From Thermostichus lividus PCC 6715 (GTDB lineage: Bacteria > Cyanobacteriota > Cyanobacteriia > Thermosynechococcales > Thermosynechococcaceae): a stretch of DNA of 64,000 nt. The notes under the pieces are model-generated. The model made no database searches and was not told the origin of the DNA. It was given only the letters and a program-made list of their open reading frames with translations. Where the stretch lies: NCBI RefSeq assembly GCF_002754935.1, contig NZ_CP018092.1, positions 930,001-994,000 of the forward strand. Reading direction: 5' to 3'. The position numbers and the translations under genes are program-made. How positions within the stretch are numbered: position 1 is the first letter of the stretch; each line of letters opens with the position of its first letter. Shown here one piece after another: positions 1 to 64,000 of this stretch.

Positions 1-47
1 GGCAAGTTTAGCTCTGGCGAGCGGCGATTGTAGTGAGAATGCAGCAT
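1..47 (-). CDS. Possible 5' end of clpP, truncated by window edge
   Basis: On the minus strand an ATG at 47 opens a frame that runs out of the window without a stop; the first residues read MLHSHYNRRSPELNL. In other cyanobacteria tig is followed on the same strand by clpP and clpX, and several of those ClpP proteins begin with a similar short MLxSxY leader, so a clpP start is plausible. The stretch is too short to show any ClpP motif, no clear Shine-Dalgarno is visible, and a longer start at 107 in the same frame is equally open. The call rests mainly on gene order. Confidence 0.28.
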   Translation of the reverse strand, partial: MLHSHYNRRSPELNL

Positions 48-130
48 AGTGGCGTTTAATGACCGGTTACTACAGTATTCTAGCCATCTGCCCGATAGCA
101 TGGGCATGAAACTATTTTTATTATGGCGAA

Positions 131-1594
131 CTATTCGATCCCTAGAGGGGGTGTGGCCTTTTTCCCCGACCGTTTTTTGGCCTTGGCCGGAGCAGGCTCA
201 GCCGCTTCAGCCGTGGCATGTTCTGCGTCTGGCTCAGGTGGTGTTGGCGCCGCTAGGGGTTGAAACTGATTGTGTTCGAGCAGCCATGCAAGGGTTTGGG
301 ACTTGGTGAGTTCGGTGCTGGCAATATCCCGCAAAGCCTCCCGCTGTTTAGGGCTGGTGTTGCCAAGGGCAGCCATATACTCCTTAACCCGCTCGGCAAT
401 CGCTTCCTCCGTTGGTACAATCCCCTCCGCTTTGGCGATCGCCCGCAGCAAAAGATTTGCCTTGACGTTTCGTGCCGCCGCTGGCTTCGCCTCCACCAGC
501 ATTTTGTCGTAGAGGTCGCGGGTGAGGACTTTAGACAGATCCAAGCCTTGAGATTGCAAGCGGTAAAGGGATTCTTTGACCTCATGTTCTGCTTCCCTAT
601 CGACCAAGGTGGCAGGCACTGGCACCTCATTGGCAGCGATCAGCGCATCGATGAGGGCGTTCTCCTTCGCAGTTTTATCCTCCTTTTGGGCGCGCTCCTG
701 ATAGGTAGTCTCTAAGTGTGAGCGCAGTTCCGCCATGGTGCTAAATTCGCTGTGCTCTGTTGCAAAGGCATCATCGAGGGGGGGCAACTCTGGGGCTTTG
801 ATTTCCAGTAACTCAATCTCGGCGATGGCTGTAGTTGGCTCCTCTGCTGCCCCCTCAGTCTCCTGGGGTAGGGTAACGGTAACCGTTTTCGTCTCGGCGA
901 TCGCCATCCCCACAACAGCAGCGGGGATTTCTCGGAGCACAAAGGGCTGTTGTTCATCGAGGGTGAGGGGCAACTCAGCGGCGGAAAGGGTGTCGATAAT
1001 CTCCCCTGTTTTGGCATCCTTGGTCTCTAGTTTGATGGTGACATCATCCCCCCACTGTGCAGGCCGATCCTCAACGGGGATAAGGGTGGCGTGCTCGCGC
1101 TGGTGTCGCTGCAAAACCTCGTCCACCATGGCTGGGTCGTACGTAACCGGCGAATACTCAATGGTCAACCCTTGGTAACTGCTGACGCTCACCTCAGGGG
1201 TCACGTCAAAGGTGACACTAAACCGGAAGGGCTGTTGGGGGTCAAACTGCTCCAGTACCTCAGCGACATCCCCCTCCAGCTTGAGGTTGCCGAGGTAGGG
1301 AATATTCTGTTGCTTAACGGCTTCTTTAACGGTGTCTTCAATGAGCTTTTCCATAGCAGCGTAACGCAACCGCTGCGCACCAATCTGTTTTAACAGGAGT
1401 TGTTTAGGGGCTTTACCTTTGCGAAATCCCGGCAGTTGGGTGTTGCGCACAAGGTCGTTGAGAACTTGGTTATAGACCTGTTGGGAGCGATCGGCGGTGA
1501 CCTCAATGGTGGCAGCAAGCTGGCTGTTGGGACGAGCTTCTGTAGTAATCGAAATCAATTCAGTCGCGTTAGTCAAGGCAATTCCCCTTCGCAA
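131..1594 (-). CDS. tig: Trigger factor (ribosome-associated chaperone and peptidyl-prolyl isomerase)
   Basis: Trigger factor binds the ribosome at the nascent-chain exit and holds emerging polypeptides; its central FKBP-like domain isomerises X-Pro bonds. The N-terminal ribosome-binding signature GFRKGKAP is at about residues 57-64, followed by the FKBP-like middle part (roughly 165-270) and a helical C-terminal chaperone arm. The last 40 residues form an Ala/Pro/Lys-rich basic tail, typical of cyanobacterial members. At 487 residues it is slightly longer than usual; the first 15 or so residues ([13 protein letters not shown]) are unlike the family start, so an internal start is possible. 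It is divergent from argZ across about 260 bases. Confidence 0.95.
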
Positions 1595-1799
1595 ATTTCA
1601 AATTTAGTGTGCAGCAGTAACATCCAGTGGCGATCGCACAAATGATTATCGTATCGTACGCGCTGGCCGCTGTCGTGCTAGTTCCTCTGGTGCGAGGCAA
1701 CGTAGCAATCATTGTTGCCCATAGCTGCCCCTAAAATATCAAGGTTTGATAACGCTGGCGGCACTTCAGATAGTTTTTCATTATACGATAAAAGGTTGT

Positions 1800-1818
1800 G
1801 CATAGCGCATTGCTATGC
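1800..1818. repeat. Perfect inverted repeat upstream of argZ
   Basis: Seven-base arms GCATAGC and GCTATGC flank a 5-base loop (GCATT). It lies 33 bases upstream of the chosen ArgZ start, inside the region an over-long start would translate. It could be an operator or a leader hairpin. It does not match the NtcA pattern GTA-N8-TAC. An AT-rich TATACGAT that could serve as a -10 box lies just before it. Confidence 0.5.
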
Positions 1819-1851
1819 CCGCCTCTGCCGTTTTACATCGCCATTATTTTT

Positions 1852-3951
1852 ATGAGTTCTACACTGCGATTCCTCATGTGCCCTCCCACCTATTACGAGG
1901 TGGACTATGTCATTAACCCATGGATGGAAGGAAATATTCACAAGTCTTCTCAAGAGCGGGCACAGGTGCAGTGGCAGCAACTCTACGACATTCTTCAGGC
2001 ACGGGCAACTGTTAGCCTGATCGAACCCCAACGCGGCTGGCCAGATATGGTCTTTACAGCCAATGCCGGGCTAGTACTTGGCGATCGCGTCGTGCTCAGT
2101 CGCTTTTACCACCCTGAGCGCCAAGGAGAAGAACCCTACTTCAAGGCATGGTTTACCTCTGAGGGCTATCAGGTCTTTGAACTGCCCAAACAAGTCCCCT
2201 TTGAAGGAGCAGGGGATGCACTTTTAGATCGCGAAGGTCGCTGGTTATGGGCCGGCTACGGCTTCCGCTCCGAACTAGACTCCCACGCTTACTTAGCCAA
2301 ATGGTTGGATATTGAAGTCCTATCGCTGCGCTTAATGGATGAGCGTTTTTATCACCTCGATACCTGTTTTTGTCCCCTCACCGATGGTTACCTTCTGTAC
2401 TACCCCCCGGCCTTCGATGCCTACTCGAACCGCCTGATTGAACTGCGGGTGCCAGCGGCAAAACGGATTGTTGTCCAAGAGGCGGATGCCGTTAATTTTG
2501 CCTGTAATGCTGTCAATATTGAGCATACGGTAATTCTCAACCGTGCCAGTCAAGACCTGAAAAATGCCCTAGCCGCCGCAGGCTTTGAGGTGGTGGAAAC
2601 CCCCTTAACCGAGTTTCTCAAGGCGGGCGGTGCCTCCAAATGCTTAACCCTACGGGTCACCGAGCCAGTGCGGGCAGAACTTCGTGCGCCTGCAACCCTC
2701 CCCAGCCGTGTCATTCACTTAGAGGGGCATTTACTAGACTCCGGCTTAGTGAATCGTGTCCTCGATACCATTGTCGAAAGTGGCGGCAGCTTCCAAGTAC
2801 TGCAATTTAACCTTGGGGAGCAGCGGCAGAGTCCCTCCCAAGCCGATGTGCGGGTGATGGCACCGGATGCCGCCGTCATGGACGAGATTATGGCTCAACT
2901 CATTGATTTGGGAGCCATTTTGCCACCGAGCGAGGTCTGCGATGCCACGCTCGAGACGGTGACCCTCGCTGGGGTGGCACCGGATGATTTCTACGTCACC
3001 ACAATTTATCCAACAGAAGTGCGGGTGAACTGCCAGTGGGTGCGGGTACAAAACCAGCGGATGGATGGGGCGATCGTGGTGCGCTCCACTCCAGAGGGCA
3101 CCGTGGCCGAATGCCGCCTCCTGCGAGATTTAGAGGTGGGCGATCGCGTCGTAGTTGGGGTCGAAGGGATTCGCACCGTGCGTAAGGCCGACTCACAGCG
3201 CAACAGCCAAGAATTTACCTTTATGGGGTCGGGGGTTTCTAGCGAGCGGCGGGTGGAACTCGTCGTTGAACAAATTGCTTGGGAACTGCGGCGCATTCGC
3301 GATCAGGGAGGTAAAGTCGTCGTTGTAGCAGGGCCAGTGGTGATTCACACCGGCGGCGGTGAACACCTTGCGAAGCTTATCCGTGAAGGCTACGTCCAAG
3401 GGCTACTGGGGGGGAACGCTATTGCCGTTCATGATATGGAGCAAGCAATGATGGGCACCTCCCTAGGCGTTGATATGCAGCGGGGCGTGCCCGTCCGGGG
3501 TGGGCATCGGCACCATTTGAAGGTCATTAACACGATTCGCCGGTGTGGCAGTATTGCCGAGGCCGTGCGCCAAGGGATTCTCACCAGCGGCGTGATGTAC
3601 GAATGCGTTCAGCGCAATATCCCCTTTGTCTTAGCCGGTTCCATTCGTGATGATGGGCCATTGCCCGATACCCTCATGGACTTAATACAAGCCCAGCGGG
3701 AGTATAGCCGCTTGGTGCAGGGTGCCAACATGATCCTGATGCTCTCGTCTATGCTCCACTCCATTGGGGTGGGGAACATGACCCCTGCGGGTGTGAAGTT
3801 AGTGTGTGTGGACATTAACCCAGCGGTAGTGACAAAATTGGCAGATCGTGGCTCTGTGGAGTCCATCGGTGTGGTCACGGATGTGGGGTTATTCCTAAGC
3901 CTGATGGTGCAGCAGTTGGATCGCCTGAACCGACCCTATACGGTTGCGTGA
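1852..3951 (+). CDS. argZ: Bifunctional arginine dihydrolase / ornithine cyclodeaminase (ArgZ/AgrE)
   Basis: Degrades arginine to ornithine, CO2 and ammonia in its N-terminal half, and in Anabaena AgrE the C-terminal half converts ornithine to proline; this is the cyanobacterial nitrogen-remobilisation route, also used on cyanophycin breakdown products. The N-terminal guanidino-group-modifying domain spans about 1-280 and a LOR/SDH (TIGR00300) domain about 285-690. Starting at the ATG at 1852 gives 699 residues and places Asn71 (FTANAGL), Glu118, His168, Asp170 and Cys264 (ASKCLTL) at the positions reported for Synechocystis ArgZ. That agreement is why the longer frame from 1798 (18 extra residues) is rejected. 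It is a single gene; the next gene downstream is the foreign-looking methyltransferase. Confidence 0.93.
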   Translation: MSSTLRFLMCPPTYYEVDYVINPWMEGNIHKSSQERAQVQWQQLYDILQARATVSLIEPQRGWPDMVFTANAGLVLGDRVVLSRFYHPERQGEEPYFKAWFTSEGYQVFELPKQVPFEGAGDALLDREGRWLWAGYGFRSELDSHAYLAKWLDIEVLSLRLMDERFYHLDTCFCPLTDGYLLYYPPAFDAYSNRLIELRVPAAKRIVVQEADAVNFACNAVNIEHTVILNRASQDLKNALAAAGFEVVETPLTEFLKAGGASKCLTLRVTEPVRAELRAPATLPSRVIHLEGHLLDSGLVNRVLDTIVESGGSFQVLQFNLGEQRQSPSQADVRVMAPDAAVMDEIMAQLIDLGAILPPSEVCDATLETVTLAGVAPDDFYVTTIYPTEVRVNCQWVRVQNQRMDGAIVVRSTPEGTVAECRLLRDLEVGDRVVVGVEGIRTVRKADSQRNSQEFTFMGSGVSSERRVELVVEQIAWELRRIRDQGGKVVVVAGPVVIHTGGGEHLAKLIREGYVQGLLGGNAIAVHDMEQAMMGTSLGVDMQRGVPVRGGHRHHLKVINTIRRCGSIAEAVRQGILTSGVMYECVQRNIPFVLAGSIRDDGPLPDTLMDLIQAQREYSRLVQGANMILMLSSMLHSIGVGNMTPAGVKLVCVDINPAVVTKLADRGSVESIGVVTDVGLFLSLMVQQLDRLNRPYTVA

Positions 3952-4091
3952 TCCTCTAGCCGCAACAAGGCGATCGCCTGCGCATTATTGTCACCAGATA
4001 TGCTCACCCCGCCAGCAAGAGATCCTCAAAATTAAGGTGATAATTAGGAAAGAATTACCCGCTCAGTGATTCTAATCTAGAAATTAAGATG

Positions 4092-4114
4092 CTAGTATAG
4101 CGCATTCATACTAG
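4092..4114. promoter_or_regulatory. Inverted repeat just upstream of the methyltransferase start
   Basis: Arms CTAGTAT and ATACTAG (7 bases each) flank 9 bases and end 4 bases before the methyltransferase ATG. A palindrome overlapping the start region fits an operator, as restriction-modification systems often limit methylase or endonuclease synthesis; no controller (C) protein gene is present, so autoregulation by the methyltransferase would be the simplest model. The function is inference only. Confidence 0.4.
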
Positions 4115-4118
4115 TCCT

Positions 4119-5096
4119 ATGACAAGCCTAACATTTATTGATCTTTTTGCTGGCATTGGTGGGATGCGTTTGGCATTTACTCAAGCAGGAGCAAGATGTG
4201 TTTTCAGTTCAGAGTGGAATAAGTTTGCCCAAATAACTTATGCAGCCAATTTTTCTGAAATGCCTGCTGGAGATATTACCCAAATTACCACTGATGAAAT
4301 TCCAGAGCATGATATTTTACTTGCAGGGTTCCCTTGCCAGCCATTTAGTATTGCTGGAGTCAGTAAGCATAATGCTTTGGGTGTAAAGCATGGTTTTGAT
4401 CACCCTACTCAAGGTAATTTATTTTTTGAGATAGTGAGAATTCTCGCAGACAAAAAACCGAAGGCTTTTTTATTAGAAAATGTTAAAAACTTACAGAGCC
4501 ATGATCAAGGTAGAACATTCAAGATTATTCAAAGAATTTTGAATGAATTAGGATATTACATTTACTATCAAGTAATTGATGCTGTTCATTTTGTCCCACA
4601 GCATCGTGAAAGAATTTTTATTGCTGGCTTTAAAGAACCCATTGAGTTTGCATTTCCAGATCTACCAATTCCTTATCTGAGAGTGAAAGACATTTTAGAA
4701 TTTGAAGTTGCACCAAAGTACACGCTAACAGATCATCTTTGGCAGTACCTACAAAAATATGCTGAAAAACATCGAGCAAAAGGTAATGGTTTTGGATATG
4801 GAATTGTGAATTTAGATGGTTTTACTCGAACATTAAGTGCAAGGTATTACAAAGATGGATCAGAGATTTTGATTCCTCAAGTCAATCAAAATCCTCGAAG
4901 GCTAACACCAAGAGAGTGTGCACGATTAATGGGTTTTCCAGATTCATTCAAAATAGTTGTCAGTGATACAAGAGCCTATCAGCAATTTGGTAATTCCGTT
5001 GTTGTTCCTTTAGTGAGAGCTATTGCCCATAAAATTCTAGAAGCCCTGAATCATAGAAATCCACTAAAAACAACTGAGCAGCTTAATCTTTTTTGA
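4119..5096 (+). CDS. C5-cytosine DNA methyltransferase of a type II R-M system
   Basis: Transfers a methyl group from S-adenosylmethionine to C5 of cytosine to protect host DNA from the adjacent endonuclease. All key motifs are in order: motif I FAGIGG (residues 10-15), catalytic motif IV FPCQPF with Cys73, ENV (120-122), QHRER (161-165), a short target-recognition region (about 175-265), and the closing QFGNSV motif. Length 325 residues is normal for a monospecific enzyme. The gene is strikingly AT-rich and lacks HIP1 octamers, unlike its neighbours, which points to horizontal transfer. The endonuclease gene starts 10 bases downstream on the same strand. Target sequence cannot be read from the sequence alone. 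Confidence 0.95.
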   Translation: MTSLTFIDLFAGIGGMRLAFTQAGARCVFSSEWNKFAQITYAANFSEMPAGDITQITTDEIPEHDILLAGFPCQPFSIAGVSKHNALGVKHGFDHPTQGNLFFEIVRILADKKPKAFLLENVKNLQSHDQGRTFKIIQRILNELGYYIYYQVIDAVHFVPQHRERIFIAGFKEPIEFAFPDLPIPYLRVKDILEFEVAPKYTLTDHLWQYLQKYAEKHRAKGNGFGYGIVNLDGFTRTLSARYYKDGSEILIPQVNQNPRRLTPRECARLMGFPDSFKIVVSDTRAYQQFGNSVVVPLVRAIAHKILEALNHRNPLKTTEQLNLF

Positions 5097-5106
5097 ACGT
5101 GATTCC

Positions 5107-5895
5107 ATGATTAATCTTAATAGTCGAGAACGTAAAGTATTAACTGAAATTTCATCTACTTATTACATGAAGCCCATTATAAAAAGAATAAATAGTCAGA
5201 TAAAAAGTAACTCAAATATAAAATTAAATTGGCTAAATGTTTTTGATTATCTTTATGAGATTCTAAAAGATTCAAGATCTGATGTCGAAAAATTGCTAGA
5301 TAACCGACTTGATAAAAACATAATCAAAAATAAAGATCAAGCCAGAAGAAGTATTGTTGGAAATGCGTTCTCTAAATCAATAATCTATATCTTTTTGATT
5401 AACAAGGTGCATGAAAATATACCCAATAAAATTTATATAACATCTCAAGTGTCTGTAATTCCTGACTTTGATAAATTAACTAGGATAAAAATTCAAGATG
5501 AGTTCCAAAAGCCAGATATGGATATTGTGATTTATTCAGAAGATAACTATCAAGACTACATTCTCATATCGCTTAAAACTTCTTTAAGAGAAAGAGCTGC
5601 TCAAACTTACAAATGGAAACTTCTAATCGATATTGCGTTATACAGTCCAGAGCTACGCGAAAGATACGGTATTTCATATTCGTCTTCAAAAGTACCCATT
5701 ATCTGTTTTGCTACAACTAATTTCTATAATGAAATCAATAATCCTCAACAGCGCGGCATATTAAAATTTTTTGATCGAGTTTTTATTGCTAGGCAAATAG
5801 ATCATGATAATCAATCATCAATATATCCTCTTTCAAATTTAGTGACATTTGCAATAGAAAATTTGATGAATTATTTACAACTTAGTTTATTTTGA
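5107..5895 (+). CDS. Type II restriction endonuclease, probable CCGG (BsaWI-like) family
   Basis: Predicted to cleave DNA protected by the upstream methyltransferase. The 262-residue protein carries a PD-(D/E)XK core: PD at 136-137, ISLK with Lys157, immediately followed by TSLRER (RER at 161-163). An R-(D/E)-R triplet after the catalytic lysine is the base-reading motif of enzymes that recognise CC:GG sequences, so a target containing CCGG is inferred; the overall pattern recalls BsaWI. The exact site is not known. The gene is AT-rich and HIP1-free like the methyltransferase and forms a two-gene operon with it. It has no frameshift and appears intact. Confidence 0.8.
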   Translation: MINLNSRERKVLTEISSTYYMKPIIKRINSQIKSNSNIKLNWLNVFDYLYEILKDSRSDVEKLLDNRLDKNIIKNKDQARRSIVGNAFSKSIIYIFLINKVHENIPNKIYITSQVSVIPDFDKLTRIKIQDEFQKPDMDIVIYSEDNYQDYILISLKTSLRERAAQTYKWKLLIDIALYSPELRERYGISYSSSKVPIICFATTNFYNEINNPQQRGILKFFDRVFIARQIDHDNQSSIYPLSNLVTFAIENLMNYLQLSLF

Positions 5896-5919
5896 GTTAT
5901 TTTAGAAGCAAAAAAATAA

Positions 5920-6202
5920 GGTTCTTACGGAAAAGTAGGGAAGCGTCGGATTCAAGAAGAATAGCTAAATCAAGCACGAGCAGTTTACAATTAATTAATC
6001 ACAATTATTGGGAACCATTTAGATGGAATTAGCAACTACTTTAGAAACCTCACTACGAGTGGAGCAATGGAGGGAATCAATAATCGTACTAAGTTGATTA
6101 AACGACAAGCGTATGGCTTTGTAAATTTCAACAATTTTCCAGAAAGGTTGTTAGCTTACTTCTCTAATTAGTAAAAGTTATCACCGTACTAACGGGAGAA
6201 CC
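5920..6202 (+). mobile_element. Relic of an ISL3-family insertion sequence
   Basis: Between GGTTCTTACGG (5920) and AACGGGAGAACC (ends 6202), which are imperfect terminal inverted repeats starting GGTTCT, a decayed transposase tail can be read on the plus strand up to the stop at 6169-6171. Diagnostic stretches include ISNYFRNLTTSGAMEGINN and KLIKRQAYGF, which match the C-terminus of ISL3 DDE transposases. An in-frame stop lies at about 5992 and everything upstream in the transposase is missing, so it is internally deleted. The 8 bases on either side do not match, so no target-site duplication survives. Confidence 0.8.
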
Positions 6203-6405
6203 TTGTTTCCTAGACAGCAAAAGAAGCTCAGAGATAACACTCAAGCACTGTCCTAAGACTCAGAGTACGTCCATTTGCGCAGTCGGAGGTGCGTCACAAG
6301 CTCCCTAGCAGCAAGGCTGTCAACAGCCAGCCCTCTTCCTAGCAGCAGTAAAGACCATCGTTTATCCTAGAAAGTAACGCTTAACAAGTTCTAAACATTT
6401 TCGCC
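6203..6405. other. Non-coding spacer after the ISL3 relic
   Basis: No convincing gene was found. It holds a direct repeat CCTAGCAGCA (6304-6313 and 6338-6347) bracketing a small hairpin GGCTG-TCAA-CAGCC (6315-6328). With the relic it makes up the roughly 510-base gap between the endonuclease and the amidohydrolase. Confidence 0.5.
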
Positions 6406-7614
6406 ATGGCCTTCCACCTTCCCCAGCTAACCTGCCACCTTCGACCGGATGTGGCGGCACTACAACCAGAATTAGTGACATGGCGACGGTATCTCCACCA
6501 ACGCCCGGAACTGGGGTTTCAAGAGCATTTGACGGCAGATTTTATCCACAGCAAGTTGCAGGCATGGGGAATTCAACACCGTTGCGGTATTGCGCAAACG
6601 GGGATTGTGGCGGTGATTCCGGGGCTGCGTCCAGGACCTGTACTGGCAATTCGTGCCGATATGGATGCCCTGCCGGTGCAGGAAGAAAATGAAACGCCCT
6701 ATCGCTCACTCCATGAGGGCAAAATGCACGCCTGCGGCCATGATGGGCACACAGCGATCGCCCTCGGTACTGCAAAATACCTTGCTAGCCACCGCGATTT
6801 TGCCGGTACGGTTAAAATTATTTTTCAGCCTGCGGAGGAAGGCCCCGGCGGTGCAAAGCCCATGATTGAGGCTGGGGTACTCGATACCCCCAAGGTGGAT
6901 GCCATTATTGGCCTCCACCTGTGGAATTTTTTACCCGTGGGTACGGTGGGCGTGCGCAGTGGCCCGCTGATGGCAGCAGCAGAGTTTTTCGAGTGCACCA
7001 TCCATGGCAAGGGCGGACACGCTGCCCTGCCGCAATTTACGGTGGATACAGTGCTGGTCGTTGCCCAGGTGATTACCGCCTTGCACACCATTGTCTCGCG
7101 CAATGTTGATCCTCTGGAAACCGCTGTCATTTCTGTCGGTGCGGTTCATGCCGGTACCGCCAAGAATGTGATTGCGGACACAGCCACCTTTCGCGGCACG
7201 GTGCGCTACTTCAAGCCGGAGTTGGGGGAGTGGCTACCGCAGCGCATTGAAGAGGTAATTGCTGGTATCTGCCAAAGCCATGGGGCTAGCTATCGATTTG
7301 ACTATCAGCGGATGTACCCACCAACGGTCAATGATCCGAAAATGGCGGACTTAGTACGTTCTGTGGCGGAGTCAGTGATGGAGGTGCCCACCGGCGTTAC
7401 CCCCCACTGCCAAACCATGGCTGCCGAGGATATGTCCTTCTTTTTGCAGGCGGTACCGGGCTGCTATTTCTTTTTAGGCTCTGCCAATGGCACACTGGGG
7501 TTAGATTTCCCCCACCATCATCCGCGCTTTGACTTCGATGAAACCGTACTAAGTATTGGTGTGGAATTGTTTCTTCGCTGCATCGAAAAGTTTTGTGGTT
7601 TAGTTGAGAGCTAG
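6406..7614 (+). CDS. M20D-family amidohydrolase (N-acyl-amino-acid / IAA-amino-acid hydrolase type)
   Basis: Zinc-type metallohydrolase that removes acyl groups from N-acyl amino acids; the natural substrate cannot be told from sequence. The 402-residue protein has the metal-binding MHACGHDGH motif near residue 107, EEGPGG for the second metal ligand and the catalytic Glu, and the later HHHPRFDFDE stretch typical of hippuricase/IAA hydrolases; the dimerisation lid lies around 185-300. No signal peptide, so cytoplasmic. The Ycf29-like regulator starts 5 bases downstream, suggesting cotranscription. GC and HIP1 content return to the chromosomal norm here. Confidence 0.9.
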   Translation: MAFHLPQLTCHLRPDVAALQPELVTWRRYLHQRPELGFQEHLTADFIHSKLQAWGIQHRCGIAQTGIVAVIPGLRPGPVLAIRADMDALPVQEENETPYRSLHEGKMHACGHDGHTAIALGTAKYLASHRDFAGTVKIIFQPAEEGPGGAKPMIEAGVLDTPKVDAIIGLHLWNFLPVGTVGVRSGPLMAAAEFFECTIHGKGGHAALPQFTVDTVLVVAQVITALHTIVSRNVDPLETAVISVGAVHAGTAKNVIADTATFRGTVRYFKPELGEWLPQRIEEVIAGICQSHGASYRFDYQRMYPPTVNDPKMADLVRSVAESVMEVPTGVTPHCQTMAAEDMSFFLQAVPGCYFFLGSANGTLGLDFPHHHPRFDFDETVLSIGVELFLRCIEKFCGLVES

Positions 7615-7619
7615 CCGCT

Positions 7620-8279
7620 ATGTCCCTGACGCTCTTAATTGCCGATGATGATGCCAGTATTCGGCTATCGGTTAGCCAATTTTTGGAGTCGCTAGGATAC
7701 TGCTGTTTGACGGCGGGGGATGGTACCCAAGCCTTAGAAATGATTCATCGCTATCAGCCACATTTGCTGATCACCGATATTGCCATGCCCAACATGAATG
7801 GTTATGAACTGGTGCGACAGGTGCGGCAGCACCCGTCCCTGCGGCTGTTGCCCGTTATTTATCTGACTGCCCGCACAGAAGTGGAGGAGCGGATTCGTGC
7901 CTACCGTACTGGCGGTGATGTGTATCTGGCTAAACCCTTTGATCTGAATGAGTTGGCGGCGGTCGCACGCAATTTGCTGGATCGTTCTCAGTTGGTGCAA
8001 ATGCAGGTGGAATGGCGCCAGCGTCAGCAGCAACCCTCGGCAGCGTCATCCCAGTCGCTGCATTTAGCAATGACCCAGCGCGAAAAGCAGGTAATCGAGT
8101 TGTTGGCAGCGGGGCTGTCCAATGCCCAAATTGGCGATCGCCTGCACTTGAGTGCCCGTACCATTGAAAAGCATGTCAGTAGTCTCTTCCAAAAAGCCTC
8201 AGTGCACAATCGGGCGGAGTTGGTGCGCCTAGCGATTGAGCAGGGTTTAGTGGAGCGTCACCCTCAGAGTAAGGCGTAA
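7620..8279 (+). CDS. ycf29: NarL/LuxR-type response regulator, Ycf29-like
   Basis: Transcription regulator of a two-component pathway. The receiver domain (about 3-120) has the acidic pair in LLIADDD, phospho-acceptor Asp53 (ITDIAMPNMNG), Thr83 and Lys105 (LAKPFDL). A linker leads to a LuxR-type helix-turn-helix at about 150-215 (MTQREKQVIELL, ARTIEKHV). The receiver resembles the Ycf29 family of cyanobacteria and red-algal plastids (Synechocystis slr1783 type). No sensor kinase lies nearby, so the partner is elsewhere. It follows the amidohydrolase by 5 bases. Confidence 0.88.
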   Translation: MSLTLLIADDDASIRLSVSQFLESLGYCCLTAGDGTQALEMIHRYQPHLLITDIAMPNMNGYELVRQVRQHPSLRLLPVIYLTARTEVEERIRAYRTGGDVYLAKPFDLNELAAVARNLLDRSQLVQMQVEWRQRQQQPSAASSQSLHLAMTQREKQVIELLAAGLSNAQIGDRLHLSARTIEKHVSSLFQKASVHNRAELVRLAIEQGLVERHPQSKA

Positions 8280-8289
8280 GGGTGCCGCC

Positions 8290-8388
8290 ATGGAACGCAT
8301 TCCCCCGCGACCCGGCCAAGAATCTGTGTGGAACTATCCACGACTGCCGCGCCTAGAGCCGGCATTGCTGAATGGAGCTATGAGTTAG
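8290..8388 (+). pseudogene. N-terminal stump of a DUF427-family gene
   Basis: A 32-codon frame beginning ATG reads MERIPPRPGQESVWNYP and continues RLPRLEP before hitting a stop. That opening is characteristic of DUF427-domain proteins of cyanobacteria, whose fold needs roughly 90 more residues. The remainder is absent, so the gene was probably truncated by deletion. Recognition is from memory of the family start. Confidence 0.55.
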
Positions 8389-8476
8389 TTGCGCCGAATT
8401 ACCCATCTGTCTATGCGGTAGGGTAGTTCATGGAGATAATAAGGGAGATGTCACACTTAAGCTCTAACGATTGGCA

Positions 8477-8803
8477 ATGACCCAAACCTTCCACATTGAA
8501 CTATCCCACCACGGCCAAACCTACCACTTTGCAGCAGCAGCCGATAAGCCTATTTTGCGATCGGCCACCGCCGCTGGCATTGATTTACCCAGTTCTTGCA
8601 ATGCTGGGGTGTGCACCACCTGTGCTGCTCAAATCCAGGAGGGCACCGTTGATCATGGTGATGCCATGGGCTTAAGTCCAGACCTACGGGACAAGGGCTA
8701 TGTGCTGTTGTGTGTAGCGCGCCCCTGCTCTGATCTCAAACTTATTTCGGAAAAAGAAGAAGAGGTCTATAACCTCCAGTTTGGTCAGTTCCAGAAATCG
8801 TAG
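8477..8803 (+). CDS. C-terminally extended plant-type [2Fe-2S] ferredoxin (FdC type)
   Basis: Small electron carrier. Cysteines of the 2Fe-2S cluster are in SCNAGVCTTCA and the distal LLC. After the core fold it carries an extra tail ending VYNLQFGQFQ, the mark of the FdC group rather than of photosynthetic PetF. Start chosen at ATG 8477 (MTQTFH); a TTG two codons earlier is possible. Length 108. A related protein with the same tail pattern is encoded at 54600-54986. Redox partner unknown. Confidence 0.9.
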   Translation: MTQTFHIELSHHGQTYHFAAAADKPILRSATAAGIDLPSSCNAGVCTTCAAQIQEGTVDHGDAMGLSPDLRDKGYVLLCVARPCSDLKLISEKEEEVYNLQFGQFQKS

Positions 8804-8811
8804 GGGCTTTC

Positions 8812-9393
8812 ATGGATGATTTGCCTGCCCTCAGCCGTACCCAAATTCTCGTGGCCATGGCGCTCACTGCCATCCTCTGGCTGATCTTGGCTCGCATTTG
8901 GCTATACACCCCCTTTGCTGGCGGGCTACTGCCCCTTGAATGGAACGGATGGGCGTTTAGCATTGGCTTGGGGTTGTGCTGTGGCATTACAGGGCTAAGT
9001 GGACTTCTCTACGTCGTGTGGCCGTCCTATCGCCAAGCCTCCGATACCTATCTCACCTTTGTCCTCACTCCCTTAGCGTGGCCAGATCTTCTATGGATTG
9101 GCCTGTTGCCCGGCCTGAGCGAAGAACTCCTGTTTCGGGGGGTACTGCTCCCCAGTTTAGGTCTCAACTGGGCGGGCATTATTGGCACCTCTATTTGTTT
9201 TGGGATTCTTCACGCCGGAACCCGACAACACTGGCCCTATGCCCTGTGGGCAACTATTGTGGGTGGGCTTTTTGCCTATAGTGCTGTGGCCACCCACAAC
9301 TTACTCTTGCCGATTGTGGCACACACCTGCACGAATTGGCTGGCAGCCATCCTCTGGAAGATTCAACAGAGGCTGCCAAACCCTCGCCAATAA
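8812..9393 (+). CDS. CPBP-family intramembrane metalloprotease
   Basis: Membrane protein of the CAAX-protease/bacteriocin-processing (Rce1-like) family. It has about five to six hydrophobic helices and the three conserved motifs: EELLFRG (EExxxR), FGILHAG (FxxxH) and HTCTNW (HxxxN). Bacterial members process or protect against peptides or mature membrane proteins; the substrate here is unknown. It starts 8 bases after the ferredoxin stop, so the two are probably cotranscribed. Length 193 residues is normal. Confidence 0.87.
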   Translation: MDDLPALSRTQILVAMALTAILWLILARIWLYTPFAGGLLPLEWNGWAFSIGLGLCCGITGLSGLLYVVWPSYRQASDTYLTFVLTPLAWPDLLWIGLLPGLSEELLFRGVLLPSLGLNWAGIIGTSICFGILHAGTRQHWPYALWATIVGGLFAYSAVATHNLLLPIVAHTCTNWLAAILWKIQQRLPNPRQ

Positions 9394-9537
9394 GTGGCTC
9401 CTAAGTGCTTCAAATTTTCGTATCGTGGCTCAACCCCAAGGAATTAGGTCAATGACCCACCGCTGAGCCTACGCTAGAGTGGGATGTGTGTCTCAACTAT
9501 CAACATCAATTCAGTAGCAATAGAGTATTCAAAAAAT

Positions 9538-9577
9538 CCTACCTGCTAATGCAAGGTGGGGGCTCGGAGGTTTTTTG
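9538..9577 (+). mobile_element. Hairpin resembling an IS200/IS605 right end, supplying the ACR3 leader
   Basis: CCTACCTGC and GCAAGGTGGGG form an imperfect stem (loop TAAT), followed by GGCTCGGAGGTTTTTTG directly before the ACR3 ATG. The 12-mer CTCGGAGGTTTT recurs at 41641-41652, also just after a GC-rich hairpin. Hairpin plus this tail looks like the right end of a TnpB-type element. The GGAGG in it sits at the right distance to act as the ribosome-binding site of ACR3. Transposon origin is inference; it could instead be an ArsR-type operator. Confidence 0.4.
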
Positions 9578-10681
9578 ATGAAGCTAGGTCTATTTCAGCG
9601 CTACCTCACCCTTTGGGTATGTTTGTGTATTTTGGTAGGCATTGCATTAGGGCGACTATTTCCAAATGTTGCTGTGGCTCTGGATACCATGAGCATTTAC
9701 CAAGTATCCATTCCCATCGCCATCTGTTTGTTTTTCATGATGTACCCGATCATGGTCAAGATTGATTTTACCCAAATCGATCGCGCCTTTCGCACCCCTA
9801 AACCGGTGGTGCTGACCTTAGTGGTGAACTGGTTGATCAAGCCTTTTACTATGTTGGCGATCGCCCAATTCTTTTTAGGGTGGCTCTTCAGTCCTTGGCT
9901 GGCAGGCACAGAACTGATTCACGGACAGGAGATTTCCCTCACGCAGTCCTATATTGCCGGAGCGGTGCTGCTGGGGATTGCCCCCTGTACCGCGATGGTG
10001 CTGATGTGGGGGTACCTCGCCTTTGGAAACCAAGGACTAACACTGGTGATGGTGGCCATTAATTCCCTCACGATGCTGTTTTTGTATGCACCGCTGGGTC
10101 GGTTGCTGTTGTCTGCCAGTCACTTATCGGTACCTTGGGCCACGATTATGCTGTCAGTTTTAATTTATGTGGGGTTACCGCTGCTGTGTGGGGTTTATAG
10201 TCGTCACTGGATTTTGAAACACAAAGGTTCCGAGTGGTTTGAAAAACAGTTTTTGAAATATCTCGATCCGGTGGCTATTTCAGCGCTGCTGATTACCTTG
10301 GTGTTGCTGTTTACTTTTAAGGGGGAATTGATTGTCAATAATCCATTCCATATCTTCTTAATTGCCGTACCGCTGTTTATTCAAACCAACCTTATTTTCT
10401 GGATAGGTTATGTGGCGGCGCTAAAACTCAAGCTCTGCTACGAAGATGCGGCTCCGGCTGCGATGATTGGGGCAAGTAATCATTTTGAAGTGGCGATCGC
10501 AACCGCTGTTACATTGTTTGGGCTGAACTCTGGTGCAGCACTGGCCACCGTTGTGGGGGTCTTAATTGAAGTGCCCGTCATGCTGATGCTAGTGGGCATT
10601 TGTCAGCGCACAGCATTTTGGTTCCCACGAGAACCACACAAAGCCAGTTTAGTGGATCCACGCTGTCGAATTTTGGAGTAA
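9578..10681 (+). CDS. ACR3-family arsenite efflux transporter
   Basis: Inner-membrane As(III)/H+ antiporter giving arsenite resistance. The 367-residue protein has about ten transmembrane helices and the ACR3 signature around the essential cysteine in [11 protein letters not shown], plus [13 protein letters not shown] near the end. Start at ATG 9578 is set by GGAGG 7 bases upstream; a TTG one codon before is less likely. No arsR or arsC gene is adjacent, so the regulator and any reductase must be elsewhere or absent. Confidence 0.93.
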
Positions 10682-10758
10682 AGCCACCCCAGCCCCTCGC
10701 CGTTTGGGGTAGCAACTACAATAAGGTAGAAAAATCCGTGCCGAAGGGAGACGTAAGG

Positions 10759-11922
10759 ATGGAGTTGGCAACGCGGGTGATGCGGGTCACGCCGTCGGTA
10801 ACTTTAATGATTGATGCCAAAGCAAAGGCCATGCGAGCCGCAGGGGAAGATGTTTGTAGCTTTAGTGCCGGAGAACCGGACTTTGACACCCCTGCCCACA
10901 TCCGCGACGCTGCTAAGATGGCTCTGGATCAAGGCAAAACCCGTTATGGGCCAGCAGCAGGCGAACCCGCCTTACGTCAAGCCATTGCCGACAAACTCAG
11001 AACTGAGAACCACCTCCCTTACACCGCTGAAAACATTCTTGTGACCAATGGCGGCAAGCAGTCCCTTTTTAACTTAATGCTGGCGCTGATCAACCCTGGG
11101 GATGAGGTCATTATTCCAGCACCCTATTGGGTCAGCTATCCAGAAATGGTGCATTTGGCGAGTGGCACGCCTGTCATTGTCCACACCACTGCTGAAACAG
11201 GCTACCGCATTACCCCCGCTCAACTGGAGGCGGCGATCACCCCCAAAACCCGCCTGTTTGTCCTCAACTCCCCCAGCAACCCCACGGGTATGGTCTATAC
11301 CCCAGCGGAAATTCGGGCATTGGCAGAGGTCGTTGTGCGCCATCGGTTGTGGGTGGTGTCGGATGAAATTTATGAAAAAATTCTCTACGATGAGGCAGAA
11401 CACTTAAGTATTGGTGCTGTTAGCGACGCTGCCTTTAGCTACACCATTGTCAGCAGTGGTTTTGCGAAGGCCTACGCCATGACAGGGTGGCGAGTGGGGT
11501 ACCTTGCTGGTTCCGCTGAGCTGATTAAAGCCACGACAAAAATTCAGGGGCACAGCACCTCGAATGTCTGCACGTTTGCGCAGTACGGGGCGATCGCCGC
11601 TCTCCAAGGCAGCCAAGATTGCGTCGCCCAGATGCTAGCAGCCTTTCGCCAGCGTCGCCAGCGGATGTATGCCGGAATTACAGGCATTCCCCAACTGCGT
11701 TGCGTCCAACCCCAAGGGGCATTTTATCTATTTGTGGACATTGCCAAAACCGGGCTGAGTTCCGTGGAGTTTTGCGATCGCCTCCTCGAAGAGGCCAAAG
11801 TAGCCACTATTCCAGGTAAAGCCTTTGGCATGGATGATCATATTCGCCTGTCCTATGCGACGGATATTGAAACGATAGAAAAGGGGTTGGAGCGGCTAGC
11901 AGCGTTTGTCGCCCAACTGTGA
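10759..11922 (+). CDS. aspC: Aspartate aminotransferase, class I (subgroup Ib type)
   Basis: PLP enzyme exchanging amino groups between aspartate and 2-oxoglutarate; Ib members of cyanobacteria can also transaminate prephenate. Visible features are [11 protein letters not shown] near residue 36, SPSNPTG at 171-177 and the PLP-binding Lys237 in [12 protein letters not shown]. An ATG at 10759 preceded by GTAAGG gives 387 residues, the usual size. An in-frame upstream frame from 10600 would overlap the ACR3 gene and is rejected. Strand is the same as ACR3 but a 77-base gap separates them. Confidence 0.9.
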
Positions 11923-11983
11923 ACGTGGTCAACAGGAGACGGCTCAGCATCAGTCTTGTCGAATCGCGGTATTCATGGCTAGG

Positions 11984-12013
11984 ATCGGAGCACGAGATCA
12001 ACCCTGCTCCGAT
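11984..12013. repeat. Inverted repeat between aspC and the SWIM gene
   Basis: Eight-base arms ATCGGAGC and GCTCCGAT flank 14 bases. It may end the aspC transcript or shape the leader of the SWIM gene; there is no T-run, so a classical terminator is not supported. Confidence 0.35.
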
Positions 12014-12067
12014 GGCGTGCGGTCAATTCTTTCAGTCTGCGCAAACGTTTGCAAGGTCACCCCTCCT

Positions 12068-13009
12068 ATGAAACAGCCCCAGATTTTAAGAATTACCCGT
12101 AAGGCTGCCAGCCTCAAGGAAAAACAAAAGCAGCAACAACAGGCGCCTGCAACCACCAGCCCTTCAACTCCAACTGAGGCTGCCGTTGTGGCCACTGACC
12201 CTCAAGCGTTATCGCCCGATCGCCAACAGTGGTGGAGTGAGCGTTGGATCAGTGTTCTAGAATCCTTTGGCTGGCGACGACGGATGGAGCGGGCGCGGAT
12301 TTATGTGCGCGAAGGACGTGTGCTAACCCTAGAGTTCAAAGGCAATCAGGTGCATGCCCAAGTGCAAGGAACTGCTCCTGCCCCCTACCATGTGACACTA
12401 CACCTCGATGCTTTTACCGCTGAGCAGTGGCAATACGTTATTGACAGCATGGCTCAGCAAGCTCTCTACAGCGCAAAACTCTTAGCCGGAGAGTTGCCCC
12501 CCAGCATTGAAGAGGTCTTTACCCAAGCGGGGTTGAGTTTGTTCCCCTTCACCAAGTTCGATATCCACAGCCGCTGCAATTGCCCAGATCCCGTCAATCC
12601 CTGTAAGCACATTGGTGCAGTCTATTACCTGCTGGGTCAACGCTTTAAGGAAGACCCCTTTTTGCTGTTTCAGTTGCGAGGTAGAACCAAAGACGAGATT
12701 TTGCGGCAGATGCGGCACTCCCGCGCAACTCCAGAGTCCCAGCCACTACCCCCACCCCCCCTACTGACCTATACTCCCCCCAAAACCGATGCTAGGTTTT
12801 GGCAGTACACTGCCCCACTTCCTGCCGATTTGGTAGTGCTTGTGCCCCCAGGGCAACCGGATGCTGTCCTGTCGGTGCTCCTCCCCCTTCCCCACGAGAA
12901 TGCCGGTGAGGCCTCTCACTTAATGAATTGTTTACAGCAGATGTATAACACGGCAAGTTTGGCTGCCTGTCAATTAGCTATGAGCGAGCCCTTGGAGCCA
13001 TCAGACTAG
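12068..13009 (+). CDS. SWIM zinc-finger protein
   Basis: The protein (313 residues from ATG 12068, preceded by CCTCC-poor sequence) has a Gln/Ala-rich N-terminal linker and a SWIM zinc finger at about 175-210, with the C-x-C and C-x-H pairs visible in SRCNCPD and NPCKHIGAVYYLL. SWIM fingers bind DNA or protein; in many cyanobacteria such genes sit next to a SNF2-type helicase, but none is present here. The C-terminal third is Pro-rich and not recognised. The upstream frame from 11906 overlaps the aspC end and has no support. Confidence 0.78.
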   Translation: MKQPQILRITRKAASLKEKQKQQQQAPATTSPSTPTEAAVVATDPQALSPDRQQWWSERWISVLESFGWRRRMERARIYVREGRVLTLEFKGNQVHAQVQGTAPAPYHVTLHLDAFTAEQWQYVIDSMAQQALYSAKLLAGELPPSIEEVFTQAGLSLFPFTKFDIHSRCNCPDPVNPCKHIGAVYYLLGQRFKEDPFLLFQLRGRTKDEILRQMRHSRATPESQPLPPPPLLTYTPPKTDARFWQYTAPLPADLVVLVPPGQPDAVLSVLLPLPHENAGEASHLMNCLQQMYNTASLAACQLAMSEPLEPSD

Positions 13010-13035
13010 GGAGCAGGTGGAGACCCCGCTAAGTC

Positions 13036-14391
13036 TTAGGGTGTCACAGTGAAAGACTGTGTTAAGGTCAACCCTAAATCCGTATTAGCATCAATAACCA
13101 CAACACGACGAACCGCAGGATCAATCACCCCACCAATGGTTGCGCCGGCAGCCGCACCGGTAATGACTTTTTCTGGGGTAATCTGGCGATCGCCAATAAC
13201 AGCAGAGGCACCCGTGGCCAAGGCCGCCCCAATGAGGGAGTCACGGACAACAGAGCTTGCTGGACGACCTTGGTTTGTTTCAATGGCTGCGCCAGCGGTT
13301 GCCCCCGTTAGCACTTTTAGGGGAGTAATGGTGCGATCGCCCGCCAAGCCAGAAATCCCTGCCGCGACAGCAGCACCGATCGCCGCATTGCGAAAGACAT
13401 TCCCAATATCGGGATCGCGGGTATCGCGAATTTTTTTGACTACATTTGAGGTTGCCGCTAGGGGAATCTGCTGGTTATTAATGACTACCGTATTGGCCAC
13501 GAACCGAGAGCCGCCTTGAGAGGGTTGAATTTGGCCATAGATTTCGCTACCGCTGGGAATCACTACTCGACCTTGGCTATCGCGGACATCCGCCGCCGCC
13601 ACCAGACGAATCGGCACAGTTTCCTTGGGAGTAACAATAATGCGCTCAGCATCGGGGAAGCGAGCCGGAATTCGTTGGCCTGCCGATAGAGCCATGGGGG
13701 TTGCACTGGCTCCTGCAACATACTGCATGGGCACTAAGGCTTGAGCACCGGCTGTGCGAGTCGCTTGGCAGAGGAACGCAGCAATGTCGGCACGGGTGGC
13801 CAGTTGATTGGGGGCAAAAAATTGCACGTTGGGATAGTTCACGACCACTTGTTTAGCGGTTGCTGCCGCCACCCCCGAACGCCCATACTCGGGAATCGCC
13901 GTTGCATCACTGAATTGAGCCAAGGTTGCCTCCACAGAGGCTGGGGCAGGATACTGCAGGCCACTGGCTAAGGCCACTACCGCCTGTACTCGGGGAATAT
14001 TTTGATTGGGTTGAAAGACATTCCCCGGATAGCCGCTCAAAAATCCAGTACGGGTTGCATTTTGAATGGCACTAAACGCCCAGAAATTACTGGGAACATC
14101 GTTAAAGGTACTGGGGGTGCGCACCACGGGTGCATTGGGAAAAGCTTTCCCCAGCATGGCGGCATACTCCGCTCGCGTCACGGCGGCATTAGGGCGAAAG
14201 GTGCCATCGGGGTAACCGCTAATAATATTGCGGCTGGCCAAGTGATCAATACAGGCCTGCGCCCATGTATTTTGAGTATCTATAAAGCGGGATTGCGCCT
14301 GAACAGGAGTCATCAAGAGGGTGGCAAGAGTCCCTGAACTGAGTAAACCGCAGCTAAAAAACGCCATGCCACGCTGTGCTATGTTGTGCAT
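13036..14391 (-). CDS. SLH-domain envelope protein with glycine-zipper C-terminus
   Basis: A signal peptide ends near TPVQAQ (residues about 24-33). Three S-layer-homology repeats follow (about 36-215; for example IISGYPDGTFRPN, TRAEYAAML, TRADIAAFL), which in cyanobacteria anchor outer-membrane proteins to peptidoglycan. Residues 240-320 are a beta-rich unknown part, and the C-terminal 130 residues carry repeated Gly/Ala-rich segments (AIGAAVAAGISGLAGDR, GAALATGASAVIGDR, ITGAAAGATIGG), each followed by an I/LxP-x-K-V-I/L turn. It is not an OprB-type porin: no barrel domain is present. Convergent with the SWIM gene. Confidence 0.82.
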   Translation of the reverse strand: MHNIAQRGMAFFSCGLLSSGTLATLLMTPVQAQSRFIDTQNTWAQACIDHLASRNIISGYPDGTFRPNAAVTRAEYAAMLGKAFPNAPVVRTPSTFNDVPSNFWAFSAIQNATRTGFLSGYPGNVFQPNQNIPRVQAVVALASGLQYPAPASVEATLAQFSDATAIPEYGRSGVAAATAKQVVVNYPNVQFFAPNQLATRADIAAFLCQATRTAGAQALVPMQYVAGASATPMALSAGQRIPARFPDAERIIVTPKETVPIRLVAAADVRDSQGRVVIPSGSEIYGQIQPSQGGSRFVANTVVINNQQIPLAATSNVVKKIRDTRDPDIGNVFRNAAIGAAVAAGISGLAGDRTITPLKVLTGATAGAAIETNQGRPASSVVRDSLIGAALATGASAVIGDRQITPEKVITGAAAGATIGGVIDPAVRRVVVIDANTDLGLTLTQSFTVTP

Positions 14392-14533
14392 CGCAACATC
14401 TCCAAAAAGTTGAACAATTTCTGCAAAAATTTTGCAAGGCTTGACCCCTGCAGAGCCTGCTCAGGGTCTCCACACTGGGGCAATCACCATAGCCATGGTT
14501 AGATGGTTACGCCCTATGACGGAAATTGCTGCT

Positions 14534-16411
14534 TCAGGTTCCTTGGGGGGATGGTGTTTCACTGGGCACCAATACAGATTCCACGTGGGTATTGACGGGC
14601 CAGCCAGAGATGAGCGCCTGCGGTAGTGTATGGGGTTTGGGATTGTGCAGCAAATAGATGAGGCGATCGCCGGGCTGCCATTCTTCATTCGCTCGGACAA
14701 TGCGCAGCCCCTCGGGACGCTCCACCAATAGCGGCAGAACTTTTCCGGAGCGGATCAGCGCATCAAGGTGATCCCGTTGCAGATGGGATTGCTCCTCCTC
14801 GATCACCAGTTCACCAATCCGTACTGCCTCAGTCGCGATATATTGATTCCACGCTTTGATCGAGAGTTGGGAGGTAAAGGCCGCACTCATGCCGAGGGGG
14901 CACTCCTCAAGACTCAGGGCAGCTAAGACCCGGGGTGGGTGAAATTCTTCGAGGACTCGCTGCGCTAAAACAGCATTGACTTCAGTATTTTTGGTAACGG
15001 CCAAGTAGGTTCCCAATTGGGTAATCCCCGCCTCCTGCAGAATATTTAAGTCAAGGGCACTGCTAAGGTACACCGGCACGTGTTCTTTGCGGGCAATTTC
15101 TACGGCTTCGGCATCGGTGTCAATCATCACCACTTCTTCACCGCGATCGCGCAATAGTCGTGCGAGAAGACGACCCAAGGGAGTACACCCAGCAATCAAT
15201 ACCCCAGAGGCTCCTTGTGCCCGCACATTGAGCTTGGTAGCAACCCAGCGGGCTGTTAAGCCTTGGGCAAAGACCGTCATCAAAATCGTCAGGAACACTT
15301 GAGCTTTGATGGCATCACCGCCACTGATCCCAGCATTGGTGAGGGTAATGGCAAACAACGATGCCACCGAGGCAGCAACAATCCCCCGCGGGGCAATCCA
15401 ACTCAAAAAAGCCTTTTGCTGCCAGCTTAGATCACTGCCCCACGTACACACCGCTACCACCAAGGGGCGAATCACCAGCATTAACCACAGAACCGTTAAT
15501 ATCCCCGCTCCCCCTAGCTCCCTTAAGCTAGCAATGGACAGATCAGCGGCTAAAAGCACAAAGAGCACTGAAATGGAGAGGGTACTGAGTTGTCCTTTGA
15601 ACCGCCGCAACAGCCGCTCGCCGGGCACTTCACACCAGCGCAGCATCAGCCCAAAGACAACAGCAGTCATTAGTCCCGATTCACTCACCATTTCCTGGGA
15701 GAGCCACACCAGCCCCCACAGTACCGCCAACACCACCAGATTTCGTAGCTCGTCCTCTAAAAACCACGCCCAGCGCAAAAATCGGCTCAAGAGCCAGCCG
15801 CCAACACCGCCGATGACTGCCCCAGTGGCCAGTCGCTGTGCCACTCCCGTGGCGATCGCCGCCACCCCGAGGTCTTGCTCTAGCACCACATTCAGCACCA
15901 CCACCGCCAAAATAGCGCCGATGGGATCAATTAATACCCCTTCCCCTTCAAGGATTACCGCCAGCTTGTGCTCAACCCCCACCTGCCGCAGCAGCGGTCC
16001 TACGACCGTGGGCCCGGTCACAACCACAAGCGAGGCGTACAAAAAGGCAATGCGCCACGGAAAATCACCAATCCAGTGAGCCACCATCGCACCCGCGACA
16101 AGGGTGATTAGGCCCCCTACAGTCACCAACTTCCAGAGGCTACCGGTAATATCTTGATCGGCACGGCTGAGGTCTAAACTTAATCCCCCCTCAAACAGAA
16201 TGAGCGCTACACACAGGGGCACAAGTACCTCTAGGCCGTCCCCCAATATGTCCGGATGCACTAACCCCAAACCGCTGGGGCCGCAGAGAATTCCAGCCAA
16301 CAATAGCAGCACAATGCTGGGCAGGCGTAACCACTGGGCAGCGACTTGCGCACCAATGCCCAGAACGACTGTGATAACAAACAAACCAGTCAGTTGGGTA
16401 CTACTGTCCAT
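14534..16411 (-). CDS. Na+/H+ (cation:proton) antiporter with C-terminal nucleotide-binding-like domain
   Basis: A 625-residue membrane protein of the monovalent cation:proton antiporter superfamily. About 12 hydrophobic helices occupy residues 1-400, with the conserved ILFEGGLSLDL and VTGPTVVGPLLRQ motifs and EGEGVLIDPIGAI. From about 405 a TrkA-N/RCK-like Rossmann domain follows (VLIAGCTPLGRLLARLL, MIDTDAEAV), then a TrkA-C-like tail. Likely extrudes Na+ or controls pH; the nucleotide-like domain suggests ligand gating. Exact ion is not determinable. It stands alone on the minus strand. Confidence 0.9.
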   Translation of the reverse strand: MDSSTQLTGLFVITVVLGIGAQVAAQWLRLPSIVLLLLAGILCGPSGLGLVHPDILGDGLEVLVPLCVALILFEGGLSLDLSRADQDITGSLWKLVTVGGLITLVAGAMVAHWIGDFPWRIAFLYASLVVVTGPTVVGPLLRQVGVEHKLAVILEGEGVLIDPIGAILAVVVLNVVLEQDLGVAAIATGVAQRLATGAVIGGVGGWLLSRFLRWAWFLEDELRNLVVLAVLWGLVWLSQEMVSESGLMTAVVFGLMLRWCEVPGERLLRRFKGQLSTLSISVLFVLLAADLSIASLRELGGAGILTVLWLMLVIRPLVVAVCTWGSDLSWQQKAFLSWIAPRGIVAASVASLFAITLTNAGISGGDAIKAQVFLTILMTVFAQGLTARWVATKLNVRAQGASGVLIAGCTPLGRLLARLLRDRGEEVVMIDTDAEAVEIARKEHVPVYLSSALDLNILQEAGITQLGTYLAVTKNTEVNAVLAQRVLEEFHPPRVLAALSLEECPLGMSAAFTSQLSIKAWNQYIATEAVRIGELVIEEEQSHLQRDHLDALIRSGKVLPLLVERPEGLRIVRANEEWQPGDRLIYLLHNPKPHTLPQALISGWPVNTHVESVLVPSETPSPQGT

Positions 16412-16585
16412 GGCGACCTCCGCACGTCCTCAGTCTCGGCGTTCAGGGATGGATTGACGGGGAAACGTTTCTCCTTGCTCTACGCTAGGTACCGGCTCAG
16501 AGCTGCCAATTGTGATACGCAATCCAATCATTCCGTGAGGCAAGCATGATAACAGCATACTGGAAGTCTTTAAGAACTGCCAATT

Positions 16586-16906
16586 TCAATCAATCCTGTC
16601 AGGACGATAGCGTTGCCGCCCCCGCCACCACAGCCATGCGGCTGCAAGACACAGGGTGCAGTTGCCGACAAAGGTGAGAATTGCTTGCAGATCCACAAGC
16701 CATGCCAGACGAGGGGCATTATCGAAGTAATGCCATGTACAGGCACACATCGCACTAACAAGCGCCGGCAGCATTGCCCAGGCTAACCATCGCCAGCCTT
16801 CTTGGGGGCGGTATCGATGGAGTTGCTGCACAAACCAGATGGCGGCTATCCACTCAAGGACACTGGAAATATGAATAACCCACGTGGGGAGAGAAAGCGC
16901 GTGCAT
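16586..16906 (-). CDS. Ycf49-like membrane protein (DUF2499)
   Basis: A 106-residue, three-to-four-helix membrane protein conserved in cyanobacteria and plastids; function unknown. The start (LPTWVIHISSVLEW) and the Trp/His/Tyr-rich middle (ACTWHYFDN) are typical of DUF2499/Ycf49. Its ATG overlaps the stop of the zinc dehydrogenase by one base (TAATG), so it is the second gene of a two-gene, translationally coupled unit. Confidence 0.83.
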   Translation of the reverse strand: MHALSLPTWVIHISSVLEWIAAIWFVQQLHRYRPQEGWRWLAWAMLPALVSAMCACTWHYFDNAPRLAWLVDLQAILTFVGNCTLCLAAAWLWWRGRQRYRPDRID

Positions 16907-17958
16907 TAGGCATCCGGATAGATGAGAATCTTGTAGGTGTCGGCGGTGGGGGAGACGGCCTGCTCGACGGCCTCAGCCAGCTTTGCCAAGGGATAGCGAT
17001 CGCTGATGAGGGCATCCACATCAATACGACGATTAAAAATAATGTCACTGGCCAAGGACTGAAGGCGATAGGAGGAACTATAGCTGCCGAGGAGATCGAT
17101 TTCCCGGCGATAAAGAACATTGGGATTGAGGGGAATCTCCACTTCATCGGGAAATTCAGCAAAGAAGAGAATTTTGCCCCCCTTGCGGGTGCACTCCAGG
17201 GCTTGAAAAAAGGCGCTCTCGCTCGGAACGGCCAACAAACTGACATCCACCCCTAATCCTTGGGTGAGCGCTTGAATCTTGGCATTGAGATCCGCATCCC
17301 GGGCATCAAAGGCAGCAGCAGCACCCACTTCTTTGGCTTTAGCAATGCGGGAGGGGAGTAAATCGGTGGCGATCGCCCGTGCCCCAAACAGATTCACCAG
17401 CATAATAAACATCAGACCAATTGGTCCGGCGCCGGTAATCAGCACCGTTTGACCGGGGGCAATCCCCGCCTTCTTGACCGCCTTCAGGCAGCAGTTCGTC
17501 GGCTCCACAAAACTAGCTTGCTCATCGCTGATGTCCTCAGGAATTGGAATCAGCCCACCGTGCTGCACAATGTGACCGGGAACCTTCACGTATTCAGCAA
17601 ACCCACCGCCGCTGGGAATAAACCCTGCGGTTGTTGTAATCGTTTTATAGACATGGCACATCGAATAGTTTTCATTCAGGCAGTAGGTACAGTGCATACA
17701 GGGGATGTGGTGCATCACCACAACCCGCTGGCCCACCTGCCAGCCCTTTACCGCTGTCCCCACGGCAGCAATTTCCCCGGCTGTTTCGTGCCCAAAAATG
17801 CGCGGTGGCTCGTAGAGAGGGTAGCGGATCTTTTTAATGTCCGACTGGCACAACCCCACCACCTTAACCCGTACCAGCACCTCATCCGCTGCAATTTCCG
17901 GAATGGGTAACTCCTCGTAGCTAAGCTGGTTCACCCCTCGGAACACCTGTGCTTTCAT
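16906..17958 (-). CDS. Zinc-dependent medium-chain alcohol dehydrogenase
   Basis: NAD(P)-dependent polyol/alcohol dehydrogenase of the MDR superfamily. Catalytic zinc ligands are in VGLCQSD and the FGHETAGE motif; the structural-zinc cysteines are in HIPCMHCTYCLNENYSMC; the Rossmann motif GAGPIGLM is near residue 175. The start at 17958 (MKAQVF) is the family start; the longer frame from 18015 adds 19 unsupported residues. Substrate unknown; the sequence looks like threonine/sorbitol dehydrogenase relatives. Coupled to the Ycf49 gene downstream. Confidence 0.87.
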   Translation of the reverse strand: MKAQVFRGVNQLSYEELPIPEIAADEVLVRVKVVGLCQSDIKKIRYPLYEPPRIFGHETAGEIAAVGTAVKGWQVGQRVVVMHHIPCMHCTYCLNENYSMCHVYKTITTTAGFIPSGGGFAEYVKVPGHIVQHGGLIPIPEDISDEQASFVEPTNCCLKAVKKAGIAPGQTVLITGAGPIGLMFIMLVNLFGARAIATDLLPSRIAKAKEVGAAAAFDARDADLNAKIQALTQGLGVDVSLLAVPSESAFFQALECTRKGGKILFFAEFPDEVEIPLNPNVLYRREIDLLGSYSSSYRLQSLASDIIFNRRIDVDALISDRYPLAKLAEAVEQAVSPTADTYKILIYPDA

Positions 17959-18108
17959 CGCTAGTGGCTGACCTACTAACTCGTCACCCCTAAGATAATC
18001 GCCAGTGGCACGCACAGCAAGTGACGGGTAGCGCGACCCCTACATAGCCTATACGTATAGTGCGGTAAAGTAGAAAAGTATCTACCCGTTATTACGTGTA
18101 CTGTTTTT

Positions 18109-19704
18109 GTGACTTTACCTGCTGCCACCTGCCGCCGCCTGCTGAATTTACCCCAATTCCCAACGGTGTGGGTTGGTGGAGTCTGTGCCTTTGTTGCTGA
18201 TGATACCGAAGCCTACTGCGGTGCATGGCTAGATGCCAACAGTCAGTCTGTTCGCAGCATGGAAGTTGTGGAGCACCCCTTTAGCAAGCAACAACTGATG
18301 CGGCTGTTGGTGCAGGCAATGGAGCACCCCCATCCCAAAAATTCCCCCTGCCGACCGCAGACAATTATTGTTAACGATTTAGAACTACAGTTTTTCTTGC
18401 GGGGTATCCTCCTTCCCCTCGAAATTGAGGTGCAGTACAGCAAAGATATTCCTTTGCTACAGGAATTTTTTGCCTTTATGGAGTCAGAGTTAATTGACGA
18501 GGCAGAAGAGCAAGACGTCCTGCCACCAGAATACGCAGAGCTTTTTCTACCTAAAGTCAAAGCCTTTGCTGAACTCGATCTTTGTCAGCATCTATGTAAT
18601 ATGCAACCCCTAAAACTCTACTGTGAGTCTTGGGAGTCGCCCACATTGGTTGCTCTGTTTATTAATCGCGAAAGCGACAGCATGAACCGCGAGTTTGGTG
18701 TCATGCTCTATCGGGGGGAAAAGGCCTTTTGGGACTTTTGGCAGCGAGCCATGACGGCACCGGCTGTTGCCGAGGAGGATGACGACGACGAGTACGACGA
18801 CCCCAGCCTTTTAGATCAAGATTGTCTCCTGCTTAGTTTCGAAGTTGCCGATACCGTTGACGACCTAGACCACGCCTTCTTTCAACTGAAGGGGCAATAT
18901 TACATGTTTGATGTGGGCGTTGTTCATCCCCTGGAAGGGGTGCGCCACTTCTTTGCCCCTGAAGAAGCGGAAATGGTCTATGTGGTGCTCGATGCCCTGA
19001 TCCAGTTTTGGCAGCGGCACGGTAAAAAGTTCCGTCGCAATGCTTATCCAAGTATTGAAATGCCCCTAACCATTTCTTCCCCGCTCCACTCTGCCCTGAG
19101 CTATCAGGTGCAAGTAAGTACCGACCCGGACTTACTGGAGCAGATGCAGCAGGATATGGCCGCTAAGGAGCAGGAGTTAGCACCTGTTGAAATTAAAACT
19201 ATTCCAGCAGACTTCTACACGCTCTTTCGGTTTGAAACGCCAGAGTCTCTTACTGAATTGCGCCAAGCAGTAAGCTATTATCAGCCCGGGACAGTCCCTG
19301 CCACCGTTGAGCGCTACCCCATCCTCATCATCCAAACCACAAAGCCCCAAGCCCTAGCGATAGCAGGGGCGCTTGCTAGTGAAGGAGGGGTGCACCATCT
19401 GACGCTTGTGTCCCATGGTGATCGTGGCTCTGACTCCCTTGTACTGCTGCAAACGAACGCAAATCATTTCTGGATGTGCCAGACCCTCAGTTCACGGGAG
19501 GTGGCAGAGCTGGACGAATGGTTTAGGGCGATAGCAAAGGGCAAGGGAGCCTGTGGGCTAGCCATTGCCTATGGGATGTCTGGCAAAACCCTGCGCCATC
19601 CCACCCTAAAACAAATGGTGGGCTTTTATGAAGTGTTTCTGCAGCCGAACCACATCGATCGCGATCGCCCCCCCACCCCCCAGCCCATTGAACGCCGTAA
19701 ATAG
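18109..19704 (+). CDS. Large conserved cyanobacterial protein of unknown function
   Basis: A 531-residue soluble protein starting with GTG at 18109 (no good ATG nearby, no clear Shine-Dalgarno). An acidic patch EEDDDDEYDDP lies around residues 223-233, and another acidic stretch near 125. The layout suggests two related alpha/beta halves, but no catalytic motif, signal peptide or membrane helix is visible. I do not recognise a function. It lies 27 bases upstream of the glutamine amidotransferase gene, so the two may be cotranscribed. A palindromic TATACGTATA lies 60 bases upstream. Confidence 0.75.
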   Translation: MTLPAATCRRLLNLPQFPTVWVGGVCAFVADDTEAYCGAWLDANSQSVRSMEVVEHPFSKQQLMRLLVQAMEHPHPKNSPCRPQTIIVNDLELQFFLRGILLPLEIEVQYSKDIPLLQEFFAFMESELIDEAEEQDVLPPEYAELFLPKVKAFAELDLCQHLCNMQPLKLYCESWESPTLVALFINRESDSMNREFGVMLYRGEKAFWDFWQRAMTAPAVAEEDDDDEYDDPSLLDQDCLLLSFEVADTVDDLDHAFFQLKGQYYMFDVGVVHPLEGVRHFFAPEEAEMVYVVLDALIQFWQRHGKKFRRNAYPSIEMPLTISSPLHSALSYQVQVSTDPDLLEQMQQDMAAKEQELAPVEIKTIPADFYTLFRFETPESLTELRQAVSYYQPGTVPATVERYPILIIQTTKPQALAIAGALASEGGVHHLTLVSHGDRGSDSLVLLQTNANHFWMCQTLSSREVAELDEWFRAIAKGKGACGLAIAYGMSGKTLRHPTLKQMVGFYEVFLQPNHIDRDRPPTPQPIERRK

Positions 19705-19731
19705 CCCAATCCGTTCTGAGCTAACAAAATC

Positions 19732-20505
19732 ATGACTGCGCCCGCACCACGGATTCTATTACTTCAGGCTCGCGGGGATGCACTGACCCAAGCAGAAGAG
19801 CTAGCAGAGTTCGTGGAGTTTAGTGGCCTAGATCCCAGTCAATTTACGGTATTAAACGGCTTTGAGTGTCCTGATTTTGCCCCCAGTTGTATTCAAGGGT
19901 TTGACGCGCTGTTTATTGGCGGCTCTAGTGATGCAACGGTACTCAAGCCGCAGGTGTACCGCTTTGTGCCCCCTGCTATGGCCTTGATTTTGGCCTGCAT
20001 TGAGCAGGATATTCCGGTGCTCGCCTCCTGTTTTGGCTTTCAGTTGGCGGTGCAGGCGTTGGGCGGCGAGGTGATTGTGGATCGCGATCGCATGGAGATG
20101 GGCACCTATGCGATGTATCTCACACCAGAGGGAGAGCAAGATCCACTGTTTCAGGGGTGTCCCAATCCCTTTTTGGCGATTTCTGGGCACCAAGAGCGCG
20201 CCCTCAGGCTGCCCCAAGGAGCGATTTTACTGGCCTACAGTGAGCGCTGCCCCTATCATGCCTTTCGCTTGGCGGGCAAACCCTTCTATGGGTTTCAGTT
20301 TCACCCGGAGGTGAATGATCGGGATTTGATTGCCCGGATTACCCGCTACTGCGATCGCTATCATTTAGACGGTCATGCCTTAGCTCGCCTCAAGGACAGT
20401 GCTCAGCCCACCCCCCATGCCAACCGCCTCATTCAGCGTTTTGTGGAGGTGGTGCTCGGCTACTCGCGGGTGGGATCGCAAAAGATTCTAAGGGAGATGG
20501 CTTAG
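19732..20505 (+). CDS. Class I glutamine amidotransferase-like protein
   Basis: Stand-alone class I GATase domain that hydrolyses glutamine to deliver ammonia, or a related thiol hydrolase. The catalytic triad is visible: Cys in VLASCFGFQ (about residue 104), His in GFQFHPEV (about 189) with Glu two residues later. Full length at 257 residues. It is not the guaA or trpG product (no fused or adjacent synthase), so the acceptor is unknown. It overlaps the convergent miaA gene by 18 bases at the 3' end. Confidence 0.87.
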   Translation: MTAPAPRILLLQARGDALTQAEELAEFVEFSGLDPSQFTVLNGFECPDFAPSCIQGFDALFIGGSSDATVLKPQVYRFVPPAMALILACIEQDIPVLASCFGFQLAVQALGGEVIVDRDRMEMGTYAMYLTPEGEQDPLFQGCPNPFLAISGHQERALRLPQGAILLAYSERCPYHAFRLAGKPFYGFQFHPEVNDRDLIARITRYCDRYHLDGHALARLKDSAQPTPHANRLIQRFVEVVLGYSRVGSQKILREMA

Positions 20506-21375
20506 GATCTCAGCCATTTGCGCTTCGAGGGTGGTGCCCAACACCCACAGGGCATTGGGTTCTTGGCGAAACCAAGTGCGCTGACGCTTAGCAAACTGTT
20601 GGGTATGACGCACGGTTAACTCAATGGCCTCGCTTAAGCTGATCTCTCCCCGCAAGTATTGGCGCATTTCCCGGTAGCCCAAGGTATCGAGCAGAGGTAG
20701 ATCATCCCCGTACTGTGCCTGTAACCGCCGAATTTCTGCGAGCCACCCCTGAGCCACCATCTGGTGAGTCCGCTGGGCAATCCGCTGGCGATCGCCCCCG
20801 CCAAGGACGAAATACCACACCGGATAGTCTGGCGGCTGCCGCTGCTGTTGTTGAGTCAGTGGTATCCCTGTGGTGTAATAGACCTCCAGCGCCCGCAAGG
20901 TCCGCACCTGATCGTGGGGATGGATGCGCTGCGCTGCTTGGGGATCCACCTGCTGGAGCCACTGATAGCACTGGGATTGGCCGTAGTGGCGTAATTGGGC
21001 GCGCAAGTCTGGCTGCGGTGGCACATCGGGCATCCGTAACCCCTGGGTAATGCTGCGGATATACAGCCCAGTTCCCCCAACTAGCACTGGGGTAATGCCC
21101 TGAGCGTGGTACTCGGCAATCAACCCTTGCGCCTGTTGTTGATAGGTACCTAGGGTCAAGGGGTCGGTGGGGTCACAGATATCCAGCAAATGGTGGCGCA
21201 CCCGCGCTTGATCTGCCGCCGTTGGCTTGGCGGTGCCAATGTCAAAGCCACGATAGACTTGCCGCGAATCGGCACTTAAAATCACTGTGTCGAGCACCTC
21301 GGCGAGGGCGATCGCCAAGGCCGATTTCCCCGTGGCTGTTGCCCCCGCGATAACAATTAAGCCTGCATCCCCCAC
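20488..21375 (-). CDS. miaA: tRNA dimethylallyltransferase
   Basis: Adds an isopentenyl group from DMAPP to N6 of A37 in tRNAs that read codons starting with U. P-loop GATATGKSALAIALA is at about residues 10-24 and the DSRQVYRGFDIGTAKP block follows; the family's DTLGYREMRQYL motif is near 240. At 295 residues the length is normal. Convergent overlap with the GATase gene; divergent from gyrB. Confidence 0.96.
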   Translation of the reverse strand: MGDAGLIVIAGATATGKSALAIALAEVLDTVILSADSRQVYRGFDIGTAKPTAADQARVRHHLLDICDPTDPLTLGTYQQQAQGLIAEYHAQGITPVLVGGTGLYIRSITQGLRMPDVPPQPDLRAQLRHYGQSQCYQWLQQVDPQAAQRIHPHDQVRTLRALEVYYTTGIPLTQQQQRQPPDYPVWYFVLGGGDRQRIAQRTHQMVAQGWLAEIRRLQAQYGDDLPLLDTLGYREMRQYLRGEISLSEAIELTVRHTQQFAKRQRTWFRQEPNALWVLGTTLEAQMAEILSHLP

Positions 21376-21502
21376 ACAAATACAGCCTGAAAATTTCCTA
21401 GAATCGCCTATAACCCTTCCATGTTAAAATTTAGGTCAGATTTAACCTGAGGGCAAGCCAAACCATTATTTGCCCCACTGACATCGCAGTTAGGGAGTTG
21501 TC

Positions 21503-23425
21503 ATGACCGCCGAGTATTCTTCTGCCCAGTTACGGGTGCTCAAAGGCCTTGAACCAGTGCGAACCCGTCCGGGAATGTACATCGGTAGTACAGGCCCCAA
21601 AGGACTCCATCACTTGGTATATGAAGTGGTGGACAACGCTGTTGATGAGGCCTTAGCAGGATACTGCTCCCTTATTTTAGTGCAGATTAATGCGGATGGC
21701 TCGGTCACCGTCACCGATAATGGCCGTGGGATTCCCACCGATACCCATCCAGATACCGGCGTGTCTGGGGTGGAAACGGTGATGACGGTTCTCCATGCGG
21801 GTGGGAAATTTGGGGATGGCGGCTACAAGGTCTCCGGTGGGTTGCACGGTGTTGGGGTCTCTGTCGTCAATGCCCTCTCGGAATGGCTGGAAGTCACGGT
21901 GTGGCGGGGTGGCGCCATGCACCGTCAACGCTACGAGCGGGGGGTGCCCATCACTGCCCTTGAGAAAACACCGGATACCACCCAGCGCCGAGGCACATCC
22001 GTCACCTTCTTTCCCGATCGGCAAATTTTTACTGAAACCATCGACTTTGATGCCAAAGTCCTGATGACTCGCCTGCGGGAATTGGCCTATCTCAATGCTG
22101 GTATTCAGATTGAGTTTCAGGATTTACGCCCCACCCCTCCTCTGCGGGAAACCTATTGCTACGAAGGCGGCATTCGCGAATACGTTCGCTATATGGTGCA
22201 GGAAAAAGACCCCCTGCACCCAGAAATTATTTACGTCCAAGGGGAAAAAAATGATGTGCAGGTAGAGGCAGCGCTGCAATGGTGTGCCGATGCCTACAGC
22301 GAGAACTTGCTGGGATTTGCCAACAACATTCGTACTGTGGATGGGGGCACCCACATGGAGGGGTTGAAGGCCGTCCTCACCCGCACCCTCAATACCTTTG
22401 GCCGCAAGCGGAATAAACTCAAGGAAAATGACGCCAATTTAGCGGGGGAAAATATCCGTGAAGGCTTAACCGCCATTATCTCGGTGAAAGTTCCCAACCC
22501 CGAATTTGAAGGGCAAACTAAAACCAAACTGGGCAATACCGAGGTACGGGGGATTGTGGACTCCATTGTGGGGGAAGCCCTCACCGAGTACCTTGATTTT
22601 CACCCCAGTGTGACGGATACCATCCTCGAAAAAGCCATTCAGGCCTTTAATGCCGCAGAAGCCGCCCGGCGAGCGCGGGAAATGGTGCGACGCAAGTCGG
22701 TGTTGGAGTCGTCAACCCTGCCCGGTAAGCTGGCAGACTGTAGCTCCCGAGATGCATCGGAATCGGAGATTTTCATTGTGGAGGGCGACTCTGCGGGAGG
22801 CAGCGCCAAGCAAGGGCGCGATCGCCGCTTTCAAGCGATTCTACCGCTACGGGGCAAGATCCTGAATATCGAAAAAACCGATGATGCCAAAATTTACAAG
22901 AACAACGAAGTGCAAGCCTTAATTACCGCCTTAGGCTTAGGGGTCAAGGGGGAGGAATTTGATCCAGATAAGCTGCGCTACCACAAGGTGATCTTGATGA
23001 CCGATGCGGATGTGGATGGCTCCCATATTCGTACCCTCCTGCTGACATTTTTCTACCGCTATCAACAAGAACTCATTAACCGTGGGTTTGTGTATATTGC
23101 CTGCCCTCCTCTCTATAAGGTGGAGCGGGGGCGACAGCATTTTTACTGCTATAGCGATCGCGAACTGCAACAGCAACTGGCTACGTTTCCGGAGAATGCC
23201 AACTACACCATCCAACGCTTTAAGGGACTAGGGGAAATGATGCCTGCGCAGCTATGGGAAACCACCATGAACCCGCAAACCCGGATCCTGAAGCTGGTGG
23301 AAATTGAGGATGCGGCTGAAGCCGACCGCATTTTTACAATTCTCATGGGCGATCGCGTCGCACCCCGGCGCGAATTTATTGAGACCTATGGCCCACAGTT
23401 GGCCTTGGAGAGTCTAGATATTTAA
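21503..23425 (+). CDS. gyrB: DNA gyrase subunit B
   Basis: ATPase subunit of the type IIA topoisomerase that introduces negative supercoils. The GHKL ATP-binding motifs are present ([35 protein letters not shown]), followed by the transducer and the TOPRIM domain with [15 protein letters not shown] and metal-binding DADVDGSHI, and the C-terminal QRFKGLGEM motif. Length 640 with no large insertion is usual for cyanobacteria. ATG at 21503 follows GGGAG. A HIP1 octamer lies inside the gene. Confidence 0.98.
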
Positions 23426-23519
23426 TTTTTGATGCTTAAATAAAAAAAACTGCCCGTAGGCTAGAAAACCAGTGGGTGACCTGCACCCCGTTCTCGATAT
23501 TCTAGGTTGAGCAGCACGC

Positions 23520-24404
23520 ATGACAAAAACAGCATGGTTGTTTCCCGGCCAAGGCTCGCAGCACAGCGGTATGATGGCGGATTTACTGGAGGCCTATCCC
23601 CCCACTCAGGAACGCTGTGATCTAGCAGCATCGATCCTAGGCTGGTCGGTGCTCGACTGCTGTGCCGGAACCACGGGTAATTTAGATCAAACCCTTTATA
23701 CGCAGCCAAGTCTGTTTGTGGTGGAGAGTCTGTTGGTGGATGCCCTCAAAGATCGTGGCGCAACAGCAGACGTTGTGGCAGGCCATAGCTTAGGGGAGTA
23801 CGTGGCGCTGTATGCTGCCGATGTCTTTGACTTTGTGACGGGTCTGAAGCTGGTGCAAAAACGCGCTGAACTGATGAATGCTGCCGGGGGCGGCAAAATG
23901 GTGGCGCTCATTGGCTTTGATCGCGATGCGCTGTTGGCGGCGATCGCCACCACCCCTGATGTCGTGCTGGCCAACGATAATCATCCCGGGCAAGTGGTGA
24001 TCTCAGGCACCCCTGCTGCCGTCGATACCCTCCTGACCCAAGTCAAGGTGAAGCGGGCAGTGCCCCTCAATGTCAGCGGCGCCTTTCACTCCCCCTTTAT
24101 GGCAGAAGCGGCGGCGGAATTTGCCAGCGTCTTAGGGAACTGTACCTTCCACGATGCAGTGATGCCGGTCTTAAACAATGTGGAGCCCCACCCCACAACC
24201 GAGGCCAGCGTTATTAAAGAGCGCCTACGCCAGCAAATGACGGGTTCCGTTCGCTGGGTAGAGACCTGCCATGCCTTGGCTACCGCAGGGGTGACCCAAG
24301 CTTTAGAAGTCGGGCCGGGAGCTGTCCTAGCAGGCTTAGTCAAGCGCACCACCCCAGACATTAATGTGACGGGGGTTTGCTCCATCGCTACCTTGCCCGC
24401 CTAG
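23520..24404 (+). CDS. fabD: Malonyl-CoA:ACP transacylase
   Basis: Loads malonyl groups from CoA onto acyl carrier protein for fatty acid synthesis. It has the QGSQ motif at 11-14, the nucleophile Ser90 in GHSLGEY, the catalytic His in SGAFHSPFM, and the conserved QXXR block. Length 294 is normal. A weak hairpin (GGGTG/CACCC) lies in the 94-base gap after gyrB. The acyltransferase gene follows after 11 bases. Confidence 0.96.
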   Translation: MTKTAWLFPGQGSQHSGMMADLLEAYPPTQERCDLAASILGWSVLDCCAGTTGNLDQTLYTQPSLFVVESLLVDALKDRGATADVVAGHSLGEYVALYAADVFDFVTGLKLVQKRAELMNAAGGGKMVALIGFDRDALLAAIATTPDVVLANDNHPGQVVISGTPAAVDTLLTQVKVKRAVPLNVSGAFHSPFMAEAAAEFASVLGNCTFHDAVMPVLNNVEPHPTTEASVIKERLRQQMTGSVRWVETCHALATAGVTQALEVGPGAVLAGLVKRTTPDINVTGVCSIATLPA

Positions 24405-24415
24405 GAGTCGTCGCT

Positions 24416-26097
<1,682 letters not shown>

Positions 26098-26107
26098 TTA
26101 ATCAAGA

Positions 26108-26446
26108 TTAATAGCGGGGTAGGGTGGGATCAACCGCAGTAGCGTAGGCATCAATGCCACCGACAATGTTCTTGACATTGCAAAAGCCCTGCTGCACAAG
26201 CCAGTGACCCATTTGGGCGGAGCGTACCCCATGGTGACACAGCACTAGGGTTTCTTTGGCCGGATCAAGAATCTGGCAAATTTGGGGTGACCACTCGGCA
26301 AACTGGCTCAGGGGTAACAACCTAAAGTGAGGGAGGTGGGCGATCGCCCACTCTGAGGGTTCACGAACATCGACAAGTTGCAGCACCTGCGCCTCACTAG
26401 CCAGCCGCTGCGCCAGCTCCTTCACGCTAATTTGCCCCAGCATCAT
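26108..26446 (-). CDS. Single-domain rhodanese-like protein
   Basis: Possible sulfur transferase. It is a 112-residue single rhodanese domain with the active-site loop CHHGVRS (Cys at about residue 69) and the family motif LVDVREPSEW near the N-terminus. It lies between ndhB and gap1 on the same strand, 37 bases from gap1. Substrate not predictable. Confidence 0.87.
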   Translation of the reverse strand: MMLGQISVKELAQRLASEAQVLQLVDVREPSEWAIAHLPHFRLLPLSQFAEWSPQICQILDPAKETLVLCHHGVRSAQMGHWLVQQGFCNVKNIVGGIDAYATAVDPTLPRY

Positions 26447-26514
26447 CCCTTCCCCAAATCATCCCCCGATTGTGCCAGAGGATGCCAGCGATCCCAGTTA
26501 AATCATCGTTAAGC

Positions 26515-28053
26515 TTAGGGGGATTGGAGCGGCTGATAGGCCACCTCAACACTGAGGGGCTGAGCCGCCACACTCGGCACATCAAGGATCGCGGTATTCA
26601 CCAAGTTAAAGATTGGGTTGGCCAGAATCCCAGCCAAAGAGGTAGCCACCACCATCGTCACCAGCCCCACCTGCAAAGGACGCATCCCAAAAGCAGACCA
26701 CGAGACCTCTGGATAGCGCTGAACCGCCACGGACATTTCCTTGGGTTCCTTGACCACCATCATTTTGACAACACGGATGTAGTAATAGATCGAGACCACA
26801 CTGGTCAATAGCCCCAAAATTACCAGACCGTAGGCTCCCGCCTGCCAGCCGGCCCAGAACAGATAAATTTTGCCAAAGAACCCCGCTAGGGGAGGAATGC
26901 CGCCCAAGGACAGCAGACAGAGGCTCAAACCAAGGGTCAGCAGTGGATCTTTTTGGTACAGCCCCGCATACTCACTAATTTGATCGGTGCCCGTACGCAG
27001 TGAGAACAGGATCACACAGGTAAAGGCGCCCAAATTCATGAACAGATAGACCAGCAAATAAAACAGCATACTGGCATAGCCTGCTTCGGTGCCCACCACA
27101 AAGCCAATCATCACAAACCCCGCTTGGGCAATGGAGGAGTAGGCCAGCATCCGCTTCATACTGGTTTGGGCAAGGGCAACAATATTGCCTAAGATCATGC
27201 TGAGAATGGCCAGTACCGTAAAGATTAACTGCCATTGCGCCGTCACACTGGGAAAGGCCAAGGTCAAAAAGCGGATGGCCAAGGCAAACCCCGCTGCCTT
27301 TGACCCGACCGAGAGAAAGGCGACAACAGGGGTCGGTGCCCCTTCATAGACATCTGGCGTCCACTGGTGAAAGGGCACAGCGGAAATTTTGAAGCTAATG
27401 CCAGCAATCACAAACACCAAGGCCACCACTAAGCCAAGGGATTGGGAGGATAAGGCGTGGGCAATTTCGGTTAAGTGGGTATGCCCACCGGAGAGGCCGT
27501 AAAGGAGGGACGACCCGTATAGAAAGATAGCGGAACTCGCCGCACCAATCAGTAAGTACTTCAAGGCAGCTTCGTTAGAGCGGCTGTCGCGCTTTGTATA
27601 GCCAGTTAACAGGTAGGAGGCAATACTCAGGGTTTCAAGGGCAATAAAGATAAAGACTAACTCTTCGGCACCGGACACAAACATGCCGCCAACAGTTGCC
27701 GTTAACAAAATCGTCATAAATTCGCCCAAGGAGCTACCAGTTTGCTCCACGTAGCGAATGGACATCAAAATTGTGCCCAAGGCCGACAGGGCAATCAAGC
27801 CGCGAAAGACAAGGCTGAGGTTATCGGAGCGGAAGCTGCCCAAGAAGCTCACCGTCTCTACCTGTCCCCATTGCGGAATCATGGCCAACACTGCACCGGC
27901 CAAGCCAGCGATCGCCAAGTAGGGAGTCCAGCGATCAGCGCTGCGCCCCTGAATCAGATCGGCAAGAAGGACGATGAGAAGAGTAACAATAACAATTGTC
28001 TCAGGTACAATGGTACCCGCATTCAACTGTGCCGCCAGTGTTACCAGATCCAT
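26515..28053 (-). CDS. ndhB: NAD(P)H-quinone oxidoreductase subunit NdhB
   Basis: Proton-pumping antiporter-like subunit of the thylakoid NDH-1 complex (respiration and cyclic electron flow). Fourteen or so hydrophobic helices, with antiporter-family motifs such as [13 protein letters not shown] and [18 protein letters not shown]. The start at 28053 ([13 protein letters not shown]) matches the family; the longer frame from 28083 is rejected. Length 512. The gene is intact, unlike ndhF1 about 1.1 kb away on the other strand. Confidence 0.96.
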
Positions 28054-28154
28054 AACTATCCGCGCATTGATTGAGTCCCCCATATCATATCACCCGCGTT
28101 TTCGTTTAATGGGGGCACTGCGATCAGGTTCTGCTTATACCTAGGATAGGTTTT

Positions 28155-28886
28155 TTAACGGGCAGCACGCGCTAGGGCATTGTACAGACCGTTGAGTACC
28201 GGCGGGGACGGCAGCGCAACAGCATTCTCGAAAATTTGAGTTGGTGTCAGGTTGCGCTGGCCATAGAAGCGGGTGTTGGCATTGCGGTCAAAGCTAATGG
28301 TTGCCCCTTCGATGGCAACCCCGGCAAACAACCCAGCATTGCGGGCATAGGAATAGACTTGAGGGCTAGGATCCGTAGGGCTGACAATATCGCCGCCCAC
28401 AGGTCCGGCAGCCACCGAGACATTGCCCCCCAGCCGAAAGGACTGTGCTAAACTGCGCAGGACAACGGATTTATCCATAAAGGCCAAAATGACATCGCTG
28501 GACTGGGCACCTATTTGCAGGCCAAAACTGCCGCCAGTAATGGTGATGAAGGCGGGTTTACTCCAATCGTTATTGTTGTCGCGCACTAGCAAAATGCCTG
28601 CCCCACGGCGACCACCAAAGAGGAACCCAGCTTGCACAACATTGGGAACAATGGCAATCCCCTGTGCCCGCTGGATAATCCGTGGCGGAATGCGTTGATT
28701 GTTATTGAAGCTAAACTGTCCGAGGACAAAGGTGGCGTTTTCTACCCGCTGCACCATAGCGGGATCGGGTACAGTTTGAGCAGTAACCCATTGGGGAAAA
28801 AAGACCACGGCGATCGCCCCTAGGGCAATCAACCTCCACTGCTGGAGTACTCCCCCCCACCGCAAACGTACGTGTACAGTCATCAT
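28155..28886 (-). CDS. Exported SYLF/DUF500 lipid-binding-domain protein
   Basis: A signal peptide ends near WVTAQT (about residue 37), followed by a SYLF (Ysc84-like, DUF500) domain covering most of the protein (ARGIAIVPNVV-type start, FGGRRGAGILLVRD, GGSFGLQIGAQSSD). Such domains bind lipids or phosphoinositides in eukaryotes; the bacterial role is unknown. Expected in the periplasm or at a membrane. Divergent from ndhF1 over a 290-base gap that presumably holds both promoters; I see no other gene in it. Confidence 0.85.
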   Translation of the reverse strand: MMTVHVRLRWGGVLQQWRLIALGAIAVVFFPQWVTAQTVPDPAMVQRVENATFVLGQFSFNNNQRIPPRIIQRAQGIAIVPNVVQAGFLFGGRRGAGILLVRDNNNDWSKPAFITITGGSFGLQIGAQSSDVILAFMDKSVVLRSLAQSFRLGGNVSVAAGPVGGDIVSPTDPSPQVYSYARNAGLFAGVAIEGATISFDRNANTRFYGQRNLTPTQIFENAVALPSPPVLNGLYNALARAAR

Positions 28887-29177
28887 CGCTTCAAGCTACC
28901 TCAAATCAACCATAGAACCTATTGACAGCAGTAGCGGCAGCCCACGTTCCCGATCGCCTCTCTTTCCATCGTGCCCCCAAGGCCTGACCAAATCTAAAGA
29001 AAATCTGTTTTGTAATTTTCTGTAACCAGCACCACTACCCGTGTTCGTGAGGGGATATGGCAGAATGTAAAGGGTTTTGCCTAGACTAGCGATTAATACC
29101 TACTAAAGTCTAAAGTCCGCATAGACCTAGAGTATATCCCTAGATAGAGCAGATCGGCTCAAGGTTAGGTTGCACAC

Positions 29178-31149
29178 ATGGAACCCCTGTATCAATACGC
29201 ATGGCTCATTCCCGTCTTACCCTTGTTGGGTGCCTTAGTTGTTGGTTTTGGCCTCATTTCCTTCTCTGAGACCACCAGCCGCCTGCGGCGACCCAGTGCC
29301 ATTTTCATCATGGCTCTGATGGCGATCGCCCTTGGCCATTCCCTCGCCATTTTGTGGAGCCAAAGCCACGGGCACGCTCCCTACACCCAGATGATTGAAT
29401 GGGCGGCAGCGGGCAGCCTGCACATCGTCATGGGCTATGTCATTGACCCCCTCGCAGCAATGATGCTCGTGGTGGTTACCAGCGTTGCGTTTCTGGTGAT
29501 GCTCTACACCGATGGCTACATGGCACACGATCCGGGGTATGTACGGTTTTATGCCTACCTCAGCCTGTTTGGCTCCTCGATGCTGGGGTTAGTGGTCAGC
29601 CCTAACTTGGTACAGGTCTATATTTTCTGGGAACTGGTGGGGATGTGCTCGTACCTACTGGTGGGGTTTTGGTACGACCGCAAAAGTGCGGCAGAAGCGG
29701 CTCAAAAAGCGTTTGTTACCAATCGCGTTGGTGACTTTGGCCTGCTGCTGGGAATGGTAGGCCTCTTTTGGGCAACCGGTACCTTTGAATTTGGTGAAAT
29801 GGGCGATCGCCTCACCGAGTTACTGAACAGTGGCTTGCTCTCTTCGCAGTTGGCCGCCATTCTGGCCATCCTTGTGTTTCTCGGTCCGGTGGCCAAATCC
29901 GCCCAATTTCCCCTGCACGTCTGGCTTCCCGATGCCATGGAAGGTCCCACCCCATTTCGGCACTGATCCACGCGGCAACAATGGTGGCAGCAGGGGTGTT
30001 TCTCATTGCCCGCATGTTCCCGGTCTTTGAGCAACTCCCTATCGTCATGGACATCATTGCCTGGACAGGGGCATTTACCGCCTTCATGGGTGCCACCATT
30101 GCCATTACCCAAAACGACATTAAAAAAAGCCTTGCCTACTCCACCATTTCTCAGCTCGGGTACATGGTGATGGGGATGGGCGTGGGCGCGTACAGTGCTG
30201 GATTATTTCACCTGATGACCCACGCTTACTTCAAGGCCATGCTCTTTTTGGGGTCAGGTTCTGTCATTCACGGCATGGAAGGCGTTGTGGGTCACGATCC
30301 TAACCTTGCCCAAGATATGCGCTATATGGGAGGCTTGCGCAAATATATGCCCATTACGGGGCTAACCTTTTTAATTGGGTGCTTAGCCATTTCCGGGGTT
30401 CCTCCCTTTGCTGGGTTTTGGTCCAAGGATGAGATTCTTGGGGCGGTGTTCCATGCCAACCCTGCGATGTGGGTACTGACTTGGCTGACTGCGGGTCTAA
30501 CGGCCTTTTATATGTTTCGGATGTATTTCATGACCTTTGAGGGGCCGTTTCGTAACGTCCCTGCCGAGCTTCAAGCACATCACGATCAGGGGCATGGCAA
30601 GCACCATGCTGCCGCACCCCACGAATCGCCTTGGACAATGACGGTTCCCTTGGTCGTGTTGGCTATTCCCTCAATGCTCATTGGTTTGCTGGGCACCCCC
30701 TTTAACAACCTCTTTGAAGCGTTTGTTCATGCTCCCGGAGAGGCGATCGCAGCCCATAGTTTTGATTTAACGGAGTTTTTAGTGCTGGCGGGTAGCTCCG
30801 TTGGCATTGGCCTCATTGGCATTACTGTTGCCTCCTTGATGTACCTCAAGGGCACGCCCAGCCCCAAAGCATTGCCAAGGCGATCGAACCCCTCTACCAG
30901 TTTTCCCTGCACAAGTGGTACTTTGATGAGCTGTACGACGCAGTATTTGTCAAAGGCTGCCGCCGCTTAGCACGGCAGGTGTTGGAAGTGGACTACAACG
31001 TCGTGGATGGTGTGGTCAACCTCACCGGCTTTGTCACCATGGTCACCGGTGAAGGGCTGAAGTACTTTCAGAATGGTCGTGCCCAATTCTACGCCCTCAT
31101 TGTTTTACTGGCGGTGCTGGGCTTCGTGATCTTCTCGGTGCAAACTTAA
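29178..31149 (+). pseudogene. ndhF1: NdhF1 gene interrupted by two single-base frameshifts
   Basis: NdhF1 is the distal proton-pumping subunit of NDH-1L. The frame starts MEPLYQYAWLIP at 29178 and reads the family sequence to [11 protein letters not shown], then shifts at a CCCC run (29950-29953) where one C appears missing; it resumes as [12 protein letters not shown] in the next frame. A second loss at 30870/30871 shifts again, and the expected tail ([17 protein letters not shown] onward) reads in the third frame to the stop at 31147-31149. Restoring one base at each place gives a full-length protein of about 657 residues with no other damage. Either the assembly has two errors or the gene is newly broken. 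Confidence 0.9.
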
Positions 31150-31219
31150 GCGCTTCTTCTTACCCCACCATTGACCATCATGGACATTATCTATTCCTTG
31201 AGGAGTAACGAGTACCCCC

Positions 31220-32800
31220 ATGAGTAACTTTCCTTGGTTGACTGCAATCATCCTTTTTCCGATTGTGGCCTCCTTTGCGATTCCCCTGATTCCCGACCCT
31301 GAAGGGAAAGGACGACCCATTCGTTGGTATGCCCTTGTCATTGGCCTGATTGATTTTGCGGCCATTGTTTATGCCTTCACGAACTTCTACGACCTAAATA
31401 CCCCTGGGCTGCAATTGTGGGAAAGCTATGATTGGATTCCGACCTTGGGGTTGCGCTGGTCTGTGGGGGCGGATGGTCTCTCAATGCCCTTAATTTTGCT
31501 GACGGGCTTTATTACCACGCTGGCAATTTTAGCGGCCTGGCCTGTTACCCTCAAGCCGCGTCTTTTCTACTTCCTGATGTTGGCGATGTACGGCGGTCAA
31601 ATTGCTGTCTTTGCCGTCCAGGATATGCTGGTGTTCTTTTTGGCATGGGAACTGGAGTTGATTCCGGTTTACCTGCTGCTGGCCATTTGGGGGGGCTATA
31701 AGCGGCAGTACGCCGCCACAAAATTTATTCTCTACACCGCGGGTAGCTCCCTGTTTATTCTGGTAGCGGGCTTGGCCATGGCCTTCTACGGCGACACCAT
31801 TAGCTTTGATATGCATACCCTAGCGATGAAAGACTATGCCATGGGCTTTCAACTGCTGGTCTATGCTGGCTTTTTGGTAGCTTATGGGGTAAAACTGCCG
31901 ATTGTACCGCTGCACACATGGCTACCGGATGCCCACGGTGAGGCAACCGCCCCGGTGCACATGCTCTTAGCCGGTATTCTCTTGAAAATGGGTGGCTATG
32001 CGCTTATTCGTATGAATGTGGATATGCTGCCGGCAGCCCACGCCACCTTTGCACCAGTCTTGGTGATTTTGGGGGTGGTGAATATTATCTATGCTGCTCT
32101 GACGTCCTATGCCCAGCGCAACCTCAAGCGCAAAATTGCCTACTCGTCAATTTCCCATATGGGGTTTGTGCTCATTGGCATTGCTTCGTTTACGAATTTA
32201 GGGATGAGCGGTGCTGTTCTGCAAATGGTGTCTCACGGTCTCATTGGCGCCAGCCTCTTTTTCTTAGTTGGGGCAACCTACGATCGCACCCATACGCTGA
32301 TCCTCGAGGAAATGGGGGGGGTTGGCCAAAAAATGAAGAAGATCTTTGCGATGTTTACGGCCTGCTCGCTGGCTTCCTTGGCATTGCCAGGGATGAGTGG
32401 CTTTGTGGCGGAGCTACTCGTATTTATCGGCTTTGCCACCAGTGATGCCTACTCCTTGCCCTTTCGGATTCTTGTGGTCTTTTTAGCAGCGGTGGGGGTT
32501 ATCCTCACGCCCATTTACCTTCTGTCGATGTTGCGGGAAATTTTCTTTGGGCCAGAAAACAAGGAACTGACGGAGCATGAGGCGCTGATCGATGCTGAAC
32601 CCCGGGAGGTCTTTATTATTGCCTGCCTGTTGGTGCCGATTATTGGTATTGGCCTATATCCCAAGCTGCTGACGCAAATTTACGATGCCACCACCGTACA
32701 GGTGATTGCGCGAGTGCGCGAGGTCGTACCGACCCTTGCCCAACACCCTAGCTCCTCAGTGGCCGACATGCCGAAGGTGGCACCAGAGCTAAACGCCTAA
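31220..32800 (+). CDS. ndhD1: NAD(P)H-quinone oxidoreductase subunit NdhD1
   Basis: Antiporter-like membrane subunit of NDH-1L, paired with NdhF1. The 526-residue protein has about 14 helices and the motifs [30 protein letters not shown] and [12 protein letters not shown]. The immediate neighbourhood of ndhF1 supports the D1 (respiratory NDH-1L) assignment rather than D3/D4. ATG at 31220 is preceded by GAGTAACGAG. Its stop shares one base with the next ATG (TAATG). Confidence 0.94.
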
Positions 32801-33627
32801 TGGGGCAGCTGCGGCACTACCTGCTGGGGGAGGTTAGTTGGCAGCGGCTGGTGCGCTCAGCAGTCCTGATCTACGTCCTTGTGGCGGCCTACGTTTACGT
32901 CCGTGCTGATGCTATGATCTTTCGGCCGCCGCCTCCCACCTATGATTTGTTGGCTCAGATGCGCCTTATCCCCATGGAGGGGGGCGATCGCCTCGCGGTG
33001 CTGTATTTACCGAATCCCGCAGCTACGTTCACGCTGCTCTACAGTCACGGCAATGCCGAAGATTTGGGGGTAATTGAACCCCTCTTGACCCAGTACCGCG
33101 ATTGGGGGTTTGCTGTGTTGGCCTACGACTACCGTGGCTATGGGCTGAGTACGGGCACCCCCAGCGAAGCCAATGCCTACCAAGATGCCAGAGCTGCCTA
33201 CAAGTACCTGACCCAGACTCTCAACGTTCCACCAGAGCAGGTCATACTGTACGGGCGATCGCTCGGGGGCGGTGTCGCCACAGAACTGGCGACCCACGTA
33301 CCTGTTGCTGGGCTGATCTTAGAAAGCACGTTTACCTCTGCCTTTCGGGTTGTGGTGCCTTTTCCCTTGTTTCCGTTCGATAAATTCACCAATCAAGCCA
33401 AGCTACCGCAGGTGCCGGTGCCGGTTTTAATCCTGCACGGGACTGCCGATGAGGTCGTGCCTTTTGAGCATGCCCAAGCCCTATTTGCCACTGCGGCCAC
33501 CCCCAAATTTTCCCTGTGGGTTGAGGGTGCTGGTCACAACGATTTTAGTGCTGTTGCGGGCGATCGCCACCGGCAGGCACTGCAAGACTTTGCCCACATT
33601 CTGCACGGTTTGCGAACTAACGACTAG
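32800..33627 (+). CDS. Membrane-anchored alpha/beta hydrolase (BEM46/S33-like)
   Basis: A single N-terminal helix (about residues 20-35) precedes an alpha/beta-hydrolase fold: oxyanion region YSHGNAEDLG, nucleophile elbow GRSLGGGVA, acid in ILHGTADEVVP and His in EGAGHNDF. It is likely an esterase or peptidase acting at the membrane; substrate unknown. The start overlaps the ndhD1 stop by one base, so it is translationally coupled to the NDH genes, although a functional link is not known. Confidence 0.87.
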   Translation: MGQLRHYLLGEVSWQRLVRSAVLIYVLVAAYVYVRADAMIFRPPPPTYDLLAQMRLIPMEGGDRLAVLYLPNPAATFTLLYSHGNAEDLGVIEPLLTQYRDWGFAVLAYDYRGYGLSTGTPSEANAYQDARAAYKYLTQTLNVPPEQVILYGRSLGGGVATELATHVPVAGLILESTFTSAFRVVVPFPLFPFDKFTNQAKLPQVPVPVLILHGTADEVVPFEHAQALFATAATPKFSLWVEGAGHNDFSAVAGDRHRQALQDFAHILHGLRTND

Positions 33628-33668
33628 CGGTGTGCCATAGGTATGTTGCCGCCTCGTCCAAGTAAAGG

Positions 33669-33824
33669 TTGATTTTGGAGACCGGTTGCATCGGTCGCAC
33701 ACCTTTCTATGTCTGCTACGATAATGCCATGGCACCAGCCTGCCAGTACAAGGGATCGCAGGTCTACGCGCAACAGTCCCCCATGGAGCAGTGGCTCCAT
33801 CGGTTGCGCTACCTGTACAACTAA
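33669..33824 (+). CDS. Possible small protein of 51 residues
   Basis: In the 278-base gap between the hydrolase and ftsY a frame with a TTG start runs to a stop at 33822. The composition (Cys/Tyr/aromatic-rich: ETGCIGRTPFYVCYDN, then WLHRLRYLYN) looks more protein-like than random and has no in-frame stop. No Shine-Dalgarno is obvious and I do not recognise a family; it could also be the tail of a decayed gene, since an in-frame stop closes it just upstream. Confidence 0.35.
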   Translation: MILETGCIGRTPFYVCYDNAMAPACQYKGSQVYAQQSPMEQWLHRLRYLYN

Positions 33825-33905
33825 CTACCGGCAGATTGCCGCAACGGTGAGACATACAATAATCTGTCAGGGATTGATCTAGAAGGAATAAAGAGAGAAG
33901 AGCGG

Positions 33906-35270
33906 ATGGTTTTTAACTGGTTTCGGCGTAAGTTTGGTGGTAGTGGCGAGAGTGAGGTACCCGCTGATACGGTTGCCACGCCGCAGCCAGAGGCTTCCGC
34001 AGCGCCACCAGACCTAGAACCAGACTCCCAGGCGGCTGAGGGCGGCCTTCTCAATTGGGCGAAAACGGCTCTGCAATCTATCCAGTCGCGCCAGAATCCT
34101 AGGACGACGGAAACAGCGGAAACAATCACTGCAACTGAGGTCAGCGATGCACCACCAGATGCTGTGTCCGAGGCACCCCCTCCGGACATCGTACATCCAG
34201 TGGCAGCAGAGGAACCGGAGGCCGCAGAGACCGTGGCACCGGTTGCTCTCGATGCTGGATTTTTGTGGTCAGCGGAAGTGTTAGCTGCCCAAGGTCGTCG
34301 CCCTGAAGAGGTGGATCTCGAGGAAATTACGTGGCTACAACGACTACGTCAAGGCTTAGGCAAGACCCGCCGCGGGCTGGTGCATCAACTGCGCTCCATT
34401 GTGGGTCAAGGCCCGTTAGGGCGTGATGCGGTTGAAGAGATTGAAATGCTGCTGCTGCAATCTGATGTGGGGGTGAAGGCCACGGATCAGATTATCGCCG
34501 CACTGCAAGCCAAAATTCGCCAAGAGACCTTACCCGCCGATCAGGCGATCGCCTACCTCAAGCAAATTCTGCGCGATACGCTAGATGCCCCTTTTCGCAA
34601 CGGCTATGCCCAAGATTTTGCCCCCCAGAAAGGGCAGCTCAACATTTGGCTGATCGCTGGGGTGAACGGTGTAGGTAAAACGACGACCATTGGCAAATTG
34701 GCTCATATTGCCAGCCAATCGGGCTATCGCTGTTTGATTGCGGCGGCGGATACCTTTCGAGCCGCGGCCACAGAACAGGTTAAAGTTTGGGGGCAACGCT
34801 CCAATGTTGAGGTTATTGCCAATCCCGGTAAAAATACTGACCCGGCGGCAGTTGTGTTTGATGCGATCGGTGCTGCCCAAGCCCGGGGCACCGAACTGCT
34901 GTTGGTGGATACCGCCGGACGGCTGCAAAATAAGGCCAACCTCATGGAAGAACTCAAAAAAATTCGCCGCATTATTGATAAAAAAGCCAGCAATGCCACC
35001 ATTGAATCGCTACTAGTGCTCGATGCCACCCTAGGGCAAAACGGCCTGCGGCAGGCGCAGGTGTTTGCTGAGGCGGCACAGCTTACGGGGGTGATCTTGA
35101 CGAAGTTGGATGGCACGGCCAAGGGGGGGGTTGCCTTAGCTGTGGTTCAAGAGTTGGGGCTACCGATCCGTTTTGTGGGGGCAGGCGAAGGCATTAAGGA
35201 TTTACGACCGTTTTCCAGTTTTGAGTTTGTAGAGGCCTTGCTCTCCAGTGAGGTGGAGGTGGCGGCGTGA
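33906..35270 (+). CDS. ftsY: Signal recognition particle receptor FtsY
   Basis: GTPase that docks SRP-ribosome complexes at the membrane. An acidic, Ala/Pro/Glu-rich A domain fills about residues 10-130; the NG domain follows with P-loop GVNGVGKTTTIGKLA, DTAGRLQNKANLMEEL (G3) and TKLDGTAKGG (G4). Length 454 residues is usual for cyanobacteria with a long A domain. The stop overlaps the next gene's GTG (GTGA). Confidence 0.96.
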   Translation: MVFNWFRRKFGGSGESEVPADTVATPQPEASAAPPDLEPDSQAAEGGLLNWAKTALQSIQSRQNPRTTETAETITATEVSDAPPDAVSEAPPPDIVHPVAAEEPEAAETVAPVALDAGFLWSAEVLAAQGRRPEEVDLEEITWLQRLRQGLGKTRRGLVHQLRSIVGQGPLGRDAVEEIEMLLLQSDVGVKATDQIIAALQAKIRQETLPADQAIAYLKQILRDTLDAPFRNGYAQDFAPQKGQLNIWLIAGVNGVGKTTTIGKLAHIASQSGYRCLIAAADTFRAAATEQVKVWGQRSNVEVIANPGKNTDPAAVVFDAIGAAQARGTELLLVDTAGRLQNKANLMEELKKIRRIIDKKASNATIESLLVLDATLGQNGLRQAQVFAEAAQLTGVILTKLDGTAKGGVALAVVQELGLPIRFVGAGEGIKDLRPFSSFEFVEALLSSEVEVAA

Positions 35271-36451
35271 TCTTGGCCGATCGCCTCGGGTACTTCCGCA
35301 GCAATGTCTTTGATGCCATGGATCGGGTTAAAGCAACCGTGGCGGCCACAGGGCAGTCGATTGTGGATTTATCCTTAGGCTCTGCGGATTTACCGGTTGC
35401 CCCCCATATTCTGAGGGCGATTGAAGCCGCCCTGCAGGATCCGAGTACCTATGGCTACCAGTTATTTGCCAGCACCGCTGCCTTTCGGATGGCAGTGGCA
35501 ACGTGGTATGAACGGCGATTTGGCCTAAAAGTTGACCCGGAACGGGAAGTGCTCACGCTGATTGGCTCACAGGAGGGAACGGCTCACCTCCCCCTTGCGG
35601 TGATGAATCCCCGCGAGTATGCTCTTGTGCTCGATCCGGGCTATCCGTCCCATGTGGGTGGGGTCTATTTGGCAGGCGGGCAGGTCTATCCCTTGCCGCT
35701 ACGGGCAGAGAACCAGTTTTTACCGGACTTAGAGGCTGTCCCCTTAGCTGTTCGTGAGCAGGCCAAACTCCTGATTCTCAGCTATCCCCATAACCCTACC
35801 GCAGCAGTCGCCCCCCTAGCATTTTTTGAAGAGGCGGTGACCTTTTGCGATCGCCACGGTATTATTCTGGTGCACGACTTTCCCTACGTTGATTTAGTGT
35901 TTGATCGTGAGCGCGCCCCCTCGATTTTTGAGGTGGATCGCGATCGCCAAGTGGGGATTGAGTTTTATAGCCTATCAAAGTCTTACAATATGGGCGGCTT
36001 TCGCATTGGCTTTGCCATTGGTCGCGCTGACTGCATTGCTGGGTTGCGTCAGGTGAAATCGGTCATTGACTTTAACCAGTATGCGGGAATTTTACGCGGG
36101 GCGATCGCTGCTCTCACCGAGGATCAAGCCTGCGTGCGCCAAACTTGCGAGACGTTCCGGACGCGGCGGGATGCCTTTGTCCAAGCCCTCGCAGATCACG
36201 GCTGGTTCGTACCCCTGCCACCCGCCACCATGTACGTTTGGGCTCAGCTCCCCCCGCCGTGGCACCAAGACTCCCTTGGCTTTTGTCAATCCTTGGTCAA
36301 AGCGACTGGCATTGCAGCCGCACCTGGATCTGGCTTTGGCCAAGGCGGCGAAGGCTATGTCCGGTTTGCCCTTGTGCGCGATCGCCCCTGTTTAGAAATT
36401 GCGGCAGCTCATATTGCCGCCTTTACCCTAAAAGAAGGTTCACTTCTTTAG
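35267..36451 (+). CDS. Class I/II aminotransferase, LL-diaminopimelate-aminotransferase-like
   Basis: PLP-dependent aminotransferase of fold type I. It has the NPT-type substrate motif SYPHNPTAAV near residue 170 and the PLP lysine in SLSKSYNMGGFRIG. The sequence resembles cyanobacterial enzymes annotated as LL-diaminopimelate aminotransferase, which would place it in lysine/peptidoglycan synthesis, but the same family includes aspartate and alanine aminotransferases. It starts with GTG inside the ftsY stop, so the two are translationally coupled. Length 394. Confidence 0.85.
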   Translation: MILADRLGYFRSNVFDAMDRVKATVAATGQSIVDLSLGSADLPVAPHILRAIEAALQDPSTYGYQLFASTAAFRMAVATWYERRFGLKVDPEREVLTLIGSQEGTAHLPLAVMNPREYALVLDPGYPSHVGGVYLAGGQVYPLPLRAENQFLPDLEAVPLAVREQAKLLILSYPHNPTAAVAPLAFFEEAVTFCDRHGIILVHDFPYVDLVFDRERAPSIFEVDRDRQVGIEFYSLSKSYNMGGFRIGFAIGRADCIAGLRQVKSVIDFNQYAGILRGAIAALTEDQACVRQTCETFRTRRDAFVQALADHGWFVPLPPATMYVWAQLPPPWHQDSLGFCQSLVKATGIAAAPGSGFGQGGEGYVRFALVRDRPCLEIAAAHIAAFTLKEGSLL

Positions 36452-36587
36452 AGCAGCACGTCACCCTGTGCCTCAGGCGATCGCCAACACGTCATCAAAA
36501 CCCCAATCAACCTCGTATGAGTAAGTAGTATGTCAAAATCAAGTCAGGGGTCTTTTAACATTTCTACAAGTTTGCGGCTGCATTTTT

Positions 36588-38399
36588 ATGACTGACGTTC
36601 CAGTTTCCCATATTCGTAATTTTTCGATTATTGCCCACATTGATCATGGTAAATCGACCCTTGCCGATCGCCTCTTGCAATTTACTGGCACCGTCGATGC
36701 GCGGGACATGAAGGAACAGTTCCTCGACAATATGGATCTAGAGCGGGAGCGGGGGATTACCATTAAGCTGCAAGCAGCACGAATGACCTACACAGGGCGC
36801 GATGGCCAAACCTACATCCTCAACCTGATTGATACCCCCGGCCATGTGGACTTTTCCTACGAAGTGTCCCGCTCCTTGGCCGCCTGTGAAGGCGCCTTGC
36901 TCGTCGTGGATGCGTCCCAAGGGGTGGAAGCCCAAACCCTCGCCAACGTTTATCTTGCCCTTGAGCACAACCTTGAAATTATTCCAGTCCTCAATAAAAT
37001 TGACCTACCGGGGGCAGAGCCGGAGCGAGTGAAGGGGGAAATTGAGGAAATTGTGGGGCTAGATTGCTCCCAAGCTGTCTTGGCCTCTGCGAAAGAGGGG
37101 ATTGGCATTGCCGAGATTCTTGAGTCGATTGTCCACCTCGTGCCGCCGCCCCAAGATACCGTAGCGGATCCCCTACGGGCGTTGATTTTTGACAGTTACT
37201 ACGACCCCTACCGCGGTGTCATCGTCTATTTCCGCGTCATGGATGGGGTGGTGCACCGGGGCGATCGCATCCGTTTAATGGCATCCGGCAAAGAGTACGA
37301 GATTGACGAACTAGGGGTGCTTGCCCCCAACCAAACACCCGTTGAGAGCCTCCACGCCGGAGAAGTGGGCTACCTCGCCGCAGCTATTAAAGCGGTAGGA
37401 GATGCCCGGGTCGGCGATACCATTACCCTTGCCACCAAACCAGCCAAGGCTGCCCTGCCGGGCTATACCGAGGCCAAGCCCATGGTATTTTGCGGGTTAT
37501 TCCCCACCGATGCAGCGCAGTTTGAAGACCTGCGGGATGCCCTTGAAAAGCTCAAGCTGAACGATGCGTCCTTGCACTATGAGCCGGAAACCTCCAGTGC
37601 CATGGGATTTGGCTTCCGCTGTGGCTTTTTGGGGCTGCTGCACATGGAAATTATTCAGGAGCGCCTAGAGCGCGAGTACAATCTAGACTTAATCATTACC
37701 GCTCCGTCCGTGGTCTATCGGGTCACCACCTTGAAGGGGGATGTGCTGACCATTGACAACCCCAGCCTCCTGCCTGAGCCGCAATACCGCCAGAAAATTG
37801 AAGAACCCTACGTCCAAGTGGAAATGATTACCCCCGAAACCTACGTCGGCACCCTGATGGAGTTAGCCCAATCACGGCGGGGGATTTTTAAGGATATGCG
37901 CTATCTCACGCAAGGGCGCACCACCCTCATCTACGAGCTGCCCCTAGCGGAAATTGTTACTGACTTTTTCGACCAAATGAAGTCGCGATCGCGGGGCTAC
38001 GCCAGTATGGAGTACCACCTGATTGGCTACCGTGAAAACGACTTGGTGAAACTGGATTTGCTCATTAACAATGATCCGGTGGATTCCCTAGCGGCCATTG
38101 TCCATCGCGATAAGGCATACTACGTTGGCCGTGCCCTTGTCAGCAAACTCAAAGACTTGATTCCACGGCATCAGTTTAAGATTCCCATTCAGGCGGCCAT
38201 TGGTTCGCGCATTATTGCCAGTGAGAGTATTCCTGCTTTGCGCAAAGATGTGCTAGCCAAATGCTATGGCGGGGATGTCTCGCGCAAACGTAAACTGCTA
38301 GAGAAGCAAAAGGCGGGTAAAAAACGCATGAAAGCCATCGGGAGTGTCGATGTGCCCCAAGAAGCATTTATGGCCGTTCTGCGGCTGAAGGACGAATAG
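36588..38399 (+). CDS. lepA: Elongation factor 4 (LepA)
   Basis: Ribosome-binding GTPase that back-translocates or assists initiation under stress. G1 [16 protein letters not shown]3 DTPGHVDF and G4 NKIDLPGA are present; EF-G-like domains and the LepA-specific C-terminal domain ([17 protein letters not shown]) follow. Length 603 is normal. The 136-base upstream gap shows no gene. Confidence 0.97.
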
Positions 38400-38410
38400 G
38401 GAGCATACAG

Positions 38411-40286
<1,876 letters not shown>

Positions 40287-40288
40287 AC

Positions 40289-41566
40289 ATGAACGTCCTC
40301 CACGTTTCTGACATTCACCTTGGCAGTGGCCTCAGTCATGGCCACATCAATCCGGCCACAGGACTCAATACGCGGCTGGAGGACTTTATTGCTGCGCTGG
40401 GCACCTGCATTGATCGCGCACTTGCCGAGCCAGTGGATTTAGTTCTATTTGGGGGCGATGCCTTTCCCGATGCAACGCCCCCTCCCTTTGTTCACGAAGC
40501 CTTTGCCCAGCAGTTTCGCCGTTTAGCCGATGCCCAAATTCCTACGGTACTGCTGGTGGGCAACCACGATCAACACGCCCAAGGGCAGGGGGGCGCGAGT
40601 TTATCCCTTTACCGCACCCTCGGTGTCCCTGGGTTTATTGTTGGCGATCGCCTAGCCACCCATCGCCTGCACACCCGCGCTGGTGCTGTTCAAATCATCA
40701 CCCTGCCGTGGTTGACCCGCTCGGCACTGTTAACCCGCCCGGAAACCGTGGGGTTGTCCCTTGCAGAGGTTCATCAACTGCTGCTGGATCGCCTGAGTGT
40801 TGCTCTTGAGGGCGAAATTCGCCAGCTAGATCCAGCACTGCCAACGGTGCTACTGGCTCATGCCATGGTGGATACTGCGCAGTACGGTTCCGAACGCTAC
40901 TTAAGTGCTGGCAAAGGGTTCACGCTTCCCCTCAGCCTGTTGGCTCGCCCCTGTTTCGACTATGTCGCCTTGGGGCACGTCCATCGCCATCAAGTGCTGT
41001 GCTATGATCCGCCTGTGGTCTATCCCGGCAGTATTGAGCGGGTGGACTTTGGCGAAGAGGCAGAGGAGAAAGGGTACGTCCTGATTGATCTGCACAAGGG
41101 TAAAACCCACTTTCAGTTTTGCCCCCTGCCAACCCGACCATTTCAGACAATTCGAGTTGACCTAACGGAGATTGAAGGAGATCCCCAAGCCGCATTGTTA
41201 GCGGCGATCGCCCATCGCCCCACACGTGGTGCTGTGATTCGGGTGATTTACCAACTGCGTAGCGATCAACTCTCGCAGATTAACCTTGGGGAACTGCAAC
41301 AATCCCTGACAGATGCCCACAGCGTTAGCTTTTTACCCCAACTGGTGAATACGCAGGCGATCGCCCGTCTTCCTAGCACAGCCCTAGAACAAGCCCTCGA
41401 TCCGAGCCATGCCCTGCACCTCTACCTCGACCACCATCCTGAGCTAGAGCCACTGCGGCAAGACTTATTAAACGCCCTGCATACGCTGTGCCCCAGCGAT
41501 ACCGAGATCACTCCACAGCTCACCGAGGAGACTGAACTGAAGATTGAGCAGCTACGGCTAATTTGA
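40289..41566 (+). CDS. sbcD: SbcD/Mre11-type DNA repair exonuclease
   Basis: Metal-dependent nuclease subunit that, with SbcC/Rad50, processes hairpins and double-strand-break ends. Calcineurin-like phosphoesterase motifs are all visible: HVSDIHLGSG, FGGDAF, GNHDQHA, LLAHAMVD and GHVHRH. Length 425 is normal. No sbcC lies in the window. It starts 2 bases after the pgm stop. Confidence 0.9.
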   Translation: MNVLHVSDIHLGSGLSHGHINPATGLNTRLEDFIAALGTCIDRALAEPVDLVLFGGDAFPDATPPPFVHEAFAQQFRRLADAQIPTVLLVGNHDQHAQGQGGASLSLYRTLGVPGFIVGDRLATHRLHTRAGAVQIITLPWLTRSALLTRPETVGLSLAEVHQLLLDRLSVALEGEIRQLDPALPTVLLAHAMVDTAQYGSERYLSAGKGFTLPLSLLARPCFDYVALGHVHRHQVLCYDPPVVYPGSIERVDFGEEAEEKGYVLIDLHKGKTHFQFCPLPTRPFQTIRVDLTEIEGDPQAALLAAIAHRPTRGAVIRVIYQLRSDQLSQINLGELQQSLTDAHSVSFLPQLVNTQAIARLPSTALEQALDPSHALHLYLDHHPELEPLRQDLLNALHTLCPSDTEITPQLTEETELKIEQLRLI

Positions 41567-41593
41567 GGGGTTCATTCGGGGGTATTGAACCCC
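41567..41593 (+). terminator. Hairpin directly after sbcD
   Basis: GGGGTTCA and TGAACCCC make a perfect 8-base stem with an 11-base loop starting right after the sbcD stop. There is no long T-run, so efficient intrinsic termination is uncertain, but position and stem strength suit a transcript end for the pgm-sbcD unit. Confidence 0.5.
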
Positions 41594-41616
41594 TCTCAAT
41601 TGCCGCTCCTGTCCCT

Positions 41617-41660
41617 CCCCGACCTGAAGGTGCGGGGCTTCTCGGAGGTTTTCGGTGAAC
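41617..41660 (+). mobile_element. Hairpin with CTCGGAGGTTTT tail, probable IS200/IS605-type right-end relic
   Basis: CCCCGACCT and AGGT-G-CGGGG form a strong stem (41617-41637, loop GA), followed by CTTCTCGGAGGTTTTCGGTGA. The 12-mer CTCGGAGGTTTT and the preceding hairpin repeat the arrangement before the ACR3 gene at 9538-9577. Right ends of TnpB-coding elements look like this. No tnpB remains. Confidence 0.4.
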
Positions 41661-41707
41661 GCGATGGAAGCAGTATGATATGTAGCAAAACGGCATGGAG
41701 CACTCCC

Positions 41708-41893
41708 ATGGATTCAGCCCAAATTAAAGCCCTCGTCGAAAAAGCCCTTGAGGACAAAATCCTTACCCTAGAAGAGCACGGCCAAATTATTGATGCGGTG
41801 CTTGCGGATGGCCAAATTTCAGAGGAAGAGGAAAAAATTCTCCATGACCTTCTTGAGCGGGTTGCATCTGGGGAGGTGGACTCGCAGTACTAA
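41708..41893 (+). CDS. Small acidic protein of unknown function
   Basis: A 61-residue protein with alternating helices and a strongly acidic segment (ADGQISEEEEKILHD) that recalls a half EF-hand or TerB-like motif. It begins at an ATG 15 codons after an earlier in-frame ATG (41678); the later one gives the compact helical protein starting MDSAQIKALVEK. It ends 4 bases into the convergent tsaC gene. No function recognised. Confidence 0.65.
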   Translation: MDSAQIKALVEKALEDKILTLEEHGQIIDAVLADGQISEEEEKILHDLLERVASGEVDSQY

Positions 41894-42483
41894 GGGGTAA
41901 ACACGATTTGCCCTTGACGCAGCACCTGCCATTCACCCTCTTGCCATTGCACCACGGTGGAGGGCTGAGGTGGGGTGGGGGGCAACTCCCATCCTTGGAG
42001 CGTTAGCACTTGGGGAAAGGTTTCAACGATAGCCTTCAGGTCGGTGAGGGGTGGCTCTCCCGATCGATTAATACTGGTGGTGGCAAGAGGCCCTGTTTGC
42101 TCAAGTAGAGTCTGTGCCCTTGGCCAAGCCGGTACCCGCAGGCCAATTGTGCCTGTGTTTTGCGGATTTAACCCCACGGGCAACTCAGCGGCGGGCAGCA
42201 CCAGTGTTACGGCTCCCGGCCAGTAGCGCTCAGCGATCGCCTGCCACTGCTTAAATTCAGCAGCAGTGCCTTTCACAAAGCGCCAAAGCTGTTCGGGGTT
42301 CGCTCCCATGAGAATCAAGGGCTTATCTGGTTGCCGCCCCTTGGCCGCATAGATCAGTTCACCGCGATCGCAGCGGCTAGCCAACGCCGGCACCGTATCG
42401 GTGGGAAAGCTAATGAGCCAGTTGCCTGATCGCACTGCAGCTACCAGGGCTGCCATGGTCACCTCTGCCATTGATTGCCTCAA
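41890..42483 (-). CDS. tsaC: L-threonylcarbamoyladenylate synthase (TsaC/YrdC family)
   Basis: Makes threonylcarbamoyl-AMP for the t6A37 modification of tRNAs reading ANN codons. The dsRNA-binding-like YrdC fold is shown by KGRQPDKPL, the PTDTVPAL motif and TTSINRSGE. Length 197, or 193 from a second ATG at 42471. Seven bases downstream of the ggt stop on the same strand. Confidence 0.92.
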   Translation of the reverse strand: MRQSMAEVTMAALVAAVRSGNWLISFPTDTVPALASRCDRGELIYAAKGRQPDKPLILMGANPEQLWRFVKGTAAEFKQWQAIAERYWPGAVTLVLPAAELPVGLNPQNTGTIGLRVPAWPRAQTLLEQTGPLATTSINRSGEPPLTDLKAIVETFPQVLTLQGWELPPTPPQPSTVVQWQEGEWQVLRQGQIVFTP

Positions 42484-42490
42484 GTTTCAG

Positions 42491-44197
42491 TCAAAATCCA
42501 GCTGCAATCCCCTCACCGCGAGGATCCGCAGCTCCTTCTAAGGTTCCATTATCTAGCACGCGGATGAGGTTGGCATTGCCCCAGGGCTGCGGTTGTACCA
42601 CGGTATAGCCCCACTGCTGCCATGTGGCTAGCCATTCTGGGGATACCCCAGGTTCAACAAACAAAACATCTGGCTCCCACTGCTGGTGCAGGCGAGGACT
42701 AGCCAGAGCCGTGGGCGCGTCCTGTCCGTGGTCAATGATATTGAGCAAGAGTTGCAGCACCGCAGTGATAATGCGGCTGCCCCCTGTGGAACCCATGGCC
42801 ATAACCAGTTGGCCATCGCGGGTAACAATGGTTGGGGTCATGCTAGAGAGGGGACGCTTGCCACCGCTAATGCCGTTAGCAAGGGGTTGATTGTTGACCT
42901 GTACCCCAACCACACCAAAGAGATTGGGCTGATTAGGGGCGATCGCGAAGTCGTCCATTTCATTGTTAAGGAGAATGCCCGTCTGGGGGACAACTACGCC
43001 AGCACCAAAGGCACCATTAATGGTAAAGGTAAGGCTCACAGCATTGCGAGCGGTATCCACCACAGTCAGGTGGCTAGTATTACCTGACTCGGGGCGATGC
43101 AATTGGCTCGGATCAACCGCACGAACCCTGCTCTGAGGACGAGCCTGTTGGGGTAAAATCTCGCGGGCACGCTGTTGGGCATAGGCAGGGCTAGTGAGGA
43201 GGGCAATAGGTACCGCCACAAAATCACTATCTCCTAAATAGTGGGCGCGATCGGCATAGGCAATTTGCATGACACTGGCTAGCTGATGGCCGCGATCGGT
43301 GGGTGTGGTTGCCGGTGGCAATGCCTGAAGGAGGTTCAGCATTTGGATGAGGGTCACGCCACCGGAGGAAGGGGGCGGCATCGAACAGACCTGGAGGCCG
43401 CGATAACGACCGCAGATTGGCGATCGCCAGATGGGTTGATAACTGGCCAAATCAGCGCGGCTCATTTTTCCCCCTGATTGCCCCATGAAATCAGCAATGG
43501 CTGTGGCAATCCAACCGTTGTAGAAGTTATTGGGATTGGTGGCGATCGCCCCTAACGTCTTGGCCAAATCCGGCTGGCGGATAACAGTGCCGAGGGTTGG
43601 CACTTGCCCCTGATCAAGAAAAATCTGTCGGGCAGTGGCATCTGCTTGGAGAACCGCAAGACGGAGGGTCGCTGCTCGCCGATAGCGTTCTGTGACGCTA
43701 AATCCCTCTTCTGCCGCATGGATCGCAGGTGCAACAAGCTGCCGCCAAGGGAGCTTACCATAGCGATGATGCAGAGCAGCCAAACCAGCAATCGTTCCTG
43801 GCGTCCCAGCAGCTAGCACCCCATCTAAGCTGGCTCGTGGAATTAGATTTCCGGCACTGTCTAAATACATCGCAGGGGTTGCGCTTAAGGGCGCCCGCTC
43901 ACGAAAATCTAAGGCTGTAATGTCCTGGGACGAGGCATCATAGACAAGGGCAAAGCCACCGCCACCAATCCCTGCGGAAAACGGCTCCACCACCGAGATC
44001 ATCAACGCCGTAGCTACCGCAGCATCCACGGCATTTCCCCCTGCCCTGAGCACCTCAGCCCCCACGGTTGCCGCCGCTGGATGGGGCGCTACCACCATGG
44101 CTTGCAGGTTCTGGGTTGCTGCTTTGTTGGCGCGGATGGGAAGAATGACCAACCCTACCGTAACCGTCAGCCAAGACAGAAATCGAACATGGAGCAT
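42491..44197 (-). CDS. ggt: Gamma-glutamyltransferase (gamma-glutamyltranspeptidase)
   Basis: Periplasmic Ntn-hydrolase that cleaves the gamma-glutamyl bond of glutathione. The N-terminal signal peptide ends near RANKAAT; the active-site motif NTSHLTVVD holds the Thr that becomes the N-terminus of the small subunit after self-cleavage. Start at 44197 (MLHVRFLSW) gives a proper signal peptide; 48 extra codons in a longer frame lack support. Length 568. Other markers are GGNAVDAAVAT and PPPSSGGVTLIQML. Confidence 0.93.
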   Translation of the reverse strand: MLHVRFLSWLTVTVGLVILPIRANKAATQNLQAMVVAPHPAAATVGAEVLRAGGNAVDAAVATALMISVVEPFSAGIGGGGFALVYDASSQDITALDFRERAPLSATPAMYLDSAGNLIPRASLDGVLAAGTPGTIAGLAALHHRYGKLPWRQLVAPAIHAAEEGFSVTERYRRAATLRLAVLQADATARQIFLDQGQVPTLGTVIRQPDLAKTLGAIATNPNNFYNGWIATAIADFMGQSGGKMSRADLASYQPIWRSPICGRYRGLQVCSMPPPSSGGVTLIQMLNLLQALPPATTPTDRGHQLASVMQIAYADRAHYLGDSDFVAVPIALLTSPAYAQQRAREILPQQARPQSRVRAVDPSQLHRPESGNTSHLTVVDTARNAVSLTFTINGAFGAGVVVPQTGILLNNEMDDFAIAPNQPNLFGVVGVQVNNQPLANGISGGKRPLSSMTPTIVTRDGQLVMAMGSTGGSRIITAVLQLLLNIIDHGQDAPTALASPRLHQQWEPDVLFVEPGVSPEWLATWQQWGYTVVQPQPWGNANLIRVLDNGTLEGAADPRGEGIAAGF

Positions 44198-44423
44198 GGC
44201 TCTATCGTTGCCGAGACCTGAGTGTGGGACTTTAGTATGGTAGCGGCTTGCGCCAGCAAAGCGTGCTTTCCAGCCTACCCTCCGTGCGACACTATTCAGT
44301 ACAGAAAATGTCACATCAAGTTTTAAATGAAAAATTAACAAAATAATATATTCAATATATTCCTAGTTGTTGTCGGTTGCCAACGATCTGCTATAGTCAT
44401 CCACAAACTCTGCTGTAAATAAT

Positions 44424-45245
44424 ATGCTTCAGAGAAAAACAGAACGCTCTGCACAGCTCCCCGTTCGTCAGCTCTGGTCGAAAATTTCCTCTAAGTGGCC
44501 GGATATCTTTGTTTTAAGTGGTTTGACGATCGCCACCATTGGCATTGGCTATGGTCATCCTAGAGTTATTGCTGGTGGTTTGTCGGTTACGGTTGGGGCA
44601 GCATGGGTCTCCATACAACGGCAGCAACAGGTTATTATGCGGGATGTGAATCTGCTGAAGCAATTACGACCCCAGATTGAAGAGAGTCAGCAAGTCAGTG
44701 AATTTAGGCAGGATATTTCAAATCATCTGCAAACAATACAACAAACTCAACAAGCTATTACACAAAAACTCTTCCCAGACCCTATTAGTAAAATTATAGA
44801 AATATGCCAACAATTTCATGATTTAGCTGGTCAGCAGTTAAACATCGAAAAAGTTACAGAAAAAGATGTACAAAATGCTCTAGAACAACTTCTCAGGCGG
44901 GAACTGCGAAGATATCAATCTGGCGAACCTGACATCAGGCGTGAGTACCCAGTTCCGCAGACTTATTCTCATGGTTGCTTTATTGATTTTTTATTGGTTG
45001 GTTGCGGGTGTGCTATTGAAGTCAAGCAGGTACGTGCGAAATCTCAAAAAGAAATTGTAAAAGATTTAGCCATCGATTTTGAAGTCTATCGAAACGCTAG
45101 TCACAGATTTCACACACTCATTTGCTTTATTTATGATCCAGAATGCAAGCTAATTAATCCTGCTGGCTTAATCAATGACCTCAGTGGCGATCGCGGCGGG
45201 TTTCAAGTCAGGACAGTCATATCCCCTTATGGCGCAACCAACTAA
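44424..45245 (+). CDS. Membrane-anchored DpnII/MboI-like nuclease candidate
   Basis: A 273-residue protein with two membrane helices close together (about residues 29-45 and 48-64), a Gln-rich coiled coil (about 65-115: QQQVIMRDV, QQTQQAITQ) and a C-terminal domain. In the last 100 residues FIDFLLVG followed by GCGCAIEVKQVRA gives a PD-(D/E)XK-type Asp...Glu-x-Lys pattern, then DLAIDFEVYRNA and LICFIYDPEC, as in REase_DpnII-MboI domains. The predicted layout is a nuclease tethered to a membrane. Composition is more AT-rich than neighbours but HIP1 is present. No partner gene is adjacent. Confidence 0.72.
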   Translation: MLQRKTERSAQLPVRQLWSKISSKWPDIFVLSGLTIATIGIGYGHPRVIAGGLSVTVGAAWVSIQRQQQVIMRDVNLLKQLRPQIEESQQVSEFRQDISNHLQTIQQTQQAITQKLFPDPISKIIEICQQFHDLAGQQLNIEKVTEKDVQNALEQLLRRELRRYQSGEPDIRREYPVPQTYSHGCFIDFLLVGCGCAIEVKQVRAKSQKEIVKDLAIDFEVYRNASHRFHTLICFIYDPECKLINPAGLINDLSGDRGGFQVRTVISPYGATN

Positions 45246-45249
45246 TTTG

Positions 45250-45294
45250 AAGACCCTTGAACAATTCTCCAAGCTCTGTCTATATGGGTCTTTT
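45250..45294 (+). terminator. Possible terminator after the nuclease gene
   Basis: Arms AAGACCC and GGGTCTT followed by TT lie just past the stop, with a long 29-base loop. Stem and T-run are weak evidence. The remaining 250 bases up to sufC hold a HIP1 site and no gene. Confidence 0.3.
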
Positions 45295-45543
45295 CAGATC
45301 GGTGGTGAAAATCGTACAATGAGATACTTTTAATCAGAGGCGGTATCAACACAGGGTCATCCATGCCCCATAGTACGGCGCTCAAGGTTGACCTGTGTGC
45401 AATGGCTCCTAAAGCCAGCGATCGCCCGCTTCTGCTGTAAGCAATGCTCTGCTACCAACAACCTCAATCACAATCCGCGAACTAACTGCGCTACATTAAG
45501 GAAATATAAATTCATGACCAACGGCCATCAATGGAGGTAAGGC

Positions 45544-46326
45544 GTGATTCGTCCCGACAGTCAAGTGATCTTAGAGGTGCGTGACCTCACCGCAAATGTA
45601 GAGGACACGCCAATTCTCAAGGGATTAAATCTGACGATCCGTGCGGGCGAAGTCCATGCGATCATGGGGCCCAATGGCTCCGGTAAAAGTACCTTCTCAA
45701 AAATTTTAGCGGGACACCCTGACTACACGGTCACCGGTGGTGACATCCGCTACAAGGGTCAAAATCTTCTGGAGTTGCCCCCCGAAGAACGGGCACGGGA
45801 GGGAGTGTTCTTAGCCTTTCAGTATCCCTTAGAGATCCCGGGGGTGAGTAATCTGGACTTTTTGCGGGTGGCCTACAATGCCAAACAGAAGCATTTAGGG
45901 CGCGAGGAACTGGATGCCTTTGATTTTGATGATTTGGTGCGCCAAAAAATTGACCTTGTTAAGTTGGAGGATAGCTTCCTACAGCGAGGGGTAAATGAAG
46001 GCTTTTCAGGGGGGGAGAAAAAGCGCAACGAGATTTTGCAAATGGCCTTGTTAGAGCCAACGCTAGCGATTCTTGACGAAACGGATTCGGGTTTAGATAT
46101 TGATGCCCTACGAATTGTGGCCAATGGGGTGAATCAACTGACAACTCCAGATAACTGTATTTTGTTGATTACCCACTACCAACGACTGTTGGACTACATT
46201 GTGCCGGATTATGTCCATGTCATGGAGGCCGGACGCATTGTCCTTACTGGCTCTAAGGAGTTGGCGTTAGAACTAGAAGCACGCGGCTATGACTGGGTGC
46301 GGGAAGAGGAGGTGGTCACCCCATGA
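45544..46326 (+). CDS. sufC: Fe-S cluster assembly ATPase SufC
   Basis: ABC-type ATPase of the SufBCD scaffold that builds Fe-S clusters. Walker [10 protein letters not shown] is near residue 40, the SufC signature is [13 protein letters not shown], and Walker B with the D-loop is [19 protein letters not shown] at 45544 follows GGAGGTAAGGC. An 8-codon mini-frame (45514-45540) ends just before and contains the ribosome-binding site. No sufB lies upstream, unlike the usual sufBCDS order. Its stop overlaps sufD by 4 bases. Confidence 0.96.
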
Positions 46327-47615
46327 CGATTACCGTTGTGGCGAACTCAGATCAGGCGGATCTACCGTTGGTGCCTGCGCAAAATGAACTCGAGCATCTG
46401 CTGGCTTTAGCACCCGCTTTTCAGGAGCCGACCTTAAGTGCACTGCGGCAAGCGGCAATTGCCCGCCTACGGGAACAGCACCTGCCTACCCCACGAGAGG
46501 AGGACTGGCGGTTTACCGATCTATCACGGCTGCGATCGCGATCTTTTCAGGCACCGATTGCCCCCCTTGCCCCTGAGATTGTTGCTGAAGTGCGGCATTT
46601 ACTGTGCGAACGCGCTTTTGCTACGGCGGCACAACTTGTTCTTATTGATGGCCACTATTGTGCCGAGCTATCCCGCTTCAGTAGCGATCGCCTACAAAAA
46701 ATACCCCCTCCCCAAGCCGTAGGTAGCATTGTCACTCCAGAGGTCTTCAGCGACTTAAATGCTGCCCTATTGGCCGAGGCAATTGCCTTGCGGGTAGAGT
46801 ACCCCATTGCTGACCCCATTGAAATTTTTTACGTCAGCAGCCGTCAGCAGCAGAGCGTGGTGGCACCCCGACTGTGGGTAGAGGTGGCCGCCAATGCTGA
46901 GGCCACCTTAATTGAGCGGTTTATGTCCCTGACCGGTGACCAGCAGTTTACCAATAGTGTCACCGAGCTTCAGATAGCGGCGAATGCTCGCCTTAATCAC
47001 GTGCGGATTCAACACCAGTCCCCCACTGCCCTGCATATTGGCTACACCGCCATCCGCCAAGATCGCAACAGTCGCTATCGGGGGCACGCCATTGATCTCG
47101 GCGGCAGCCTCAGTCGTCATCACTGGCAGATTCAGGCAATCGCCGCGGCTACGACCACTAGCCTCAAAAGCTTAGCTATTGGCATGAACGACCAGATTGT
47201 TGATACCCACTCAGTGGTTCTGTTCCAAGCTCCCCATAGCCGCAGTGAACAGGTTCACAAGTGCATTTTGGGCGATCGCGCCCACGGTATTTTTAACGGC
47301 AAAGTGATCGTACCGCAGCAGGCGCAGCTCACCGATGCCAGCCAATTAAATCGGACGCTACTTCTTTCTGATAAGGCTCGGGTGGATACAAAACCCCAAC
47401 TGGAAATTGTGGCCGATAATGTCAAGTGCTCCCACGGTGCCACCGTCAGCCAGTTGGCCGCTGAAGATATTTTCTATCTGCGGAGTCGGGGTCTGGATGA
47501 GCGACAGGCGCGAGATCTATTGGTCAAAGCCTTTGCTTTGGAACAGCTTGCTGACCTTCACCCCGAACCCCTGCGGCAAGAGCTAGAGGAAGCCTTGCTG
47601 GCGGCTCTGCGCTAG
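46323..47615 (+). CDS. sufD: Fe-S cluster assembly protein SufD
   Basis: Partner of SufB and SufC in the scaffold complex. It has the SufBD beta-helix core (about 170-400) with motifs such as [23 protein letters not shown] and [12 protein letters not shown], where the His is important for the SufBD interface. Length 430. ATG overlaps the sufC stop (ATGA). No sufS follows. Confidence 0.94.
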
Positions 47616-47699
47616 GTGACGAATTGGGAGGATTGAGGTGCAACAGTCATCGCTAGTTGGTATTGAGCGTCCTTCCTCCTTCGGGATAAAGAGGAGTGC

Positions 47700-48302
47700 A
47701 TGATGGCGGCGGCCACCTCCCCGTTGCAGATTCTAGATCTCGGCAGTGACATCCTGTTGTTTCAAGCCTTGATTCCCCCATCCCATTGCCAGCAGATTAT
47801 TGCAACGGCGGAAGCAGCGGGGTTTGCGGCTGCCCAGATTTTAATGGGTACGGTGGATCAGGACGTACGCGGTGGCAGTTTAGTACGATTTGACCCATCC
47901 CACCCGGAGCAAGCCGCCAGTCGCCAATTGCTGCTCCAGCACACCCAGACCATTCAAATTGTGCTGTACCAGCACTACGGTATCCGCTTTCCGAACGTGG
48001 AAAACTTTGGCATTCTGCGCTATCACGAGGGGGAAGGCTACCGTCGCCATGTGGATAACCTGCTCCTTGCCAGCCGCCAAATGGAAATGCAGCAAGGCAT
48101 TCCCACCCGAGATGTGAGTCTGGTGGGCTATCTCAACGATGGGTTCGAGGGGGGTGAAACCTACTTCGATCGCCAAGGGGTCAAGGTTAGCCCCCGCACC
48201 GGGGATGTGGTGGTGTTTCCCGCCTACTATACCCATCCCCACGCCGCGTTGCCGGTGGTACGGGGCACAAAGTACGCATTTGCTACATGGCTATTCTATT
48301 AG
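47700..48302 (+). CDS. 2-oxoglutarate/Fe(II)-dependent oxygenase (prolyl-4-hydroxylase-like)
   Basis: Non-haem iron dioxygenase domain of the P4Hc/PKHD type. Iron ligands HVD (in YRRHVDN) and the distal His of THPHAALPV are visible, with RGTKYAFATWLFY giving the 2OG-binding basic residue at the end. The double-stranded beta-helix fold fills the 200 residues. Two ATGs (47700 and 47703) are in frame behind GAGGAG. Substrate unknown. Confidence 0.85.
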   Translation: MMAAATSPLQILDLGSDILLFQALIPPSHCQQIIATAEAAGFAAAQILMGTVDQDVRGGSLVRFDPSHPEQAASRQLLLQHTQTIQIVLYQHYGIRFPNVENFGILRYHEGEGYRRHVDNLLLASRQMEMQQGIPTRDVSLVGYLNDGFEGGETYFDRQGVKVSPRTGDVVVFPAYYTHPHAALPVVRGTKYAFATWLFY

Positions 48303-48318
48303 GAGTCTGCCCAGAACG

Positions 48319-48852
48319 ATGGCTGAACCTACACTGCGTTTGCGAACGTCATTCCTCATTTCCGGAACCTTAATGGGACTGTATGGGGCATTGACGCTGC
48401 CCTTGCCCTTTCTTGCCGAACATACCGCTGCGCCGCTACCGCTGTGGCTCCTGTGGGGAGCGATCGCCCTCGGTGCACTCGCGCTGTGGGGGGCACTGAG
48501 CCAGCGGGTTGAACTAGACCCTCAAGGCATCGGCATCACCTATCCCCACTGGGTTCCTGCGGTGTTGCGGCGGCAATGGCAAGTGCCCTGGGCCGAGATT
48601 ACAGCTGTGCAACCTCGCAGTACCAGTCAAGGGGGACTGGTGTACTACTTGGTCACCACCTCAGGTCAGGCGTATTTACTGCCAATGCGCGTGGCGGGGT
48701 TTACCAAGATGCTACGGTTCATAGAGCAGCAAACAGGGCTGCCCACCGCCCTCATCAAACCCCTAGCGCAGCCGTGGATGTACGGCACGTTAGCCGTTTT
48801 CACCCTGCTCTTGGGTGCGATAGATCTTTGGGTTTTGCTGAGTATGGGATAA
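48319..48852 (+). CDS. Membrane protein with PH-like segment, function unknown
   Basis: A 177-residue protein with two helices at about 15-60, a soluble middle (QRVELDPQGIGITYPHW, WAEITAVQPRST, GQAYLLPMRV) resembling bacterial PH-domain membrane proteins, and a last helix near the C-terminus. ATG at 48319; a frame opening 60 codons earlier overlaps the oxygenase gene in another frame and is rejected. No function can be assigned. Confidence 0.7.
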   Translation: MAEPTLRLRTSFLISGTLMGLYGALTLPLPFLAEHTAAPLPLWLLWGAIALGALALWGALSQRVELDPQGIGITYPHWVPAVLRRQWQVPWAEITAVQPRSTSQGGLVYYLVTTSGQAYLLPMRVAGFTKMLRFIEQQTGLPTALIKPLAQPWMYGTLAVFTLLLGAIDLWVLLSMG

Positions 48853-48893
48853 TGAAGCACAATTGTTGCTAGTTGCTACGATGCCCTGAAACT

Positions 48894-49346
48894 ATGCCTA
48901 AGCGAAGCCTATGCCCATGGATACAGCGGGGGGTAGTGGGTACACTGCTGGGGTTGCTGTGCTGGATGAGCCTAGCCTCAGCACCGGCGATCGCCGCCAT
49001 CCAAGTGCGCCTATTTGACCTTAGCTACCGCGACTGTCCGCCAGAGGTGGGCAGCGGTGCCGTTACCCCCGGAGGCACCACCCTCAAAGCCAACTGCTAC
49101 CTGATTACTGGCAAAGCAGAAAATAAATCTGGCAAAACCGTCGTTGATGCCGATGTCTTTGGTCGCATTTACGATGCCAATGGCAATCCAGTCATGCAAA
49201 ACCGCACCCGTGTTGGCGCGATCGAGGAGATTCCCCCCGGCATCAGTGACTTTGAAATTCGCATTAGTGTGCCCTACGATCAACCCACACCCTTGCAGCT
49301 AGAGCAGTTTAAGGCCTCTGGGTTTACGGCAAAGGTGCGGGGGTAA
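48894..49346 (+). CDS. Secreted FxLYD-like protein of unknown function
   Basis: Signal peptide ending near SAPAIAAI (residue about 35) followed by a single Ig-like beta domain; the pattern RIYDANGNPV and the preceding KAENKSGKTVVDADV suit FxLYD-type domains of exported cyanobacterial proteins. Start at ATG 48894; a TTG 7 codons earlier is possible. Its 3' end overlaps the convergent phosphorylase by 23 bases. Confidence 0.7.
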   Translation: MPKRSLCPWIQRGVVGTLLGLLCWMSLASAPAIAAIQVRLFDLSYRDCPPEVGSGAVTPGGTTLKANCYLITGKAENKSGKTVVDADVFGRIYDANGNPVMQNRTRVGAIEEIPPGISDFEIRISVPYDQPTPLQLEQFKASGFTAKVRG

Positions 49347-50010
49347 GATCCGCCAAACACCTCACCACCTCTGGAGCGATCGCCTCCAAGACGGCCAGCG
49401 CCCGCAAACTACCCTGCACTAGGTAGGCCGCCGCCAACGGATTCCGCAGCATCGCCACCATGAGTGGCCATGGCCGTAAATTTCCCAGATGATCAACAGC
49501 ATGGGTTAAATCCGGCAGATCGCGATCGCCCCCATCACTGATCACCCGCACCATCGCTACCGGTATTCCCAACCCTTGCAAGTGCCGCAGCAGAAGCACT
49601 CCCTCCATATCCACCACCTCAACTCCCCACCGCCTTGCTAATGCCTGCTTCTCCTTGGCTTTGCACATTACGCCTTGGGTGGTGATGGCCTTTACAAATC
49701 GCCAGCGATCGCCAAAGCGAGCCAGCAACAACCCATCGAGGGAAGCCATGACTCCAGCCTCATCCTGACAGGTGCGATAGACCACCACCTCCCCCACCGG
49801 ATCCTGTGGTTGCAGGCCACCACACACCCCAAGAACGACCGCTACGGTAGGCCCATTGGCCAAGGCTGCCGATAATGCTGGTGTGCTCAGGGCTGCCGCT
49901 CCCGCCCGCAGGGGAACCACCTGCCACCCGCGCAACCGCTGCCCTCGCAACCCCCGCTGTACCGCCCTGTATTCTGCCCCTTGGGGGACTAACACTAGTT
50001 GCCGATTCAT
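49324..50010 (-). CDS. Nucleoside-phosphorylase-like protein, possibly hopanoid-associated (HpnG-like)
   Basis: Member of the PNP/UDP phosphorylase superfamily: VLGVCGGLQPQDPVGEVVVY in the first half and the nucleoside-binding VVDMEGVLLL motif near residue 133. It is divergent from squalene synthase, as the hopanoid-associated phosphorylase HpnG often is, so release of the adenine from adenosylhopane is a reasonable guess. MTA or futalosine-type phosphorylases are alternatives. Length 228. Confidence 0.75.
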   Translation of the reverse strand: MNRQLVLVPQGAEYRAVQRGLRGQRLRGWQVVPLRAGAAALSTPALSAALANGPTVAVVLGVCGGLQPQDPVGEVVVYRTCQDEAGVMASLDGLLLARFGDRWRFVKAITTQGVMCKAKEKQALARRWGVEVVDMEGVLLLRHLQGLGIPVAMVRVISDGGDRDLPDLTHAVDHLGNLRPWPLMVAMLRNPLAAAYLVQGSLRALAVLEAIAPEVVRCLADLTPAPLP

Positions 50011-50250
50011 AAACTGACCAGTCCAAAGAGTGGCACAATCAATCGTCCGCTAAGGTGAATGAGAGGCAATTTCCGCCAAATCTGATACCGTTATTTGTTG
50101 AGCGTATGCTATTGTTCTGGCAATCGGTGACAATTTCGATTCACAGGTAAAAACGCCTGCTCAACTATCACAGGCCACCTAGACAAAGAGTAATAAGTAT
50201 GATAACTATAGATTCTGCTCAATCCTAATGGTCTAGGCTGTGCTTTATCA

Positions 50251-51330
50251 ATGCGTGTAGGAGTGACCCCCCGTATGATTCAAATGGTGCTGGAAAACCC
50301 AGTTTCCGTCAAGGATGCAGAGCGGTTCTGCCAAGAGATATTGCCGCAAGTATCGCGCACGTTTGCTTTGAGCATTCGCTTCTTGCCGGGGCACTTGGGA
50401 CGGGCGGTTCTCGTGGCCTACCTCATCTGTCGCATTGCCGACACGATCGAAGACGATCCTGTGGCCAGTATTCCAGCCAAAACAGCACTGTTGGATCACC
50501 TGCTGGAGTGTTTTGATAGCCCTGCCTTGGCCAATAGTTATGGGCAGACAGCGCGTGGCGTGGAAGGAGATGCCGCCCACGTGCAGTTAGTGCAAAACAC
50601 CGGGTTAGTCTTTGCGTTGTATCGCACCCTACCCATTCGCTCACAGCAGCACGTTCAGCGATGGGTCAGCGAAATGGTGCACGGCATGAAAAAATTTGTC
50701 AACCTGCACCCCAATGGCATCCGTATTCAAACCCTTGAGGAATATAAAGAGTACTGCTATTACGTTGCTGGCACAGTTGGCTACCTCCTCACCGATCTAT
50801 GGCATGAGCATTCCCCCAGCATTGGGGTTGAGGAGTACCAAGTGCTGCTGAAGCGGTGTGGCGCTTTTGGGGAAGCCCTACAAACCGTCAATATCCTCAA
50901 AGACATTGCGTGGGATGCAGAGCACGAAAATTCTATCTATATTCCCAATGATGCCCTCCTGCAGCAAGGTAGTAGTCACCAGTTGATTTTAAGTGCGGCA
51001 CACCTAGAGCAAAACCACGCTGCTATTAAGGATCTGATTGCCTTGGCATGGCATGATCTTGACGAAGCCCAAGCCTATCTCCTCTCGGTTCCCAAAGCTG
51101 CGGTACCGATTCGGATGTTCTGCGTGCTGCCACTGCTGTTTGCCTACGCGACCCTGCGGGATCTCAGCCACTCCACCGCCATGCTCAAGCCCGGCGGCGT
51201 GGTCAAAATTAGTCGTGCTGAGGTGAAGTCCTTAATGCTCATGGGGCCGATTTCGATCTTGAGCAACCATACCCTACGTTGGTTGATTAGCCAAGTTCGT
51301 CAAAAGCCCTTCATCCTCACTGGTATTTAG
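50251..51330 (+). CDS. sqs: Squalene synthase
   Basis: Head-to-head condenses two farnesyl diphosphates to squalene, the precursor of hopanoids; a Thermosynechococcus homologue has been characterised biochemically. Aspartate motifs are DTIEDD (about residue 65) and the second FPP site around VNILKDIAWD; the C-terminal helix probably anchors it in the membrane. Phytoene synthases share the fold but lack this close match. Length 359, or 351 from an ATG 8 codons later. Confidence 0.88.
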   Translation: MRVGVTPRMIQMVLENPVSVKDAERFCQEILPQVSRTFALSIRFLPGHLGRAVLVAYLICRIADTIEDDPVASIPAKTALLDHLLECFDSPALANSYGQTARGVEGDAAHVQLVQNTGLVFALYRTLPIRSQQHVQRWVSEMVHGMKKFVNLHPNGIRIQTLEEYKEYCYYVAGTVGYLLTDLWHEHSPSIGVEEYQVLLKRCGAFGEALQTVNILKDIAWDAEHENSIYIPNDALLQQGSSHQLILSAAHLEQNHAAIKDLIALAWHDLDEAQAYLLSVPKAAVPIRMFCVLPLLFAYATLRDLSHSTAMLKPGGVVKISRAEVKSLMLMGPISILSNHTLRWLISQVRQKPFILTGI

Positions 51331-51428
51331 ACCACACCTAGAAAAATACCAATGGTGCAGTGGCTCAGAATTAGGCTACGATATGGGAAGATTTTCGCCT
51401 TGTTGCAAATCTTCACAAAGTAGCTGTA

Positions 51429-52301
51429 ATGGTCTGTATTATCAACCGCCGTGCCGAATTTGCGGCTAGTCACCGCTACTGGTTGCCGGAGTGGTCTGAG
51501 GCTCAAAACCTATCTTACTTCGGTGCTTGTAGCCGTTTTCCGGGGCATGGTCACAATTATGAACTGGTTGTTTCCATGCAGGGAGACGTGGATGCCTTTG
51601 GCATGGTGCTGAACTTGTCGGAGGTGAAGCAGGTAATTCGGCAGCAGGTGATTGAGCCGCTCAATTTCTCGTACCTCAATGAGGTGTGGCCGGAGTTTCA
51701 AACTACCCTGCCCACCACAGAGCATCTTGCCCGCACGATTTGGGATCGGTTGGCTCCCCACTTGCCCCTTGTGCGGATTCGGTTATTTGAGCACCCCCGC
51801 CTTTGGGCGGACTACACTGGAGACCCTATGGACGCCTATCTTTCGGTTGGTACCCACTTTAGTGCGGCACATCGCCTTGCCCTTGAGGAACTCAGCTATG
51901 AGGAGAACTGCCGGATTTACGGCAAGTGTGCTCGTCCCCACGGCCACGGGCATAATTACCATGTGGAAATTACGGTCAAGGGTGAGATTCATCCGCGTAC
52001 TGGGATGATTGTGGATTTGGTGAAGCTGGAAGCAGTGCTTAAGGAATGGGTGATTGAACCCCTGGATCACACGTTTTTGAATAAAGATATTCCCTACTTT
52101 GCGACGGTGGTACCCACAGCCGAGAACATTGCGATTTATATTGCCGATGTCCTGCGGCAGCCCATTCGTGACCTCGGTGCCACACTCCACAAGGTGAAGT
52201 TGATCGAAAGTCCAAATAATTCCTGTGAGATTCTGTGTGAGGAGTCTGCCCAAGGCACATCCCCCCGCGAAACAGTATTGCCAGTGTTGGAGCGCGTGTA
52301 G
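51429..52301 (+). CDS. Tandem-domain 6-pyruvoyl-tetrahydropterin synthase / QueD-like protein
   Basis: Two PTPS-type T-fold domains are fused (residues 1-135 and 137-285). Each has the zinc-binding histidine triad: FAASH with FPGHGHNYE in the first, FSAAH with RPHGHGHNYH in the second. These enzymes make 6-carboxy- or 6-pyruvoyl-tetrahydropterin for queuosine or pterin synthesis; the catalytic Cys differs between halves (GACSRF in domain 1, KCARP in domain 2). The MAPEG gene follows 3 bases later. Confidence 0.85.
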   Translation: MVCIINRRAEFAASHRYWLPEWSEAQNLSYFGACSRFPGHGHNYELVVSMQGDVDAFGMVLNLSEVKQVIRQQVIEPLNFSYLNEVWPEFQTTLPTTEHLARTIWDRLAPHLPLVRIRLFEHPRLWADYTGDPMDAYLSVGTHFSAAHRLALEELSYEENCRIYGKCARPHGHGHNYHVEITVKGEIHPRTGMIVDLVKLEAVLKEWVIEPLDHTFLNKDIPYFATVVPTAENIAIYIADVLRQPIRDLGATLHKVKLIESPNNSCEILCEESAQGTSPRETVLPVLERV

Positions 52302-52304
52302 GAC

Positions 52305-52715
52305 ATGTTTCCAACGATTCGGTGGTTGTTGGCCGCTAGCCTAGTTGTTGCTACGGTGCTGATTTATTTTCCCTACATTTTTGTGGTGATTGGTCGGGTG
52401 CAGGCAGGGTTTGATGTGGCTGCCCCTCGGGCGCTGTTTGATAAGCTGCCACCCTTTGCCCAGCGGGCGGTGTGGGCGCACGAAAATTCCTTTGAAACTT
52501 TTATGCCCTTTGCGGCGGCGGTGCTGCTGACTCTTTTAACACATGTAGAGACTCAAACGGTGGCGATCGCCAGTGTGAGTTTTGTCGTTGCTCGCTTTCT
52601 CTACTCGATTTTCTATATTGCAAATATTCCCATTGGCCGCTCCTTGATGTTTGGTGTGGGGACTGCTGCTACCCTCACGCTCTTTCTCCAAAGTCTGGCG
52701 GCGCTTTCAGCGTAA
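52305..52715 (+). CDS. MAPEG-family membrane protein
   Basis: Four-helix membrane protein of 136 residues from the MAPEG family (membrane-associated proteins in eicosanoid and glutathione metabolism). The family pattern is visible in RAVWAHENSFETFMPFAAAVLL and ARFLYSIFYI. Bacterial members are mostly uncharacterised. Separated from the PTPS gene by 3 bases. Confidence 0.85.
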   Translation: MFPTIRWLLAASLVVATVLIYFPYIFVVIGRVQAGFDVAAPRALFDKLPPFAQRAVWAHENSFETFMPFAAAVLLTLLTHVETQTVAIASVSFVVARFLYSIFYIANIPIGRSLMFGVGTAATLTLFLQSLAALSA

Positions 52716-52766
52716 AATGGAATAACTGATCCCTCAAAAATATGCTTTTGGCATAGAGTATAGTAA

Positions 52767-53246
52767 ATGTCTCTAGACAATCTGCGCACCCTGTACCAGC
52801 AAGTTATTTTGGAGCACTACAAAAAGCCGCGGCATCGGGGGCAAGCGAATCCGGTAGATCGGCGGCAGCGGGGGCATAACCCCTCCTGTGGTGACACTAT
52901 TGATTTAACCGTGGCCTTGGCCACGGATGATGTTGGTCAGTTGTTTATTAAAGACATTAAGTTTGAGGGAGAGGGCTGCGCGATCGCCATGGCGTCAGCG
53001 GATTTAATGGCGGATGCCCTGCGCGGACAACCCGTGGGACGTGCACTGGAAATGGTTGAGCAGTTCCAATCCATGATGAAGGGGCAGTTTGAGTTCCCAA
53101 AAGAGTTTCGCAAGCTCAACGTGATGCAGGGGGTCGCCCAGTTTCCGGTGCGGATTAAGTGCGCCACGCTGACATGGCATACCCTGCGAGCCGCATTGCA
53201 GCAACAGCAGAACAATGGCGTCATTAGCAACGAGGAGGAGGACTAG
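52767..53246 (+). CDS. sufU: SufU-type Fe-S assembly / sulfur-trafficking protein
   Basis: Zinc-binding scaffold-like protein that accepts sulfur from SufS. Cysteines in NPSCGDTI, GEGCAIAMAS and IKCATLTW give the SufU ligand pattern, and the inserted segment between the second and third Cys is longer than in IscU. Length 159. Its stop overlaps the next GTG by one base (TAGTG), coupling it to ycf51. Confidence 0.92.
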   Translation: MSLDNLRTLYQQVILEHYKKPRHRGQANPVDRRQRGHNPSCGDTIDLTVALATDDVGQLFIKDIKFEGEGCAIAMASADLMADALRGQPVGRALEMVEQFQSMMKGQFEFPKEFRKLNVMQGVAQFPVRIKCATLTWHTLRAALQQQQNNGVISNEEED

Positions 53247-53728
53247 TGCTAACACCAACAGAGTTTGCCACCTATAGCCGTTGGGTTGGCATTGCCACAG
53301 TGGTGATGGCAGGTCTGACAGCTCTAGCGTTTTTATTGCGTTGGGGAGTCCGTTTTCGGTTTGTGGGTATTACTGGCTTTTTGGGGGTGGTGACGGTAGG
53401 GCTGTTTGCCCTGAGTATTGTGCCTATTGTCCATACCCCTGTCCCCGGGGCGGGCAAATATACACTGGTTTACGATAACGGCGCAACCCAAGTCGTGATT
53501 ACAGTACCGCCAGAGGTGACCACAGAGACCTTGGAAGCAACCCTAGTGCAGGCAGCTAATGACTTATTTTCCCTTGGCCGTTTGGGACGAGGGGGCGATC
53601 GCCTCGTGGTGATTGCCCGCACTATTCGCCATCCTCAACCGAATGTTTCCGAACCCGTGATTCTAGGGGTGGCCACACGCTCCCTTAGCGATCGCACCGA
53701 CACCCACGTTGATGTGCAAATTCTTTGA
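53246..53728 (+). CDS. ycf51: Ycf51-like protein (DUF2518)
   Basis: Cyanobacterial/plastid conserved protein with two N-terminal membrane helices (about 12-65) and a soluble beta-rich domain ending HVDVQIL; function unknown. The GTG start overlaps the sufU stop, indicating translational coupling with an Fe-S assembly gene. Length 160 is normal. Confidence 0.88.
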   Translation: MLTPTEFATYSRWVGIATVVMAGLTALAFLLRWGVRFRFVGITGFLGVVTVGLFALSIVPIVHTPVPGAGKYTLVYDNGATQVVITVPPEVTTETLEATLVQAANDLFSLGRLGRGGDRLVVIARTIRHPQPNVSEPVILGVATRSLSDRTDTHVDVQIL

Positions 53729-53747
53729 CTAGACAGCAGCAGGGGGC

Positions 53748-54596
53748 TTAGTCGTCAGGTAAAAAGGCAAAGCCTAGGGGCTTGACCCGCTGTAGGGCAT
53801 GGCTCAGAGCCGCGTGTAAATGCCCATTAGTGGCTAAAATGCGCCCTGAGGCCAGATCAAATGGGGATTGATCGTAGGCGGTTACCACGCCCCCCGCCTC
53901 ACGGACAATGACCACCCCTGCTGCTAAATCCCACGGAGATAGGCCTCGCTCCCAATAGCCATCAAGGCGACCACAGGCTAAATAGGCTAAGTCAATGGCT
54001 GCTGCTCCGCCACGGCGCACCCCTTGGGTGAGGTGGGTTAAGTAGCAAAACTCGGCATAGTTGTTGTCGTCTGTGTCGCGGCGATCGTAGGCAAAGCCAG
54101 TGACCAGTAGGCTTTTGCTTAGCTCCGAGGTGTCAGAGACCCGAATCCGTTGGCGATCGCGAGTTGCGCCTAGCCCCGTCGCCCCGCGAAATAATTCCCG
54201 GTGAAAGGGATCGTACACCACACCCACATGGGGTTCCCCAGCTACCAACAGCGCAACGGAAACCGCGCTAAAGGGGTACTGGTGCGCGTAATTGGTAGTA
54301 CCGTCTAACGGGTCGATCGCCCACAGAAATTCATTCTGTTGCATCCCTGAAAAACCAGACTCTTCCGCCAGAATGGCATGGTGCGGGCAGTGGCGCTGCA
54401 GAACATCGAGCACCGCTGCTTCCGACTGGCGATCGGCAACGGTCACCAAGTCACCCGCTCGCCCCTTTTCTTCAATCTCTGAGAGTTTTCCCCAATACTG
54501 CTGTAGCACAGCCCCACCCGCAAGGGCAGCCTCGGTAGCAATTTCTAGGTAGCGCTGCCGCTCTACCTCCGGAAGGGAGCAGTTTACCGATGCCAT
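53748..54596 (-). CDS. Inositol monophosphatase family protein
   Basis: Mg-dependent phosphatase (inositol-1-phosphatase or SuhB-like; substrates can include other sugar phosphates or PAP). Metal-binding motifs are EESGF, WAIDPLDGTTNYAH and the distal WDLAAGVVIVREAGG. Length 282. Preceded on the same strand by the extended ferredoxin gene with a 3-base gap, so the two are probably one operon. Confidence 0.9.
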   Translation of the reverse strand: MASVNCSLPEVERQRYLEIATEAALAGGAVLQQYWGKLSEIEEKGRAGDLVTVADRQSEAAVLDVLQRHCPHHAILAEESGFSGMQQNEFLWAIDPLDGTTNYAHQYPFSAVSVALLVAGEPHVGVVYDPFHRELFRGATGLGATRDRQRIRVSDTSELSKSLLVTGFAYDRRDTDDNNYAEFCYLTHLTQGVRRGGAAAIDLAYLACGRLDGYWERGLSPWDLAAGVVIVREAGGVVTAYDQSPFDLASGRILATNGHLHAALSHALQRVKPLGFAFLPDD

Positions 54597-54599
54597 ACC

Positions 54600-54986
54600 C
54601 TAGTCCTCATCGAGGGGCAACCCCAACTGTACCCGTCCCTGACCAAAATAGCGACCAAATTGGAGTTCATAGACTTCGTCCTCGTCCTGGGTTTCAACAT
54701 CCAGATCCGAGCGGGCATAGCTAACGCAAAGGAGGGCATATCCTTGCGCCTGTAGTGCCGGAGATAACCCCATGGCCTCAGGCTGGTAAATATCCCCTGA
54801 GAGCACTCGCACAGCACAGGTGGTGCAGGCGCCATTGCGACAGGCAAAGGGAAGTGTCAGCCCTTGGCTCTCGGCATGGTGCAAAATGTAGCGATCCTCC
54901 GGTACCTCAATCGTATAGGTTTGTGGTGGCGGATCCCCAGGCTTGAGGGGGCGAACGCGAATCGTAACGCGATGGGTGTTGCTCAT
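54600..54986 (-). CDS. Second C-terminally extended [2Fe-2S] ferredoxin (FdC type)
   Basis: 128-residue ferredoxin with cluster cysteines in ACRNGACTTCA and LLC. After the core an acidic tail DEDEVYELQFGRYFGQG carries the same signature as the protein at 8477-8803, and the N-terminus has an extra basic, Pro-rich strand. FdC-type proteins differ from photosynthetic ferredoxin in partner choice. The 5' end overlaps a degraded TnpB tail on the same strand, in a different frame. Confidence 0.9.
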   Translation of the reverse strand: MSNTHRVTIRVRPLKPGDPPPQTYTIEVPEDRYILHHAESQGLTLPFACRNGACTTCAVRVLSGDIYQPEAMGLSPALQAQGYALLCVSYARSDLDVETQDEDEVYELQFGRYFGQGRVQLGLPLDED

Positions 54987-55150
54987 AAACTGCTATAACT
55001 ACCCCAATACAGACCCGGACGAACGCAGCCAATTCTTAACTCCGGTTGCCGATTCGTTGCAACATTGTCCATCACTATCGCTGATCCTCGATCTCTGGGT
55101 ATCCCGAAACCACAATTATCACAAACATAGCAACGATAGCTCAGTTCTGC
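54983..55150 (-). pseudogene. Fossil C-terminus of a TnpB transposon protein
   Basis: On the minus strand a 55-codon open stretch reads SYRCYVCDNCGF, then PRDRGSAIVMDNVATNRQPE. The CxxC-type pair and the PRD-x-SA... segment match the zinc-ribbon tail of IS605/IS607-type TnpB, closing in a stop inside the ferredoxin start. There is a stop at 55151-55153 and no upstream tnpB. Only the end survives. Confidence 0.72.
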
Positions 55151-55207
55151 CTATTCCTTTTTTGATAAGCTGAACTCGTTGCGCTTGTTTAGTCTGCTGC
55201 TGCGTTT

Positions 55208-56335
55208 ATGGTTGCTTCCCCTATTCCTATCTGTATTACGCTGGGTACTCGCCCGGAAGCAATCAAGCTAGCGCCAGTTATCCAAGTGTTCCAGCGATCG
55301 CCCCACTTTGTCCCCTACGTGGTGCTCACAGGGCAACACCGCGAAATGGTGACCCAAGTGATGAACCTGTTCCACCTAACGGCGGATCGCAACCTAGCGA
55401 TTATGCGCCCCAAGCAAACCCTCACAGAGATTACCTGCCGTTCTCTGCAAGGGCTAGAGCAGCTTTATCAAGAGTTACAGCCAAAGCTCGTACTTGTGCA
55501 AGGAGACACCACCACAGCCTTTGCCGCGACCCTTGCCGCATTTTATCAACAGATTCCCGTAGGGCACGTCGAAGCAGGGTTACGCACCGACCACCTCTAC
55601 AATCCCTACCCCGAGGAAGCCAACCGACGGCTGATTTCCCAGTTAACACAGCTACACTTTGCACCGACAACCCAGGCCGTGGCTAACCTTAAGGCGTCGG
55701 GGGTGGTTGGCGGCATTCACTTGACCGGCAACACCGTTATTGATGCCCTTCTGCAAGTGGCCGATCGCCAGCCTGTGTGTACAGTGCCCGGCCTCGACTG
55801 GCAACAATATCGCGTTCTATTGGCCACAGTTCACCGCCGCGAAAACTGGGGAGACCCCCTTGCGGATATTGCCGCCGGTTTCTTGCAGATTTTGGACACT
55901 CTCCCCGACACGGCCTTACTCCTGCCGCTGCACCGCAACCCCACAGTACGCGAGCCATTGCAAACCTACTTAGGCAAACATCCGCGCGTATTTTTGACCG
56001 AACCCCTCGACTACCCTGCCCTCGTGGCAGCTATCAAAGGGTGCACCCTCGTGCTCACGGACTCCGGCGGTCTCCAGGAGGAAGCCCCCAGCTTCGGTAA
56101 GCCCGTCCTAGTACTCCGTGAAACAACGGAACGTCCTGAAGCCGTCACTGCTGGTACCGCCAAACTGGTGGGAACTGCCGCCATGAGCATTGCTGCTGCC
56201 GCCCTCGAACTGCTTAACGATCCTGCGGCCTACAACCGTATGGCCAACGCCATTAACCCCTTTGGAGATGGTCACGCCAGCGATCGCATCTTCACAATTG
56301 TGCAGCAGTTTTTTTCTCAGACACCGCCCCCATGA
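55208..56335 (+). CDS. wecB: UDP-N-acetylglucosamine 2-epimerase (non-hydrolysing)
   Basis: Converts UDP-GlcNAc to UDP-ManNAc for surface polysaccharides. Markers: GTRPEAIKLAPV at the start, QGDTTTAFAATLA, GHVEAGLRT and the TDSGGLQEEAPSFGKPVL signature. Length 375. The next gene starts inside its stop (ATGA). It belongs with the wecA gene further along. Confidence 0.95.
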   Translation: MVASPIPICITLGTRPEAIKLAPVIQVFQRSPHFVPYVVLTGQHREMVTQVMNLFHLTADRNLAIMRPKQTLTEITCRSLQGLEQLYQELQPKLVLVQGDTTTAFAATLAAFYQQIPVGHVEAGLRTDHLYNPYPEEANRRLISQLTQLHFAPTTQAVANLKASGVVGGIHLTGNTVIDALLQVADRQPVCTVPGLDWQQYRVLLATVHRRENWGDPLADIAAGFLQILDTLPDTALLLPLHRNPTVREPLQTYLGKHPRVFLTEPLDYPALVAAIKGCTLVLTDSGGLQEEAPSFGKPVLVLRETTERPEAVTAGTAKLVGTAAMSIAAAALELLNDPAAYNRMANAINPFGDGHASDRIFTIVQQFFSQTPPP

Positions 56336-56994
56336 GCACGATGTCAGCCCTGTGGGCAGCCCTGTGGGTCACCAGTTGGCTAGGACTGGTACTGTTGGCA
56401 GCGGAGCTTGTGCATTACTGGTTTCCCGATGCTAAGGAGTGGTCTCGGAAAGTGGTGCATATCGGTGCAGGGCAAGTTATTCTCATTGCCTATGTCTTGC
56501 GAGTTCCCACCAGTTGGGGCATTATTGCCGCCCTTATTGCCGCTGGCCTCACGTTGCTTTCCTATCGGATGCCCCTCCTCGAAAGTATTAGTAGCGTGGG
56601 TAGGCAAAGCTGGGGCACCTTTTTTTATGCCGTCAGTATCGGTAGTCTCATGGCACTCTTTTGGGATAAACTTCCGGAGCTTGCGGTCTTAGGGGTTTTG
56701 ATTATGGCGTGGGGAGATGGCCTCGCTGCATTGGTAGGCATTAACTTTGGCCACCACCCTTTTTCTATTGCTGGCGCCACCAAAAGCTGGGAAGGAACCA
56801 TTGCCATGTTTTTGATTAGCAGCCTTGTGGCAGCGCTCTCCCTTGCCCCACTTGCCCCCTTAGGTCTCTGGTGGGTTGCCCCGGTGGTGGGGCTAAGTGC
56901 AACGGTTCTTGAACTAGTGGCATGGCGAGGGCTAGATAACCTGACCGTTCCCATTGGCAGTGCCCTCATAGCTTACGCGTTGCTGTTGGTTTGA
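56332..56994 (+). CDS. Phytol/polyprenol kinase-like membrane protein
   Basis: Seven-helix membrane protein of the diacylglycerol/phytol kinase family. Conserved blocks are RKVVHIGAGQ, the central GDGLAALVGINFG with the CTP-binding pattern and TKSWEGTIAMFL. In cyanobacteria and plants such enzymes phosphorylate phytol in tocopherol recycling (VTE5-like); polyprenol or farnesol is an alternative. Coupled to wecB; length 220. Confidence 0.82.
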   Translation: MSTMSALWAALWVTSWLGLVLLAAELVHYWFPDAKEWSRKVVHIGAGQVILIAYVLRVPTSWGIIAALIAAGLTLLSYRMPLLESISSVGRQSWGTFFYAVSIGSLMALFWDKLPELAVLGVLIMAWGDGLAALVGINFGHHPFSIAGATKSWEGTIAMFLISSLVAALSLAPLAPLGLWWVAPVVGLSATVLELVAWRGLDNLTVPIGSALIAYALLLV

Positions 56995-57006
56995 GGAGGG
57001 TGAGGA

Positions 57007-57444
57007 ATGGAGCTTGAAACCTACGAATGCCGCGTTCACTTTGGCGATACTGATGCGGCAGGGGTTGTCTATTTTGCCAATGTGCTGCGGTTTTGCCATG
57101 AGGCTTACGAAAACCTACTGCAACAGTTGGGAGTGGATCTACGGCAGTTTTTTAGTGGTAGCGGCCTAATCGTCCCCATTACTGACGCACAGATACGGTT
57201 TCTGAAACCTCTCTACTGTGGCGATCGCCTGCGCATTATTGTCACTCCTGAGGCCGTGGATGGCAGTCGCTTTCAGCTAGGCTATAGGGTTCTAAGTTCA
57301 GAGGCCGACTGCGTAGCTGTTGCTCAAACTCACCATGTCTGCCTTGCCTTACCGGAACGACACAAGGCACCGCTTCCCCCGCCCCTCGCCGATTGGCTCA
57401 CCTCGGAAATGCGCACTCCGCCAGCGAGAGGTTTTCCAGTATAG
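57007..57444 (+). CDS. 1,4-dihydroxy-2-naphthoyl-CoA thioesterase
   Basis: Hotdog-fold thioesterase that releases DHNA from CoA in phylloquinone/menaquinone synthesis. The 4HBT-type catalytic motif FGDTDAAGVVYFAN is near residues 12-25, with FCHEAYE downstream. Length 145 fits the cyanobacterial enzyme (slr0204 type). GAGGAGGGTGAG lies directly before the ATG. Confidence 0.9.
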   Translation: MELETYECRVHFGDTDAAGVVYFANVLRFCHEAYENLLQQLGVDLRQFFSGSGLIVPITDAQIRFLKPLYCGDRLRIIVTPEAVDGSRFQLGYRVLSSEADCVAVAQTHHVCLALPERHKAPLPPPLADWLTSEMRTPPARGFPV

Positions 57445-57577
57445 GCGATAGCTTCCCAAATTGTAGAACCTTCCATCCTCAACACCTACAATTCCAACGC
57501 TGGGACTACTAGCGCAACACCATGCTCCTAGGGTAATCTGCAATTAGAGTATGGCATCGGGGAGCAATAGGGCAGCA

Positions 57578-58459
57578 ATGTTTAAGAACTTACTCGTTCC
57601 AACCGATCTACACGATGGCCTGCCCAAGCTCACAACCTATATTGACGCGCTAGCGGCAGCAGGTATCGAAAAGCTAGTGTTCCTTCATGCCTGCCCCATT
57701 GATGACGATGGCGACAAGCCACGGCTGCGGGAGCAAAAACTTGAACGCGCTCGTCAGTCGCTGAAAATTGACCCTACGCAGGTTCCAGTTAACATCAAGG
57801 CTGACGTCATTATTGATAATCGCCGCCCAGCCGATACCATCCTTGATACCGTTGAAAAGCACCAGATTGATCTGGTGTTGGTTAGTCGTCCTATTCGTAA
57901 CCTCTTGGATGAAAAACTCTTTGGCAGTACCACCATTGGGGTGTTACAGCGGATTAAAATGCCGGTGATGATTTTGCGCCCACAGTTACTATGGGTACTC
58001 ACCAGAGCAGAATTAAATTTGCGCTGCCAGCAGTTATTCCGAAACCTGTTAGTGCCCTACGACCACAGCCCATCGGCGCAGCATCTGATCCAGCAGCTAC
58101 GCCAAGGGGTAAAGCGTCAGACGGGTACGGGTATTGCTTCAATGGCACTGTGCTGGATTATCAGCGATGCAGGTCAGGGGGAACTGGGGGTAGGCGAAGA
58201 ACGGCCACGGGCAGAAAAAATCCTTGCCGAGCTAAAAAATGAATTTACCGGCTACGGCCTAAGCGTTGAGACAGAAATCCGGGTTGGGAATCCCATTGTC
58301 GAGGCGCAATTGGCGGCGCACGATCGCGATATTCATGCCATCGCGGTTTCCTCAGCCTCAGTGGGTAAAATCTGGGAGCTGTCTATCCCTAGCTTTGCCG
58401 GAGATATTATTCGCCGCTGTGTGTTTCCTGTTATTTATTTCCCGCCTGCGGGTCGCTAG
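57578..58459 (+). CDS. Tandem universal stress protein
   Basis: Two UspA-type domains: residues 1-135 (FKNLLVPTDLHDG, then PVMILRP) and about 155-290 (FRNLLVPYDHSP, then VFPVIYFPP). The nucleotide-binding Gly pattern is incomplete in the second half, so ATP binding is uncertain. Start at 57578 (MFKNLLVP) is the standard domain start; a frame opening 9 codons earlier is less likely. Role is stress tolerance in general. Confidence 0.85.
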   Translation: MFKNLLVPTDLHDGLPKLTTYIDALAAAGIEKLVFLHACPIDDDGDKPRLREQKLERARQSLKIDPTQVPVNIKADVIIDNRRPADTILDTVEKHQIDLVLVSRPIRNLLDEKLFGSTTIGVLQRIKMPVMILRPQLLWVLTRAELNLRCQQLFRNLLVPYDHSPSAQHLIQQLRQGVKRQTGTGIASMALCWIISDAGQGELGVGEERPRAEKILAELKNEFTGYGLSVETEIRVGNPIVEAQLAAHDRDIHAIAVSSASVGKIWELSIPSFAGDIIRRCVFPVIYFPPAGR

Positions 58460-58498
58460 AGCGGCAGCCTTTGAGCAGATGCAAGCGATTAGATAACC

Positions 58499-58945
58499 CT
58501 ATGTGATCGCCTGCGGCAGCAGATAGCGTCCGATCGTCCAGCCAATAAACACCCCTAAAATTGCCATCTGCATGATCACAATCATAATTTGCCAGTTGCG
58601 GTAGCCTGCGGCACGCATTTCGATACGCACGAGGGTTTCAGAACTCATGAGGATAGCAATCAAGCTAAAGATGGCAAAGGCATTAACGAAAAGCGTGACA
58701 ATGGTGCTGAGAATCAGCATGGTCACAACACTGCGTGGCCCCATTTGCATGGAGCGAAAAAAGTTGGAGGTGCCCCATACCACCACAACGGTGAGGATGG
58801 CTGCCAAGATGCAGGCGTAGGCTGACCACATCCACGGGTAAGCAGATAAATGCCAACCCACAAGAATGTAACCCAAAACCACCAATGCCAGCAGCACTAG
58901 GGGAAATTTGGTAGAGTCCGCTTTGGGGGACGCCTTATGGGGCAT
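58499..58945 (-). CDS. Four-helix membrane protein, unknown
   Basis: 148 residues with a charged N-terminal tail and four hydrophobic helices (about 15-35, 40-60, 70-100 and 120-145). The 5' end overlaps the gmhB stop by 11 bases, so it is the last gene of the leftward operon. No family recognised. Confidence 0.75.
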   Translation of the reverse strand: MPHKASPKADSTKFPLVLLALVVLGYILVGWHLSAYPWMWSAYACILAAILTVVVVWGTSNFFRSMQMGPRSVVTMLILSTIVTLFVNAFAIFSLIAILMSSETLVRIEMRAAGYRNWQIMIVIMQMAILGVFIGWTIGRYLLPQAIT

Positions 58946-59537
58946 GGCTAGGTGGGGGCAAGTGGGTTTGAATCCACTCTACGGCAGCCTGTAAGTCAGT
59001 AGCAATATAGTCCGGTTGGCTGGGGTGCTGGTAGCGCCCTGCAAGCACCTGCTGGCCAAAGCCCGTTTGCACCAGAATGCCATAGCAGCCCGCATTACGC
59101 GCCAGATCAATATCGGTGGCCTTATCCCCCACCATGACACTGCGGGTTAGGTCAAGATCGTGATCCCAAGCTGCCGCCACCAGCATCCCCGTATTGGGTT
59201 TGCGCCATGTGGTCCATCCGGCATAGTCGCTGACCACCCCCCCTTCGGGACGGCTCAGATCTGGACAGAAATAAATAGCATCCAGAACGGCACCAGCGGT
59301 GTCCCATAGCAGTTTTTGCAGGCGCTCGTGGAGGGCATGGACATGGTCAATGCCGTAGTAGTTACGGGCAGGCCCTGACTGATTGGAGGCCAAACAGCAA
59401 AACCAGCCCTGTTCATTTAAGCGCCGCACCGCTTCAGCGACACCGGGTAGTAACTGTAGATCCTCAAGGCGGTGGATATACCCGATTTCCTGATTGAGCA
59501 CCCCATCCCGATCTAAGAAAACAGCACCTCTAGCCAT
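58935..59537 (-). CDS. gmhB: HAD-family D-glycero-D-manno-heptose-1,7-bisphosphate 7-phosphatase
   Basis: HAD-IIIA phosphatase with the nucleophile motif FLDRDGVLNQE, SNQSGPAR, and KPNTGMLVAAAWDHD followed by GDKATDIDLA. Makes heptose monophosphate for lipopolysaccharide or glycan heptose. Start at 59537 (MARGAVFLD) matches the family; it overlaps the glycosyltransferase stop by 8 bases. Length 200. Confidence 0.88.
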   Translation of the reverse strand: MARGAVFLDRDGVLNQEIGYIHRLEDLQLLPGVAEAVRRLNEQGWFCCLASNQSGPARNYYGIDHVHALHERLQKLLWDTAGAVLDAIYFCPDLSRPEGGVVSDYAGWTTWRKPNTGMLVAAAWDHDLDLTRSVMVGDKATDIDLARNAGCYGILVQTGFGQQVLAGRYQHPSQPDYIATDLQAAVEWIQTHLPPPSHAP

Positions 59538-60492
59538 GGCAAGCGGCCTGAATGACTGCGCTGACGGGAATATCTGCCATATTGCCTGTGGGGGACTTGA
59601 TCGCGCGAAAGCGAGGATCCGCAGGGAGCAGTTTTGCTGGATCCGTGGGGCCAAAGAGCGCTACCAAGGGGGTGCCCACTGCCACCCCAATGTGCATAGG
59701 GCCACTATCGGTGCACAGAATCTGCTGTGCCTGAGCCATGAGGGCGGCAAGTTTACCCAAATCAGGAGGGCGGGTGACGCGCACCTGCGGTAGGGCTTGG
59801 CTGAGGGCTGTGACCCATGCCTGATCCTCTGGCCCACAGGCCACAATAAAGGGCAGGTCGGGCTGCTGCTGCTGGAGAGCTTGCAACACCTCCACCCATG
59901 CGGCTGGCGGATAAATTTTGTTGATGCCTTTTGCCAGTGCCATCTGACTGGAGCCACCATGGAGGAGACGATAGCTCTCAGCGACCCCTAACCGTTGCCG
60001 CTCAGCGATCGCCCACGCTTGATCGTCCGGCTTGAGCATTGCCTTGGGCAAGGGGCAAGGGGTTGTAATGCCAAACGCCTTGAGCAGGTCATGGTACACG
60101 GCTGCACTGTACTGGTCTAAGTTAACGGGCACGGCATCGGTGAGTAACCCCAAGGGATTGAGCCTTGCAAACCCCACCCGTTTGGGAATGCCAGTGAGCC
60201 ACAGGAGCAGGCGTACCGCTTTACTGCGACCCAAGGAAAGAATAGCCTCGTATTCGGCATCTCGCAGAGTGCCGATGAGGTTGGCCCAATCTGCTAGGGC
60301 ATTGCGATTTTTGAAATCAAAGGGAATGACCCGCGCTACGGATGCGCTAAGTTGATAAGCTGCCACCGCCCGTGGCTCAACGACCACATCAATTTGCACC
60401 TCTGGAATGTGCGCTTTGAGATCGTCGAGGGTGGGGAAAAATAAAATTTGATCGCCAATTCCACCGGGCACCAAGGCCACGACATTTTTCAT
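59530..60492 (-). CDS. Glycosyltransferase family 9 (heptosyltransferase-like)
   Basis: GT9 enzyme transferring heptose or a related sugar to surface glycan. Family signals: GGIGDQILFFPTL at the start, GGSSQMALAKGIN for the donor loop and CTDSGPMHIGVAVGTPLVALFGPTDP near residue 265. Length 320. Overlap with gmhB supports a heptose pathway, although substrate is not proved. Confidence 0.87.
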   Translation of the reverse strand: MKNVVALVPGGIGDQILFFPTLDDLKAHIPEVQIDVVVEPRAVAAYQLSASVARVIPFDFKNRNALADWANLIGTLRDAEYEAILSLGRSKAVRLLLWLTGIPKRVGFARLNPLGLLTDAVPVNLDQYSAAVYHDLLKAFGITTPCPLPKAMLKPDDQAWAIAERQRLGVAESYRLLHGGSSQMALAKGINKIYPPAAWVEVLQALQQQQPDLPFIVACGPEDQAWVTALSQALPQVRVTRPPDLGKLAALMAQAQQILCTDSGPMHIGVAVGTPLVALFGPTDPAKLLPADPRFRAIKSPTGNMADIPVSAVIQAACHG

Positions 60493-60526
60493 AACTTTTG
60501 GGGATATATAAAAATGGAGGGCGACC

Positions 60527-60955
60527 TTATTCTACCCGTAAAGTTTCACCCATCTGTCGGAGGCGATCGCGCCACGCTAGAGCTAAGGGTAACTCGGTAA
60601 AGGGAATTCGATAGGCCACACCAGCACAGGATTGCAAGACCAGTTCAATTCGCCCAGATGATTTCTGCGTATCGGGAGTGTCATTGTCTAAGGGTTGGCC
60701 CCCGGCCATAACGCTAATTGCTGTTATCTCCTCTAGACCACAGGACTGAAGCTGGATGATCCCTTGGCGTGTTGGCTTTCCCCACACTAGGCGATCGCCC
60801 CGCTGCCCTAGCACCGCCAAAATATCGTACTTACTGTGCTCAAACTCCTTTGCCCAGTGACGGTAGTACTCTAGCTTGCGGTACTCCACCCACCCTAGGC
60901 GAGCAAGGGTCAGAAATACCGCCAACAAAGAGAACCAGAAAAGACCGTGGCTCAT
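60527..60955 (-). CDS. Conserved protein of unknown function with one membrane helix
   Basis: 142 residues starting MSHGLFWFSLLAVF, with one N-terminal helix (about 4-22) and a soluble alpha/beta remainder (YDILAVLGQRGDRLVWG, RIELVLQSC). The start overlaps the cinA stop (ATGA), giving coupling. The longer frame from 61021 adds 22 unsupported residues. No function recognised. Confidence 0.72.
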   Translation of the reverse strand: MSHGLFWFSLLAVFLTLARLGWVEYRKLEYYRHWAKEFEHSKYDILAVLGQRGDRLVWGKPTRQGIIQLQSCGLEEITAISVMAGGQPLDNDTPDTQKSSGRIELVLQSCAGVAYRIPFTELPLALAWRDRLRQMGETLRVE

Positions 60956-62202
60956 ACTTGGCTTAGCAACTGTCGCCGCAGCACATCGAGGGCATTCATA
61001 GCACTCAAATGCCGTACCCACTCTCGTCCGCGCTGAGCACTCAGGCGAAATTCACGGGTGATCACCTCACCCTCTGGCAACGCCACGCCAATATACACTA
61101 ACCCCACTGGTTTAGTAAGGGTTGCCCCCCCAGGCCCAGCAATACCGGTGATGCTGATTCCCCAGTCACTGCCAAGGCGGGTTTTAACCCCCACCGCCAT
61201 TTGCGCTGCCACCGTCGCACTCACAGCACCTTCGCGTTCTAAATCCTCAGAATTTACTCCCAATACCTCAACTTTGATGGCATTGGCGTAGGCAATCACC
61301 CCGCCCCGAAAGTAGTCAGAGCTGCCGGGAATACGGGTTAGCAGTTCCCCCAGCCCTCCCCCGGTACAGGACTCCGCCACCGCCACGGTGTGTTGCCGCT
61401 GCTGCAACAGCGTTGCCACACAGCCAGCAAGGCTATCGTCATCAGCGCCGTAGCAGTCTAGCCCGACAATTTGGCGAATCTCTGCTTCAACGGGACGAAT
61501 CAGTTGCTGGGCTTCCGCTTCATTACTGGCGCGCACGGTAATACGCAGTCGGACTTCGCCATTACCAGCGTAGGGAGCAACGGTCGGGTGGGGACGAGCG
61601 ATTTGGGCAGCCACTTTTTCTGCTAAGACCGATTCTGGGATCCCCCAAAAGCGCAACACTCGGCTGTAAATAATTTCTTTCCCCCATCCTTGCGAGCGCA
61701 GAAAAGGAACAGCCGTGTCATGCCACATCTGCTTCATTTCTGCGGGCACCCCCGGAAAGGTCATGATGATTAGGCCAGTACGCGGCTGCCAAATCATCCC
61801 TGGTGCACTGCCAATGGGGTTCGGTAAAATATCAGCACCCACCGGCAGTAAGGCTTGTTTGCGGTTACTGGGGCTAAAGCCACCGCGATGGGCATACTTC
61901 TGCTCTAAGTCAGCAATGATCTCGGGGCGTTCTGCGAGGGGGGCTTGGAAAAAGTCAGCGAGGGTTTCGGTGGTCAAGTCGTCGGGGGTGGGGCCCAGTC
62001 CACCCGTAAAAATTAACAGGCGGGCGCGATCGCAGGCAATGGCCACCACCTTTTTAATGCGGGTTGGATTATCACCGACGACGGTTTGATAGTAGTGGGG
62101 GATACCTAAGCTCGCTAACTGCTGCGCTAAAAATTGGGCATTGCTGTTGAGGATTTCACCCAAAAGCAGTTCCGTGCCCACGCAAATAATTTCTGCATTC
62201 AT
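60952..62202 (-). CDS. cinA: CinA family protein (NMN deamidase / competence-damage-inducible)
   Basis: Two-domain protein: an N-terminal molybdopterin-binding-like (COG1058, ADP-ribose pyrophosphatase) domain at about 1-170 (ICVGTELLLGEILNSN, FTGGLGPTPDDLT) and a C-terminal NMN amidohydrolase domain (ESCTGGGLGELLTRIPGSSDYF and GIAGPGGATLTKPVG). It recycles NMN to NaMN in NAD metabolism. Start at 62202 (MNAEIICVGTELL) is family-typical; 416 residues. Confidence 0.93.
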   Translation of the reverse strand: MNAEIICVGTELLLGEILNSNAQFLAQQLASLGIPHYYQTVVGDNPTRIKKVVAIACDRARLLIFTGGLGPTPDDLTTETLADFFQAPLAERPEIIADLEQKYAHRGGFSPSNRKQALLPVGADILPNPIGSAPGMIWQPRTGLIIMTFPGVPAEMKQMWHDTAVPFLRSQGWGKEIIYSRVLRFWGIPESVLAEKVAAQIARPHPTVAPYAGNGEVRLRITVRASNEAEAQQLIRPVEAEIRQIVGLDCYGADDDSLAGCVATLLQQRQHTVAVAESCTGGGLGELLTRIPGSSDYFRGGVIAYANAIKVEVLGVNSEDLEREGAVSATVAAQMAVGVKTRLGSDWGISITGIAGPGGATLTKPVGLVYIGVALPEGEVITREFRLSAQRGREWVRHLSAMNALDVLRRQLLSQV

Positions 62203-62206
62203 GGCC

Positions 62207-63253
62207 TTAATCGTTCTCGCTGGTGCCGATCCGCTGCCAGACATACCAAGTGGCAAACCCCATTAGCAATGATGCTGCCACCGCATAGCCCCAGCCCCCC
62301 GGCAGCCCCGCCAGTGCCATGGCCACACTGCCTACCCAAAACGTTAGGCAATAGATAAAGAGAACTGTTAACCGCTGGGACAGTCCTGCTCTGAGCAGGC
62401 GATGGTGGAGATGCCCTTTATCCGGGGCAAAGGGAGACTGACCTTGGCGCAAGCGGTTGACCACCACCGTCGAGGTATCAACAATGGGCACAGCCAGAAT
62501 CAACAAGGGCAATAAAATAGCTGCAGCGGTATAGGCTTTGACCAAGCCAATCACCCCAATCCCGGCCAAGGTAAAGCCCATAAAGTAGGCACCGCCATCC
62601 CCCATGAAAATTTTTGCGGGATTGAAGTTGTAGCGCAAAAAGCCAAGGGCACCGCCGGCCAAGGCGGCGGCAATCAACCCCGCTTCTGGTTCCCCAAGGA
62701 GCATACAGACAAAAAGCATCAAGGAGGCAGCAATACCGGACACACCAGCGGCCAAGCCATCAACTCCATCAATAAAGTTAATGGCATTGGCAATGCCCAC
62801 CAGCCATAGGGTAGTGAGGGGTAGGCTCAACCAGCCTAGGTCGATAATGCCGAAAAAGGGGACGGTGATGATCCGAATTTTGACCCCAACGGCCCAGACA
62901 ATGCCGGCCACAACAAACTGAAGCACTAGGCGCAGCAGGGCAGGTAATGTGAGTAGATCATCCGCGAGGCCAATCAGGAAAAAGGCCACACCACCAAGGG
63001 TAACTCCCCAAATTTCGTACTCCGCAGGCTGGGGCATCACCCCGAAACCACCGGCATTCCAGACAAGGAGCAAGGCGACCAGATTGCCTAAAAAAATAGA
63101 GATGCCGCCAAGGCGCACCATGGGGCGGGTGTGAATTTTCCGCTCGTTGGGGCGATCCACAAACCCAGTCTTATGACCCAGTTCGTTGACAACAGGGGTC
63201 ACCAGTAAGACAACGGCAATGGCAGCAATAAACGCAATGAGGTGGTAAAGCAT
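62207..63253 (-). CDS. wecA: Polyprenyl-phosphate N-acetylglucosaminyl-1-phosphate transferase (WecA/TagO-like)
   Basis: Integral membrane enzyme transferring GlcNAc-1-P to a lipid carrier at the start of surface-glycan synthesis. About ten helices; key motifs are LADDLLTLPALLRL, FIDGVDGLAAGVSG and GDGGAYFMGF, and the HLHHRLLRAG loop. MraY differs in motif spacing. Length 348. It is 4 bases from the cinA start and 33 bases after the glyA stop. Confidence 0.9.
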   Translation of the reverse strand: MLYHLIAFIAAIAVVLLVTPVVNELGHKTGFVDRPNERKIHTRPMVRLGGISIFLGNLVALLLVWNAGGFGVMPQPAEYEIWGVTLGGVAFFLIGLADDLLTLPALLRLVLQFVVAGIVWAVGVKIRIITVPFFGIIDLGWLSLPLTTLWLVGIANAINFIDGVDGLAAGVSGIAASLMLFVCMLLGEPEAGLIAAALAGGALGFLRYNFNPAKIFMGDGGAYFMGFTLAGIGVIGLVKAYTAAAILLPLLILAVPIVDTSTVVVNRLRQGQSPFAPDKGHLHHRLLRAGLSQRLTVLFIYCLTFWVGSVAMALAGLPGGWGYAVAASLLMGFATWYVWQRIGTSEND

Positions 63254-63286
63254 CCGCTGCGGTTAAACGATGGATACAGTTCCCTC

Positions 63287-64000
63287 TCAGGCTAGCACTG
63301 GCTGTGGCAATTGCAAGTGGGGATACAACGGAAATTTCTCGCACAGCTCGGCCACCCGTTGGCGACAGCGGAGTTTTACGGTTTCATCTGCTGGGGCATG
63401 GAGGCGATCGCCAATGATCTCTGCAATGGTGGCAAACTCAGCTTCCTTCATGCCACGGGTGGTCAATGCTGGCGTTCCCAGACGCAGGCCACTGGTCACA
63501 AAGGGAGAGGCAGGATCGTAGGGAATGGTATTTTTATTCGTCGTGATGTTGATCTCTCCCATGAGGCGATCGGCCTCTTTCCCCGTTAAGCCCACTGAAC
63601 GCAGGTCAATCAGCAGCAGGTGATTATCGGTGCCGCCAGACACGAGGCGCAGCCGCTGGGCTTGCAGACCCGCTGCCAAGGCCTGGGCATTGCGAATCAC
63701 TTGGCCAGAGTAGGCAGTGAATTCAGGCTTGAGAGCCTCCCCAAAAGCTACAGCTTTGGCGGCAATGACATGCTCGAGGGGGCCGCCTTGGGTACCCGGA
63801 AAAACGGCCTTATCCAGTTTTTTGCCCAGTTCAGCGTCGCGAGTCAGGATGAGGCCGCCCCGCGGGCCGCGCAGGGTTTTATGGGTGGTGGTGGTCACCA
63901 CATCGCACACTGGCACAGGGTTGGGGTGGTGCCCTGTAGCAACTAGGCCAGCAATATGCGCCATATCCGCTAGGAGATAGGCACCCACTTCATCAGCAAT
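63287..64000 (-). CDS. glyA: Serine hydroxymethyltransferase, N-terminal part missing at window edge
   Basis: PLP enzyme converting serine to glycine and 5,10-methylene-THF. The visible part is the central and C-terminal two thirds. It has the PLP-lysine motif [16 protein letters not shown] and [12 protein letters not shown] just inside the edge, as well as [15 protein letters not shown]. The gene runs off the window at 64000; residues before about 195 are outside. First gene of the leftward cluster seen here. Confidence 0.95.

Follow-up and report, generated by a model that had tools for sequence, protein, structure and literature searches.

A candidate membrane-anchored PD-(D/E)XK nuclease of Thermostichus lividus PCC 6715 as a probable stand-alone defence protein

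We analyzed a 64,000-nucleotide stretch of the Thermostichus lividus PCC 6715 genome (contig NZ_CP018092.1, positions 930,001 to 994,000; hereafter the window) and identified a gene whose product carries a C-terminal nuclease domain and, at its N-terminus, a close pair of hydrophobic segments. Since the cutting domain is common to a proven bacterial immune nuclease, we think it somewhat probable that the protein is a two-helix membrane-anchored DNase that acts against viruses as a stand-alone, single-gene defence effector. This is a new domain arrangement made from a known effector domain. A defence role had already been proposed in a first-pass annotation of the DNA; it is supported by homology and gene context, which fall short of a direct demonstration, and its trigger is one that we infer. 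The open reading frame, coordinates and strand in that annotation were correct (Table 1), and the ATG start is supported because four homologues from the genus align from the same Met-Leu start.

Table 1. Position of the nuclease gene and its features in the window
Feature	Position	Strand	Basis or remark
Promoter-like site, extended -10 (TG)	44370..44397	+	Consensus match only; 26 nt 5' of the ATG
Gene for 273-aa predicted membrane-tethered nuclease	44424..45245	+	Including stop codon
Hydrophobic helix 1, residues 28-44	44505..44555	+	Hydropathy mean 1.72 over 17 residues; helix in AlphaFold model
Hydrophobic helix 2, residues 48-64	44565..44615	+	Hydropathy mean 1.80 over 17 residues; helix in AlphaFold model
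Gln-rich long helix, putative coiled coil, residues 65-116	44616..44771	+	Sequence; model helices 46-80 and 89-116
Nuclease module, residues 119-269, Pfam PF18742, PD-(D/E)XK fold	44778..45230	+	Profiles and model
E146 and Q150, first core helix	44859..44873	+	Invariant in 74 relatives
Predicted catalytic D188	44985..44987	+	71/74 relatives; corresponds to EcbAgaN D298 by spacing and profile alignment
Predicted catalytic E199-V-K201	45018..45026	+	E in 71/74, K in 74/74 relatives; corresponds to EcbAgaN E309/K311
YDP 237-239, end of strand after core helix	45132..45140	+	73/74 relatives; one gapped

The nuclease assignment was obtained from profiles. Residues 138-268 matched PF18742 (REase_DpnII-MboI), the family proposed earlier as a check, with an E-value of 2.2e-21 and 76.4 bits against a curated cut-off of 27. 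The same C-terminal part matched the PADLOC model Aga_Helical-REase, a profile of Argonaute-associated nucleases, at E=1e-12. The AgaN-type PADLOC profile was matched by all 74 relatives, and the best profile of this type aligned only from its position 262 onward, indicating that the N-terminal domain of AgaN is missing here. A family profile search returned a single natural relative of solved structure, EcbAgaN (PDB 23wq, E=5e-11), which serves the long-B Argonaute (BPAN) system of E. coli as its DNase effector (PMC10620215). The DNase activity of EcbAgaN depends on Mn, and D298 and E309/K311 were found by mutation to be required for cleavage; acting with its Argonaute, the enzyme breaks down the genome and kills cells that carry a plasmid, for which the D-EVK motif is needed (PMC10620215). 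The two proteins share the C-terminal nuclease family, a D-x10-E-x-K pattern with identical spacing, and the placement of the nuclease behind another N-terminal part. However, EcbAgaN is 390 residues long, differs in its N-terminal domain and relies on its Argonaute for activation, whereas the window protein begins with the hydrophobic pair and a long helix, and its genome holds no Argonaute, as judged by the lack of any Piwi domain match.

The IEVK core (E199, K201) and the YDP ending noted in the first-pass annotation are both present, with D188 eleven residues before E199. The annotation had called the domain DpnII/MboI-like, which was right for the Pfam family, but among characterised proteins the nearest relative is EcbAgaN, a DNase linked to an Argonaute. 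The Pfam name notwithstanding, no sequence-specific restriction enzyme is implied for the window protein; the cognate methyltransferase expected beside the nuclease gene of a type II restriction-modification system was not found at the locus. The nuclease domain is also common to other PF18742 proteins, including the PADLOC candidate PDC-S35, whose profile matched 16 of the 74 relatives but not the window protein. Searching the literature with the Pfam name or accession, or with terms for membrane-associated nucleases, found nothing.

An AlphaFold model built from 74 sequences (pTM 0.68) agreed with the profiles. Its helices and strands follow the order of a PD-(D/E)XK core, in which D188 immediately precedes one strand and E199-x-K201 lies in the strand after it, and pLDDT over residues 120-269 was mostly 87-96 except in the stretch 161-190; the core that the first-pass annotation had left to a structure model was therefore present. 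When the nuclease region was aligned with known structures, McrC, a CdiA toxin domain, Can2, BglII, Card1, BamHI and BstYI were matched at Z 7.9-8.9. The structural neighbours as a whole lay at Z 6.5-8.9, and several come from defence (McrC, Can2, Card1, Avs4, SduA and NucC). Taken alone these Z values are middling, but the listed matches to the nuclease region were overwhelmingly nucleases of the PD-(D/E)XK superfamily. Foldseek against the PDB gave no match below E 0.07.

From its family membership, the window protein is likely to have DNase activity. A catalytically dead or structural DNA-binding protein would be a very improbable reading. It could draw on a related Nitrospira branch (L088, L113, L125, L129, L131 and L136-L143) with long Pro-rich N-termini, whose inspected members have lost the catalytic Asp and Glu and kept the Lys; this is apparently a dead-nuclease lineage, and its losses indicate that the nuclease fold is sometimes kept without catalysis. 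However, D188, E199 and K201, together with E174, E146 and Q150, are present in the window protein and in all of its genus homologues.

The two N-terminal helices of the first-pass annotation were found to be short but hydrophobic segments, and they recurred in the other four intact homologues of the genus. Both were judged by hydropathy and by a low-confidence part of the model, the N-terminal hairpin having a pLDDT of only ~46-65. Hydropathy values for the pair in the five intact genus members ranged from 1.40 to 1.72, with the weaker ones in genomes G386 (1.42) and G389 (1.40). A close pair was found in essentially none of 91 distant homologues, one of them (L131) having it at the lower value of 1.31. 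When the same protein was shuffled, an equally strong and close pair arose in 59 of 5000 shuffles, so the pair alone is only moderate evidence. Positively charged residues precede the pair and also follow it directly, which suggests that both the N-terminus and the nuclease would lie in the cytoplasm. Weak Pfam matches of the long helix to CheZ, DUF4125 and Syntaxin were under the cut-off and were judged compositional, and the 14-3-3 and RZZ chains that the structure alignment paired with the N-terminal helices were disregarded as ordinary helical-bundle matches.

This layout resembles that of SNIPE (PD-lambda-1), a membrane-bound nuclease that cleaves phage DNA as this is being injected and that is toxic to the host when deprived of its anchor (PMC13190303). 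Both are single proteins with a hydrophobic part in the first 70 residues, which in the window protein is a putative anchor, then a helical linker and a C-terminal nuclease predicted to be cytoplasmic. However, the nuclease of SNIPE is of the GIY-YIG type and unrelated to the PD-(D/E)XK domain of the window protein, and the DUF4041 of SNIPE is absent from it; neither DUF4041 nor GIY-YIG gave a Pfam match at E up to 10. SNIPE has one hydrophobic segment and the window protein has two, and the phage data are for SNIPE. Since the nucleases are unrelated and DUF4041 is absent here, the likeness would be an analogy and not membership.

If the protein acts alone, membrane tethering would keep the DNase off the chromosome and quiet, a form of autoinhibition. 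A cue at the membrane, most likely phage or plasmid DNA on its way in or the machinery for its entry, would release the DNase, which would then cut DNA non-specifically. Entering DNA may be cleaved, as by SNIPE, or the infected cell may be killed by degradation of its chromosome, as with AgaN; both are possible. Speaking against the stand-alone reading, the locus lies among housekeeping genes, and neither a sensor domain nor a partner gene is visible for the nuclease in the window's genome. The main alternative, by analogy with AgaN, which waits for Argonaute, is that the protein would be an effector waiting for a separate signal. A bolder version of the stand-alone reading, which we hold only tentatively and consider rather doubtful, is that this is a second, independently evolved SNIPE-like immunity, in which a cyanobacterial membrane-anchored PD-(D/E)XK DNase would by itself meet and cut foreign DNA at the envelope, using an effector domain that elsewhere serves Argonautes. 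If the stand-alone reading is right, bacteria have reused one nuclease effector domain, some placing it behind an Argonaute and others behind a membrane anchor, and the tethering of a DNase to the membrane to spare host DNA arose more than once. Being a single gene, it could be transferred to a laboratory host for a direct test against phages and plasmids.

Alignment-based scans of genome and viral contigs identified ~90 relatives, spread over many bacterial and archaeal phyla, whose similarity is confined to the nuclease module. Single-sequence searches had not found such relatives: phmmer against the PDB gave nothing useful, the genome contigs yielded no relatives and the phage records no match. 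Seven of the distant homologues directly follow an Argonaute gene with overlaps of 13-55 nt, the Argonaute profile matches being 1e-93 or better, and one (L119) lies directly 3' of a Hachiman helicase gene. The homologues, whose neighbourhoods the first-pass annotation had marked for a survey, are therefore not uniformly placed in housekeeping operons. PADLOC matched 334 models per 132 proteins among genes no more than 2 positions away, against 113 per 116 among genes more than 4.5 kb away; this count is of matched models, not proteins, the control genes may share the same islands, and the measure is coarse because many models overlap. Two of the 74 relatives themselves matched SpbK in PADLOC.

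Distant relatives were also noted on enterobacterial plasmids, mostly conjugative by count (records H1-H31, e.g. NZ_LR881941.1:5327-5869, 28%). These matches are ~28-34% identical, the membrane part is missing, and they are annotated as hypothetical protein or as malate dehydrogenase, a name unfit for a nuclease domain. A cyanobacterial protein of 519 aa (L021:10696-12252, genome G151) combines the same type of nuclease domain with a single hydrophobic segment at its N-terminus and a predicted coiled region that is very long. We rejected it as a second membrane-anchored relative, since only one hydrophobic segment was above the threshold; its position beside the genus clade may be long-branch attraction, and it may be an extended form of this architecture.

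Within the phylum, the nuclease domain occurred in very few of 386 genomes. Relatives with the hydrophobic-pair front end were found only in the genus of the window, as five intact copies (the window's genome, G000, and G386, G389, G390 and G392), and relics of the nuclease were found in G388, G089, G179, G247 and G387. In a tree of the nuclease module the five genus proteins formed one clade (100/99). Within it the branching agrees with how the genus itself divides, which suggests vertical descent. In the main subclade, the nuclease gene lies between hli and galE-prfC together with a convergent gene for a Csm6-like protein, and this hli-nuclease-csm6-like-galE order is the ancestral site in that subclade. 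The Csm6-like protein gave a partial match to TIGR02672 at 1e-25, under the cut-off of that model, and its CARF and HEPN matches were weak. The nuclease of G392 lies beside a pyruvate formate-lyase gene. In the window's genome the gene stands alone, as the first-pass annotation said, between a divergent ggt and a co-directional sufC ~300 nt downstream, two genes that are not adjacent in the other genus genomes. In both of these genomes galE is without the nuclease/csm6-like pair. The earlier statement that the nuclease has no partner gene is accordingly true at the window locus, but the sister genomes carry it convergent with the Csm6-like gene.

This neighbour points to type III CRISPR signalling by cyclic oligoadenylate, and the nuclease could then be the effector of a two- or multi-part system with its sensor elsewhere in the genome, an explanation that we regard as unlikely. 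G386 and G389 have open reading frames for the nuclease and the Csm6-like protein alike. G390 has an open nuclease gene and a broken Csm6-like gene, and one or both of the pair are also broken in G388 and G089; relics of the Csm6-like gene were found in G388, G089, G179 and G391. Cas10/Cmr2 matches were obtained in G386, G389, G247 and G392 and were partial in G390, whose assembly is fragmented, and in G391, which gives a match in 4/5 genomes with an intact nuclease (G390 being partial) against 2/6 others, too few to count as an association. On the other hand, the window's genome keeps an intact nuclease with no match to a Csm6-like protein and none to Cas10 by the two models scanned (TIGR02578 and TIGR02577), and G392 likewise has the nuclease without a Csm6-like match. 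Can2 and Card1, the CRISPR ancillary nucleases, share the PD-(D/E)XK fold and are among the best structural matches of the window protein, but they carry a CARF sensor domain, and no CARF match was found in the window protein by Pfam, NCBIfam and PADLOC scans.

The Csm6-like loci (L019:8829-10118 and L017:6185-7528; relics L018, L160, L162, L163 and L172) lie far from any type III locus. The gene is intact in just two genomes, both with Cas10, and three genomes in which Cas10 was not detected (G388, G089 and G179) have it as a relic or in broken form, as though it decays after Cas10 has been lost. Outside the window, prfC of the window's genome (L169:7023; G000:C1 ~1469522) is in two frames, from either a frameshift or a sequencing error.

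The intact nuclease copies are under purifying selection as proteins, since dN/dS was 0.22-0.47 in the four homologue pairs without saturation. The nuclease diverges far faster than its neighbours, with an identity among genus homologues of 43-55% compared to 92-95% for SufC, and it is AT-rich, with a third-position GC of 0.36 compared to 0.54-0.56 in ggt and sufC. A patchy distribution, decay, rapid change and a composition of this kind are all typical of accessory defence genes, and none is specific to them. These data also bear on two further explanations. Membrane-located DNA metabolism or quality control, e.g. the processing of transformation DNA, would fit a DNase at the membrane, and housekeeping genes lie all around the nuclease gene. 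We consider this a little less likely still than a multi-part system: the gene is absent or broken in 6/11 genus genomes that otherwise share core genes, it diverges far faster than core proteins, and Argonaute and other defence genes lie next to its distant homologues. That the gene is a toxin or a selfish element, kept by mobility or addiction and not by host benefit, appears improbable. A chromosomal position that differs between G000, G392 and the main subclade, frequent decay and AT-richness, and the resemblance of its fold to CdiA toxin domains would be expected of such a gene, but neither a small antitoxin-like gene nor a flanking transposase was found at the locus, and the tree that follows the genus split suggests vertical descent. 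Transposon mobility was rejected as well; the surrounding repeats are short, and none is convincing as a terminal repeat.

The first-pass annotation had ranked this gene as the best candidate in the window for an undescribed defence or quality-control protein. The idea of defence is reasonable, but the window also contains a conventional defence system at 4119-5895 (+), where a C5-cytosine methyltransferase gene (PADLOC DrmMII/MTase_II, E=1e-150) is followed by a gene whose 262-aa product contains a BsaWI-type endonuclease domain (PF18643, 4e-13). This pair is an acquired type II restriction-modification system, and both genes are AT-rich, with GC of 0.36 and 0.28.
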